NCBI GenBank assembly: GCA_025558075.1
Contig: JAHLKF010000007.1
Span: forward strand, 372,001 to 436,000
Direction of reading: 5' to 3'
Length of the DNA stretch: 64,000 bases
From: Gaertneriomyces semiglobifer
Taxonomy: Eukaryota; Chytridiomycota; Chytridiomycetes; Spizellomycetales; Spizellomycetaceae
A model generated the notes under the pieces. The model worked only from the letters and a program-made list of their open reading frames with translations, was not told the DNA's origin and did not search any database. Position numbers and translations under genes: made by a program. Below, in pieces: positions 1 through 64,000 of the stretch (position 1 is its first letter; the number at the start of each line of letters is the position of its first letter).

Positions 1-2246
1 GACCGCGCAAGAGTCATCCCGAAGCGAATTCACTCCCGTTTCGAAGTGGTGCCTTCGTGACCCAATTCCCACCTGGCACTCCATTAACGCTACCACTGTA
101 TACAGTGCCACCATATCTGAACTTGCAAGCTCCAGCTCCTGTGGCCCAACCAGTTCATCCGGTGGGTTTCCCAAATGCCATGCCGATGCCGCCGCCCCGA
201 CTATGGAGCGCGCCTCAAATTCCACAATGCTTACATGCGTTGCCGATTCAACAGCCTCTCCCTCAAGGTGCTACATCTGCGCACTCCCTTGCACCTTCCC
301 AACCCACAATCGTGGCTCCTCAATCTCCAGCATCTCGATCCTTGCCAGCGCGATCTCAGATACAGTCAGAGCTGCACTCTCAACCACAACCCCGAGCGGA
401 ACCCGAAACCCAACCTCAACCCCCATGCAATTGGGTATCTGCACCACCGTCACCCGGCAGATACATGGAGACTCATCAAGCACCAACATGCTGGTTATGT
501 TTCAGTGGTTTGCACGCAATCGACTTCTGTCCGAAGAGCGTCGATGAGACATATCTACGACAGGCCAATGAAGTTGTGTTGACGGGGCTACGTGGAAAAG
601 CATCCGTCAAGACCAAAGATAGCTTAAACTGCAAGTTAAGGGTTATTGGAGCGTTGCTCAGGAGCCGAAGAAAGGAGGCAGATGCAGTGGCTGCGCTCTC
701 TATTGCATCTACCACTGTTTCGCGCGTTGCTGGTATACCGGAGGACGTCCAGAGCATCAGGAGCGACGGAAGTTTGACCGTGAACGTCTCCGACAACCAA
801 GATGAAAGCCACGATTTCACGCAGGTTACCAACGACGTTACTCCTTCAGGGTCCGTAGCTCGTGGTTCGCCTAAGCACACGGACAGCCTTGCAGCGCTTC
901 TACATGATACAAATAAAGCCGCAGCGATCATCAAGAGTAAGAGCTTGCTTCCTGGGGCCGTGCCGGTGGTCATACGAAAAGGGGTCACTGCGCGGAAAAA
1001 AGTGAGAGGCCATTCTAACAAACCCGGGGGGCACAATGAGAGAGAAAACAAGAATGCGGATATGCAGAAGACCGTTGCGTCTCCAACAACGGTGCCCATT
1101 TCTGCGCCAGCTCACACGGTGTCCAGTTCCACGTCCCAATCCAAGCAGTCTGGATCGGAGGCAACAGGAGCCGCACCAACCGTCCTCGCCCCTTCGACTA
1201 CTGTGAACAAACCCGCCGAATCAGCGCTGCTGAACAAGCAGTTGAGCTATCCAGAAAACCAGGAGTTTTTGGGCAAGCTTTCCCAAATATTGGAAATGCA
1301 GGGGCATGACTTAGCCAGTTTGGCGAGCATTGGTGCTCTTGCTTTGCTTGGACATAATGTACAAGGTATGCTCAAGAAGTCGGCATCTGGTAGTGCTGAG
1401 AGTGAAGGAGCAGCTGCCAGCCTCAAACAGCCTCAAAGTGCGCCACCGCAGGTGTCGTTGCCACAACAGCAACCAGTTCCAGCTCACCAGCCAGCAATTC
1501 GAGACACGAGAGGCCGCGGTGAACTCACCACAGGTACCACGGCTACGCACCAGCCAGCGACTCGAGACCTTGTAGGCCGCGGTGCCCTCGCGGCAGCTGG
1601 CACGGCTGCGCGCACAACGCCCGCTACAACCGGCCTTCAAGAGTCACAACCGCAGAGGGTTCCTTCCGGGTACACCTCACCTGCTCCAAAGCCGGCGGTC
1701 CAAGCACAACAGCATGTCCGGATGAACGTCGCCCCGGTACAGCTTGGCCCTTGGCAACCTACATCTTCCATGCCCAAAACGGCTGCTGTGGTCTCGGGCA
1801 CCCAAGCAAGGCAGGAAGGCGGATCGTTTGCACCTGCAGGCCTGCACGGCAGTGCTGCTTTTCCAGGAATACCGCAACCAGGCGCCGCAAATGTTGCAAG
1901 CCCTAGGATTGGCGGGAGTGCGGCCAATTTCACCAACTCACCTGTCCCTTCGTCACAACCATCAGTTGGTGGCGGTTGGTATCCCACCCAAACGAATTCC
2001 CATGCATACACTGGGCATCAGCAGCAGCAACCGCCCCTTTACCCGCAACCCCGGCCGCCATTTTACCCGCAGCAGACACAGGCCTATCCGAGTCAATATC
2101 AACAACCCACGCCAGCTCACCAGCAGCCGACAGGATTTCGACCAGCTTCGCAACCGACACAGTATCAATACAATGTACAGCAACCTTCGTCACAACCGCA
2201 ATGGCAGTTTTCTGGGTACAAGGGTGATGGTCGACCATACCGATAG
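1..2246 (+). CDS. CCHC zinc-knuckle, Pro/Gln-rich protein (5' partial)
   Basis: The frame is open from the left edge to a TAG at 2244, so the start lies outside the window. About 150 residues in there is a perfect CCHC zinc knuckle (C-x2-C-x4-H-x4-C, beginning CWLC), the single-strand nucleic-acid-binding motif of Gag and of several cellular RNA-binding proteins. The rest is low complexity: Pro/Gln-rich at both ends, with Ser/Thr/Ala-rich stretches between. A degenerate duplication (HQPAIRDTRGRG / HQPATRDLVGRG) lies near 1491-1580. No reverse transcriptase, integrase or LTR is visible, so a cellular RNA-binding protein is as likely as a Gag remnant. I do not recognise the protein. Confidence 0.7.
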   Translation, partial: PRKSHPEANSLPFRSGAFVTQFPPGTPLTLPLYTVPPYLNLQAPAPVAQPVHPVGFPNAMPMPPPRLWSAPQIPQCLHALPIQQPLPQGATSAHSLAPSQPTIVAPQSPASRSLPARSQIQSELHSQPQPRAEPETQPQPPCNWVSAPPSPGRYMETHQAPTCWLCFSGLHAIDFCPKSVDETYLRQANEVVLTGLRGKASVKTKDSLNCKLRVIGALLRSRRKEADAVAALSIASTTVSRVAGIPEDVQSIRSDGSLTVNVSDNQDESHDFTQVTNDVTPSGSVARGSPKHTDSLAALLHDTNKAAAIIKSKSLLPGAVPVVIRKGVTARKKVRGHSNKPGGHNERENKNADMQKTVASPTTVPISAPAHTVSSSTSQSKQSGSEATGAAPTVLAPSTTVNKPAESALLNKQLSYPENQEFLGKLSQILEMQGHDLASLASIGALALLGHNVQGMLKKSASGSAESEGAAASLKQPQSAPPQVSLPQQQPVPAHQPAIRDTRGRGELTTGTTATHQPATRDLVGRGALAAAGTAARTTPATTGLQESQPQRVPSGYTSPAPKPAVQAQQHVRMNVAPVQLGPWQPTSSMPKTAAVVSGTQARQEGGSFAPAGLHGSAAFPGIPQPGAANVASPRIGGSAANFTNSPVPSSQPSVGGGWYPTQTNSHAYTGHQQQQPPLYPQPRPPFYPQQTQAYPSQYQQPTPAHQQPTGFRPASQPTQYQYNVQQPSSQPQWQFSGYKGDGRPYR

Positions 2247-2390
2247 TGGGTATGGTGTGTAATAGAAGAATTCATGTTATGTTTGTTTGTGCATATTTAA
2301 AAGGAATTACCACATGCCACATCTCGATCTGATGTGACTCCTCACCCCTATCCCATTTATCGAACTTCTCACTTCGCTCACACTGAACCT

Positions 2391-2885
2391 TCAAACTAAG
2401 AGCCTTCTCTTTGCAAGCAACTCCTTGTTCATTTCTGGCAATTCACAACACCATACGCGTAGATCAGGACAAACGACGCCCACAAACTCGTAGCTCATTT
2501 TCCATGTCGTAAAGTACACTTGCACTTGCTCCACGTCCTCCGTTTCCCAGTCAGGACTTCTGGCCCAGCACACATTGACAAGCAATCCATCACCCGGGCT
2601 TTGATAAAAATGGTCGACATTTTCTTTGGAAAGCAGAAAACGGGAATACGCATCCCGGGCTAGTTTGTTGGGGCACGTTGCGAGGCGGAGGTAGTGATCG
2701 GCGTGGTCGCCGATAGCTTCAGAAAAGTGGTAGGAAAGAAGCGAAGTGAGTTTAGTGTGGAAGGGTTTTGTTAAAAGTCGATTAACCGTTTCTTGAACAT
2801 CCTCGGAATACCCAAGGATACCTGGGAGATCGGGTCGATGGGCATAGAGCGAAATGTATATTATGATCTCTGCTGGGATAAACAT
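2391..2885 (-). CDS. Small F-box-like protein
   Basis: Single-exon ORF of 164 residues with an ATG at 2885 and a TGA stop. The first 25 residues (PAEIIIYISLYA) resemble the first half of an F-box, the segment that docks on Skp1. A second helix follows, but the rest has no repeat I recognise. It lies back-to-back with the larger F-box gene downstream on the other strand. F-box assignment is inference from a short motif; it could be an unrelated small protein. Confidence 0.45.
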   Translation of the reverse strand: MFIPAEIIIYISLYAHRPDLPGILGYSEDVQETVNRLLTKPFHTKLTSLLSYHFSEAIGDHADHYLRLATCPNKLARDAYSRFLLSKENVDHFYQSPGDGLLVNVCWARSPDWETEDVEQVQVYFTTWKMSYEFVGVVCPDLRVWCCELPEMNKELLAKRRLLV

Positions 2886-3761
2886 GGGATGCAGATTGCC
2901 AACGCTCGTACTGGTAGAGCCTTGATTTGTTTGTACTGCTAATGGCCCACGTAATCGCTAAGTACTATGGTCCAAACTTGGTGAGAAAATGCTGTTTTAC
3001 TGCATTCACGGGCGACACCTGTCAATGTTCTCTCTCAGGGTCTTTGAGAACCTCGGCAGGCAATGACTCGCAAACCCAAACTGACGCGTACATTTGTTTT
3101 GACAGCACTCGGGTGAAAAGTAGTTCTGAAGGCATCTGAACTTTGGAATGCATCGCTGCTCATAGATCCCGCCCAGTACTCTTATCTGATGGGCAGGACC
3201 GGCTATCTAGGAGCTGCACTGATTCGTTGGGTTGGTTAGTACACCTGCTTCCTTGACGAACTTGAGTATTCTCACTCTCGATGGGATCTTTTCTTGGTTT
3301 CATGAGCCATCATGATTTGCATTCACTTTGACCGCATTCACCAAACATTACGATTTCGTTGCTCCGTCCAAGGTCACATCATCCTCACCATGATTTTTTT
3401 TTTACAAAACGAGGTGTCGACTATCCGTTGTTGTAATTACGTCCGTCCACATGGTTAATTGGCGGATAATCTACCAAATCCTATATTGGTTGGGAGTGTG
3501 AATTGGAAAACTAACTCCTGCAGCATCGTCTTCAACACTGTTACAAGCTGGTATTGAAACAAAACCACATCTTCAATGCGCATTTTCCATGCGGCGACCG
3601 CAAGGGAGTCCATCGAACAACAAAATCGCAGCGACAAAGGAAGAAATCAGAGCCACTTTATGTCGACTGTGCTGGTGTGTGGCCAGATCAACATTAATTT
3701 TGAAGATTGGAACATTTCGCGCTGGTGTTAACTGTTGACCACACAGAAACAGACTATTGTT
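2886..3761. other. Intergenic, nothing recognised
   Basis: Divergent spacer between the small F-box-like gene (minus) and the F-box gene (plus). Short ORFs only, none with splice signals or a recognisable domain. A nine-base T run lies near 3392. Confidence 0.5.
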
Positions 3762-5117
3762 ATGACCGAGCACGCTGAGCTAACGTTTACGAACCTCCCA
3801 GTCGAAATATATCTCCATATCTGTTCATTCCTACCAGCAACTTCTCTCATCGTCCTCTCTCTCACTTCCAAAAATCTGCACCGAATATGCCAGTGCGTAC
3901 CACTGCGATGTTCAGGGTACGTCGGGTACGCCTCCCACTACAAGGCTGAAGATAGCTTTATACCGGAAGGAGCGTTGGTCGAAGTATTGCACCCGTCAGC
4001 ACGGGGGTTTGCATCCATGCCGCGGACGGCTATAATATGTAACGATGGCAAGCGATGGACATGGCCGGCTGGGATGAAGCAGGACTACGTCTTGGATACG
4101 ATGGCACGAGGACACCAGAAATATCACCGGTTGTTGACCATGTTGCTCCTCAGTGAGCTGGGGGATGCACTTCGAGCGGTGAGATTTCATGTTGAGGATG
4201 AAGAGGACTATTTGGTTACATGGAAAACACTATGGTCACGGCGGGTGGGTTCGCCAATAGAACGGGATGCACACGGCACAGCAGATTTCACCCACTGGGG
4301 TACCAATGTTCGGCAGCTGGAGTTGTACGGCATCACCAAAGACCAAACGGAATGGGCATGGGATGCATTTCCGCGATTAGATGAATTATGCTTGAGAGTA
4401 TCGCCCACTTTCAAAGGAACGATAGACCATCGTAAATTGAATGTTCCCTCAGCGTCATTGGAGCACTTACGGAAACTGGAACTCTATGGAGCATGGGTAA
4501 TGGGTATCATTCCACAAGCGGATAGGTTTCTCCGCGGTTTGACCAACCTCAAGAACCTGACGCACCTCATTGTCGATTTTGACCCGCGATTTCCACCTGA
4601 GATATTGCATCATGTTCTCTCGGGCTTACCCAACTTGCGAACGATAGGACGGTTGGGATACGTCTCTCGTCCATTCTGGCGACTTTTTGCAAATCGTTCT
4701 CTGTCCCACATACGGCACTTGATTCTCGGTACCAGTACAACTCCCCATTTGCCAAAGGTGGTAGTTCGTCGGGATTTTTTGGCCGATTTCTATCGCGATC
4801 TTCCGTTGGGAATCTTGTTGGTGTGTCCGGACATTACCCGCCTTGACATATTCAATGGGTACCGGGAGATGGAGCTTATCACTCCGGCAATCAAGCGCAT
4901 CCAAGAAGGGGGTCTACAGGTAGATCCTGAGCGGAAGAGCAGGTTACGACATATAAAAGTATTCGACTGCGCGGGGTTAGAAGAATCAGAAAAGCGGGAA
5001 TTGAGATTGCTTGTTGGTCTGACAGTGGATGTAGTCCAGTCTAGCGGATGGCAATCGTTTGGACGTGGGGATGCCGAACCCGTGCGCGTGGCGCCAAAGG
5101 TAGTCGTGCAGGGGTGA
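3762..5117 (+). CDS. F-box protein with LRR-like C-terminal region
   Basis: Single exon, 451 residues, started at the first in-frame ATG (3762). Residues 8-45 form a clear F-box (LPVEIYLHICSFLPATSL), the Skp1-binding module of SCF ubiquitin ligases. The remainder has spaced Leu-rich segments (LRKLELYG, LKNLTHLIVDF, LPNLRTIG, CPDITRLDIFNG), consistent with irregular leucine-rich repeats that would select substrate. No transmembrane segment or signal peptide. Substrate is unknown. The F-box call is firm; the LRR call is inferred from pattern. Confidence 0.8.
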   Translation: MTEHAELTFTNLPVEIYLHICSFLPATSLIVLSLTSKNLHRICQCVPLRCSGYVGYASHYKAEDSFIPEGALVEVLHPSARGFASMPRTAIICNDGKRWTWPAGMKQDYVLDTMARGHQKYHRLLTMLLLSELGDALRAVRFHVEDEEDYLVTWKTLWSRRVGSPIERDAHGTADFTHWGTNVRQLELYGITKDQTEWAWDAFPRLDELCLRVSPTFKGTIDHRKLNVPSASLEHLRKLELYGAWVMGIIPQADRFLRGLTNLKNLTHLIVDFDPRFPPEILHHVLSGLPNLRTIGRLGYVSRPFWRLFANRSLSHIRHLILGTSTTPHLPKVVVRRDFLADFYRDLPLGILLVCPDITRLDIFNGYREMELITPAIKRIQEGGLQVDPERKSRLRHIKVFDCAGLEESEKRELRLLVGLTVDVVQSSGWQSFGRGDAEPVRVAPKVVVQG

Positions 5118-5590
5118 GGAGTTATACCATATGGTGTTGACATTCGGAATCAATCTAGTTGATGTGACCCGCATTTTTTTGGAAGGCAGCATTCTGTTTA
5201 TTTAATCATCAATAGGAGTGAGGAGAATGGATGGTCAGGCTTCGCCGAGTGAATGGTTCCAAGTAGTCCTTGGTAAAGTGATAAAGTGACCGCTCCAATA
5301 CCAAAATCATCCTCCGCACTTGAGAATTTGGCCAGGTGGTGACCGATGGGTATCTGAACTGATACACCACGACACTGTGAATGTAGCATGTCGCATAGAG
5401 AACATCGAGAACTTGTATGTTGTCCATCTCGAGTGTGGTCGGTTGAGGATCTGGGACTCAGCCCTCCGCACGCGTGAAGGCACAGTTGGCCGCCTTATCA
5501 AGTGTGCCGACTACATAAACACTTGTTTTCAAAGCTAGCTAGCTACTCCTGCACTGCGCTTTCTCAAGGTTCAAGAACACATCACACGCC
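5118..5590. other. Intergenic / upstream region of the VOC gene
   Basis: No convincing coding exon. The small ORFs on both strands lack domains. It holds the 3' end of the F-box gene and the leader of the VOC gene (pyrimidine-rich before the ATG). Confidence 0.5.
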
Positions 5591-5974
5591 ATGATTGACC
5601 ACATCGGTATTGTCGTCTCCGACATGGAGCGCTCCAAAGCTTTTTACACGGAAGCTCTCAAGCCTCTCGACTATTCCGTCGTCCTGGATTACAACGTGGC
5701 CGTTGGCTTTGGACATGGCGGCAAGCCCGACTTTTGGATTGCAACCGCACAAGGCTCTGCAGGCACTGCTATCACTTCTACGCACATTGCTCTCGGGACG
5801 AACACCAAAGAGATCGTCGATGCCTTTTACGACGCGGCCATCAAAGCAGGAGGAAAAGACAACGGGAAGCCTGGCTTGAGGCCCATGTACCACCCCGGCT
5901 ACTATGGTGCTTTTGTGTTAGACCCCGATGGTCACAACATTGAAGTCGTCTGTCATCAATGTGGATCCGCTTGA
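5591..5974 (+). CDS. VOC (glyoxalase/bleomycin-resistance fold) family protein
   Basis: Intronless, 127 residues, beginning MIDHIGIVVSDMERS, the typical first strand of a VOC domain with its metal-ligand His at position 4. The usual closing strand is present as AFVLDPDGHNIEVV, with the Glu that completes the metal site. The length equals one complete VOC module made of two beta-alpha-beta-beta-beta units. This fold includes glyoxalase I, dioxygenases and small resistance proteins, and nothing here fixes the substrate. Related short proteins are common in fungi and bacteria. Cytosolic: no targeting signal seen. Confidence 0.85.
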   Translation: MIDHIGIVVSDMERSKAFYTEALKPLDYSVVLDYNVAVGFGHGGKPDFWIATAQGSAGTAITSTHIALGTNTKEIVDAFYDAAIKAGGKDNGKPGLRPMYHPGYYGAFVLDPDGHNIEVVCHQCGSA

Positions 5975-6162
5975 TATCATAAGAATTGTAACTGTCTAAT
6001 AAATGTACTTTTTCCGTACTCGCAGTACTCTTTTTTCAACCGTATATATACAGTTAGTAGTTGCATTCCTTCCAACCCATCCATGCATACTAGTGTGTCC
6101 CTAAGTACCTATCGCGATAGCATCAACAAAAAATAAAGCGCTCAAAAAAAGCAAAAAGGAAT

Positions 6163-6234
6163 GGGCCCCGCCGGGGTTTGAACCCGGGACCACCCGCACC
6201 CGAAGCGGGTATCGTACCACTAGACCACGGGGCA
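6163..6234 (-). tRNA. tRNA-Pro(CGG)
   Basis: Full cloverleaf without an intron. The anticodon loop TTCGGGT gives anticodon CGG; anticodon stem CCCGC/GCGGG and T-arm CCGGG-TTCAAAC-CCCGG are perfect, and position 73 is C as in eukaryotic tRNA-Pro. Acceptor pairs 2-71 to 7-66 are Watson-Crick, but position 1 is T opposite C72, so the end pair is mismatched. T runs (complement of 6153-6157 and 6144-6150) follow as a Pol III terminator. Confidence 0.9.
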
Positions 6235-6758
6235 CTTTCATATGTACACTTTCATGAACACGCAGCAGAACCCTGCGCTGGCATACGGATCTGCTTTCAT
6301 GAACAGGTAGCAGCAGAACGTTTGAAGAATAACAATGGAAATGTCGCTATTCCAACGCGAAATACAAGTTCCCACCACGATCTACACTAAAACTCCATTC
6401 TCCGAAGAACCATGTGAGGAACCATTCGCCAATGGTTCATCACATGGGCAGCCGCTCATGCAGCAGCGCACAATTGCAGCATCAGCTCCCTCTGGATGAT
6501 GATGCTGTGGTCCGCAAGGAGCTTTTGCGCCCGCCCCCTAGCTTCGCGGGTTCGATAAACCCTCTTCGAATTCCCAGAGCATGTGTGCAATCTCCTCTTT
6601 GGTAAATGCATCTAGAGGTTTATCATCAGCGCCGTAAGATAGAGGTGGTCGTGAGAGCAACATGTATCATTACCCGCGAGGTACGGATCTCCACCGCTTA
6701 GTTCTAGAATATCAAACCACAATGGGGAGATAGAACGATCTCCCACAAGTATACTCCA
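6235..6758. other. Intergenic, nothing recognised
   Basis: Between tRNA-Pro and the repeat-containing gene. Only short ORFs without motifs. Confidence 0.4.
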
Positions 6759-7381
6759 TTAATGAAATAGTGCTTCGTATCTGTTCTTAAGGGCACCAAC
6801 GGAAGCTCCTGCATCGCGCGCAGGTTGTTGAGGAGAGGGGGGCGCATCTCTCCCAGCGTTGATGGTCGATTGTTGAGAGGGGGGCGCATCACTCCCAGCG
6901 TTGATGGTCGATTGTTGAGAGGGGCGCGCAACTACACCAGCGGCAACTCCTGCATCGCGGGCAAGTTGTTGAAAGGGTCGCGCAACAGTATCCACCACAG
7001 CCGGCGCCGGCACCTCTTCGGTCCTTGGCCTCTTCACGGGCCCGGGGTGTTCACAGGGAGGGGCGCGTCTCTTCCGCTCATCTGGGAGTAAATGTGAATA
7101 ATGGCACTCAAAGGAAGGGGCACAATCATTACACATACATCGCCAAGCCTTTCGGCCACAATGATCGCGTCCTCGGCCACCTTTGTGAGGCGCTCGTTCT
7201 CCTCCTTCAGGCGTGCAATCTCCCCCCTGTGGATAGTAGACAAGTTCTATGTTCAGCTCCCCATCTCGTCAGCGACAGCTGGATACTGCACTTACGTCTT
7301 TCTCTCGGCATTGGTACAGTCCGCCTGTTCCTCCAACAGGTCCTTCATCGCCGCCAGTCGCTGTTCGAATTGCTCCGCCAT
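6759..7381 (-). CDS. Small coiled-coil protein with tandem repeats, three exons
   Basis: Exon 1 (7381-7296) starts at an ATG and encodes a charged helix (MAEQFEQRLAAMKDLLEEQ). The intron 7227-7295 has a GTAAGT donor. Exon 2 continues the coiled coil (LKEENERLTKVAEDAI). A second intron ends at 7082; its donor is GTGTAA at 7134, or GTATGT at 7138, which would truncate the protein. Exon 3 encodes a basic patch (ERKRRAPP, KRPR: possible nuclear signal), then near-perfect repeats of about 15 residues (QQSTINAG-DAPPS) matching a 45-base DNA repeat, ending in LKNRYEALFH. Not recognised. The uncertain donor makes the middle boundary provisional. Confidence 0.45.
6826..6930. repeat. 45-base tandem repeat inside the coding exon
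   Basis: Two nearly identical units and a partial third, each containing GAGAGGGG.GCGCAT and CCCAGCGTTGATGGTCGATTGTT. The period of 45 bases keeps the reading frame. Confidence 0.75.
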
Positions 7382-7639
7382 TCTTGTTGGTTCACCTTCG
7401 AATTCGTTTCTTGGCAGCGACGAACGCGTTCCCGGGTAGGCGTCAGCTACGGACTCGTCGAAGACCGCGGTGCATCGGGCCAAAACTGATGCTGTTGCGC
7501 GACTCTTTCAAACGTTGATGTTGACCCGCACAATTGTGAGGTTGTCCCTGCTCGGCCATCTTCGGGCCGAAAGTGACAGTCGTGAGGTACCAATTGGGGG
7601 ACTTGGTACTTGTGCTAATGTGAAGGAGGAGCAGTGTAA

Positions 7640-8076
7640 GTATGCCGAAGGGGCGCGACCGCAGGTACTACTATTTACCTGCACATAGACGTTCTGTAGA
7701 ATGTGTATGTCCGGCGCCACTTGGAAGAAATACACGCTGGCCGCCGGACGTTTGTCACAGTCCATGTATAAGTCATAACATTGGCTTATATATGGACTGT
7801 GACAACGTTCCTCCGTTGGATCTGGTGGCTTCACTGAAATGTCGATGTGCGTATCGTCTGCCAGTTGTAGCTGGATTGAGGCGGCATGGTGTACCCCCTC
7901 TGGGGGATGACAAAGCGAGCGTTGTTGTGCGGCTCTAAACGCATCTCCGGCATTGCCGCGCCAACTTGCGAGCTATTGACGGTCTTGGTGCCCGGCACCC
8001 TTGTGGTTGGCAGGATGCCTTGGGTACCAACGGGAAGCTTGTAGTCAACAAAAAAGGCCAAAGCCGACAAAATCAA
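7640..8076 (-). pseudogene. Possible frame-disrupted coding remnant
   Basis: Minus-strand sequence reads as protein in one frame (LPVGTQGILPTTRVPGTKTV to about 7850), hits TGA, and continues plausibly in another frame (VKPPDPTEERC ... ASVYFFQVAPDIHILQ) up to a GTAAAT donor-like site near 7680. The upstream edge looks like a splice acceptor (GTTGACTACAAG). Either an intron is missed, or it is a gene with a one-base frameshift. The product is not recognised and the call is weak. Confidence 0.25.
7748..7809. repeat. Long imperfect inverted repeat (hairpin)
   Basis: The arms GTCACAGTCCATGTATAAG and its near-complement CTTATATATGGACTGTGAC face each other across a loop of about 10 bases. The pairing extends outward through TTGTCAC/GTGACAA and ACGTT/AACGT. 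Confidence 0.75.
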
Positions 8077-9709
8077 TAAAAAAACCCGACTGACAGGTGC
8101 CTACCAAAACGAAACAGAGAGAAAGAAAAAAGCAAGTGTCGACGGTGCTTGTTATGGTAGAAGAGGGTACTATTAGAAGCAGTTATTTTATGCAAGAGCC
8201 CCACTTCTGAAGAGAAAAAAGGCGTTAACTTCGACCAGTCAGCCTTTTATGCTTCCCGGCCAGCTGTCAGTCATCTAATAGCAAAGTCAATTTCAAGTAG
8301 ATTCCCACAGGATGCCGCGTCGCGTCGTAATCGCTAAATCCATTTTTATTGATATGGAGATTTATTCTATACAAGCCCTGATGCACCAAAGCGATTTCCA
8401 CCCCCCTGACGATGCACTCCGCGCATTATGCACACAGAAGCTACCTGCCATAACACGTAACTGCCAATCAACATATCTATTACTGCGAGTGCAGCATGGC
8501 AAATGACTTGGGGATACGCGAACGACAAAGGCAGTGACATCCACTCCGCATTCGCCGGAGCATGAGGAATATTTGGTGTGTTCCCAGGTAGCCTGGGGTA
8601 CCGAGAGCTAATTCCATCAAAATGGTGGCAACTTCGAAGGAGAGATGTCGGCGCCCATGATAACACCATCAGTGGAGTTATATCAGTAGCTACATCTGCT
8701 CCACAAAACCGGAGTCACAGTCCAGAATCCAATGCAGGAGTATTTGACTCTGCATTGTGACACCGCGTAGGTGAGGAAGTGCAGATGGGTTCTGTTACGA
8801 ACGTACAACGAGAGATACGGACCACGAATGCAGAATTGTAGGAAACCGATGGAGGTATTTTCGCACACAAAAGTAATGTCTGTGGGGACTACAGCCTGCA
8901 AAAGGCTGACAATCAGCTGGCGAATGGAACTTTCCTGGTAGCACCAAGCGCAAGATCAACAAATAGACGCATGTACGAGCCTTATTCAAGGCGGAATTCG
9001 ATTGTCGACGGCCTAGCTGCAACGTTTAGCGATGGCATTGTATTTAGCCCGACGATTTCTGCTGGCGGTGATTTGAATTACGTCAAACTCTTGCAAACCG
9101 CCCCGGGTTCTGTGGTCATCTTTGCAAACTGCTGTTGTTCAATAGAAACCCGCAGAAGTGGGAAATCGGCGACGAATCGGCCCTCGTGGTTTGCCGTCCA
9201 AAGGGGTGATCCGCAATTCTACATGTGCATCTTGAACAGCTACCGGGAGGTATTCTCAGTCGCCCAACCCTCTGCGTACTCTGCGTATTCACTGAACGGT
9301 TGGGCAAGTTCGAATCAGATATGGAAAAAACAAATTCTGCAGAGCCCATTGTCCAAACGGCTATACAGCCCAAATCCTTTTTCCAAAACTGATGGCCATT
9401 GGTACCCAGAGACGCTTCGGCTAGATGTACCGCAGGATGTAAACGATTCATTATTCGTTGCTCAAGGGCCGTTCTGCACCTCCGTGACGCCTTATCGCCT
9501 TCCACGTTGGAAGCGCAGAACACACGTAGATTTTAAAATATAAGCAAGGCCGGGCACTTCCGCTTTATTTCAAATGCAAGCTCCGCCGGGTGTATGTTGC
9601 ACCAGCAAAGCATGAGTTGTTCTTGCTGAAAGTTGCCAGCGGATAAAGACCGCGTCAAACACACGACACTGGGCTTATACACCACAAGCCTTCTTCCTAA
9701 AACCCGCCA
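8077..9709. other. Poorly resolved region; one doubtful ORF
   Basis: The only long frame with a real ATG is 8971-9543 (+, 190 codons). It has no recognisable domain, and an open minus-strand frame covers much of the same DNA. I treat it as undecided. The rest holds only short ORFs. Confidence 0.3.
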
Positions 9710-10636
9710 ATGATCCGATACCACGCTTGGATCTATCCTGGAGCCCCTGCGCAGGACGCTCCGCTAACATATCGTTCGAACCGCATACACGTGCTGCGGG
9801 TGCAGTATTTCACGGTGCAAAATGACGGTAGTTTGAAATTTCTCCTGCAAGATGAGGACGACTTGGATGATACAGAGAATGGGTTTAGTGCCGCGAATCT
9901 GGCAGACCTCAAGGCTCATTGCGATGAAGTCTTGGTCACGGTGTCTTGCTCCATTGCTGCCTTCAGGGCCGTATATGCCAGTGGTGATCGAATGCAATGT
10001 TTTCTCGCAACATTAATCACGTTTTGTTCACAGTGGGATGTCGCCGGTATCGATTTGGACTTGGAGGGTTACGCTCATTGGAGCCAGTGTGACTATGGCG
10101 AATACAAGCGCCTTGTTTCCGACTTGGGTTGTGGGCTCCGCCGATGCGGAAGGAAGTTGGCCATTTGCTGTCCAACCGACTACACCCCCGAAAACCAGCC
10201 TTATGCCTTCCGGTACGATGATATCCGAGACCTTCCGGTCGACTACATCACCGCCATGTGTTACGACTACCATTACTTGGACGAGTTGGGTGCCCCAATT
10301 GCACCTTTGAAATGGATTCACCAGTGGAGTTGCTACTTGTTATCTTTGTGCGCCCCTGAACGAATTGTTATAGGTCTTCCGTCCTACAGTTACCGCTTGG
10401 ATAAGCGGGGACAAGCCGTAGAGAACATCACCCTCGAACAGGCCAAGAAAGCTGGTGTGTACAGGTCAGAGCTTAGGGATCAGTCAAGCGGTGAGGTCAT
10501 CGTAGACGAAGAAGCAACTACGTGGGTCATATGTGATGCTCTCAGTTTGACCCAAAAAGTACAGACAGCCCAGCACGCTGGAGCCACGCAAGTTAGTGTT
10601 TGGCATTTGGGTGGGAACGACTGGCTCGCAGTGTAA
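9710..10636 (+). CDS. Glycoside hydrolase family 18 protein, cytosolic type
   Basis: Intronless, 308 residues, a single GH18 TIM barrel. The catalytic strand reads VAGIDLDLEGY near residue 120: the GH18 signature DxxDxDxE with catalytic Glu and the two nearer Asp intact, but the first Asp is Ala. VTVSCSI and the tyrosine-containing MCYDYHYL further on match the conserved barrel strands; GLPSYSY near residue 222 is another. GH18 enzymes cut chitin or related N-acetylglucosamine polymers, and some members are inactive lectin-like proteins. No signal peptide, chitin-binding domain or GPI signal is present, so an intracellular role, or a chitinase-like protein outside the secreted set, is likely. 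Confidence 0.8.
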   Translation: MIRYHAWIYPGAPAQDAPLTYRSNRIHVLRVQYFTVQNDGSLKFLLQDEDDLDDTENGFSAANLADLKAHCDEVLVTVSCSIAAFRAVYASGDRMQCFLATLITFCSQWDVAGIDLDLEGYAHWSQCDYGEYKRLVSDLGCGLRRCGRKLAICCPTDYTPENQPYAFRYDDIRDLPVDYITAMCYDYHYLDELGAPIAPLKWIHQWSCYLLSLCAPERIVIGLPSYSYRLDKRGQAVENITLEQAKKAGVYRSELRDQSSGEVIVDEEATTWVICDALSLTQKVQTAQHAGATQVSVWHLGGNDWLAV

Positions 10637-10767
10637 ATATGTCACGAACCAAAGTATACATTGAAAAGATACACGATACATAAACTAATTTACAACATTA
10701 AACCTACCTATGAATGCCTACCGATCTGCTCTATCTAGCTACCTATACATCTATCTGTCGGCGACAT

Positions 10768-12004
10768 CTATCGCTGATGCTGTTTGCCAATGTTGGCTGC
10801 TGTGTCGTAGCCGTGTGGATTACGCAATGTCCAATTCCAGGCGTCCCTGCACATGGTTTGTACAGACTCTAATGCTGACCACTTCATCTTGATTTTTGCC
10901 TTGGCTGGGTTGGCAACAACTTGAGCGACATCGCCCGGTCGTCTCCCAGCCTGTTTCCACGGAACAGCACGCTTTGAAACCTTCTGAACAGTTTCGATCA
11001 TGGACATAACAGAGATTCCCTTTCCACGTCCCATGTTGAAGATTTCACAGCCGCCCCCTTCGGATGAGAGAAGGTGAGCATGCCCCAAGGCAGCAACGTG
11101 CCCTTTGGCTAGGTCAACAACGTGAATGAAATCGCGGACTCCTGTTCCGTCCTCAGTGGGCCAGTCCATACCCGTTACTTCTACATGACTACGTTGACCC
11201 ATGGCGACTTGGACAACCAATGGCATCAAATTACCCGGTTGGCCTTTGGGTGCTTCGCCGATGAGCCCGCTCTTGTGAGCTCCGACGGGGTTAAAGTATC
11301 TCAACAAGACAGCACCAATGTTTTCTTCAGCATTGCAAAAGTCTTGAATCAAGTATTCAGTGGTAAGCTTAGAGCGTCCATAGGGGTTTGCTGGGTTCGT
11401 TTCATGGCATTCCGGGATAAGGTCAATGCCAGTCTTTGGTGTACCATACACGGCGGCGGTGGAGGAAAAGACAAGCCGACGTACGTTATGCTTTTGGATA
11501 GCACGCAATAGTGTGAGGGATCCGAAGATGTTAACTTGGTAGTAGTCCAGCGGGTTGCTCACGGAGTCGGGAGCAGACTTCAATGCTGCAAAGTGGATCA
11601 CTGCCCATATAGGATGTTCACTGAAGATACGGTCGAGGAGGTTGGAGTCTTGGATGTCCCCATAGTAAAAGGTGACCTGGGAACCAGTTAAACCTTCAAC
11701 GCGCAGGAGCGATTCATTCGACGCGTTGCTCAAGTTGTCGATAACAGATACCTCATACCCTTGCTTAGTAAGCGAAAAAAAGAATTCAGCTTCTTGTTGG
11801 AATCGCAGCCAGTGCCAGGCACACGATGAATAGGTCGTGGGACGAGCGTAATGGAACACTTACCTGTAGGAGCTCGAGGACGGTATGAGATCCGATGTAG
11901 CCAGCGCCTCCTGTTACTAGTACGCGCTTGGCAGTAGTGGATGAAGCATCATTGGCACCGTTGCAGGTCGCCGTCGTCGACGGCCTCCTTGTTAAGTCAA
12001 CCAT
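10768..12004 (-). CDS. GAL10: UDP-glucose 4-epimerase
   Basis: Two exons: 12004-11864 and 11763-10768, with a 100-base intron (GTAAGT donor; acceptor ACTAAG); 378 residues. The Rossmann NAD site GGAGYIGSH, the catalytic SSTAAVYG serine/threonine region and the YGRSK tyrosine-lysine pair are intact, and FNMGRGKGISV and VPWKQAGRRPGDVAQ are family hallmarks. It interconverts UDP-glucose and UDP-galactose in the Leloir pathway. It ends after the epimerase domain and lacks the C-terminal mutarotase domain fused in budding-yeast Gal10. It is divergent from the family 2 glycosyltransferase 0.9 kb away, which needs a UDP-sugar donor. Confidence 0.95.
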
Positions 12005-12907
12005 TTTGGACTGTGTTGAGTGAGAAGCTGGGGGAGGACGCCAACGAGAGCTGCAATATTTATTTATTGTGATTTTTTCTATTCATCGTAAAGCGGAGCT
12101 CCACCATCTACCGGGATTTTGGTTTTTTTTTGGCATTGCCCAAATTCCATGCCAGCCAGTCGTCGAAGGCTGACAGATCGGATTGCGGCCTTGCTAATAA
12201 GGTGCATGAACCCGAATCCGTCGCATTAACAGTTTCAGTTGTGATCGGAATGAAAAACTTTTATTGCGATTTCTGAGATAACAACCAGAGAGGAGCTTGC
12301 CGCATATGCCTAGTGCGATCTCTTCGTTCTTCTCCGATTTTATCATTGCGGAGCGAAGCCACAAAATGGTCTGCGTTACCAGCAAGTTTCTCCGCTATTG
12401 TTTCCGTGGGCAATCTACGGAACTATGCGGAAGAAACCGCACGCTATGGCTCCTTATTCATGGCCGAGGGTCCATGAGCCGATACGGCCGATGGCGCAAT
12501 ATGTGCTGCACCGGCGGAAAATAGAAGCGAAGTCAACGCGGCGCGTGCAAATTGCGGAACTATTTTCCCACACGCGAAAAATGATCCGGTCCAGAACTTC
12601 ATGAATTAAGTGCCTGGACTCTGGAGCCTCGGCGAAAAGCAAAAAAAAAAATGAGAGAGAGATTGGGAGGCCAGCGGTAGAAACGTGAGCACCGCGAAGA
12701 TACCCCAAAAATAAAAAATGGGTGAATAAACGGCAAGTGTTCGAGAGCAGAGCCACTGCGAACTTCTTGAACTCAGCATAGACCCCAGGTGTAGAAAAAG
12801 GGCGGCAGAGAGAGAGAGGAAGCGCAGGTGCAAGAGCGGCATCTACATCTTTGCACGAGTCAACACACACAAAGCCGAACAAAGTAGATTAGATATAGAT
12901 AGCCAAG
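12005..12907. other. Divergent promoter region
   Basis: About 0.9 kb between the epimerase (minus) and the polysaccharide synthase (plus). Purine- and pyrimidine-rich stretches, for example (AG) runs near 12655 and 12810; no coding exon recognised. Confidence 0.5.
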
Positions 12908-15040
12908 ATGGGTGCTGTCTCTGCTATGCTCGCGCTCCATCCGTACTTGGTAGCCTTCACCTTCATTTTCCTGTTCCTGTATGGCTGCTGGGCAGGTATC
13001 ATCTGCCCGCTGGGGCGTGCTCTGCGCATTCGGTTTTTCCTGGAGGGATACTCGCACAAATCGCACATCATGACGACGGTATTCTCGGCTTTGGTGGGTT
13101 TGGCGGTGCCCCTGGGTCTTTTGGGTCTTTCTTTCCGGTACTACGGCGTGGCTGAAGGCTGGAAGCCCGCCAATTACTTTGATACCGTATGGCAAGCCTG
13201 CGAGTACTGGACCAATTACGAGCAGTTTCAGCAGATTCCGGCGGTTTTCTGGTATATTTACGGTAGTCAGTTCCTTATGACATTCCTGGAGGTCATTTTC
13301 GTGTTTATCGCCGTGTGGCCACCAACGCCTGCCCCTGCCACTGAGCCTGCGCCTCTGAACCACGCGTGGATCGTCGTTTGCCACAACAGCTCTGGAATTC
13401 TTCAGCAGACCTTGCCTGCGCTGTTGAAATTCGTTCGACCGTGTCAGATTTACATTGCCGATAATGGATCAAACGCCGAAGAGCAAGCCTTGACAGACGA
13501 GCTCTGCCAACGCCTTTCCAATGAATATTATGCCAATCGCCCTAATCAGGTTGACGCCGTCACTCAAGTTCAGGTGACTCATATTCCTATCGGAAGCAAG
13601 ACCCTCGCGCAGTATGCCACGGTTCACTATATGCTTGAACAAGTGAAATGCGCAGGCAGTCCTATTGACACAGTTACGATTATTGATGACGACGTGATTC
13701 CCCCTCCTACCTGGTGCTATTCGTCTGTCGATCGTAAGCTTAGCTGCGAAGGCACCGTTGCATTGGCATATCCCCTGCGGGCCGGAAACCCAAATCAAAG
13801 TGTTTGCAGCACTCTTCAAGATGTCGAATACCTCGGAGGCAATGTTCATCGATTTGCACAGGATGTTCTCGGATCACAACTTTGGGCATCTGGAGCAATC
13901 GCCACTTGGCGCTTGGAAATTCTGAAAAACGTGCTGGACAGGCATTGCACTGTGTTTAATGGAGAAGATTTGGAGATGGGTTATATTCTTCACAAATTGT
14001 CGGGCCGCCAAACAGACAAGTTTGGGGTTGGGGTGCCGCTGAAGATTGGTTGGGTTTCCGACTGTGTGGTGCCGACCATTGTTCCGCCGTGCACGTACCA
14101 TTGGTATGACTTTATTCCCGCTGGACGGAAGAAGAAGTGGAACGTGAAGCCATGCTCCTGCGGTGAGCATTCGTTTTTCAACCAGCGGCTGCGGTCCTGG
14201 GATCCGGCATCCCATCAATACCTGTTCAAGTTTATCCAAATTATCTTTTCTCGAGGCGGTGCGTGGAGCGTTCCAAAGAACTTTATTCGCGTGCTGTGCA
14301 CGTGGAAGGTTATCGGCATTTTACGAGAATACTCTTTGTACATCACACTGATCTACTCCTTTGCCCGCGCGCGTGGATCAGACCAGTGGATTGCAATGGG
14401 AGTTTTCTGGGCTGACTGTCTGATGATCGCTTGGGCCCATCTATCTGCGCGGTCAGTCCTTACGTCTTGGAATCTACGCAAAATCGGCATGTCTTTCCGG
14501 CCGGATATTGTTATGGTATACCCGATCCTGTATGGATTCCCTTACGAATTCATCGTGCGTTTCGTGGTGCTGCTATACACGTACATGTACTACCTGTTTG
14601 CGAAGCCATTCCCGAACACGATTCGTGACCAAGTCATGGCAAACCCTGGGTTGGCAGAAACGCTCCACTCTGCCTGGCGCAAAAAAGACGATACCGTCGA
14701 CGTGGTCACACAGGTCGCGACGGAACCTCCAAAGGATGAAGTACTGCTGGCGGATGACAAGGAGTCGCTTGTTACGGGGCCGGTTCCTTTCATGCCTTTC
14801 ATCACTGATGACGATCTCCACGACGAGCTGAGCATGGGAGACCGAGTTGTCAAGCACAAGCGATCCCAAAGTCTGTCGACAGCAGCGCTGAGCCCGCCGA
14901 AGAAAGTATGGAGAAACCTCAGTTTGAGGCATCCCAAGAGACCAGCCAGTGCTGCATATCCTGCATACAATCCCACAGTAGACAGCGTGGCAGAGCTTAT
15001 GGCAGACAGCGGCTCTAGCAGCAGTGGGAGTCTTGTATAG
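12908..15040 (+). CDS. Membrane family 2 glycosyltransferase (hyaluronan/cellulose-synthase-like)
   Basis: Intronless, 710 residues. Two N-terminal transmembrane helices (about 10-32 and 55-77) and a third (about 115-137) precede a GT-A domain. This carries the UDP-binding ADNGS, the metal-binding IIDDDVIPP (DxD), acceptor motif SGAIATWR and the NGEDLEMG general-base motif. The processive-synthase motif appears as QRLRSW, one residue longer than the usual QxxRW. At least four more membrane helices follow, then a disordered Ser-rich tail. Such enzymes polymerise and extrude beta-linked polysaccharide from UDP-sugars across the plasma membrane. The exact polymer cannot be told from sequence. 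The epimerase next door may supply donor sugar (inference). Confidence 0.85.
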   Translation: MGAVSAMLALHPYLVAFTFIFLFLYGCWAGIICPLGRALRIRFFLEGYSHKSHIMTTVFSALVGLAVPLGLLGLSFRYYGVAEGWKPANYFDTVWQACEYWTNYEQFQQIPAVFWYIYGSQFLMTFLEVIFVFIAVWPPTPAPATEPAPLNHAWIVVCHNSSGILQQTLPALLKFVRPCQIYIADNGSNAEEQALTDELCQRLSNEYYANRPNQVDAVTQVQVTHIPIGSKTLAQYATVHYMLEQVKCAGSPIDTVTIIDDDVIPPPTWCYSSVDRKLSCEGTVALAYPLRAGNPNQSVCSTLQDVEYLGGNVHRFAQDVLGSQLWASGAIATWRLEILKNVLDRHCTVFNGEDLEMGYILHKLSGRQTDKFGVGVPLKIGWVSDCVVPTIVPPCTYHWYDFIPAGRKKKWNVKPCSCGEHSFFNQRLRSWDPASHQYLFKFIQIIFSRGGAWSVPKNFIRVLCTWKVIGILREYSLYITLIYSFARARGSDQWIAMGVFWADCLMIAWAHLSARSVLTSWNLRKIGMSFRPDIVMVYPILYGFPYEFIVRFVVLLYTYMYYLFAKPFPNTIRDQVMANPGLAETLHSAWRKKDDTVDVVTQVATEPPKDEVLLADDKESLVTGPVPFMPFITDDDLHDELSMGDRVVKHKRSQSLSTAALSPPKKVWRNLSLRHPKRPASAAYPAYNPTVDSVAELMADSGSSSSGSLV

Positions 15041-16215
15041 GTGTCTGCCGTTCCATTTCGAGTAGTATAGACTTGATATTTGGTTAGATAGGATATCGTA
15101 GGGAGTCAGTTCATCCGATCACGGATGCTGGACCTGGATGGTCTCCTTTGCCAATCGTAATTTATTTGAATAAAGAATGATGTTTGCTTCCACAAGATTT
15201 CAATCAATTGAAACTGGTTCCATTTCTCTCGGGAGAAGATCCCTTTCCTACGGACAGCAACGGCTCTGTAGTGCGCCAAGCGCCTTGTTTGGATGACTGG
15301 TAAACGCTCTCAGAACGTAACTTTCATCAACGGATGACCTTACAGTGCTTATACCAGTGCCTGTTTCGCTGTGCTGGTACCTCTATATCAAACATGCCGT
15401 GATGTCTGCCATGGTTCGCATACTTTGGAAATCTGGTACCTCAGCGGGATTTCCAGACCAGATGATCCGTGTATCCTCTTGCCTCAAGTCTACCACGACG
15501 TTCGATTATGTCAACTCGTCAGATTCGGCTCCTCTCCCACAGCCATATTGCACGCGAAAAGATCATAACAAAAAACAGAAAACAAAGGAAAATGTAGCAG
15601 CAAACAATCGAAGAATCATATCATCAAGATAGAACAAGAGCGGCCGGTGTGCTAGGTGAGCGGGGTCTGCAGGCTGCTTAGAGCGACATAATGTTGGAAG
15701 CTCTGATCTAGTCAGGTGGCGTGGCACTGACGGGGGCGCGTTACGTGGTCCTCCCAAGCTGATGAAGCAGGATCATCCACACTAACGCGAACACCGCACA
15801 TTCACCCTCAACCGAACGATGGAGCCTCATGCGGAGGGTGAGGCGTCTAGAATGTTCCGTGGGCACACGCAAAGCTCGGTAGTAGGCCAGGCGCAGCCGA
15901 CTCCTTTCAGTTCGCCTTCGCCGAGGCCTTTCGCCTCTCCTGAGGGGACGAACAAGAGTGCAAGTTTCCGCAAACGTAATCCCCATCACCAAACGGCACA
16001 CCCAATTGCTCGCTTCGCCACTGGCTCATTACTTACCAAAGCCTTTGTCGAAAAGCAGGTGCGCTTATATGTAGTTCGTCCTGTAAAGTGTATTCCGTTC
16101 TCTCGTATTCTCATTGTCATCATTCATTCACAAGACCATTAACCCTTCCTCGTCTTCATTGGCGCAATCGCGGATGAGGTGCCAGGGATGTAGGGCTGCT
16201 TCCTATGGATGGAAT
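15041..16215. other. Intergenic, undecided short ORF
   Basis: 3' region of the synthase gene. A plus-strand ATG frame at 15819-16142 begins as a Ser/Pro-rich peptide and has a GTGCGC donor-like site near 16058, but no partner exon was found before the next, minus-strand gene. Confidence 0.35.
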
Positions 16216-16808
16216 TCAATGCGTAATACAAAATTCCCATCTTTCGCGTAGGAGAGAAAGTTCTTTGACCAAGCGTCCAACGATCTCCCAGTCTTCAAAC
16301 CGGGAGGCCACCTGTAGAACCGCAATTTCATCAATGTAGCTGTAGCTACCAATCCACTTTCCCACGTATAATCGGCCAGTCCTCTGTGTGGCAACGATGC
16401 CAAATGCTGCCAATCGTGCCAGTGCCTTCGATTTCTTCTCAGCTTCATAATTCATGGCGTCGACATTTTGTCGTTGGCTGTCCAGTGCCGCACTAATAAC
16501 CTTAAAACGTTTTAGTGGTGTCGTCCCGCAGCTTGCTCTTGTCTTCCTACATTCTAAAAATACCACGTCAATCATGCGGCCGTGCACCGTGAGCCTACCG
16601 ATACCGTCATGTTTAAATGCCCATGCCATCTCCACATCTGATTGAATGGCCCAAGTTCGCGCAATCAACGTATTCGGTTGCGATACCCCAGTAGAGGCGT
16701 TCTGTTTCGCTATTGTCGGAGGATTTGCACAGCACAAGGTGCTTCTCGATAATTCTCGGCGAAGGCCTGATCCTCTTCTTCTTGCAGCAATGAAATCAAA
16801 AAGGTCAT
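16216..16808 (-). CDS. Unknown protein, two exons
   Basis: Best model: exon 16808-16736 (ATG, MTFLISLLQEEEDQAFAENY), intron 16638-16735 (GTGCTG donor, CAATCAG acceptor), exon 16637-16216; 164 residues. The second exon has an ordered-looking sequence (MAWAFKHDGIGRLTVHG ... GRLYVGKWIGSYSYIDEI ... WEIVGRLVKELSLL) with no family I recognise. The donor is weak, so the N-terminus is provisional. An upstream ATG frame at 17170 (MEAETATASVVCSDWQ) could be another exon, but I could not join it. Confidence 0.4.
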
Positions 16809-18585
16809 ATTGTCATAGTCCAGTTACTTTCTTCTATAGCAGGAAAACTGACTGGACTGTGACAAAGACGTCCGCTTTATCTTTCCTCTTCCGGTACGTC
16901 TTCCTCCTTGGCTGGGCTGGGACCCGACGTCCCATTCGTGCCCGTGTCCCCTTAGAGCTGGAAGCTCTAGGAACATGACAAAGTACAGAAACTGAACAGA
17001 CGGCACTATCTAGCCTTGTCGACTGACTCTGAGTGTGAGTAATGGTCGGCCTAGGCTCAACTTCTTCGATGAGGCGAGCTTGGAAAGACCGGACGAATAT
17101 TGACTTCCCCCTGGGACGAACACCTGCCAATCCGAGCACACCACGCTCGCCGTAGCGGTCTCGGCTTCCATACTACTGACTATTGGTCACACTCAATTTG
17201 CTGACTAGATGTCCCGGTAGAGAACGTACTACCTGCGCTTTGCGCTGGCTCAGATTAGCGACGAACTTGCGAAGCGTCCACTTTTGAGCGGCATCTTGGG
17301 TTTGAATCGTATTATTGAAGCAAGGTGCGACAGCGGCCTCCAAGTAGGCGACGTAGTACTACCAAGTACCGGCGACGTACCCGTTCAGAAAACAACTGAC
17401 GTTCGCCAGCGGGAAACGAGCTAGGACTTCAACGGCCGTACAGTACACATGGCATTGGACACTTCACAATGCAAGAGGTTAATGAACCTGCCATGGGGGC
17501 AAGGCAAAAGCGAAGAAAGTCATACGTACTTGTTGCACGACACAAACCACCGATAAGGGGGATAGCTGAGGTGAGATGATGTGTGAGAAAGTAGGGAAGA
17601 TGGGAGAAGGACGAGTCGCTTTATATATGCACGCGTCAATCTATCTGATTGGTGGCACAGCGCGTATGGCACAGCAGAAACCCTAGCCCAGAAAACGTGA
17701 CTCCGCCGTCGTAGGTGGGCGGAGTTTGATTACGTAATGAGGGTTTTGTTGTACCAGCGTGTTTCCTGCCAGGAGAAACCATCAGACGGGTGAAAATGGT
17801 TAAATACTGCTCGGAATGATGGAGACACATGCGAAACTATTAGTGGCATCTCCAGTGGCCCCCTCTCGAGCGCCGGGCTACTGATATGTATTATGCCACA
17901 CGGATATGGACATTTTCGGGGGGCCATAGCAGACACAGAGAACCCGGAGGGCTCAACGGGCCAAAACGCACGGTCGGATTGGTAGAAACACATAGGCAAA
18001 CACGTAGAAAAGCACCGGAAACAGCTCCGGGAACGCTGTCGAGCACCATTAGACCAAGTTTGGAGTGCTTGCTGTTGATATCTCACCTACGCAGTGATCC
18101 TCTTTCTCCTTACCCGTGGCCACCCTCCAAACCTTCGGACGGCTCCCGGCCTGCCATATGTGGTTTTGAGGCGTATCGTTTTAATCCGTTGATCTGAGAT
18201 CTCAGGCAAACCTGGTGCTTCTCTCAATCAGAATTAATGACTTGAGGGACCAGAAGCCGAGATCACCCGTTTGCACTGTGCTATCAGCCGAGTCTATTGA
18301 TTGTCGTCTAGGACCTTGGCTGCAAGTAGTCCTATGTTTGAACTTTGGAGACGCATGTGCAACACGGTGGGGCATGTCATTGGATTCATGGTCTCTTGCT
18401 AGTGGCGTGCTAGTCAGGAAATAACAGCCCGGCATCATCCTTACAGCGCCCGAATTTTGATGAATACGAAATGGTATTATTATATTCATTAGCAACCCGT
18501 AGCAACATCCAGTACGGTGATCGTCAACCCCACAAAACTCATTGTCCCCAACTAATGCATGGTATCCACGAGTATCTTAGCACCA
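16809..18585. other. Intergenic, nothing recognised
   Basis: Nearly 1.8 kb with short ORFs on both strands only, apart from the possible upstream exon on the minus strand near 17170. No RNA gene or transposon end seen. Confidence 0.4.
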
Positions 18586-20990
18586 CTATACGTCCTCCTT
18601 CTCAACGTCATCCTTTTCATTCTCGAGGTCCTTTGCCTTAATTTCTTCTTCAATCGGATCCGCAGGAGCTGCGCGCATTGGACTTAGTGGTGGCGCACTT
18701 TTCCCTTGAGTGCTGAAACTCTTTCCGCCCTGTGATAACTGTCCAAGCACCTTGAACCGCGCCGCAAACTTTGCCAACTTATTCACGTTATGGTGGAATG
18801 CCGAAACCTGACCGGCGCCAGCCGCTGAGCGAATAACACGGCAGATATTGTTGATCTTGTCCTGATGCTCCTTGCCGAATGGTTTTCCTTCCGTCACATA
18901 AAACGGTACGTCGTAGCGATCACGGTTTGGAGAACCCGTGCTTGCAAGAAAGTCAATAGAACCGCGACCAGACATGTTGGAGCGCAAGTCCATAGAGCCT
19001 TCTCGAGTCGTTGGCGAACCTAGAGCCTGGCCAGACCGAACGAACTGAGCGTCCGAATAAGATTTGCTGCGCGAGTCTGAGGCCGCAAGCTTCTTAACGT
19101 AGGCACTGGTGTTGTGGTCAGGTGCGAAGACCACAATCGATATTTTCGCACCGAACAAGGATACCAGGACACACGAAGTGCCGATGAAGATACCCCCACA
19201 CATGATAATGTAGCGACCGGCGAATGAGTTCACGAGTGCGTACACTGCCAAGCAGATGGTCAGGATAAAGGTCGTACAAAAACTAGCGGCAGCAATGGCT
19301 TTGGATTCGTTCAACATTGATGTAAGGTCTTTCAACTTCAAACTGAAGAAGATGCAAGCCGACAGCATTGCATACTTCAAGCCAAGGACCACACCAATGA
19401 AGACCTGGGTATTTCGAGACTGGCAAGCGTAGTAAAAGTTGTTCCCACCGTCCAAGGAAATCATCGTCGCCGTGAGTGGATCGTAGGCCGTCCACACAAT
19501 ATACACGATGGCGTTGATACCGCAAATGGCGAGGACCCATTGCATGATAGCAAGGTTGCTTCCATTGTATTGAATCACTCGAGACGAGCTGAACAAGAAG
19601 ATCCGGTACAATCGGTAGGATTTCATGATAATGGCCGAGAATGTGATGTCGAAACCAAGACCAAGCAACCAAGGCAACGATTTACAACCAATGTCGATGG
19701 TCCTTTGGCTGGCCGATTCAAGCGGTTCTTGAAAGCTGATGGCGATCATAGAGCTGTAGGCCAAGAGTAATCCAACAATAATGACATTGTTGAAAAAGTA
19801 CGACGAGCCTTTGATAAGCGGCGTATTCTGGTAAATGAATGCGAAAGCCGCCGCACCCAATGTCGCAAGAAGTCCCAAACCACCGAGAAGGAAGAAAGCA
19901 TATATAGATCCAGGCGATATAGCGTTTGGTGGGAAAAGTGTGTTCAATACTTGCGCTTTGTAAGACGGTAAGAATTGGTTGAGTGATTGCGAGTCAAATT
20001 GCATAAACGTCTGAGTTGCACCAGAGCTAGCAACTTCCGAAATGAAATCCCGGTTCCGGTTGAGTCGGTTGAAAGTATCAGAGATGCCTTTGACGATGTG
20101 AGGTGGCGTTCCAGCAGGCACACCTACACCACGGTAAATTCCTTCGACAAAGTTGATACCTAGGGTTTTGAAAGTAGGTGCCTCGATCTGTGCGAATTCA
20201 AACTCGGCGGCAATGGCGATGACACGAATTTTCGAAGCATGAGCCCCCAACACCACGGGCGTCGTAGTCCAAACTGCATCATAAACCCCATCTATGGTCT
20301 TGGTCAACGCGGTATCGGCACCGTCACCAGCAGAGTGATAGGCAAACTTGATATTGGTCAACCGCTTCAGTCGCAACGAGCCAACTTCGAAAACAGTTCC
20401 CAATCCAGCGCCAGAAACACTGATTTCCCGCGCAGCGCACGCAGCTACGAAGTCCGCCCAGTTCAATATCGGGCTATCAATAGGCACCGCAAGGACAAGC
20501 GGTGTGTAGGTATGAATGTACGCAATCTCAATGTCATCCTCACTGTAACCAGCGGGGATAACCTTGTCACTTACAACCGACGGAAGACGCGGTTGCAAGA
20601 AAATGTGCGGCAGGTTGATGAGAGTGATCTAACAAACAGTTATTCAGTTGGCGCTCTGCGGCTTTATCTTGAATGAACAACACTTACAACTGAGCCGTCC
20701 TTAGGATGCTCCTTCACTTGACGCCATCCAGCTGCTCCGGATTCCGCGGGTACATAGTCCATCTCCGCTTCATACGGTGTTGAGCCTTGCCAAGCGTTAA
20801 CCGCGGGATCATTGAACCATGTTTCGTGCAGCTGGGCGATCGATGCAGAGCCACCGCCTTGCTTGAATGGTACCAGATATCGAAAATTCCCATTGGGCCA
20901 GGTATAAGAGGAATCACCAGCTGCAGCAGCGATGCAAACAAGCAAACCCTGACAGACCAGACTGAACAATATACCCGGCTTGAAAACCAT
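18586..20990 (-). CDS. TctC/Bug solute-binding domain fused to class C-like 7TM receptor
   Basis: Exons 20990-20688 and 20628-18586 with a 59-base intron (GTAAGT...GTTAG, phase 0); 781 residues. A signal peptide (1 to about 24) precedes a complete Bug/TctC-type domain (about 35-335). The first strand and loop are YLVPFKQGGG, then INLPHIFLQP, VSGAGLGTVFEVG, FAYHSAGDGADTALT, RVIAIAAEFEF and GVPAGTPPHIVK. In bacteria these bind carboxylates for the tripartite tricarboxylate transporters. Seven hydrophobic helices follow (about 340-605), with class C/GABA-B-like landmarks: LGFDITFSAIIMKSYRLYRIF, and a last helix ending AKISIVVFAPD. The tail (about 175 residues) is Ser-rich. Predicted plasma-membrane receptor for a small carboxylate (inference). 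An arrestin-like gene is the next gene on the same strand. Confidence 0.85.
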
Positions 20991-21761
20991 TATGCGTGGA
21001 GTTCTTCTTGAGAAAATGACCACAACTAAGGTGCAAACGGAAGTCAATGGAGAAGTGGGCTGGCACAGGGGAAAGAAACGAATGGGGTTTATTTATGTGC
21101 CGAATGCGAGGCGGCTTATCCAACGACAGAACCCCAGTTGACGCATGTTTGGATCATGGGTGTCCTAAAACCCGCCGAACGCGAGGGGAGCGTATTCAGG
21201 AAAGTTACTATTCAATGCATCTCTAATTTATTTTTAGATGGGGGCATGATGCGGGTCTAGACATCCAGAACAGAGCGTCAGCGCAGAGAAGTGCTCTAGA
21301 ATGTCGCGTAATACCTTAATTTTATATAAAGCCTCGAGGGAAAATGGCTGCCTCACGTCCATCGGAGTTGCTTACATAACATACCCCGCGCGCCAGCTTC
21401 CGATAGATGGAAGTTGCTAGTAGTGGACTCCCGCGGACTGAGTAACCTGGAGATAACAAGGTGCGCTGGAGAAAGGAGAGCGTTCTGAATGGCGTGTGAT
21501 GGGGTCTCATCATTTCTCACGCTTCCTTGTTAAATGCTCTTGCATGGGTAAAGTGCAACTTTACGACGGCAGTGATGATGAGTCCTCGACTCTGGCCCAA
21601 AGGATTGCTGTATAGGTGCACCGTGGCTGTGAGGAAGCACGCTACTCATCACCGGATGTTAATTATTCAGGGAATGTTTGCCTAACCATTGAATGATGCA
21701 AGAGTTTTTATCTAAAATGCCAAGTTTGTGCTAATTATACATATGCCAAGTTAACGGGAAT
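20991..21761. other. Intergenic, upstream of receptor gene
   Basis: Lies between the end of the arrestin gene and the receptor start, both minus strand. No exon recognised. AT-rich segments near 21310-21330 and 21680-21760. Confidence 0.5.
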
Positions 21762-24386
21762 TTATAAACCCGGAAAACCTGCAAAAAGCCTGTCGATGGT
21801 AGCCGAAATCTCATCCTCACTTTGCACCCTATGCGTTCGGCCTGTACTTACAGTGCCGTTTTGGCTTCGTGCTGCAGGCGCGGTTTCGATATTAGATTGA
21901 TCATGGTTCTGCATGTTAGGTATTGCATCGGTGTCACCAGTTGTCGTCGGAGAAAAGCCTGTTCCGACGTGCGCACTGGCCAGTGCATTCAATATTCTCA
22001 AGTCTTCTTCCTGCCTTGAAGTGCGAGTACGCTGCGCAAATGCATCAATGGGCTGTGTCCTGTAGCTGGTTGAAGATACGGTAGAGGTTCGGGCTGGTTC
22101 TGATGGGGCTTGACCCGGTTGCACTGCCAAAGCTCTGGCCAACGTCGAGCTGTTTGATTCGCGTCCATCAGCGGCGCCCAACAACGGTGGGAGCGGCGGG
22201 GCCGGTGGGGGTGCCGTGAACGTCGCAAAAGGTTGCGGCGGTGGAGGCGGTGGAGGAGCTTTCTTTTTCAAGCGTGGCACTTGCGCCTCACCAGGTCCAG
22301 CGGATGTACTTGAAGAGTTGTGGGTTAAGGAGTTCATTGAGCTGTTCGATGGAACTCGAAATGGATTGGTTTCGAGATGGGGAGTTTGGGGTCTCGGTAA
22401 AGGTATCTTGTCGTAAGAGCCCCTTTCAGCTGAAGGAGCGAAAAAGGTGCCGCTGAGCTGACGCACCACTGGAAGCGCAGGTGGAGACGGTGGGTTGGCA
22501 GCGTACGGGGCCCCGGCTTTCCAACCTTGAACTTTTTCTCCGTAAGTCATTGGGACGGGTTCTTCAGTTGGGTGGTCTTGAAGCTCCACATTCGATTCCT
22601 CCAACTTCTCTTCATCGCTGACGCTGTCGTCAGGAAGGAATGTGACCGGTGCTTCAGCATTAACATCTTCGTCGCGCTGCTCCTCCTTCATGTAGTTCTC
22701 AACCATCCGTTCTTGAGCTTGTACTGTTTGCGGCAGCACTCTTGGGAACGCGATCCGTGGGCTTGGCAATTCTGAGTACAATGATGCTGGGTGGAGAATT
22801 GTAATGGGAATCTCGACTTGTATTGGCGCAGATCCTTTCGGTGTAGCGGAAACCAACAAGACATAAGAGACATCAACGAGCGATCCGAACCGAATTGTCC
22901 TCGCGTGGACCTGACGGATTTCTTAACGTTTGTCCAAAGATAAGGAGGCTCACGTGCACGTACCGGAATGTCAACATCGAGAACAATGTTTTTAAATTCA
23001 TTAGGTTTCACTCCACTCCAAGTACCATGTGGTTGCCTTTGCGCTTTCAAAGTCTCATCTTCCGCCCAGCTTACGCGTGCACGCGTAATCGCATGCCCAC
23101 TGTTCCTCGGCTGCTTCACACGTTGAAAGTTGCGTGTTGCTACAATTTGGCGGGAAAATGACATTGGTAGGAGAGAAGGAGTGGATCCAGGGTGTGCGTT
23201 CGCAGCCACCAGGTCAGCTGGCATAATGGCATCGGGGGAGAAGGTCTTCAGTCGACGCACTAAGGACAATGCTAAATCGTTCACCTTGGAAGAAAACGCT
23301 CAGTTGCAAGTCGCGCGGTGTTCAAATCCCGCAAAGTTTCCCACCTTGCGCTCACTCCCATTCTCGACTTCAACATTGACGTACCCAACCGATCCGGCAA
23401 CCCAGTGGCCCACGAGACTAGACCGCATGGTAGCAGTCCCTTCCAGTGGGTTGGTAAGATCTTCCGCCTGTGGGACCCGCAACCACGCCTTCAACCTCAC
23501 TTCGCCCTTTTTCCCCCAGACGAATTTACCGTCTACAACAGATGTAGCTTCAGCGAAATGGGGGGATCCTGGACGAACAGTAGCCGGAAATCGCGGTAAA
23601 GCAATAGTGTTCAAAGGAGCTGACTCGTAGATGAGCAGCTCAGTAAAGGCGCTCAGCGGCGGCTGGGGAATCGATAGAGTTGCGCTTTTGGGATGGATTG
23701 TGCTGTGGCCAATGATCAGTATGGCATCAGGGTTTCAACAAAGTAATTATGATCCATACCCGCATACAACATAACGGATTCCACCAAGTTTGGAATTCCA
23801 GAAGCTTCCAGGAAGCATTGCCGGTGGAGGAACATGCTTGACCAGCAGGCGTGGATCCATCGTTGGGTGAGGCTTACCGAGCGGCACAAAAAAATTAACA
23901 GTATGCCGCCCCTTTCGTGCGTGCCACATTCCATGCTCATCAGGAGGTCCGGCAATAACCACATCAGTTGGTGGGAGGTGCGAAAGGGAGGCCGATTGTA
24001 GAATATGGGTGTAGTACACCAGTAAACGCTTGTGCGGATTCGCCTTATCTAGCGTTTCTACAGCTCCAGTTAGCACCCTACTATGCACGCATGCTTATAG
24101 GCTCCATACCTTCCCATCCCACAACGTCAACGCACACTTTGCCGATCTTCATTCCACTTTTGTTGACGTCGATCACCAACCGTCCACTTACGTTAGCCGA
24201 AGCGAGAGAAGAAGTGCGGTCTAATTCAATCCTGACGCTCACACCACCCGCATTTGACATGATCTTGCCAGGTTTGGAGAAGAAGGATGGAATAGGGACC
24301 GTGCTCTCAGAGTGAGCAGCGGACTCCACACCGCTAGTCAAAGGATTCGTCTGCCATTCTGATGGTGATGCCACCGCTGCTGACAT
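21762..24386 (-). CDS. Arrestin-family adaptor (ART-like)
   Basis: Five exons: 24386-24110, 24057-23760, 23702-23346, 23285-22964, 22910-21762; introns of 52-60 bases; 800 residues. The 60-base third intron contains an in-frame TGA, so without splicing the protein would stop. The arrestin N-domain starts with VSGRLVIDVNKSGMKIGKVCVDVVGWE and the C-domain includes VNDLALSLVRRLKTFS and VHARTIRFGSLVDVSYVLLV, all typical arrestin strands. The last 330 residues are Pro-rich and disordered (PPPPPPP stretch near 22245). Alpha-arrestins recruit HECT ubiquitin ligases to membrane receptors and transporters and drive endocytosis. I see no PPxY motif. It lies between two 7TM genes on the same strand. Confidence 0.85.
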
Positions 24387-25013
24387 GGATCGTATTTAGA
24401 TCTGCGTACTACCACTTTATAAGTTTGAAGAAAGAGTTCACTGTAATGTTTCAACAGTTTACTTGTCGAAACATCAAGCATTTCATGCCGTTGGCCAAGC
24501 ATTTATTTGGGATCGCTGGGCGGGCCTGGGCGAGCGCGTTATTCTGTTACGTAAGCAACTCCGCTCCGCTCTGACACTGGACAGCCAAAACTGTCAAACC
24601 AACGCTCAAACCGTCAAGGCATAACGGAAGTTACCGCGGCGCAAGACTTTTCGAAGAATCATGATCACAGGAACTTCCTGACACATGTACCTCGTCATGA
24701 TCTTGGGCGAGACACCTCAGTTGCCATGCGAGAAGCTATTCCATTCGTGACTTTTTGCACTGAACGATGCTCGTACAGCACGCATGCCACAAGTGCACCT
24801 GGAAGTCACTGATCGATCGCGCAAATACAGCGAATAAGGTCTCTGCAACGGCTACTTGCGAATATGGTGCGAACGTGGTAGATGGTTGATGGGGTATGGC
24901 GGTATTGCATGTTACTAAAATTTTGTAATACTGATGAGATCGCGAACAAATTAAATGCTTCATGGATAAAAGTAGCCGTCTATATAAAAGTCCCGCGACG
25001 ACGTGGGAATGTC
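24387..25013. other. Intergenic, nothing recognised
   Basis: Upstream of the arrestin gene. TATAAAG on the minus strand at about 24414-24420 is close to the ATG. No coding exon seen. Confidence 0.45.
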
Positions 25014-26522
25014 CTAGACCGGGTGGTTGTGTCTCTCCAACCCATAAGCGTCGGGTCCATCAAACATCCCCTGCACTGGCGGCTTGGGCAAGCTCTTCTG
25101 ATTCAGCTTTAGGGTGCTGTTGAGCCTGCGCGGGTCCCCGGCGCTTTGGGAGTTTGACTGCGAACCGCTGAGTTGCGACCGACTACGTTCCTCTTCTCGA
25201 CTCTTGAGCATACTAAACAGAGCAACAACATGTAAGCATTGAGTTGTGCCCGCCCCGGAAACTACAGACGAACTTACTTCCATAGGAGTACACCATACAA
25301 TGGCGCACATGATAGAGGCGAGATGAAGATCCACACAAAGCCGAACAATGCAGACCAGCCAATTTTGGATTGGATCGGTACTCGAAGGATAGCATACAGA
25401 CCGAGAACCATTCCAAAGGAGATCGCCATCACTACGATGCTCGTAATGTTCACGATCAACTACATTCGGGCATCTTCTATTAGTTTAATACCAACGTGCT
25501 TAGGTGATGTTGAACTCACCGCAATGATTGCTCGTTTGAACTCCGATCTACCTCCAGATCCAGCTGTGCCATTCGTTGCATGCTGGCGGTCCAATCCGCT
25601 AGGCATGCTTATCTTTTCCACAGGAGGACCGAAGGGCTTGTTCAGACCGCTTCTCAGCAGCCTTACGAGCTGAATACCCCACCATAGACTTAACGCTGCG
25701 ATCGCCCAGCAGTAGATGCTCCATGATCCGTAGTGCACACGGTTCCAGTAATTCGCCCTTTCGAAATCACCCACGTCCCGATAATGGCCATCCATGGCGG
25801 CGTAGACGGGAAGAGTAAATAGCGGGACCAGGGAGTATATGAGTAACAGCGCATTGAGCATATTCGGACCTGGCAGGCTGATCTTCGTCATTGAATTCGC
25901 TGTGCTGGTCAGCTTGAATCTGGGCGTCGCATACACGATTCCAATATTGAAATTGGCGCCGCCGGTGTAAAGGATTGACCATGGTAGTTCATGAAAGAAT
26001 TCTGTGACTGCCTGAGATTTGAAGGCACCGGCTAGCACTAGAGCGGTGTAAAGTGCTCGTCCAAACAGGTGGATCAAGGTGAAGAAAAGGAAAGCCTCGG
26101 CTGCGCGGGGTTGCCATCCGCCATAGGTCGTTCTCATCCAGAGTAATGGAGAACCTGCTGCCCTACTTGCCCTGAACTTCTTATACAGGAGCACACCTCC
26201 CAGACCTGCAAATGTCTACGTCAGCCATGGCATAATATTACGCCAAAGAGGATCCCTCTTACATATTGTCAAGGAGGTTATCACAGTGTGCGCCACGTAT
26301 ACCCCTCTCCAAAGACCTTCATGCGTGCAACCACTGATTCTCCCTAGATTAACGCTGTTAGCAAGCTATGATGGAGAAGCTGAAGGCACGGTCACTTACA
26401 GCGCCAATCGCACCAGTCAGGACTATACCACTGAGCGGCGGAGAAACATCAGCATAAGCGCAAGCCACCGTCGTCTCGCATTAAATCAAACTTACCACGT
26501 CGTATCCCGGATTGTTTGCCAT
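25014..26522 (-). CDS. Seven-transmembrane protein, six exons
   Basis: Exons 26522-26496, 26430-26400, 26343-26263, 26205-25520, 25459-25278, 25212-25014; every intron has a GTAAG/GTGAG donor and an AG acceptor and all phases fit; 401 residues. A short N-terminus with two Cys (WCDW, SGCTHE) leads to helix 1 (VYVAHTVITSLTI). Six more hydrophobic helices follow, the last ending APLYGVLLW. There is a Ser-rich loop between helices 5 and 6 and a hydrophilic tail with clusters of Ser. Topology suits a G-protein-coupled receptor, but no class motif is evident. It could be another 7TM family. The nearest downstream gene is an arrestin. Confidence 0.75.
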
Positions 26523-26612
26523 TATGCAGAGAAAGCACAACCAGCGAAGTCTGTGCAAACTTTACGAGCACGTCTGCCTTAATTGACTCTAGGACGACAC
26601 AGCTTGGCGGTG

Positions 26613-26621
26613 TCCTTTATA
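26613..26621 (-). promoter_or_regulatory. TATA-like box of the 7TM gene
   Basis: TATAAAGGA on the minus strand, about 92 bases before the ATG at 26522. Confidence 0.45.
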
Positions 26622-27108
26622 GATGACCACGCAATGAACGTAAACTTTTGAACTACCACCTTCACGGTAATATTAGCGACCGCCACTCAGCATATGAATA
26701 GGTGCTACTATGGAATTGTATACTTTCTGTCCAACAGCAAAGAAAGATCGGAGCAAACGCTTACATTTTCTTTTGCACAATGAAGGACGACATTTGCTCA
26801 GTAAACGGTCTCTGGGTCTAAATAAAGTCGACACTGCTTCACAAAGCGGCCAACCGCCTACTCTCCGCCTCCCACCGCCTGATGCATTTTCCCACATCCA
26901 CGATGCCATTTCAAGTGACTATAATTGTGCTAATGGATGCATGGGTAGCTACTCCGCGGTCTCACAGCTGTTTTGACATCTTGCGCGACTCGCGTTCAAA
27001 TTCAGTTACATCAGCATCACAGGCGCAACCTAAATTTGTAACATGTGCCTCAAAATAGTACTTCCAAACCCATTCTGATCATTGTGCAACGGCTGATTTA
27101 ACAACCCA
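26622..27108. other. Intergenic, nothing recognised
   Basis: Spacer between the ATPase 3' end and the 7TM promoter. Overlapping short ORFs on both strands without motifs. Confidence 0.4.
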
Positions 27109-29094
27109 TCAATCTCGTAAACATTTTACTTCCCGGTAATCAAACCTTGGAGGCTGCTCTTCTTCGCCCCACTCTTTCAGCACCACTTTCATTGCGCACT
27201 GCATAACGGGGCTCATTGCACACACAAAAGGCCGTTCTGCAGGTGCGCCTTGTACATCAAACGTTTCGAATCGACTGTACCTCAACTCCAAAACGCGACT
27301 CTTGATCATCGCATCCACGGCAGGTTGGCCCAACTTTCGACAGAGTGGAAAGTATAGTGCAAAATGTGGCGGCGTGGTGAGGATTCGCATCAAAGTGAGA
27401 AGGTCATCAGATGTAAAGTTCTCGGGCTTTTTTGTGGGATGAGCGGGTATGGAAGTGTAAGTGGAGAATGACGGGTCAAGCAAGTAGAACTGAATGTAGG
27501 AGTATGCTTGCAGAAAGTGGGAAAACGACTCCACTGCAAGTGCACAATTAGCAAGTGCCCTTTCTCTTCCAGGTGTGCAGCAATAGGGACGTACTTGTCA
27601 TCGTTCCCTGTGAATTGATGAAATCCGTAACGTAGTCGCTCCAATGAGCTAGTTTCCCACCTAAAACATCGAATACCGCGTCGAACTGAATGCCATCTCT
27701 TAGCTTCTCTGGAACCGTCGGGAGCAGGTGTTTTTCGAAATACTCTTTCGTTTCCTCCTTATCACAATCCCCAATAGTGATCATCTTGCAGTGCTGTCCT
27801 AGAATTTCCGTCAAACTATAACTTCAATGACTGTCGGGCCATTCTGTACTCACCAACGTTCATCTGCCTCAACCAATGCATATAGAATGTATCGGACGTG
27901 ACATGCAAAACATGACATAACCGATCTTGTTTCGTGATGACTACCAGACTATCCAAAAAGCTTTTCACCGCATCTTGACTCGAAACAAGGTCCGGCAATT
28001 TATGGGCTTCATCTACAAAGAACACCGGGATCTTCTTCACTGGCTTCGCAACCTTTTCCTCGCCGTCGTTTGCGTCTTGCGCGGGCGTCGTCTGCTTTGG
28101 TTCCTTCTCCTCCGTGAGCTGTTGCTGGACAAGTCGTGGCGCGGGTTCCTTTTTCGCATCCGGTTTGCGCAGTGGCGATGCTTCCCCGTCATCACTACTG
28201 GCGTGATCTTGCATAAAGCCCTTTTCAGGATCAAACTCCCAATATCTCAATAACGCGCTCTAAAGTCGCAACGTTTTGAGAACTGTGTTGCTCTTCAAAA
28301 ACGACCGGGGATGCAAACTCCCCCAACGAAAGGATGAATACCTGGAACATTTCCATCAATCGAGCGATATCCGCAGGTTGGACCTCCTTTATTGCGGCTG
28401 GAACAGCAATGGGCGACGAGGCGTTCGCAGTAAACGACGGAGGTTGCCCACCAGCCTCCACAGCTTTGCGCGCATGCTTGAATGCCAGAGCCTCTTTCTT
28501 GAAATGATCATAGCCAGGTAAGAGATCTCCCATGCGATTGAAAAAGTTCTCGAATTGAGCCGATAACGTGCTGTGGAGCGACGTCAGATCCGCGAAACCA
28601 GCTAGAAAATGGCAACAACACAACACACGCTGTTAGTAGGGTGAAAGTGCGGACCTCGCTTGGCATTGCTGGTGCTTACCGATGCGCAAGTCCAAGTAAA
28701 TGACATGATAACGGTCATCGCTCAATACCTCTCTTAACAAAGCAGTCTTTCCAACACTCGACGCACCAAATAACACGGTGAAACTCGGTGTCGACTCCAG
28801 CACAGTTGTAATGACTTTTCGTTCTCTCTTTCTGTCAAAGAAACCCGGCACTCGGCTGAAAGTGTGCAATGGCGGTATAATAGATCGTTCATAAGAGTCA
28901 CGAAGATGTTGTCGGGTTTCTTCGAGCATACGTCGCGACTCGTCCAGTTGTTTCAACGTTTGTAGCGGGTTGGCAAGAACCCCGAGGATTGGGCCGAGCC
29001 CAGGAATGAATGTTCGTACCGGAAGAATGAGCGGACATGGTAAGGAGATGCGTAACTTCAGCCGATAAAACGATCTACTTTGAAAAATGTACAT
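27109..29094 (-). CDS. P-loop ATPase of the archaeal-ATPase/STAND type, five exons
   Basis: Exons 29094-28680, 28601-28342, 28259-27854, 27798-27595, 27533-27109; 569 residues, phases consistent. After a basic, hydrophobic N-terminus and a heptad-like helix comes Walker A (FGASSVGKTALLRE, near residue 115) and, after a long insertion rich in Ala/Pro/Lys/Glu, Walker B (KIPVFFVDEAHKL). The C-terminal half is helical with no added domain I recognise. Proteins of this kind are found in filamentous fungi and in archaea; most have no assigned function. The N-terminal segment RISLPCPLILPVRTFIPGLGPI could be a membrane anchor or targeting signal. The second intron (28260-28341) is the least certain; its donor is GTATTC. 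Confidence 0.75.
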
Positions 29095-29461
29095 GTTGCC
29101 TACATGCTACCAGGCGAAAACTCAACGCGCTACAACCAAAATGGACGGTGTTTGATAATGATAAATGTACCAGAACAAGAACTTTCAATAGACAATCGAA
29201 GTAAAACAAGCATCCACCATTGTGACAAAAGTTCGATTTCTCTCAGCTCATAAGCGAAGGGAATCTACATACAGCCTCGACAGGCTATCGACGGATGCAA
29301 CGATATGTAAAGCTGCGCCCACGATCGTGCGTTTGTGTTTTGACGTGGGGGGATATCCAAAAAGCCGCAGCCGTTCCATCTCGGCTAACACTGTCATTTC
29401 TTTTCGCTACGTCTTCTTTTCGCTACGTCAAGTAAGAAGCAACTCGTAGTTCACCAATGCT
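29095..29461. other. Intergenic, nothing recognised
   Basis: Short spacer between the ATPase start and the 3' end of the C2H2 gene. A TTTTCGCTACGTC direct repeat occurs at 29402-29427. Confidence 0.4.
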
Positions 29462-31285
29462 TCATGCTTCGACCGGTACACGAGTACCGTCTTCTCTTGT
29501 TTCCTCATCTTCTCCACCCTTATTGAACTCTTCCACTTCTTCCAGCTTTAACGGTTCAATTCCAGCAACTTCAAATACACTCGGTCTCCGTCCGCCAACC
29601 GTTCCTAAACCAAACCCAACCAGGATACTCGCCGCCTCTAACAATTGTACTTGCTGATGTTTGGAAAGACTGAACTTGGCAGCTTCTTTCCAATGTTCTG
29701 TGTGCTCCCATTTGTGCTTCAGCAGACAGTTGGGATGTTTGTAGACTTTGCCGCAGGTTTCGCACTTGTAAGTCTTGGTTGATTTGGAAGCCGATGTCGC
29801 ATTAGATTGTTGCTCGCCGTTAGCTTCCTTCATGGATTCGTCCGATGAACCTTGCGAATCTGTATTGGACCTCTTTCGGCGACGACCAGAGGCAGGCGTT
29901 GCTCCTAAGGCAGACGTTGATGAACGGCGTCTGGCATTTGCGCGAGACGATGACGTAGATCCTGCTTCTCGCTGCGACTTCTTAGCGATAGTGGGTGCGG
30001 TGGTCTTGTTCAAGGCCTTGCTGTTCTTTCGTTCACGCTCAGCAGGTTGTACAGGAGTCGGAGCAATGGGCACCGGCTGCTGTGCTGGTGAGGAAGTCGG
30101 TAGTGGTGCTTGCATGCTTGAATTTACGTGCATGCCAAAGCGCTGATTCGGGTATGCACTTCCATAAAATGCCTGATTCGGTGGTGCACTCGATGACGAG
30201 CTTTGTGACTCTGTGGCCGGAGTAGTAGGAGGTGAGGATGGGCCTCGACGCATAACGGTATCTCGCCAAAATCGTTCACCTTTATCATTCGGCATGAATT
30301 CATTAGCAAGTGGGCTACGTTTCCCAGTTGCTTTGCCGGACCCATCTTTCACGTCTAAACTTCGACTGCGCGCGTGCCCATACGAAGCAGATGTTGATTG
30401 TTCAAATTGTGGCCCTTGACCGAGGCCTAGCGAGCTAGGGCCTGACGACGGAACAATCGCGGCAAGTGACTGAATAGGCGGTAATGATTGCATTGGAGGC
30501 GGCGTAGGCGGTGGAGATGCAAAAGATGGACCGTGTCCAGCGAGAGCAGCAGCGAGTGGAGGTAAAGTCTGCTATATTTAGCAACACGGGAATTTCAAGT
30601 TCTTTGTTAAAGCGCGTCAATTACTCATATAATCACTAGCGGGCTTACCTGACTGTTCTGCGGCATACCATGGTACCGCGGGTGCGGCGGAAGAGAACTG
30701 TGCTGGCTGGGAGCACTGTGGTGCGGCGGCGGCGGGCCACTATAAGCGCTTGAAGGTGGTGGTGGTTGCGAATACGACGGGCCTTGATTGGGCAGCGGGG
30801 CCATTGTTGCTGAGGCCAGTCTTTCGTGGTTACCTGGGTGACCCGGCTTTGGGCCATCATAAGAACTCATGTAATGCAGTTGACTAGGAGGTGCCGATGA
30901 AGCATAGTGATGACTTTGACTTGGGTGAGGATGATGCTTGATGATGACAGGGAAATACCAAATATGTAAATAAATGGATGAAATAAATGGAATATGCGCA
31001 CGTATTGCCTACCTGGCCGTTCGAATACGGAGGTCCGCCAAAGAACGTGGATTGAGGAGGCGGATAGTGACCGCTAGGCCCGGGTGGTGGTTGAGGTGAT
31101 TGCTGGTGAGGCGGGTATGGATATCCCTGCCTCGAAGGAGCACCCTGAGGAGGTCCATACGGATCAGGTCTCCCGTATGGAGATGGCATGGGGTCCGAGG
31201 GATGTCTTGGGTGATGGGAAGACGGACGAGCGATTGGTCCTTCTCCTTTGCCGTTCTGATATGGCCAAGATGGATACGACGACAT
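29462..31285 (-). CDS. Single C2H2 zinc-finger protein, disordered
   Basis: Exons 31285-31013, 30936-30649, 30571-29462; introns 76 and 77 bases, all phase 0; 556 residues. The first 200 residues are Pro/Ser/Gln/His-rich (many PPP and HH), typical of a fungal regulator. One C2H2 finger near residue 455 reads CETCGKVYKHPNCLLKHKWEHTEHW, followed by a conserved helix (KHQQVQLLEAASILVGF). A Lys/Arg-rich region ahead (RRRSS, GRRRKRS) is a probable nuclear signal. This finger-plus-helix block occurs in an uncharacterised fungal family. Probable DNA-binding regulator (inference). A further intron (GTGAGT at 31375 to CCAG at about 31302) lies in the leader. Confidence 0.8.
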
Positions 31286-34200
31286 GCCGGTGGTACTCTA
31301 CTAGGCTGGAACATTGAGATAACATTTAGAATCCAGCGAGCAGGGCGAACAACAGTAGTAAATGTAACTCACCTGGTAATGGCTTGAAATATGTACTTTT
31401 GAACCTAATGTTCAAGGATAGATGTTAGCGACCTCGTCACAGATGTGCATGGAGACCATCATCAGGGACTCGAGCATGAATTCAGGGCAGTGCATAACCA
31501 CAGACTGGTCATTGCAAGAGATGAGCACCGCTCATCCACTGCCTCTCGCCGATCAAGAGCCCAAGTCAATCGAGAAACCCAACTTACCTGTCGCTGAGTA
31601 CAGATTGATCCAGGCGATGGGTGAAGCGGAAAGGGCGTATGCAGAGTGGCAGGGACTATGCGAACCAGATGAGAGATAACAGTTGAAATTTCTGAGCAGC
31701 AGAATTGTGAACGGCGATGTTCAAGCCACAACGTTCGGAAGGAGGAGGTTAAACGCCTTCCGACGACGACTATTGTGAGTGTGTATTTTAATTAATATGG
31801 TCAAGAAGTGGGGTGTGGGCGGGGAAAGTCAGTTAGTGTCTAGATGGTGGTTGAGAGGGGGAACCGGGGTGAGGGGGAAGGGGAAGGAAAAGAGAACAAG
31901 CACGACGCCATTACCCGAAATAAAAACACGGCCTTGTTTGTGTTTGTGGAAATTTGTGATGAGGATGTGATATAATTTCTAAGGTAACGGACGGAGGGGG
32001 CTACCCGGGTTTTTGTCTTTTTTCGAATGGGGATATTTAGTACGCTGCATGCAGGCAGGCTGCTTTAGGGTCAACGTCCGGGCGCTTAGACTTTTGTGTG
32101 GGTATGCATGTGCTGCTGGCTGTCCATTGATGAGCAGCTCATGAATGGCGGGGGCGGGACAGATACTGGGTGCGCTATGAGAAAGGCGACAGAGTGTGTA
32201 CGTGTGGATGGATGGATGGCTGCTACTATATTTGTTATATATATAATCTTGGGTTTGAGAAGGGGGGGCCGGTGGTGACGAGTGGGGACACAAAAATTTC
32301 GGGGAGGGAGGGGCGTGCCCGGGGGGGCGGTTTGGTTGCGTTGGTTGCGGAGGCTTTCATTAGTGTTATATGGTGAATGACCAGCCGTTGCCAAGCTGGT
32401 GGGCATACCCAGACCACTTACTCCAAGAATATACAGGTGGATTCCGCCAGCGTTATGCTTAGGGATGCAAATAAAGGCGATACCGTCCAACGGGTGGGTA
32501 CACCAATAGGTAGGTAGCTGTCTTTCCACCAGTGACGGTTCCGCGCTAGAAAAGTTGGCACCGGAGACTATCCTGTTTACTGGTGGAGGTGGATTAGACT
32601 TTATCAATGCGATCGCTTGCGAACAAGGCAGTTTGCCAGCGACAAACAAGGCCCCTTTCAAATCGGACGAAGCATTTGCGGGTCATCTAGTGCTGGCCTG
32701 CTACCAGTGTCACCGGCGCCTCGGCACATGGACTCGCGCCTAATTCAGCCGGTTTAAAATTTGGACAACGGGAACAGATCAGTTGGCGCCGGGCCTCACC
32801 GCCTCAGCAAATGCCCATTCCCTTTAATTTCCCCTCATCCCAACATTTCGCTACCCTTCCTACTCCACTCATGATTTGAAGCGATCGATGGCCTGCATTC
32901 ACTGCCATATATACATGTGCGCCAACACCACTTAACAACTAGACTGGTAAAAACCGGTGCCCGGCGTGTGGGCTTTTGACGCTGAGATCCAGGGGTTCGG
33001 CACGCTGGTACACTGATATGTCAGTCATGGCAACCCAATTGATTACGCCGCGAGCTGTCCAGACGCGTCCAGCGCAAACACATTTTTGCTTGCCCCCATT
33101 CATTTTCATTTCACCTTTGGGACATTCAAATTCATTGCGGCCTGCCAAGCGAAAAGAGTATCAGTAGTGAGTGCCATCTACCGCGCAGTTAATACCATCG
33201 TGTGTAAATGAAGAGCAATGGCTATTGATTTGAGTCGTCTTGGATGATGCTATCTATTCACCCCCGGAGGTGATCCGCAGCACCGCGACACCGGTGCCAA
33301 GTCACACAAAGCCCTTGTCCCAAGCATTGGGCAGATCCTCCAATTGGCGGACGCGCGTGCGCTTGAAATTTAAAATGCTGTGACGTGTTTTACGGTTTGG
33401 CCGCACCGGCCCAGGTGGCGGCTCGCACGTGATGTCAGAAGGCTCTCAGAAGTTCTCTCTTCAAGAGTCTCTTGTTGAATGGGTCATGTAACCTTGTATA
33501 CACATTATATAGCCTCACCACTTAACATGAAGCCTCACATCGGTGCGGCCGTTTGTAGCTGTCACATTGCGACAGGGAGAACTCGCATGCCTGCCAATTT
33601 CAAGGTCGATCGACGGGGGTGGCCACCAAACGGTTGCTCTTTGAACCAAGGTACGAGTGGATGTGGAGTGGACTCCGTACACAGGCGAACTTTGGACACC
33701 AGGACGAGAGTCACGGGACGAGCTCGACTCTGTCGCTGCTGATATGCTGGGGGAACAGACCTAACTCTCGCCACAACTGAAGCTCAGTCCGCTTTTGCTG
33801 CGTGAACGCACCTTATATATAGTAGATGCACATTGCCATTGCACTGGTAGATTCCACTGGTCCATGTGTGTGTATGAATGCTGTGATGACCTACCGATGA
33901 GATTGAATGGGAACCTACCCCCAAGGGTCATTTTCAATTCATTTTCACACAGTTTCGATCAACAACGCACACAAATGACGAGGTGACGCTGAGTAAAGTG
34001 AAGTGACTGTGAAAGTAATTTGAGGAACAGCAAAATTTGTTTTACAATTTAGGCGAAATGGGTCAATCTAAACCCAGACGAACTCGGCCGGATCTGCCGC
34101 ACCGACAACCAGGCCGTAGGAGATATGGTTTGATTGGTTGGCATGCCCCGTTCTTGATCTCAGGGTTTGCGCAATTTGCAGGTCGCCGTCTGGTCAACAA

Positions 34201-36129
34201 GATGGATGCACAGCAAACATTTGACCAGTTTGGAAGGTCCTACTTTTTATATTAATAATAATATAATCAAGCGGGTAGGCGGGTTGTACGCGTAAGAAGG
34301 GTTGCACATGTAACACGCATATTAGCCGCTTTTAGGGACGCTCGCCGCGGCGTGCTGTTGTTGACGAGCTTGGATGACTTTGACGTTATTTTGGTGTTGG
34401 CGTACGGCAGATAGATAGAAGAACCTATCGGAAGTCTATTCATTGTGCAATGGTTTGTTGGTTGCACTGGCCGTTCGTTCCATTGCGGTGTTCCTGACAA
34501 GATGAACTGTTAATTGTGTTTTCGTGGGGGGGGATCACACACAATCATCATATTGCTAACTCGTTTTTTTATTATGCGACAGATCCCAACGCGTGTGGCC
34601 TGCATGTGCCTGTAAAAAAAACCACCCCTAGTGAGACTTTCAACGCCCACCAGCCGACCGCGCGGTTTCAAAATTCAGGGCAGATATGGCAGATATTGGG
34701 ATTGCGCACACACCAAGGAGCTCATCATTCGTTTTTTAGAAATTGTTTGAATCCGACGATTTGCACTGCATGTGCATGTGCATGTGCATGCATACGATGG
34801 AATTGCCTGACGATGGATATTATCTCTTGCGCCTTTTTAACGCTGCTTGTAATAATAAGAGAATGCACGCTTGCCTGGCATGAAGCGATCATTCCAGCAT
34901 AAAAAAAAGTTCAATCATTTTGTTTCAATTTCTATTTTTAAGCTGTTTACATATTATGTCGGCCCCACCGCACCGGAGTCCCTGCAAATGGGGCACGTTG
35001 TTTCCCTTGCTTGTTGTAACCGTGACAGGGTCCACAACGGACGAAAAGTAGGCCCCTCTTATATGCGGATTTGTGCACAACACGATGATGAATGCATCTG
35101 TGTTCCAGTCAGTTGCAGCACTCCCAATTTCAGGGTTCAGGCGAGCACACAAGGTGGATGAACACGTCCGAACCCAATTTCACTCTTTGGGCCGTGGGTT
35201 TTCCCCGGTTTTGAAGGAACCTTTCGAAAACATCTCACCTTGCAAATCTCATATCATTTAGTTTAATTGGCATTGGCGAACCCAAGCGGACAGATCGACC
35301 TCATTCAAGTAGGTGGTGAGCCCGCGCTTGCCCGCCCTTTCTATTTCTCCTTTCATTGAACCCCAGATCTCAATCCAGCAACCGACGTTTAATTGCTAGC
35401 GTCCCTATCCCTTCTGCCCCTTTCCTTCCCACCCGCCCGTTTCCCGCTATATATATTTGGGGGCACCCGTCTTTGTTGCTTTCCATATCTACGAGCTCGC
35501 ACTCCGACAACTGGCCTCTCCTGGTATAAAAGGCATAGTGACCTCACCTGGCCTCCCTACGATCCAGTTCCACATATCCATTTATATGCATAGTGTGTAC
35601 CAACTGCCGTCTGTGTGGTAGTACCATCATCCATCTGCATGCCGATCGCCGCAAACTCCAAGTCTCAGCTGAATTGAACCCGTTAGACTTCATTAGGCTA
35701 TTTGTCTTAGCAACAAGATACGTATTAGAGCCTATAGGTTGCTTCACGCCCATCGCCAATCGGGATCAACAACCGTGGGAATCCGCCTGTCAGTTGGCGT
35801 TCTCATCAACCCACTGCACACATTGCAAACTAGACTTAGAGCGATAGACTACTCTCAAGACGCTTATACAAACATACTACATTAGACAGGCATTCAACCT
35901 TGCATCCTGCGACCTGGGATCTTCAGTTCTGCATCTACCTCTCGCGACTGACGTCTGTGAAACTACCGACTACTCTGCATCCTATCATACGATAGGACGG
36001 TTCACCACCTATTCCCTGCAACTGCGTTCCACACCTGTAGTCGTCACCGGTGCACATTTCTTAACGCTGCTTGAATCATATTCGTATCATGGTGAGCGTG
36101 CTTGTTTTGACGCGTAGGTTTTGGAGGAA
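31286..36129. other. Gene-poor stretch with simple repeats
   Basis: Nearly 5 kb. The first 100 bases are the spliced leader of the C2H2 gene. The remainder has only short ORFs with no domain or exon chain, many G- or T-runs (32270-32330, 34530), and (TGCATG)4 at 34768-34791. The last 600 bases are the pyrimidine-rich leader and promoter of the Whi3-like gene (TATATATA at 35450). A short uORF (ATG at 36089, 14 codons, TGA) overlaps the main start. Confidence 0.5.
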
Positions 36130-37505
36130 ATGAAAATCTCACATTTCCCGTTTGAACAGGAGGAAATCACTACTATATTTGTTGTCGGCTTTCCGGACGA
36201 TATGCAAGAACGTGAATTCCAGAACATGTTCACCTTCTCGAACGGCTTCGAGGCGGCGACTTTGAAAATACCTTCACAAACCGACAGTGATGACGGGATT
36301 GGGCTGGGCGCTGGGCGCAAGCAAATCGTAAGTGGAGCTGTGAATCAATTTGCACGCAGTCAAATGCAGCAAATACTAATTGTTTTCCTATTTCCGTAGA
36401 TCGGCTTCGCAAAGTTTCGCTCTCGGTTGGATGCACTTGAAGCGCGTGACCTCTTGAGCGGTCGCAAGGTAGATGCCGAGAAAGGATGCATTCTCAAAGC
36501 GGAAATGGCAAAGAAGAATTTACACACCAAGCGGGGTTTGTCGAGCGAACAGTTCCTTGCAAATTACAACATGCATCAACTCGCGATCAACCGTCGAGGC
36601 TCCAAGGATAGCGGTATCTATGAACCTTACTATACCAACGGCACACCGCTACCAACTCCGCCCATGTCGCGCGACTACTATTCAGCCTCAGACTTGAACG
36701 ATGCGTATGACATGTATGTCCCACAAGAACCCTTACTGGCTCGAAGCAATCACAGCGAATACTCTGGCCACGTGTCTTTGTCAGCCGAGTTTGACAAAAG
36801 TCGGACAATTCTTCCGGACGTATCCGCCTTCAGCGACTCCTCTTTCGAAACCATACCCACGCCGCCATCATCTGCAGCTCGACGCCCTTCATATCAACAA
36901 AACGATCGCGGTTTCAACAGCGCACTTTTCTGCAGCGAATCGCTTCTGCCTAGATTGACCATTCCAGCTCCGACAACGAATTTGGCGGCTAGTATCAGCA
37001 GTGCAAGCAGTGTGAGCAGTACTGGTAGTGCACCTAATTCTGCTGCGACAAGCCCCACGCATGCGTCCGGCCCCTTTGGTCCGCGCAGTATTGATCAGAA
37101 TCCTCCGTGCAACACTTTGTACGTCGGGAATCTTCCTCCGGATGCATCCGAGGACGAACTGCGTCAATTGTTTTGCCGTACACAAGGGTACAAGCGGCTT
37201 TGTTTCCGGGTGAGGTCGAATGGGCCCATGTGTTTCGTTGAGGTGTGTGTGAATGGTCTTTCAAGGGTTGCACTTTTGACATTAGCTCACCGATGCGTTT
37301 TTTATAGTTTGAGGATGTGCAATGCGCTACAAAAGCCCTCTTCCAACTGTACGGCAACACGTTATCTAACTCAACAAAGGGTGGCATTCGACTCAGCTAT
37401 TCGAAGAACCCACTTGGTGTTCGGTCTTCTCAGCCTGGAGTCATCCCGGCACCTTCGCACCCGTCCTACTTGGCTGATGGCGGCGTCCTCATTCACGGAC
37501 AGTAA
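36130..37505 (+). CDS. WHI3: Whi3-like RNA-binding protein with two RRMs
   Basis: Exons 36130-36327, 36400-37242, 37308-37505; 412 residues. RRM1 (about 12-110; RNP2 TIFVVGFP, then IGFAKFRS) is split by the first intron, which has a perfect TACTAAT branch site. RRM2 (about 315-395; RNP2 [12 protein letters not shown]1 GPMCFVEF) is the diagnostic Whi3/Whi4 domain: GYKRLCFR and SKNPLGVRS flank it, and the intron cuts RNP1. The linker is Ser/Pro/Asn-rich. Whi3 binds GCAU-containing mRNAs, forms granules and regulates cell-cycle timing in yeast and filamentous fungi. ATG 36130 was chosen; the ORF is open a little upstream with no other ATG. Confidence 0.85.
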
Positions 37506-38631
37506 AAGGACGCATTCACACTATCCTTGCGGCCGAACTTCCCGATGGTATATACCATTACCCGGACTGTCCACCATGCTTTCCTTATTCGTGCCGCCTT
37601 TCGCCAATTCACGGTCCCTCTTGTGCCTTTGTTCAAGTTATTATGTGTCCCCTCAAGCCCCGAACTTTTCTCGGCGAATACCGTTTTACTCTTCAGTGTT
37701 CCTATTTTCTTTCTTGATCTTTTACTGGCTATTCACTTTTACCCACGCCACCGATCACCTTATCTTACCTATACCTCACCTTTCCACTACCACTACTATC
37801 AACGATAACAATCATAGCAGCAACAATACCACAACAAACAAATTAGCTACTAGCACTGTTTACGACATCCATAGCGATGAATTTTGGGATTATTCCCGCA
37901 TCGTCATTTGTCAACTCTTCTTTCTTGCATTATGATGTATGTTTTGTATATATATATGATGAGAATCAGGAATGTCTCGTTTTGATTATAACCTATGCGC
38001 TACTCGATTTTCCGGGAATGTGCTAGAATCGGTGCATTACATATACATATCGTCCACCAGCTGCTCATGCTTTCCACCAAAGCCGCGAATATCCATCCAT
38101 CTTTTTCTAACTGCGCTCGCAAATAGGCTTTTATTCAAACCATCGCTCAGAGACGCGCTGACATCAATGTCAAAGTTACTTAATAACACATGACGGCCTC
38201 TTGCTGTCATTAGTTACGGCTCAATCGAGTGATTTATACTCGTTCCATCGACCGGGGAACAGTTCACAGTCACTCGAGAGGCATCATTGTTGAAAAGTTG
38301 ACAGGTCCATTTCAAGCATCCACTATATATATTCTATAATTCATATTGCATTTCATACCCGTTGCCAAGTTTCTGTGTGTGTGTGTGTGTTTTATTAAGA
38401 AACTCCGATTGAGAAGAACAAGGTTCGTTGGCGGCAGGATATGTAATCACGGTTGACCGTCCTTTCAACTCGACTTTCACACAGCCCATAGCATATCCAT
38501 TTGCTTCCACCTCCTTACAAGCGCCTGTTGTGAATTCAAGAGCAAGCAAGGAGACTTCTCACAGTGAACGACACTCGAATACCTGAACCTTGCCAAGAAA
38601 TCATACCCACGCCTACTTCAATTCTGTAGCG
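37506..38631. other. Intergenic, nothing recognised
   Basis: 3' region of the Whi3-like gene and promoter of the RING gene. (TG)8 at 38375-38390. The short frames lack domains. Confidence 0.5.
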
Positions 38632-41600
38632 ATGGGGAATCAGCCATCTACCCGTCGAACCCAGGACGAGGAACATGATGATCAGCCATTCAACAGTTCG
38701 TCTGTGTCTGGAGTTCACAGAAGTGCTCTTAGGTCTCGAAATCGCCGGCGCCAACTCTTCGCCTTTTCCCCACTCTTACCCTCTAGGTTATTGAACGAAC
38801 CGATTGTGACAGCTACGTCCGAGTCGCCGCAAGGGTCGGAAGGATCTCTACCCAGCGCTGAAGACTTACGAGAACTTTCGGGCGATAGCCGACGAACACT
38901 GGAACGAACTCGAGCTGCGCGGCGTGTTTTGAGACGGTTGGAAAGAGTAGGCAGGCACAGATTTGAAGAGAGTACCAGTGATTCTCAACCTGAAGAAGGG
39001 AACTCGGCCGTAAATGACAGGAGAACCGATGAGAACAATGCCAATAACTGGGAATCGCATCCGATGGACGTAGATGAGGAGAGACACCGTGCTCTGGCCG
39101 AACCATCATCTCGTAAGTTCCAATTGAGCAGGATTTATGGTGTTGACGATATCAGAGTATCGGAAAGGTCGGCAGGTGAAGCAAGCTGTCTTCGCTTTGA
39201 TGCTCCTTTGTTTTGCTCGTGTTGCCTATTACGCTGCCTGTTGCTACTTTTTGTTTGGTTACGTGTGAACGCCTCATTAATCAATCCTTTTTTCATGCAT
39301 GTAGATGCTGGTCCTTCGCAGGAGCCCTCTGCTCCATCGTCGTCGTCGTCATCAGCTTCTGGAGCTTCTTCGGAGAACCGGGCTCGTGCTTCAGAATCGG
39401 ACAGCAGCCAGCATCCGGTTCGACCTGCAAGCCCTATCAACGACACAAGCGCTTCACGACGATTTGCGCACAGTTTATTGGAAGCGTTGCTACATCCACC
39501 TGATCGTAATGACGATACCGGCAACGTCCACAACGCAAGTCAACGTCCCGCGCCTCAACCAACACCAACCAACCGCCCATCGCCTATCCCTTCGTTTGGA
39601 GCGACCGCAGGTGGTCTGAGTGGAATGCCCGATCTCATGAGGTTCTTACGCGGTCGCACGCCACCTGTTCAATCTGGGCAAGACGGTAGCAGCGCTGAAA
39701 CGAACAGAACCGGCTCGCCCGCTGGGGCATTACCACGGCCGCCATCGCCTTTTGGATTACGATCATTGTTTGGGCGCGGTCCACGACCCGCTGCAGCATC
39801 GGGACAGACTGCCACGACCGGAGTGCAAATTGTTGGTCGCAGCCCCGTTCCGGTCTTGATTCTTATAGGACGTAACGGTAGCGGTCGACTCGGTTCGTCG
39901 GACCCATTACCAACCAACGTTCCGACGCCTGTTCCTCAAGCCACAGCAACAACCAACCAAGCTACAGCTGATCGCGGCCATCATTTTGGAGAGTTCACTC
40001 CCCCTGAAACAGACAGCGAGCATGTGGCAGCCTTTATTGAATCTTTGCGAAATCCGCAACCTTCTGCAGAAGCTCCTGACACGACCCGTGCCGCCGTAAA
40101 CCCAGATCCTTCAGATGTCCGTCCCGAGGCGGCTCCATCATCGTCAAGGTTTACAGCCGATTCGGACGACAATAATGGTCATGAACAACAGCCATCGGAG
40201 GGTGATCCAGAGCCTCCTCAAAGCGCTAGTGACGCAGAACGACGAAGCATAGGATTTATGATCTATTTTCTACCAAGCGCCCCTTCCGCTGATGGTGTAG
40301 CAGCGAACAACAGGAATGCTACCAACTCTCCTGCAACGGCCGATGCGTCTTCTACTGAAGCTGCGCCGCAACCTCCCACTGGTTCTTCTATGCCTGCTCA
40401 ACCCGCAGCTTCTCCTGCTCCAACACGACCTTCTCTTGCGCAACTCTTTGGTCGCCCTCCGCCATCCGCGACTTCCAATGTTGCTGCTACAGCTAACGTT
40501 GGCACGGCCACTACCGGCAGCCAGCCACAAAGTGGCACCACCGGTGACACTTTTACAGTACCGTTGAGCACCTTATTCGGAGGCATGGGAACGGGAACAC
40601 GTGACGTACAGGAAGTGCCTTTGGCGTCCTTGTTCGGTGCAACCACAGCTGCTGATCTATCATCGCGTGCGGAAGCTACGACAAATGTACCCACCACTGA
40701 GGCAGCGAGCGACAATAACACTGATACCGGCGATCAAGCACAGAGTACCCCAACGAATACCGCATCTCTTTCTGGGATGAATACTTTGCCTCGTTCTATC
40801 GTTGAGGAATTTGCTATCAACATCATACTTCAAATTGTCACGAGCATGTTGAGAGATGGTATGATGCATGGTGCGGGAGGCTTACTCGGTGGGACTTTGA
40901 ACTTGGAAGTGTCCGGACCTGAGGCGGAACCTACCGCTGGCACTGGAGGTACACAAACACAAGCGGGTCCGCAAGGCGTCCATGCTGGAGGTCTTCCGTT
41001 CCCGATCGCTATTCCGCTTGGGCTAGGCCTTGGCGGCTTAGGGCTCGGTCTAGGTGGTGGCGGTGGTGGTGGTGGATACGAAGATTTCCTCCGGTTGGCC
41101 GAAATTCTTGGCCCAGCGCGACCTAGGAACGCTCAAAGAGAGGATGTCGAACGGGAGCTACCTGTCATCAGGTATACTACCTTACCGCCCAAAGGAAAAG
41201 AAGAGGAGGAAGAGGCCGAGAAAATGGAGGTGGACGGCAAAGTGGCGTGGGGTTTGGCAGATTTGCTTGCGGCAACAAGGGAAAAGTGTATGGTTTGCTT
41301 GATGAACTACGAAGAAGGTGACGAATTACGTATCATGAGGTGCCGCCACGGTTTCCACAAGAATTGCTTAGATGAGGTCAGTGTACTGTTTTGGCCAGTT
41401 TGTGAAATACTTGTTCTGATACTTGTGATTTACTTTAGTGGCTGGTGAAGTATCATAATTCGTGCCCCTTGTGCAGGGATAAGGCGGTTGAACGTACGGA
41501 GGGAAGCAACAATGTCAGCAACAACACCTCCACAAGTACCACTGCTACTCAGGCTGGTGGTCCGCCTCGGCCGTTCGCGCCTTCGCCACCCGCTGCCGGG

Positions 41601-41927
41601 ATTGCTGATCCCCCCGGCAATGAGGGCTCAGAGCATGAGACAACTACTAGTGGTGACACCACGGCATTAAATGACGCTCCACCCGCGCCCGCTGGAGGAT
41701 TTTTCCGACGGTTGGTAGAGATGTTTGGTGGTAATGGAGGTTCGAATGCTGCCAGTGGAAACCCGACAACTGGGCCAACAAGAGCTGTGCCGACCCGGAC
41801 GGTTAGTGGCGGCATTGGGAACGCTGGAACTGCAGGTGAGCATACTCCTTCGGCGCAGGGTGGACGACCCGGCGGAGAGCGAGGTATGCCTATGGCTGTG
41901 ATTGTGTTGTTGGGCATGGGATCGTAA
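38632..41927 (+). CDS. Large RING-H2 ubiquitin ligase with myristoylation-type start
   Basis: Exons 38632-39112, 39305-41376, 41439-41927; 1013 residues. It begins MGNQPST, an N-myristoylation consensus (Gly2, Ser/Thr6-like). Most of the chain is disordered: Ser/Pro/Ala/Thr-rich with repeated LAQLFGRP/LSTLFGG/LASLFGA motifs (about residues 560-660). The C3H2C3 RING lies near residue 845 (CMVCLMNYEEGDEL ... CRHGFHKNC ... CPLC); its last two Cys are on the third exon. Such RING-H2 proteins are E3 ligases that recruit E2 enzymes. Lipid anchoring would place it at a membrane. The 192-base first intron (GTAAGT ... TGTAG) is stop-free and a multiple of three, so retention is possible. Confidence 0.8.
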
Positions 41928-42250
41928 AGGGTCCATCGACGTGGCTTTGAAGCAAATGGCCGTGTAATAGAGGAGATTATTTAGACTTTTTCGCACTGTT
42001 TTGGATGGGAAAATGGGCAGATGGCTAGATATCAGTGGTGGTAATGTACTTCATGTATCATAGTTTGAGAAAGGCCAGTGTCTATAATTTGACATCGACT
42101 TCCAAAATTGTAATGACCATGTTCTAAAAAAAATCGGGATCGGGGTATCTAACGCATGATCTAGCACGCAACTAGCGCTCTTCTGTACTCGAGACGTTCC
42201 AATGACGTCCGCTCTAACATAAACGGTTCCAAAGGGCAACATACGACAGC
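41928..42250. other. Convergent 3' spacer
   Basis: Between the RING gene (plus) and the 7TM gene (minus), whose 3' ends face each other. No exon seen. Confidence 0.5.
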
Positions 42251-43465
42251 TTAACCTCCCGTCAAAAACTCCTTCACCACATAGCCGAAGATGGCGAAGG
42301 TTGCAGTTTGTCCAAGTGGCCCAATGTGCGCAAAGACATGGATAAAGATCTGGTCGTAATCTCCAATCGGCAAAAACATACTTGGTATGTAGAAACACAG
42401 CCCGGTCACAGCAAAGCATGCACTGGCAATCAGAATCCGAAGACCTTTGACCTTGGTAGCACGGTCACTCTCGTTTGATTTGTCTTTACCCCTGCGAGAG
42501 GTTGACGATCGTGACACCATGGCACGTATAGACGCTTTTTCCACATCGCTGGTTGTGGGGTTTGTGGCAGTGGAGGGTAACCGTTCCAGGGTTCCTTGCG
42601 GACGTTCCAAGGTTGCTTGTGGGCGGCTGAGTGACATGGCGTTGGTGTGGGTTTCAATGGTGGCCTGTGCTGAAGATGGAGGAAGACTTCCAGAAACGCC
42701 TTCGCCCTTCTTCTTGATGTCACTGAGAACAGTGCGCGTCCTTCGCATTGACTGGTAGAACACGTAGCTCAGCACGTTGTCCATGAATATTGTCGAAGAC
42801 GTGGCAATAATCAAGACTACTTTGAGCGCCAAAAGAAGACCTTCGCTTTCGTAGGTGGATGGGGCAATAGACACCGCATTCAAGATGATGGTGGGAATAA
42901 ACACGATATAAACGATCGCAAGAAGAGCCTTCGAAATCCATGGTTTTAGCTGAAGCACGCGGGCGATGATGTTAAACCGGAAATTGACCACCAAAACTGA
43001 AATAAGCAGGTGAAAGTTAGACACGGCTAGAAATGGTGTCGCAGGTGCCCAAAAAAAGAAATACTTACGATAAAGCATAGCCCCGATAGAGTAAACAAAC
43101 CCTTTGACCTTCGCACCTGCACGGGCAACTAGTATATAGTGATCAACATCCTCCTTGATCTGTGTTAATTCGGCCGCCGCTGCGGCCATGGCCGGCATGT
43201 TGAGAGTCTGTTTAGCAATCCCGAATCGCATCATCGCACCCGGCAACACATGCTCCGCAATATCCCGTGCTTGGAACTGCCCATATGCGTACGGTATCAA
43301 CATGAAGTTCCCAATCAGGAAGCAGACAGTAACTCCCAGATAGGTATTGTTAACACTCGTCCAACCACGCTTGAGGCATAGCCGAAGAGCGACGGCGAAG
43401 AGTATCATGTGCATGGAAATGCCAACGGCCATTATCGTCCACGTGGCGGCTTGCCATAGATTCAT
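42251..43465 (-). CDS. Seven-transmembrane receptor-like protein
   Basis: Exons 43465-43069 and 42996-42251; the 72-base intron (GTAAGT, CTAAC branch site, TTTCAG) is stop-free and in frame; 380 residues after splicing. Seven hydrophobic helices: about 9-29, 43-63, 122-142, 157-177, 190-212, then after a Ser/Thr-rich loop of about 90 residues 325-345 and 355-372. The helix 2-3 loop is unusually long (about 55 residues). The C-terminus FGYVVKEFLTGG resembles the end of helix 7 and helix 8 of a GPCR. The loop before helix 6 has tandem QATLERPQGTLERLP. No DRY or NPxxY motif, so the family is unassigned. Confidence 0.75.
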   Translation of the reverse strand: MNLWQAATWTIMAVGISMHMILFAVALRLCLKRGWTSVNNTYLGVTVCFLIGNFMLIPYAYGQFQARDIAEHVLPGAMMRFGIAKQTLNMPAMAAAAAELTQIKEDVDHYILVARAGAKVKGFVYSIGAMLYRKYFFFWAPATPFLAVSNFHLLISVLVVNFRFNIIARVLQLKPWISKALLAIVYIVFIPTIILNAVSIAPSTYESEGLLLALKVVLIIATSSTIFMDNVLSYVFYQSMRRTRTVLSDIKKKGEGVSGSLPPSSAQATIETHTNAMSLSRPQATLERPQGTLERLPSTATNPTTSDVEKASIRAMVSRSSTSRRGKDKSNESDRATKVKGLRILIASACFAVTGLCFYIPSMFLPIGDYDQIFIHVFAHIGPLGQTATFAIFGYVVKEFLTGG

Positions 43466-43550
43466 GTTGAAAAACGGAGTTTACTGGATTGATGGATTAG
43501 GGTGGTTTTCTGGCGGGGGAGGAACCAAGGAGGGCTCGTCAGTGCCATTG

Positions 43551-43560
43551 CCTTTATAAT
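43551..43560 (-). promoter_or_regulatory. TATA-like box of the 7TM gene
   Basis: ATTATAAAGG on the minus strand, about 90 bases upstream of the ATG at 43465. Confidence 0.5.
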
Positions 43561-44255
43561 ACCGCGCCACTTGCATTGGGCCTGCGTGGGACGGAGGTGG
43601 TTCTCCCCTTCACTCAATAGGATCAGTATTTTAAGCATAATGTGGAAACACATGGTATACACAACCGCTTGCTGATCGGTTTTTTAATGCATTGTGGAAC
43701 CCGCGGGATATGTGTTCTATTGACCGGCTGCCGGAATGCCGATCGTTGTAGGGGCCAAGTCATTATTAAAGTTATAAATATACCACCGGGTTCCGATCGA
43801 ACGATTAAGCTCGCTGAGCTATGGCTAAATGCGCCATCGTTGGATGCTCTGGCGGACCCCTGAAGTAAAAAAGAACACTCTGAAAATGTAAGGAATTAGG
43901 GGTGGGGATCGAGAGGCACAAAGAGCGCACTGGGCGGTCGGAGTTGCTTACGTAGGCGCGAAACCGGAAAGTCCCAACCTTCCTTCCTCTTCAGAATAGT
44001 AAGTGATTCAATGCTCTGCAAAAATCGGAAGATGTGGCACAAAGCACAAAGCAATGTGCGCCTGAGTCGGAGCAGCAGTTACCTCTTCTGCGGCGCTTCG
44101 TGGGCGACGCCAGCAGGTGCATATACACTGTGTATATGTCTACCAAGCGCTCTCTGTGCGCATTAAATGTCACAGACAAGGTTATGTCGGCGTGCCACTT
44201 TCATCAAGTATTCAACGCGGTTTATGAGTCATCACGCTGCTCTTCATTCAACAAG
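43561..44255. other. Intergenic, nothing recognised
   Basis: Short ORFs only between the 7TM gene promoter and the first tRNA-Asp. Confidence 0.45.
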
Positions 44256-44327
44256 TCCCAGATAGTATAGTGGCTAGTATCTCCCCCTGTCACGGGGAAG
44301 ACCTGGGTTCGATTCCCAGTCTGGGAG
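44256..44327 (+). tRNA. tRNA-Asp(GTC), copy 1
   Basis: Complete cloverleaf: acceptor TCCCAGA/TCTGGGA, anticodon loop CTGTCAC (GTC), T-arm TGGGT-TCGATTC-CCA, G73. Preceded by TTCAACAAG and followed by T5 and T6 runs (44335-44346) as Pol III terminator. Confidence 0.95.
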
Positions 44328-44840
44328 CGTCTTCTTTTTCTTTTTTCCACTTACAATGACTGTCATTCGTCCGGTCAGCCAGTGGCATGTTGGATCACAG
44401 TGGTGATCCAGTGGGACATTGCGGGCCACAATATATTATAAACGCTTTGGAATCAAGGTTGCTGACCTTCCCTGTGTGTAAATACGCAGATAACATTCAG
44501 TCTGTGCTTCGTGTGGCCTGCCCTCGAGACCTCGTCACGTAGATCGGTCACAGGTAATAGTAAACCACGCGGGGACGTACAAATGAATGGGACTTCTTTC
44601 TCTCTGTCGCTCGCAAGAAGCGGCATCGTCGTGCTACTCAGGGTCGGTTACCCGATGGCACTTACGGCTTACTCCGCACGTAGTTCTGTGCTCTGTTACA
44701 TACACGGGGACTTTCGTCAATGGGCCGGCTCACTTCAACCAAGCAAGCAGATCGCAATTCCGTACGTCATCCCCATCTAAGAAAGTAGTCGCCTCACAGA
44801 TGCTCAACTAGAGAGTGAGCAAGGTAGAAAAGAAAAGATG
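44328..44840. other. Spacer between inverted tRNA-Asp genes
   Basis: About 513 bases, short ORFs only. Confidence 0.5.
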
Positions 44841-44912
44841 CTCCCAGACTGGGAATCGAACCCAGGTCTTCCCCGTGACAGGGGGAGATACTAGCCACTA
44901 TACTATCTGGGA
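44841..44912 (-). tRNA. tRNA-Asp(GTC), copy 2
   Basis: Identical in sequence to copy 1 and inverted relative to it. The conserved 5' flank TTCAACA-G is present; T-rich terminator (complement of 44828-44836). Confidence 0.95.
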
Positions 44913-45765
44913 CCTGTTGAAGGTAGAGCTATCTCATAGGAGATGTACGTAATTTTGGATCCCGTTCGTTCCTGATTTTTAGCGAACGGTGGATTGATCT
45001 GACTTGACGATTCTTCTTTACCGCCTTGTATGTGTGCATACCGTAATGATATTCGCTAGGTTCATCCCCAAGGACTACCTGTCGTGCGCCCAACGCCAAG
45101 GGCAGTAGAAGCTTTAAAGTTATTCCTTCCGGATCTGACAATAATCGAGTTTCCACTCCTGACCATGTTTCCCACCACCCTCCTGCGAAAGCTTTCCTGT
45201 ATCGGTTGCGTCGGGATATCTTTAATTCCCACGTTTAGTCCCAACGAATGCTGAAAGGTTGGTTCATTTGCTGATTTACGTGGGGCTAGACTTTGTGAGT
45301 TGTTAACGCACCGCTTAAGCCAGTGACGGTTGTACATTCGTCCCAAGAACGCATGCAGTACTGAGCAGTAGTGACTTTCAGAATGGCAACGGTTCTTATG
45401 TTGCACCTGAGTGTCCACGAATGAGAAGAAGCAGGAGCAACAACGAAATAAATCAGCAGAATCTGCACAAACCTGATTGATAAACACAACAGGTTCGGCC
45501 ATCCAACACAAACTCATCGCCAGTCCCCACATCAGGCGTGCACTGCGTTCACTTGCTGCAGCACGCAGGTTTCTCATACTCACCGTTCATGGGAAAAAGA
45601 GGGGGCGTACCATCAGGCAACAGGACGAGTGGGAACATTGAAGATCTTCAAAGCCAAGCACGCGTGCGTGGCGTAGTCATACTCTTTAGTGCTTACATCA
45701 TCAAACGCGACAGGGTCCTGTTCAGAGTCGCTCCAGAAATGGTGTTAAAAAAGGCCACACGAAAG
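44913..45765. other. Intergenic, nothing secure
   Basis: A minus-strand frame at 45062-45583 and plus-strand frames near 45538-45765 have no domain or splice partner. I leave them unassigned. Confidence 0.4.
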
Positions 45766-46411
45766 ATGTCGTTCATCGTAGTACGTTATGGAGGTAAATG
45801 TGAACTCGACGCTTCTGGTTTATGAACTTGGCGTTCGGCTACGAACTGATATCTCTCATTCGCAGCCAATTCAGAGATTCTGCTGAATCCAAATTGTCCC
45901 ATACCGATACTGCTCTCGTACCTCCGAGCCCAATTAGGTCTCCCCCGCGATGCGGTTATCGACCTGGCTACCGAAACTGGAGAAGTGTGTGATCTTTGGG
46001 CTGCGTCCAAACAAAAAGATTATGCCATAAAATGGGTCAGCAGTGGCACTTGGGTTGGGGTAAAAGTCGGGTTCGGTGAGTAGAAGTAATAACGGGTATA
46101 TTGCATCCGAGAACTACATCATCGTCATGACAAGGGGCGAACGGCTTACATGTCTCTTCTTCACTGCAGAAGATGGCGAAGACTCTCCGCATTACACATC
46201 ACTCCTTGACATGTCGGGAGAGAAAATCAAGTTTTCAGCCCGTCGTTCGACAAAACCGAGCAGACCTCAAAGGCCGAGTGTCTCTGATGATACCGCAAGC
46301 GTATCTTCGATAAACACAGCGACGACACAGAGCGGGCGTAGAAGCAATTTGAGTAAAAGTAAAACTGGAAGTCAGGCCAGCTTGACTGGAAAGAAGAAGT
46401 CCAAGAAATGA
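45766..46411 (+). CDS. CXorf65/C22orf15-like small protein
   Basis: Exons 45766-45793, 45866-46075, 46170-46411; introns GTAAAT...CGCAG and GTGAGT...CTGCAG; 159 residues. It begins MSFIVVRYG and continues EILLNPNCPI, LRAQLGLPRDAVIDLATETGEV, then a TWVGVKV strand and PHYTSLLDM. This order and several of the words match the animal CXorf65/C22orf15 family: a small ubiquitin-like fold start, the ILNPNC signature, and a later SLL/L segment. The tail is Ser/Lys-rich, ending GKKKSKK. Function is unknown; animal members are expressed in ciliated tissues (from memory, not checked). Presence here fits a flagellated fungus (inference). An alternative acceptor at 45873 removes three residues. Confidence 0.75.
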
Positions 46412-46466
46412 GAATGGCGTTCACAGATAATGCGTGCGCGTTCAATTCGTTCTTTCACTCGACTTT

Positions 46467-46740
46467 TCAAGAGGTATGGTGCCGGAGTCGCGCTGACTTT
46501 GACCGTATGGTTCGGAGCGCTGGATCCGAACTGTAGACCTGCGGCATCACAATGTTAGCACCAATGGACGGGATTGACCGCTTTGAACGATGGGTTGGAC
46601 TCACCAACCAGCAAACCCAAGCAGTCCATATAAGAATCAACACTATTAATACCAGCTGGTTCGAATATCAGCAGTGGATTCTCGCTAGACAGTTACGTCC
46701 CGAAACTTACCTGTATAACACCGCACGCATTAAAGGCCAT
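46467..46740 (-). CDS. Three-exon, 50-residue membrane microprotein
   Basis: Exons 46740-46711, 46655-46605, 46538-46467, all phase 0. The introns have GTAAGT and GTGAGT donors, AG acceptors, and the second a CTAAC branch site. The encoded peptide starts MAFNACGVIQ, has one strongly hydrophobic helix (LVLIVLILIWTAWVCWLVY), and ends in a basic tail (IRSKSARLRHHTS). Single-pass type; no family recognised, though the TAWV segment recalls the first helix of DPM2-like subunits. Two well-formed introns in such a short gene argue against chance. The 3' end faces the CXorf65-like gene and the 5' end faces the FHA gene. Confidence 0.55.
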
Positions 46741-47186
46741 CCTGCGCCCCCTGCTTCTCTCCGCTTGTAACCTATCATAAGTTGTTCGTCGACCTGAGAC
46801 GCAAATTGCATCTACTACTCCAGGGTTCATTTCCACGTGTAATACCCCCGGTGGATCTCAGGGTCGTGGTGAACCGGTCATTCTATTTATACGTGCATTT
46901 CTCTATGGCAGGTTAACTTTGTATCGCTTGGAAGAAAGTCGCAAGCGCGTATATTTATGGGAAGTCCCCGTGCTAGCGGAGTTCTTCGAGAAACAGTAAT
47001 CCTCTCATTTACAGCCGGACAGATTTATGTGAAGGCAGTGGTCGCACACGCAGTTTATCGGGACCGGCAACATCTCTTCTTCAGCAAAGGCTGCATCGCC
47101 ACGGTTGAGCGCAGCATTCCAAGTTTCGGTGTTCGAAAAATATAAATCGCGACTTGAGCGTGTAACACTTCGGGTTGACAACAGCC
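46741..47186. other. Divergent promoter spacer
   Basis: Between the microprotein gene (minus) and the FHA gene (plus). No exon seen. Confidence 0.5.
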
Positions 47187-49138
47187 ATGAGCGTTAAGAG
47201 CAACCGTTCAGATTTTGATTTATCTATGGATGGAAATGGCACCCATGTAGGAAGGAGAGAGCCTGTGAACCATGCAGGGAGTGCTAAACGAGGTAAGGTC
47301 ATATGTACTCGAAGACAGCAGAATCGTTGTGCTTCATGTCTGTCATTCTCCTTGGGTAGTTGCATCGAAGCGAGCAATGAAAACCTTCTCCTACGCCAAT
47401 GCATCGCTAGCGTCTACGCCGACGCTAGTTCTTGAATCGCTGGACAGTTCGTTCCAGAACAAAAAGCTTGACTTGTTTGAGCCAGTCAAGATTGGCCGTA
47501 AAGTCAGTCCCAAGAATGCGCCCAGCGACAGCAATGGGCTGTTTGATTCCAAAGTCCTGAGTAGATTACATGCAGAAGTCTGGTATGAGGCAGGAAAAGT
47601 ATGTTCGTCAATATGCCTCGATGCCAGTGGCCGCAGGACTGATAGTTGCTCTCAATCAGGTGATGATAAAGGACACAAAGTCGTCTAATGGCACATTTAT
47701 CAACTCCAACCGTCTATCGGAGGAAGGTCAGGAATCTGGTCCGTTTGAGCTGCACGATGGTGACAGACTGGATTTTGGAATTGACATCAATAATGACGAT
47801 GGATCCGTCATGTACAAAAAGGTCTCGTGTCGTGTCCGAGTCATAACACCAGAAACAGAAAGTGAAGGTGCAAAGCCAAAAGATGCAGTGGTGGACGCTG
47901 AGGAAGTCACCGAAAGATTAGATCAAGAACTCCAACTAGCATCGGAAACTCAGGAAGAGTTGCTACAGCTGAAGCGGACCCTGGAAGCGCTAGAACAGCA
48001 GCAGTTTGCAAAGAAGGATACTAGCGCTTCAAATGAAGAGAATGTTAACCTGAAGGCTAAACTGCAAGAGACCACGGAAATGCTTGCGAAAACTCAAACG
48101 GAACTTGGCGCTGCCCGCGAGGAGATTCGGACCGCGCATTCGCAATCTATGGGCGATGGCAGCTCTGGCTCCAGCGAATTACAGGAACGTGTTACCCATC
48201 TTGAGGGATTGGTCAACGAGTTCAAGGCGAATGCACACAGTGCCGAGAAGACCATTGCGTCGCTTCGAACCGAGCTGTCAAGCGCTCAAAGTCATAGCGC
48301 AAAATTACACAAAGACATGCAAAGCCAAGCCAGAGATGATGTCAACGTCCTAGAGTCCGAACTTCAGACTACGAAGCTCTTATGTGATCAGCTGCGGACA
48401 GACGCTGAACGTTTGAAACACGAATTGGATGCGGCGTTGGCTGACAAAGCAGCCAGCAGTGAAGTGACAGCACTCAAAAAGGCGAATACTGAGTTGAAAT
48501 CTGAGATTGCTCACTTGAAGCAGGAGAAAGATCGGATTGAGAAAGATAAACAATCGCTTGAGGCGCAGCTCGGAGACTCTAGCGCTTTGCGCAAGACTGT
48601 CTCATCCCTCCAATCGGCACAAAATGCACAAAAGGACGAAATCTCGACTCTCCGCAAACAGCTGGAAGAAGCACGAACTCGCATGACTTCACAAGCGTCG
48701 CAGGTTGAGACCGACCGTCGATCGTGGGAATCAGAGCGTAAATCTTTCCAGACTGCACGAGAAGAGTTTGAAAGTGAGCGTAGAACGTTTGAGATCCGAC
48801 GAGACGGTTATGAGAAGCAGATTAAGGAACTCAAGGAAGAAGCAGTCAAAAATCGTAAGATGAGACGGGAAGTGGATAAGTGGGAGGACGAGGCAGACTC
48901 CGAACCAGACGTACGGAAGCAAAGGAGAAAGAAGAAGGGGTCATTGCACGTGAGTGGTCTCTCAGTTGTTGCCCTATTTGCATGTTTGGCTGATAAATAT
49001 TTCATGACGCCGCAGGTTTTGTTACTCGCGCTTGGGTTGGTGTCAATGGGTGGTCTTACATACTTTGGTGTTTCCCAAGGCCTGTTGAATAGTATTTTTG
49101 GGAAGGGCAGACATATGGGCCGCGGAGGGACAGTGTAA
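47187..49138 (+). CDS. FHA/coiled-coil/tail-anchored protein (SLMAP/Far10-like)
   Basis: Exons 47187-47292, 47360-47598, 47660-48949, 49016-49138; 585 residues. The FHA domain (about 50-150; VKIGRK, SRLHAEV, DTKSSNGTFINSNRLS) binds phosphothreonine. About 330 residues of coiled coil follow, then a basic stretch (KQRRKKKG) and a single C-terminal helix (VLLLALGLVSMGGLTYFGV) with no downstream domain: a tail anchor for ER or nuclear envelope. This order is that of SLMAP and the fungal Far9/Far10/Csc1 proteins of the STRIPAK complex. The 66-base intron before the tail anchor is stop-free; retention would add another hydrophobic stretch. Confidence 0.85.
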
Positions 49139-49243
49139 GGCGATGTTTTAATATGTAATTTTGATCTAAATTACTGCTGGTGTTGGTGACTCATGCATTG
49201 AGGATTTAAATACAAGTGAAAACTCATGTTCCGCGGATAAAAA

Positions 49244-50683
49244 TTAACCTGAAGCAGTTCCCAACCATTCCTTAAGCCATCTGATCTGTATCGCAACTTT
49301 GTCCCGGCTTGTCCCGCCCAAAGCATTCCTCTGCTCAACGCTACGCTCATAGTCCCATACCTTCTTCACATCCTCCTCGAATGCAGAATGTAATGACTTT
49401 AGCTCCTGTAATGTAAGGTCAGGAAGTGGTTTGCCTTTGTCTTCAGCCATCTTGACAGCATAGCCAGCGAGATGATGCGTTTCACGGAATGGTACACCTT
49501 TGCGGACGAGGTATTCTGCTAGGTCTGTAGCAAGCATAGGCGGTGATAGCGATTTTAGCATTTTATCGGAGTTGATGCTGAGCGAACTGAGTGTTCCAGC
49601 TGCGATTTGCAGACATTTGCTTGCAGTTTCCACAGCGTCGAACATGGGCTCTTTGTCTTCCTGCAGATCCTTGTTGTACGTGCTGGGGAGCCCCTTCAAT
49701 GTCATCATAAACCCACTCATGCCGCCAAACACTCGCCCAGCCTTTCCACGAATCAGCTCTAAACTGTCCGGATTCTTCTTCTGTGGCATCAAACTTGATC
49801 CAGTGCTGTAAGCGTCTGCCAGTTGAACAAAGCCGAATTCTGCAGACGAATAGATGATCAAGTCCTCCGCAAATCTAGTAAGGTGGACCATTGTCAAGGA
49901 TGCCCAGAAAAGGAACTCAGCAATGAAGTCACGGTCCGATACGGCGAGTAAGGAGTTGGGGATGATACTCTCGAAGCCAAGCTCGTTGGCCAGAAATTCG
50001 CGGTCAACTGAGAATGGATTGCCGGCTAAGGCTCCGGATCCAAGAGGCAGTTTGTTAACACGTTTCAATAGTTGTGATAGGCGTTCAGCATCTGAATGAA
50101 GGGACCATGCATATGAGAGGAGCCAGTGTGACCAACGGATAGGTTGTGCGCGTTGCAGGTGGGTGTAGCCGGGCATGAGGACGTCAATTTCGGATTCCGC
50201 CCGCTCCACGCAAACACCAATGAAACTCTTTAGATGCCCAAGCAGCTCCACGCATTCTTCTCTCAGCCATAGGCGCATGTCGGTTGCTACTTGATCATTT
50301 CGAGAACGCCCAGTATGTAGTTTTCCAGCAACAGAGCCCACAAGCTCTCCGAGCCGCCGCTCGTTAGCACTGTGAATGTCTTCATCGTTCTTTGTCACAA
50401 ACTGTCCAGACGCCCATTCCTCCTGGATTTTGGAGAGACCGGACAGTAAAGACGCGAGCTCTTCTTCCGTTAACAGGCCCGCACCCTTCAAAGACTTCGC
50501 GTAAGCTGAAGAACCTATCAGATCCGCCGCCCACATGCCTAGCAAGAAAGGGACATGTAAGAATTATGCCGCGATGGAAGGCAAGGCATTACCATACGCA
50601 CGTTGATCAAACTTGAGACTGGCATTGAACTCCTCCATCAGAGGGTCCGTCTTGCCGGAAAAGCGACCACCCCAAAGACCCAT
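49244..50683 (-). CDS. ARG4: Argininosuccinate lyase
   Basis: Exons 50683-50593 and 50538-49244 (54-base intron, phase 1); 461 residues, the full family length. It starts [20 protein letters not shown] and carries the fumarase-superfamily signature [12 protein letters not shown], with [13 protein letters not shown] and [11 protein letters not shown] as further active-site segments. It splits argininosuccinate into arginine and fumarate in arginine synthesis, as a cytosolic homotetramer. No targeting extension. The gene ends about 100 bases from the end of the FHA gene (convergent). Confidence 0.97.
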
Positions 50684-51341
50684 GATGCAGATAGCCCCGT
50701 ATGATGTTTATGATGTTATTCCGCTGTGGTGGTTCAGCTGGAGACCGTGTGTAGTTATACTCGTTGGTCTCTTTTAAGAGATCAGTCGGGATGCAGATCA
50801 TCTCGGCGACGCGTGACTCACATTTGAGATTGACACCTTCAGTGAGAAAATTGGGAAACGACGACGTCCTCTGCACACCGTATTAGTGTGTTCATAACTT
50901 GTAATAACAAATGAGGCAGGTTGCGTCAATAAGGCAGGATATGCGAAACAGATAGAAACCAGCTCAGGACTTTTGGGAACCATTGTTTGATGGATACCTG
51001 CCAACACCATGTCAATAAAAATTCCAAACTGAGCATCGGCAGCTTGCAGCTTTCGCATGACGGAAGAGCTTAATGCCGCGAGCGAAAGAAATGCCTGCGA
51101 GTAACGCAGATAGTTACGTTATCGCCAGCTGTACGAATCTTGTAGCCGGGGTCTAGGTGTTAGCCGTTAGCTGCGGGGAATCTCATTGGCTCGACACCAA
51201 GGTGGGCAAGCGGAGTTGCACAGCAGAAAAAGAGGTGGGATTGAGATAACAAGTAAAAAATGCTATTCCAATACTGACTTTCGACCAATAATAATGGATA
51301 CCTTCGTCAACAAATTAAACGGCGCATTCTGCTCGGGGTCG
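50684..51341. other. Upstream of ARG4; possible small minus-strand exon
   Basis: Minus-strand ATG frame at 51058 (MRKLQAADAQFGIFIDMVLAG) runs about 86 codons. Alternative splice sites (GTATCC at about 51000, CAG at about 50870; GTGAGT near 50820) give conflicting products that run toward the ARG4 start. It may be the ARG4 leader or a separate short gene. I cannot decide. Confidence 0.3.
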
Positions 51342-52211
51342 CTACAGCACCGTACAGAACCACCACATACTATTCGACTTCTTCATATCTTGTTCATGCA
51401 TCACCATTCGCGGCCTCTGCTCGAACTCGTCTTCGTCGTCGGAGCAAGAAGCTGTCGAAGCAGTCTCAGACTCTACATCTGCATCAGCACCGTCAGCCTC
51501 ATCGGTTTCATCTGCCTCAAAACAATTTGATGGAGGAGCAAGCGTGGAACTCTTAGCAAGACTTGTACGGTCGTGGCTCACAGCTGTAGGCGTCGGCTCC
51601 GATGTGACGGTCTGCTTGATTTCCCCCACTTCCGGCACAGATGCGGCAGCCATTTCCTTGATTCCCAATCCGTCGTGCTCCGCAGCCATGGCAGCAGCAA
51701 AAAGCGGGACTTCTCGAGTATACTGCGTAGTGGCATCTTCAGCTCCATCAATCAGATTCGCTGGGTTCTCCGAAACATCCCCGTTGCCGAGGTTAAGTGG
51801 GACAACTTGATCTAATGGTAGACCATCGACTTTTTTGGCGGTAGCAACAGGTAGTGGTGTCTCTACCACGTTGGCATGTACATCTGCTGTTTCTTCTGAA
51901 GCGTTTGAAACGTTGACATCCTGCCCGTTGGCCGTGTGAATATCCTCGGGTTTGCCTGCCCTAACAGTGACTACATTGTTCCATCCTCCGAAGCCATCGC
52001 TTCGTTTGTCCAAACTCTCATCGCAGATCCAGTTCCCGTCAACGATGTACTTATATTGGATCTCACCGACGGGCACATCCACGGTGGTTGTCCACTGGTT
52101 TTCGGAATCGCCCGATTTGAAAAGAGGCACGTGATGGGACCAGTCTGTGAATGTCCCTGTTACGAGGACAGATGATGCCGATGAATGGTAGGTAAATGTG
52201 TGAGATGGCAT
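51342..52211 (-). CDS. CBM48 (AMPK-beta-type glycogen-binding) protein with CaaX end
   Basis: The first in-frame ATG is 52211, giving 289 residues, intronless. Residues 1-85 form the E-set/CBM48 fold: HTFTYHSSASSVLVTGTFTDW, VPVGEIQYKYIVDGNW and NNVVTV, as in the AMPK beta subunit and yeast Crp1/Mdg1. The remaining 200 residues are acidic and disordered. The protein ends WWFCTVL: Cys-Thr-Val-Leu is a CaaX box, and Leu at the end favours geranylgeranylation. Starch or glycogen binding is by analogy. Prenylation would place it on membranes (inference). No AMPK-beta C-terminal complex domain is present, so it is not the kinase subunit. Confidence 0.75.
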   Translation of the reverse strand: MPSHTFTYHSSASSVLVTGTFTDWSHHVPLFKSGDSENQWTTTVDVPVGEIQYKYIVDGNWICDESLDKRSDGFGGWNNVVTVRAGKPEDIHTANGQDVNVSNASEETADVHANVVETPLPVATAKKVDGLPLDQVVPLNLGNGDVSENPANLIDGAEDATTQYTREVPLFAAAMAAEHDGLGIKEMAAASVPEVGEIKQTVTSEPTPTAVSHDRTSLAKSSTLAPPSNCFEADETDEADGADADVESETASTASCSDDEDEFEQRPRMVMHEQDMKKSNSMWWFCTVL

Positions 52212-53223
52212 TATTGAGGAAAGGTCAAAGTCCCTGCGTCCGGCTAGGAAAATAGGGGCGATAGGGAGTTGTGCTGCCCGAACAGCGACTGGAGGAACAG
52301 CTGCGAATTTGTTAGTCCTTGTATTACTGTAGTGATATGTCGTCCGTATGCCTATCAGCCTGCATGCAGTTGACTGGAAGATGCGCAACAGCTGGACTCT
52401 TGTGATGAATCATATCTCGATCGATGATGCATGACAGGGAGCGAGGAGAAAACCGCAGGTGCAAAGTCCGGACATTTGACGCGTCGCCATGACTTCCTCG
52501 TCGTCGTCGTCACCACCACTGATATGATAAACGGGACCGCCTACAAACCATAGGGCACTACAACGAGAGTACGTTGACGATAGACTGGTACTCAAGAGAG
52601 ACACTTGATGCTATTCTTGAAGGCGCTCACATCCAATGTCACATTAGCAGTTCTACAGCGTGCATGGATTCACCTCTGTTGGGGTGAGGACGGTCAGCGG
52701 TGGTACATCCCCAATGGCACTCACTGTACAATGTTTCCGGGACTGCCCTTGTCCATCCATCATGATCAGTATTGTAAACTGTTAACTTGTGTGGAAGTTG
52801 ATCTGCTGATAAAAAATACCGCGCCAACTTGAACGATGCAAGTCTTGTAATACAAATCCAATCTGGGCCGTGAAAGGAGAGTTCCATTCCCTTGATCACC
52901 GAACGCTGAAAGAAGCACCATGAACGACCGTATCTGGTCGAATCCGCATTGCTTGTTCAGTTTAGGAAAAGAATAAGTAATTGTGAAGCGACGCACGGCC
53001 TGGTTGGCGCGGCAATTCCGATGGGAAAATCAGCGGGCGGGTGGCAATAGTAAGGCAACATAACATGCACACAGACATCCATACATATATACACTTACTC
53101 TACTCTACCTCGCTCTATCCAGAAAGGAGCAATTAGCCAACACGCAGTGCAGCAACGACGGACCACTGGCATACGCGACTGGGTTCTCAAAGGCAAACGA
53201 ATTCCACAACGGGAACATACACG
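52212..53223. other. Intergenic, nothing recognised
   Basis: Divergent spacer between the CBM48 gene and DMC1. The frame upstream of 52211 has no ATG. Short ORFs only. Confidence 0.45.
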
Positions 53224-54714
53224 ATGGCTGAAATGCAAGACCAGGTTGTTGGCGAGGAGGAATTGCAGGATGAGGAATTTGAGGTATGTCACCCCAGATA
53301 GATCGCGAAGCAGACCAGCAAGCGTAACCGTGCTTTTACTGAATAGGTTTCACCGGTAAGTGCCATCTACGAGCTCTGTGGCGGTTCACAAGTTTGATCC
53401 CATATTTGCCTCGCCTTTCTGTCTGCGGCCCATTTAGGATTTTATGGAGGTATTCACTTGTTGTACTAAGTACGTCGAATGAGCTGTGGCACCAATCGGA
53501 TTTTTAGGTTGATAAACTTCAAGAATGCGGCATCAATAGCGCAGACATTCAGAAACTGAAAACGAGTGGAATTACAACTGTTCGCGTAAGCTCTAAGTTG
53601 GGTTGCGGAGCTCTGTTATTAGTCAATCGCTACTGAGAAAGTCCCTCCAGGCTGTTCAAATGACTACAATTAGAAACCTCTCTAAAATCAAAGGTCTTTC
53701 CGAAACCAAGATTGAGAAAATGAAGGAAGCTGCGGCCAAACTGCTTCCTGCTACATTCATGACCGGTACTGAGCTCGAATCTAAACGGAAATCGGTGGTC
53801 AAAATAAGCACTGGGTGTAAAGATTTTGATGCTCTGTTGGGTGGCGGTGTCCAAACAATGAGCATAACGGAAGCTTTTGGAGAGTTTAGAACCGGTAAAA
53901 CTCAATTGAGCCATACCTTATGCGTTACGGCACAACTACCCATCGCTATGGGCGGCGGAAATGGAAAGGTAAGCCCGCTAAGCCGCGCGCCACACTTTCT
54001 TGCATTACATTTACCATTCTTATTGCCCTTTAGGCAGCATTCATTGACACTGAGGGTACATTCCGCCCTTCTCGCATCAAGGCTATCGCGACCCGCTACA
54101 ATGTGGACCCTGAGGCTGTCCTCGACAACATTGCAGTCGCACGCGCTCACAATTCTGAGCACCAAATGGAGCTTTTGAACCATCTGGCCGCTAGGCTTTG
54201 CGAGGAACGGCAATATCGCCTAGTGGTCGTGGACAGCATTATGGCCCTTTTTCGCACGGACTACTCTGGAAGAGGAGAACTTGCTGAAAGACAGCAGAAG
54301 TTGAATCAAATGATGGCAAAGCTCATGCGGATTGCAGAGGAATTCAATGTTGCCGTGTTTATCACCAACCAGGTGCGTTTGTGCTCTATCGGATGAGGAA
54401 TGGAAGCACTGTATCGTTGATACTCCCGCTGTTCAGATGACGGCTGATCCTGGCGCTGGAATGACGTTCGTGGCCGATCCTAAGAAACCCATTGGCGGCC
54501 ACGTACTTGCGCATGCTTCGACAACGCGCTTGTATTTGCGTAAGGGCCGTGGTGAGCAAAGGGTGGTAAAAATCTACGACAGTCCGGATGTTCCGGAGAG
54601 TGAAGCTGGTAAGTGAGACTGCACAATGCAAGGCGCTGGCGCGTGGAGATGTTGACGGTTCGTTTTGCAGTGTACGAAATTTCCGAAGGAGGCATTAATG
54701 ATTGCAAGGACTAG
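53224..54714 (+). CDS. DMC1: Meiotic recombinase Dmc1
   Basis: Eight exons: 53224-53283, 53347-53355, 53438-53449, 53508-53585, 53651-53968, 54034-54372, 54437-54608, 54671-54714; 343 residues, the normal length. Walker [10 protein letters not shown], Walker [29 protein letters not shown] and [16 protein letters not shown] are Dmc1/Rad51 signatures; [20 protein letters not shown] is the Dmc1 N-terminal helix-hairpin-helix. Dmc1 builds the filament for meiotic strand exchange, so the organism is likely capable of meiosis. Exons 2 (9 bases, VSP) and 3 (12 bases, DFME) are microexons; keeping exon 3 aligns FMEVD with FQDID of animal Dmc1. Skipping both keeps the frame. Confidence 0.92.
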
Positions 54715-55247
54715 ACTAATACGCTTCGCTTCATCATTCCTTGCTGACCGAGTGTCACAACACCGTGATGTCGCGGATAGGTTTTAGATACGCAGGCCTA
54801 GGTTCTTAGACTAGAAGCATAGTTGTGTTTTCCTCGACACAATCATACCAGTACCTGTTATTTTCCCCTCTTGGGAAGCTGGTCTTGGCTGGTCTTGGCT
54901 GGTCATGGTGCTGGAGCACTCTGCCAGTAACGATGTTCATCGCTTTTGGCTGTCAGCCAAAAGAATATGTTGCGCGTATGGCTGAAGCGGGATCCTCAAA
55001 CCCTAACTCTCGCCAGCCCCCACCGCGCGCACGACGACCTTTTCCCTCATGGCGGTTTTCGCGCGGGGCATACATAAACAAGGCAAAGCAGAGGGTGTCA
55101 GCAGTAGCAGCGCTGTCCCGCTAAAAACCGTAGATAGAGAGCACACTCTTCATCCAATGTGATCGTTTCTCACATCCAACTCCTCTCTTCCCCGTCGCCC
55201 TTTACCAACGCGCACCCAAAAACTTAGAGAAGTCAAGCAGGGGAACG
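54715..55247. other. Intergenic, nothing recognised
   Basis: A short tandem CTGGTCTTGG repeat at 54881-54903; no exon seen. Confidence 0.5.
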
Positions 55248-56208
55248 ATGGATCTCCCAACGCAAATCATCATTGTCGAAGTAACGCTATGCGTCACGGT
55301 TTGCCTTATTTTCGGAGGCCTGATCTACCGCCGACACCGACACGAACGTCTCCGGGTGGGGTCGTTGTTACCAAAAGGACAGAGTTATAAAGCGATTGAG
55401 GAAGGGATTGAATGGAAAGGCCCAGCGGTTGTGGGTCCGCCCAAGCAGAACAAGACGACGGTGGTAAACAAAGATGAGACGAAGGATCTGCCGACGTTTC
55501 GCGTTGTCAAGTCTGTCAAGAGCAGTCGGAAGGACGAGATGACGCTTGAAGAGGGAGATATGGTGATGTTATCGATGGTGTGTGTTTGGCATTTCTCTAT
55601 TTCGCTCTCTTTGCCGTTTTTGTTCGCATGTTGACTGATGCATTTTTTTTTGGCTATAGATGTTTACGGATGGCTGGGCGTTTGGGTATAACCATACCGC
55701 CAAGTGTAGCGGGATGTTCCCGTTCCATGCTGTGGCACCCACCACACGGACGGAACCGGTAGGATCGCAAACGTCGCCACTATCGTCGTCGTCATCGGAT
55801 ATACACGATGCGAATGCCGCAGGGCTTAAAGCTAAAGATTCAGCGTGTGATCTCTCAAATGGGCCCGGTCTCCTCGACCCGCCCGCACCACCCCCAAAAG
55901 ACACGGAACACAAGCTGTTGTTCTCGCTGTTGCCACCGACAGAAGCCATGCATGTTGTATCCGACGCGCTGACGGACGAGCGGCGACGGTGGTATTTCCA
56001 TGATACGGCGAGTGAAGGGAGTGTGTCCAGTAGAGACAGCTTTGAGGGTGAAACCCGCGCGCAGAGGGCGTGGGGTCAGTTGAGAAGTCGCTGGAGAGAA
56101 GCTGTGCAGAAGCAGTTGAGCGATGGGTATGAGGAATGGTTGCGGAGACGAGAGGAGAAAGGGTTTGATATTTGGGAGTTTGTGGCGGAAAGCTATCGAA
56201 TTGCGTGA
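55248..56208 (+). CDS. Single-pass membrane protein with SH3 domain
   Basis: Exons 55248-55577 and 55660-56208 (GTGTGT donor, CTATAG acceptor, phase 0); 292 residues. Helix about 8-30 (IVEVTLCVTVCLIFGGLIY), followed by YRRHRHER, suits a type III anchor with the C-terminus in the cytosol. An SH3 domain spans about 83-137 (FRVVKSVKSSRKDEMTLEEGD, DGWAFGYN, GMFPFHAV) and is cut by the intron. The rest is disordered, Ser/Pro-rich, ending with an acidic-aromatic helix (EEWLRRREEKGFDIWEFVAE). SH3 domains dock Pro-rich partners; a role as cortical scaffold is inference. Confidence 0.75.
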
Positions 56209-56564
56209 TGCATGCGCCTTTTGTTATGCTGCTTACCGGCGAATATGTAGAGTCGTATACCCCTTCTTAATTTGTGTATAATGTGATTTTGTTTAAGACT
56301 CTGCACACATTGAGTTACCAGATTCATGTCATGTCCATCCTGATGCCATGTTAAGTAGAACAGCGAGCGCTTAACACTCATTGTAGGTAAGGTATATATT
56401 TATTATATGTCTACCTGATGCGTAAAAATACTACTATGAACTATGAATGAAACGGATCTACATAAGATAATACAATGTACGGTTGAGTGAATAATAGGAT
56501 GCCTGCCCTTGTTCATGAAGCCGGATGCGTCAGACCGAATTTAAAATCTCAAGAAGGGATTTGC
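56209..56564. other. Convergent 3' spacer
   Basis: AT-rich, between the SH3 gene and the CFEM-like gene. No exon seen. Confidence 0.5.
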
Positions 56565-57163
56565 TTAGAGGGTAAGAGCAATACCGGCCACAGCGGCGAG
56601 TCCCCACGTGCTCAACGTAACGAGGGTTCCCGCAGAACTGTTCTCGTTGTTTTCAGTGGAACCAGGTTTATTCGTATCGTTGCCGGCAGGTGCATTTCCG
56701 CCATTTCCACCGTTTCCACCATTGCCGGTATTCCCGTTGTTCACTGTCGCGCAATTACCCGCCCAGCTTGGGGTAGTAATGTTGGCTTTGGCGCGGCTGC
56801 AAGTGTCATCGCGTTGACAGCTCTTTACCGGGTAATCCGGGTGCTGTGAAGCGACGCCACCGCAAAAGTTGACGTAGCAGAACACGTTCAGGTTTTGTGT
56901 TCGGCATGCACAATCGAGATCTGTGGGGGCGCATGCGGCGGCGAGTGCGGCCGTGTTGACAAGACACTGTTGGAGAGAAAGGAAATGAGCCATTTTGTTT
57001 TTCTGAGAGAACAGCATTTCGACGCATGTTTTTTTGGGTCTTGGACACATACCTCGTCAAAAGGCTTGCTTGCAATGCAGGCGTTAGTAGTGTTGGTCTG
57101 AGCAGTGACGCCAGTAGCCAAGGCGCACAAGGCCAAAGCGGAGAGGGTTGCAGTGAACTTCAT
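56565..57163 (-). CDS. CFEM-like GPI-anchored cell-surface protein
   Basis: Exons 57163-57053 and 56966-56565 (86-base intron, phase 0); 170 residues. Signal peptide MKFTATLSALALCALATGVTA. The Cys-rich domain has C-x8-9-C-x6-C-x-C spacing (CLVNTAALAAAC ... DLDCAC) plus later Cys, close to the CFEM pattern. A low-complexity Gly/Asn linker, and a hydrophobic C-terminus preceded by NSSAG (a likely GPI site), follow. CFEM proteins are fungal surface proteins, some binding haem. The family assignment is by spacing and order, not an exact consensus. Confidence 0.7.
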
Positions 57164-57176
57164 GATGACTGATGGA

Positions 57177-57221
57177 GAGAACGAAGGAGATCTTGAAGTA
57201 GAACGAAGGAGATCTTGAAGT
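57177..57221. repeat. Tandem 22-base duplication in the leader
   Basis: GAACGAAGGAGATCTTGAAG occurs twice in a row, separated by TA, just upstream of the CFEM-like start. Confidence 0.8.
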
Positions 57222-57282
57222 GAGGGTTATAGGAATTTGGGGATATTACTGGTGAGTGGTGGTGGTGGTGGATGCGATCTCT

Positions 57283-57292
57283 CCTTTTTATA
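57283..57292 (-). promoter_or_regulatory. TATA box of the CFEM-like gene
   Basis: TATAAAAAGG on the minus strand about 120 bases before the ATG at 57163. Confidence 0.55.
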
Positions 57293-57669
57293 CTCGTCGT
57301 CACGCCACGGGCAATGACGCCGCCTCGCATCAACTCAAAATGCTCTTGCCCAAAAAACAAAGCTGTCTTCTTTGCCTTTCTCTTTTGCCCAAACGCGCCC
57401 GTTGCGCAGAGCCCGTGTGCGCCGTCGAGATGACCGCGATGTGACTCACATTTGACCCTCTTCGGCCGTCAAATTTGCGCCACGACGCGTGCAAAGCGCT
57501 GACGTAACACAAATAGTACGTTCTTATTTTTTTAAAGTAACTTTCTCATGTCACACGCGCAAATCGTTGGATGATGAGAATGACCACATTGGGCGCAGCT
57601 CCTTATTATTCGGAAACGTCTATCTATACTATGGGTCTATATACGGAAACCACATCTGCACTATTTTAT

Positions 57670-59352
57670 CTACAGGAAGGCCGCAACACCAGCAACACCA
57701 GCCAAAGCTCCCAACACGGACAAGGTGCGGTGGGTCATAGCGCCAGAGAAAATAGGATTTTCCTCATCCTCGCCTCCAACGATAGGACCGTCAGTTGCAA
57801 CAGGGCCGCCGGCAGAAGTCGGGTAGTCAGGGACAGGGTAGGCAGGCTTGCCTCCAACCGGTACTTCGCCGGGAGCAACAGTTTCGATGGGAGCCTCAGG
57901 TGAGCCTGCAGGAGGAGCTGGGTAAGCGGGTTGGGTCTCAGCGGGGACGCCAGTCGCGGCAGGGACATCAGACGAGGCAGCTGGGGGAATGGGGTATGCG
58001 GGCTTTGGAACCTCGGCGGGTTGGGTCTCACTGGGTGCGGGAACCTCGGCAGGCTGGGTCTGACCGGGTGCAGGAACCTCGGCAGGCTGGGTCTGACCGG
58101 GTGCAGGAACCTCCGCGGGTTGAGTCTGACCTGGTGCGGGAACTTCGGCGGGAAGCTCACCGGGTGTAATTGCGGTCTGAGTTGCAGCTGGTTGCTCGAC
58201 GGGTGCTGCAGTGGTGGCAGGGGGAACTTGGGTAGTGGCAGGCGCAGGGACAGAAGGAACCTTGGGCTCAGGTACGGCTACGGCGGTGGTGGTTGCAGCG
58301 GGGGCGGGAGCGATAGTAGCTTCGGTCGTGGGGACCGGGGTGGTGGCAACCGTGGTGGGAGCAGGTGCAGGGGGACGAGGAGTCTCCGGCTTGTATGGGG
58401 CAATACCAGCACAGACACCGATGGGCACCGGCTTCAACGGGAATTTGCTGCCAGCAGCCTTGATTTTGTCCAAAATACCCACGGCAATATCCTTCTGGTG
58501 AGGCAAGATGTCGTGCTCCAAGGAGATGAATGAGTCCTTACCGGCGGCGAACCAGGTAGCAACGTTCGCAATGGTAGAGTCAACAAACTGCTTGCTAGTC
58601 TGGCCATTGGAGTCCCCAGTGTCACGGTTGGGTGATTGGGTCCACACAATGTTCCTGTAGCCAAGTGCTCTGGCGATAGCTCTTACACGGTCATCGACAT
58701 CGCCGAAAGGAGGGCGGTACATGGTGGGGACCTTGCCGGTGGCGCGGAAGATAGCGGCGGAAGTGTACTGGAACTCTGCAACGAGCTGCTCGTTGGTCAT
58801 GGAAGTCATGGCACGGTGGGACCATGAGTGGATGGCGATTTCGTGTCCGGCAGTGAAAGAGTCCTTGACGAGTTCAGGGAATACAGTAGCCCTGGAACCC
58901 AATACGAAGAATGTGACCTTGATGTCGTTGGTCGCTTTCAGCGCATTGCGGATGACGGGCGTGTATTCAGGAGACGGTCCGTCGTCGTAGGTCAAACCCC
59001 AAGTGTCCTTGCCGGGGCACTTGATGACATCGTCCTGGCCATAGACGAGGTAGTTTGCCTTTGCGCGGTTGTCGTTATATGTAGGAGCACTAATCTGATC
59101 CGGGTTGTGCGTGCTAGGCTTGATGGCGAGGAGAGCAGGGTCGGCCACCTTGTTGACGTAGGCCAGGGCTTCCTGGACAATGGGATCCTTGACGTATTTG
59201 CCACCTTCAAAGTCGTTGGCGAAGACGTAGACTTCATCGTTCCACGGCGGGAACTCGACAGGCATCCTTGGCGGGACGGTCGGTGCCGACTGAGCGGCGA
59301 CCGAACCAGCAGCGAACGCCGCAGCGAGGGCAAGAAGGGATAACTTGTGCAT
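57670..59352 (-). CDS. CDA: Chitin deacetylase (CE4), GPI-anchored
   Basis: Intronless, 560 residues. Signal peptide MHKLSLLALAAAFAAGSVAA. The CE4 (NodB) domain (about 110-300) has TYDDGPS (catalytic Asp and metal Asp), HSWSHRAM (metal His pair), RPPFGDVDDRV and the later IVWTQSPNRDTGD. It removes acetyl groups from chitin to give chitosan in the wall. A long Pro/Ala/Thr linker includes four copies of PAEVPAPGQTQ, then a hydrophobic end (ALAGVAGVAAFL) consistent with GPI anchoring. Next to the CFEM-like gene, same strand; both are cell-surface proteins. Confidence 0.92.
   Translation of the reverse strand: MHKLSLLALAAAFAAGSVAAQSAPTVPPRMPVEFPPWNDEVYVFANDFEGGKYVKDPIVQEALAYVNKVADPALLAIKPSTHNPDQISAPTYNDNRAKANYLVYGQDDVIKCPGKDTWGLTYDDGPSPEYTPVIRNALKATNDIKVTFFVLGSRATVFPELVKDSFTAGHEIAIHSWSHRAMTSMTNEQLVAEFQYTSAAIFRATGKVPTMYRPPFGDVDDRVRAIARALGYRNIVWTQSPNRDTGDSNGQTSKQFVDSTIANVATWFAAGKDSFISLEHDILPHQKDIAVGILDKIKAAGSKFPLKPVPIGVCAGIAPYKPETPRPPAPAPTTVATTPVPTTEATIAPAPAATTTAVAVPEPKVPSVPAPATTQVPPATTAAPVEQPAATQTAITPGELPAEVPAPGQTQPAEVPAPGQTQPAEVPAPGQTQPAEVPAPSETQPAEVPKPAYPIPPAASSDVPAATGVPAETQPAYPAPPAGSPEAPIETVAPGEVPVGGKPAYPVPDYPTSAGGPVATDGPIVGGEDEENPIFSGAMTHRTLSVLGALAGVAGVAAFL
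58009..58157. repeat. 33-base tandem repeat in the deacetylase linker
   Basis: About four units encoding the 11-residue PAEVPAPGQTQ. The outer units have diverged (PSETQ at one end). Confidence 0.8.
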
Positions 59353-59554
59353 GGTATGTATGTGGATATGTGACTCTATGGGGCCTCTCTATTCTATTAT
59401 CTCTATTAGTATATAGTATAGTAGGGCGGCAACCCCGTCTCTACAAGTTCCTGTTGCTGGGCAAACGTGGTGGGAATCAAGGCAGCGGGAAGGGGGCAAA
59501 CAAAGTTCCCACCGGTTCATATTTATACCAAACTAATAAGTCATGCATAGTGGT

Positions 59555-59592
<38 letters not shown>

Positions 59593-60239
59593 AGAAAGGC
59601 GCCCTATCTAATCCACCGCATAGGATTTCTATTAAGCCCATAGTAATAGAGTTGCACACCTAAAAAAAGCGGCTGCAGAATTTGCTACGAACAGTCCCAA
59701 CTGAACCCAACTGGAATCTAATTCCCAAACCCACACACCCTTTTTGGCGTTCGTCTGTGGCACGCCCGAAGGTTCATCCTTGTGGCACTGCTCACCGCTA
59801 ATAGCCTAAATTGGGTGGATTGATCAACCCAAAAAAATGAAACAAGCGCAAATGTTTGCCGAACAGGTCAGTCGGAAGGTTTCTCCTCAAAATGGTCGGA
59901 CCAAGCCCTTATCCGCGGACTTGGATTACGCCGACTGTGCCGGCAGTAACATGACTGTGCCAGGGAAAAACGCGGGCTGGAGCACCGTCACTCCTCTGTG
60001 CTGGACTGCATGATACTTTGTCTCATTTCACGCTTTGGGGACGGCCAAGTGTGGAACTTCCTGTCTCAGCCCCGAAAACCGGTGGTTCGGTTGTGGTCCC
60101 AAGGCCGACCCATCCACCTGTTCTTTGGACAAGCATATCAATTTCTAACCTACTGTGAACATCGGAGCCGAATGCAAATCATGTACGACAGAACGTCAAA
60201 CAATGTTGGAAAGGAAAGGTAAAAAAGAAAAAGATCACG
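59353..60239. other. Deacetylase promoter and spacer, with a CA repeat
   Basis: (CA)17 at 59557-59590. A TATACTATA-like AT-rich element on the minus strand near 59408-59420 is about 60 bases from the deacetylase ATG. No exon seen. Confidence 0.6.
59557..59590. repeat. (CA)17 microsatellite
   Basis: Uninterrupted dinucleotide run, 34 bases. Confidence 0.95.
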
Positions 60240-60311
60240 CTCCCAGACTGGGAATCGAACCCAGGTCTTCCCCGTGACAGGGGGAGATACTAGCCACTAT
60301 ACTATCTGGGA
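60240..60311 (-). tRNA. tRNA-Asp(GTC), copy 3
   Basis: Identical to the two copies at 44 kb, with the same TTCAACAAG 5' flank. Terminator T6 and T5 on the minus strand (complement of 60221-60226 and 60228-60232). Confidence 0.95.
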
Positions 60312-60906
60312 CTTGTTGAAGTGTCTTCTCTAATGATGTTTGTATATCAATATTCAGAAGGTGATTGTTGAATTTGGGTGCCCTAGAGACCATTTGCTAG
60401 GCATCACAACATCAGCACCTTCAGTGGTACAAGGTCGCGCTCAAAGGTTAACTGGCCTCAGGCACTCGAAAACAGTTGGCGGTTTCTACCTCAACGGATC
60501 ATCCCAAGGATGGTCGTCTTGTTCGCGGGCACCGAGAGCGCTGAAAGTCTCAAGGGAGAATCCACGCATCCGCAGAGTGCCCGGACTAAGTGTCCGCCTG
60601 GGAGTTAGACCTCCCCATGACTGCGGTCCTTATGAAGGTCCACATGCAGGCTTGCTACCACGAGGGATGGAAGTTGTCGTTTATGATGGATGGGTTGCTA
60701 AATTATTCGCGCACCTAAAACCACATGTTTCGATCGCCAGAGTCTTTTAGCATTTCTGTCCCGCGTTGAGCTTGAACGGTATTCAAAAGCTCTCAATCAA
60801 TATACTTCCTGAAATCGATAACATGTACGAAGGTTGCTCACGTCGCCTTTGAACTTTCTGGATGAACCCTTGTTGAACACGAACGTATTCTCTCCTCGAA
60901 AGGAGA
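60312..60906. other. Intergenic, nothing recognised
   Basis: An open frame at 60340-60750 (+) lacks any domain. Confidence 0.4.
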
Positions 60907-61937
60907 ATGGCAGCACCGGAATGTGAGTGCTGGACGGCGAATTTGTCCTGCCATATTAACGTATCGCTAACCTTCCAGGTCTACTTGTAGCAGATGGAGA
61001 GGTCCAGCTTACAAAAAAGGAAAAGAGACACAAGGAATACATGGAGAAGCTGCAAAAATTGGAGCGGGAGTTTCGGGATCAGCGCACCAAGTAAAGAGAC
61101 ATGTGTACTCGATTTTGTGGAGCTGGAATGCTTGTATCACTTATCCGTTGGTACTCCTCTACTGTAGAATCTACGCGGACAATCTGCAGGCGTTTCAGCA
61201 AGATGTAGAAGAGATTCTAAATGGTACCTCAAACTATGTCAACTGCACTTTGGTAAAGAACTTACGCTGGCAATTAGGGACGCATCCGGAGTTTGAATGT
61301 GAATTACGAAGTTATGAGTACGACCGGGAGCAAGCGTTGCAACATGCCGAGCTCTACCGCACATATAGAATGGAATGTGCAAAGGTATTACATCAGTTGG
61401 AAGCAGCAGATGCTCTTAAGGAATTTGAGGTGTGTGCGCGGGATTTAGGTTACGCCTGTGATAGCTGTTGATGCGAACCCCGAGTAGAAGGACAAGGGTA
61501 TGCTGCGAGATAAGATGCTGGCTGCCATAGAGCAGAAGAAAAGAAAGCTTCGAGAGGATCGTGAGACCTTTGATATCATACATGGTAGGCATGCGTGCTT
61601 ATTTCCCCGTACATGTGTGGGATGAGTATTCATTATTCGAAGCAGCATTGCAAGAATCATCAAATGCGGACGATCAGAGAGTGTTGACGACGAGAAAACA
61701 AACACGATCACATGCAGCGAAAAGTGATGACACTCGAAAAGACAAACGAAGACGGAACAAGGAGTTGTCCAACATGATATTGGCTGCCGACAAGCCTGAT
61801 GCAGATCGAGATCTGGATGTGATACGAAGGGTAGGTGCCATCACACCAACATTCACGCCATGGAACCGCTTTCTCTAATACCCCCTTAGAGAGGATCCGA
61901 TTTGTTGCGGACACGTGCTAGTTTACCTAGAAAGTAA
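60907..61937 (+). CDS. Sds3/BRMS1-like subunit of a histone-deacetylase complex
   Basis: Six exons: 60907-60922, 60979-61090, 61168-61429, 61488-61584, 61646-61830, 61890-61937; 239 residues. The first exon is only 16 bases (MAAPE). Long amphipathic helices (KRHKEYMEKLQKLEREFRD) lead to the Sds3/BRMS1 core: IYADNLQAFQQDVEEILNGTS, LGTHPEFECELRSYEYDREQALQHAELYR. Sds3 holds the Sin3-Rpd3 deacetylase together in the nucleus. A basic stretch (KDKRRRNKE) suits nuclear entry. The family call rests on helix order and the HPE core. Other coiled-coil proteins remain possible. Confidence 0.65.
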
Positions 61938-62407
61938 CCTGGAGCAGGCGCAACTTGCCCTTGGTTCTCACTGAAAGGGCAGAATCAATCATGCACCCCA
62001 GGACATTCCGGAGTGTTGCCAAACGCTGGAGCAGCTCCCGTTCAGTCCTTTTTTTGGTTCCGTACTTCCGAAGCATGAGAGCATAAGACGCTCGGTACCA
62101 CCCATTTGCTCGTATCTTACTTCGTCTCCACCGGTTTCCGCGCACTATAACGCTGCGGGCGGAGGAAATGGTATACCTTTCGACAGAAATCAATGGACGA
62201 CATTATCCCTTATGCATAATTGTGAAAGAGCTAGCTGGGCACTCACAGCATATTAACTAGTTGTAATTAAGCGATATGGTTCAAGAAATGAAATGAAGTA
62301 AAGCGGTCGCCTATCATGCGTGCCCTGGGTTGACCCGACCCGGCTGATATACGCAAGAAGAGTGAGTCCACACCGCACGAAGAAGCGCAGTGCGAGCGGC
62401 AACAGAC
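61938..62407. other. Intergenic, nothing recognised
   Basis: Short minus-strand frames only. Confidence 0.45.
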
Positions 62408-64000
62408 ATGGACAAGAGGAGTAAGGCAGCGCTGCCCTTTACAAAAGCGAACTCCGAGCAGTTGACATTTTTAGCTATGGTGACCTCGTTTGTTAACAAT
62501 GATTTCAAGGCGCTGTCGTGTCGAGCACCAACGGTACCGGTAAGTCGGAGTCTGGCAGGTTTGCTTACGTTATACATTCTCAGCTGCGCGTGGGAAATCC
62601 TCAAGCTTGGGTCAACATCTCACACTTGTTTTCACAAAGGAGTCAGTCATGCGAAAGCATCTGCTCGTCAACGAAGCAACTGGCAACATTAAGGCGGTGA
62701 ACGCAAAGGAAGCGCACTGCACTCCATGTAGCTCATCGTGGTTTTGTAGTTTGGCAAATGTTTCCGCAGCAGCAACACTCTCGTCGTTCGAACAGACATC
62801 GCACATACGTCGAAGAGCAGTCGCCATGCGAGACTGGGCCCGCAGACGACGGTGACAACCAGTTCCAGCCAACTGTTTCGGACACGTTCACTACATATCG
62901 TGACAGAGCTGGGCGCGAAAGAGGAGACGGCGACGATGAATCTGAGGACGACGTTGTCGTGACGCCCATCCCGCGACGCAGCAGGGTCAGACGAACCAAC
63001 TCTTTGTTGTCAATAGAGTTTACAGAAATGGGACAGCAAATAGGAACGCTGCGCTCGGTCCGGCCGCAACTGGGCGCAGAGTTTGGTAAGCGGCGACACT
63101 CTGATGCCATGGTAAGCTGGGCACGCCACGCGGGTTTATGAATCTTCTGACCAGTGTGCTTTGTTTTCTGAAGACCATGGCGATTGATTCTCCGGACATC
63201 ATGGTGGGGACTCCCGACCGACCGTCTGACAGGCGACTTTCGGTGTCGAACTCAGGCAAAGGTATGAGTAGAATTCAGGCATTGCTTAAGGTGCGTTGAT
63301 CAGTCCGCGTCTTCGTCGACTATCGTGTTAACTTGGTTTATGCACAGGAAGAGACGCAGCATATTGCGAAAGAAATTGCACACGAACGGGCACTGAACCT
63401 TGCTTCAGCATCGTATACTTTGGACGTGATGGATGAGGAAATTCCGTCTGATTTACTAGCGAATTCATCATTTACGACACAACGCTCAAAAATAGAGGAA
63501 GAGGTGTCCGCGATTGTGCCCGTACCCGTTCGCACAGTTGCGATTCCCAACTCGGCACTTAAAGATCCTGCAACCTACATCTCACATTCATCAAAACTCA
63601 ACCCGGAGAATTCCGTATGTACCTCGTCGCCCTGCTCATTAATTCCCACTGGTGTGCTTATTCCGTGTTTTTAACCAGTTTTTAAGCCGGCAACAGGAGG
63701 TGATATCGTGCTCTCCTTCCCTATCACCCGTCCACACGACGTTTGCGGCGGCCATTAGCATGTCACCAGGAAATGCCGAGAGGAAGGGCAAGCGAAAACG
63801 TAATTACGTTATCATCTTAGAAGGAATATGTGGCCCCTTCTTCTAAACACTCATTTGCGTTACAGACTCAGGCGATAGCGAACGCTATGAGCCGTACAGT
63901 AAGCGACATCATCGCATGCCATCATCACCGACGGTTCAATCTCCCAGTATCGGCACGGGAGCGTATTTCCGCGCGAGCTCGACGCCGCCACCGTTTAGCC
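62408..64000 (+). CDS. Unknown disordered nuclear-type protein (3' partial)
   Basis: Exons 62408-62539, 62584-62641, 62750-63111, 63174-63290, 63348-63614, 63679-63799, 63866 to beyond the window. Phases join without stops. It begins MDKRSKAALPFTKANSEQL, has an ordered block (RVGNPQAWVNISHLFSQRIWQMFP), then Ser/Pro/Asp-rich segments with basic patches (IPRRSRVRR, RKGKRK) that look like nuclear signals, and a helix (SRIQALLKEETQHIAKEIAHERALN). No known domain recognised; possible regulator. The GTCAGT donor at 62642 is the least certain boundary. Confidence 0.55.

Follow-up and report, generated by a model that had tools for sequence, protein, structure and literature searches.

A TctC/Bug-type binding domain joined to a class C-type seven-helix receptor in Gaertneriomyces semiglobifer and related chytrids

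Class C G-protein-coupled receptors usually, though not universally, carry a type I Venus-flytrap ectodomain; that of GABA-B is of this type (ANF), and GPR156 has no such ectodomain. Among the 96 fungal glutamate-family receptors of Krishnan et al. (2012; PMC3251606), in the portion of that listing available, is SPPG_00031, whose binding domain was labelled LysR_substrate (Pfam clan CL0177), a label also placed on AMAG_01751 and AMAG_04246 of Allomyces. The available text of a 2016 study of gut fungi (PMC5168858) gives type II binding domains to about half of their class C receptors, and the main text of neither paper mentions TctC or tricarboxylate. A 2025 classification, in the part available, counts 918 fungal receptors of the glutamate class, enriched in Blastocladiomycota and Chytridiomycota, with no mention of TctC or periplasmic; the main text of a survey covering transfers into 44 early fungi, as available, contains no mention of TctC or GPCR, and neither TctC nor periplasmic nor chytrid occurs in the available text of an eLife 2025 paper on the close relatives of animals. 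The available section of a 2026 review (PMC13308352) describes the fungal glutamate-like receptor class as uncharacterized. In the mostly open-access journal literature searched, we found no other description of TctC-7TM receptors; the novelty of the gene described here is nevertheless smaller than had been supposed, an ortholog and fungal type II class C ectodomains having been in print since 2012 and 2016.

This gene lies in a window of 64,000 nucleotides (the whole stretch of DNA that was analysed) from Gaertneriomyces semiglobifer, where two exons on the minus strand, between 20990 and 18586, encode a product of 781 aa. Its features, in window coordinates, are as follows.

20688..20990, minus strand: exon 1, 303 nt, beginning with ATG; hydrophobic N terminus resembling a signal peptide (about residues 1-27), then the first part of the TctC domain, up to residue 101
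20629..20687, minus strand: intron, 59 nt, phase 0, GTAAGT...TTAG
18586..20628, minus strand: exon 2, with the rest of the TctC domain, the 7TM domain and the tail; TAG stop
19927..20628, minus strand: share of the TctC domain in exon 2 (residues 102-335); Pfam TctC at 132-321, fold match to about residue 336
19114..19911, minus strand: class C-type 7TM domain (residues 341-606); Pfam 7tm_3 at 344-596
19754..19856, minus strand: bases apparently spliced out of the public model, 103 coding nt, residues 359-393
18589..19113, minus strand: tail (residues 607-781), a variable Ser-rich part followed by a helical pair
18697-18891, minus strand: helical pair of the tail (about residues 681-745), 34-43% identity to seven relatives

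An earlier note, made from the letters of the window alone, had described a two-exon gene whose intron falls inside the binding domain and whose two halves are joined within one exon, and this structure was borne out: the exons occupy 20990-20688 and 20628-18586, the 59-nt intron follows residue 101, within the binding domain, and the TctC/7TM junction (about residue 335-340) falls inside exon 2, which is open across 680 codons. The two expected families were both matched by HMM, TctC with 37.4 bits (E 2.7e-9, cut-off 27) and 7tm_3 with 124.3 bits (E 8.4e-36, cut-off 33.5), and a Pfam scan of the window protein at E <= 1 returned nothing beyond these, with no ANF_receptor and no cysteine-rich domain. 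A Venus-flytrap ectodomain was rejected, there being no ANF match and the fold being that of TctC.

Comparison with PDB entries and predicted folds assigns the binding domain to the TctC two-lobe fold, and the AlphaFold model of the ortholog P0003 contains an N-terminal helix, the two-lobe domain, the seven membrane helices that had been predicted and, between helices 4 and 5, a pair of strands; the membrane part of this model is of moderate confidence only (10-residue blocks at about 43-89). The binding domain had been called complete, but the Pfam TctC match covers its later part only, its beginning being supported by PDB alignments and by the fold. The proposed signal peptide appears probable from hydropathy and the P0003 model, its two bases, and the supposed long Ser-rich tail does contain a Ser-rich stretch, although this makes up only part of the tail, the helical pair, which is modelled in P0003 at a pLDDT of about 85, being present as well. 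That the architecture of a TctC-type domain followed by a class C-type 7TM is real is near certain. In the full-length relatives aligned, the helical pair has the consensus RDRINxLxRVI...HVxKLxxFAxRxxV, with no Pfam match above cut-off, and it may perhaps be a signalling or dimerisation element. A proline-rich open frame of 386 codons, stop to stop, is adjacent to the gene (window 21762-22922, minus strand).

A protein search at E <= 1e-3 returned 13 proteins, comprising nine relatives (P0001-P0009, 53-60% identity) and four ANF-bearing 7tm_3 proteins (21-26% identity); P0014 and P0015 came from an ectodomain-profile search, and a full-length profile search gave no more relatives of this kind, each protein search having scored only the approximately 8,000 candidates with most shared words. 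P0001 is a metagenome protein, and the named sources are Spizellomyces punctatus, Spizellomyces sp. 'palustris', Powellomyces hirtus, Geranomyces michiganensis, G. variabilis, Borealophlyctis nickersoniae (two proteins), Phlyctochytrium arcticum and Fimicolochytrium jonesii, the NCBI orders represented including Spizellomycetales (Gaertneriomyces, Fimicolochytrium), Rhizophlyctidales (Borealophlyctis) and Chytridiales (P. arcticum). When ten relatives were scanned with Pfam, 7tm_3 was found in nine (the exception being P0015), TctC in eight and ANF in none (E <= 10). P0003 and P0005 gave no TctC match even at E <= 10, and their assignment to TctC was made by alignment and fold for the former and by alignment for the latter. 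P0003 is SPPG_00031 of S. punctatus (58% identity over 99% of the query region); in present Pfam (E <= 10) it matches neither LysR_substrate nor TctC, and its predicted fold is that of TctC. The cysteines at the top of TM3 (C416) and in ECL2 (C503), which correspond to the class C disulfide pair, are invariant (10/10), and the 'PK' of TM7 is replaced by AK in the window protein.

The public model for this gene, BC832DRAFT_434011 (P0014), from which the 59-nt intron is likewise missing, has 100% ectodomain identity to the window protein and ends after 360 aa with ...LLATLAL, as a TctC domain without 7TM. The 103-nt 'intron' that it would remove (19856-19754) was deduced from the end of the public protein and has a single fitting acceptor in the stretch tested. 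Judged from the sequences, the model is most likely wrong, since the dropped bases encode conserved residues (each of nine relatives, all of whose proteins run on through this point, shares 19-24 of the 35) and their removal shifts the frame; a truncated splice form (360 aa, no 7TM) may occur too. The public model from Fimicolochytrium (P0015, 276 aa) stops within the TctC domain. Domain counts built on public models can thus overlook such receptors.

The pincer loop of the window protein, encoded in exon 1, reads PFKQGGGSA (residues 41-49), and the pocket was aligned to the TphC contacts named in the available part of PMC8556258. The motif P-F-x-A-G-G-x-x-D, almost but not wholly ubiquitous in TctC/Bug proteins according to the available text of PMC5812351, is incomplete here: P, F, G and G are kept in 10/10 fungal sequences, its Asp is replaced by Ala49 in 10/10 and its Ala by Lys, Gln or Pro in 9/9. 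Also kept in all ten fungal domains, along with Phe42, Gly45 and Gly46 of the loop, are Asn106-Leu-Pro-His109, Gly204 and Arg267. Positions 181-182 are Phe-Glu in nine fungal sequences and Phe-Asp in P0015, whereas 28 bacterial rows have Asn (27) and His (18) there. The TphC pocket positions are invariant in 12 of 16 cases, against 84 of 267 other ectodomain columns (nine sequences; one-sided Fisher p 7e-4) or, with P0015 added, 70 of 215 (p 1e-3), figures for a 16-position list compiled once the alignment had been viewed and uncorrected for shared descent. The natural reading of these sequences would be a cleft under constraint whose tuning has departed from that of the bacterial one, and in which carboxylate binding may have been lost or changed, given the missing motif Asp and the exchange of Asn-His for Phe-Glu or Phe-Asp. 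A carboxylate ligand, as the earlier note proposed, is thus a candidate only, the pocket differing from that of the bacterial relatives.

The bacterial affinity claimed for the domain was recovered. In the ectodomain-profile search the fungal proteins were followed by TctC-only proteins of 24-33% identity, those with a named source being bacterial, and in 19 of the nearest of them N-L-P-H...Q-P and R-G...V-P are invariant. A tree of 55 rows places the ten fungal-type TctC domains in one clade (100/100), behind a long stem of 2.11 changes per column, and this clade with 36 bacterial-type rows apart from nine other TctC rows (100/100); a tree of 114 rows again has a single fungal clade. The constrained trees outscored the free 55-row tree by about 10 log units (AU p 0.70 and 0.69), so that the free tree is not the optimum among those obtained, and we name no donor; placements of the fungal domain inside and beside the bacterial NLPHI subfamily are both compatible with the trees. 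Transfer of TctC from bacteria followed by fusion would be the simplest history, given the intron inside the domain and the finding of chytrid owners only. When named prokaryote genomes were scanned with the fungal alignment, 166 stretches matched and none was confirmed. A search for a basal-subfamily protein gave TctC at 39-42% identity in 4/4 genomes reached through loci; 369 genomes of one class, for which there was no positive control, yielded none at E <= 1e-80.

The operons around bacterial TctC relatives were taken from the 80 top-ranking stretches among the 563 confirmed for a single query, for which reason the counts lean to one subclade; they derive from grouped neighbouring open frames, with names from one representative per group. 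The string NLPH occurs in 70 of the 80 loci. TctA was present in 65/80 and TctB in 21/80, accompanied by an Ldh_2-type dehydrogenase (28/80), tartrate dehydrogenase (25/80), an enolase-superfamily protein (25/80), a galactarate/altronate-dehydratase-like protein (UxaA_C label; GD_AH; 20/80), a 2-hydroxyacid dehydrogenase (20/80), a YeiH-type exporter (12/80), a MOFRL protein (10/80) and a small SAF-like protein (7/80); 12/80 loci contained no enzyme of these groups. Pfam backs the representatives for TctA, TctB, Ldh_2, 2-Hacid_dh, MOFRL, MR_MLE_C and GD_AH. With NCBIfam only the tartrate dehydrogenase and YeiH representatives were above cut-off; the Ldh_2 representative best matched L-sulfolactate dehydrogenase (204 bits vs a cut-off of 500), those of GD_AH and the SAF-like protein matched galactarate dehydratase below cut-off, and those of TctA and TctB gave no match. 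The GD_AH and SAF-like proteins are taken by us to be the sulfolactate lyase SuyB/SuyA.

In Chromohalobacter marismortui (locus L070), GD_AH, TctC, TctA, TctB, 2-hydroxyacid dehydrogenase and Ldh_2 follow in series on one strand; upstream of them, the opposite strand carries a GntR regulator and YeiH. In the available parts of the literature, tctB lies downstream of tctA in slcHFG sulfolactate systems, including that of C. salexigens (PMC5812351), and slcHFG-slcC-comC with suyAB is known from another bacterium (PMC10507020). From their gene neighbours and their resemblance to slcHFG systems, many operons of the NLPH subfamily look suited to sulfolactate- or tartrate-type acids. Across loci L030-L109, a TctC subfamily with near-invariant N-L-P-H and an Arg often adjoins sulfolactate-like or tartrate-like enzyme genes, and this subfamily could perhaps be recognised as a ligand class among TTT binding proteins.

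On the receptor side, the P0003 model has fold matches to GABA-B, GPR156, CaSR and mGlu chains. The genome contains about 15 class C-type loci (28 exon matches, by our grouping), adjoined by ANF_receptor at seven, SBP_bac_1 at one (just upstream of G000:C4:109324-111304) and TctC at one, the present gene. At six others (G000: C26:141117-141842, C26:279780-280602, C20:359280-360007, C24:57078-57998, C4:1053108-1054128 and C1:583959-584758) no ANF, SBP_bac_1, PBP_like_2, OpuAC or TctC match lies alongside, and the ectodomains encoded at these six may be additional binding modules that are as yet unlisted. PBP_like_2 and OpuAC had no match in the genome, nor had TctA at E <= 0.001, a search positive in 5/14 control genomes. 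An ANF_receptor match within an 879-codon open frame, with no 7tm_3 listed nearby (G000:C12:218245-218874), is perhaps another receptor type. The eight TctC receptors used in a 7TM tree form one clade (100/100), and a single fusion event would fit these sequences, as each of the two domains forms a single clade. The earlier note had left open whether the module replaced another or was simply fused to the receptor; the fusion is real, but for replacement the 7TM tree, with the other class C loci of the genome, many long branches and joined partial exons, gives no resolved sister.

We consider it probable (about 0.7) that the gene encodes a cell-surface chytrid receptor, with a TctC/Bug ectodomain of bacterial descent on a class C-type 7TM, which senses solutes and is coupled to G proteins. 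If the protein behaves like its two parent families, a small solute of acidic or similarly polar character would enter the cleft of an outward-facing ectodomain, the two lobes would close upon it, the short linker would carry their movement to the seven helices, and a heterotrimeric G protein on the inner side would be activated; at least five G-alpha loci are present in the genome. The domain thus suggests a means by which these fungi sense small solutes, and steering zoospores or germlings to nutrients would be a plausible use. It is doubtful, however, that the captured domain came from the sulfolactate/tartrate subfamily and now serves a chemoreceptor for a small hydroxy- or sulfo-acid guiding zoospores to food, for which sulfolactate, tartrate, malate or an altered ligand fitting the new acidic pocket residue would be candidates, with decaying plants, pollen or bacterial spores as possible sources; we know of no class C receptor that senses such a compound through a TTT-type domain.

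Among the alternatives, a GABA-B2-like role is unlikely, though less so than the others: GABA-B2 is the non-binding partner in its heterodimer, and the present ectodomain might likewise have ceased to bind while pairing with another class C receptor, for which the lost motif Asp, the changed pocket, the long stem before the fungal clade and the approximately 14 other class C loci as possible partners would speak. Pocket positions, however, are less variable than the remainder of the domain, which would be needless in a non-binding cleft. That the locus yields two products, a soluble or single-helix TctC-like protein and a separate or vestigial 7TM, was rejected as very improbable; both the Gaertneriomyces and the Fimicolochytrium public models are TctC only, but the conservation of residues 359-393, the frame kept through the junction and the open exon 2 all argue for one protein. 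As the closest non-fungal relatives found for the ectodomain are bacterial-type TctC, a bacterial tctC gene misjoined to a fungal receptor by assembly or contamination was also weighed, and was dismissed as having next to no probability, given an intron within the bacterial-type domain, recurrence of the fusion in proteins of other assemblies, a coding GC (0.499) near that of the window (0.502) and the position of the locus on a contig of 924,567 bases.

In conclusion, the solute-sensing receptor that we favour would be a case of a bacterial transport protein turned eukaryotic sensor, bounded by a clade of chytrids, and since the TctC family has known ligands and crystal structures, an orphan fungal receptor becomes directly testable. 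A further suggestion from this fusion is that flytrap modules of widely differing ancestry can be taken up by the class C 7TM core, the ectodomain being an exchangeable part. With TphC, AdpC, MatC and Bug27 the fungal form has the binding-domain fold in common, SlcH having been compared through the gene cluster of bacterial relatives only; the pincer-loop Phe and two Gly are shared with bacterial TctC/Bug proteins, and the N-L-P-H stretch and an Arg with one bacterial TctC subfamily. The bacterial proteins are free in the periplasm and serve TctA/TctB carriers, whereas the fungal domain is fused to a 7TM and has lost the motif Asp. GABA-B and GPR156, among the best receptor fold matches, share the class C 7TM core. 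The gut-fungal receptors, in the available text of PMC5168858, likewise place a type II solute-binding domain before a class C 7TM in early-diverging fungi, but their ectodomains are described there as resembling binding proteins for sugar uptake, unlike the TctC domain of the chytrid receptors.
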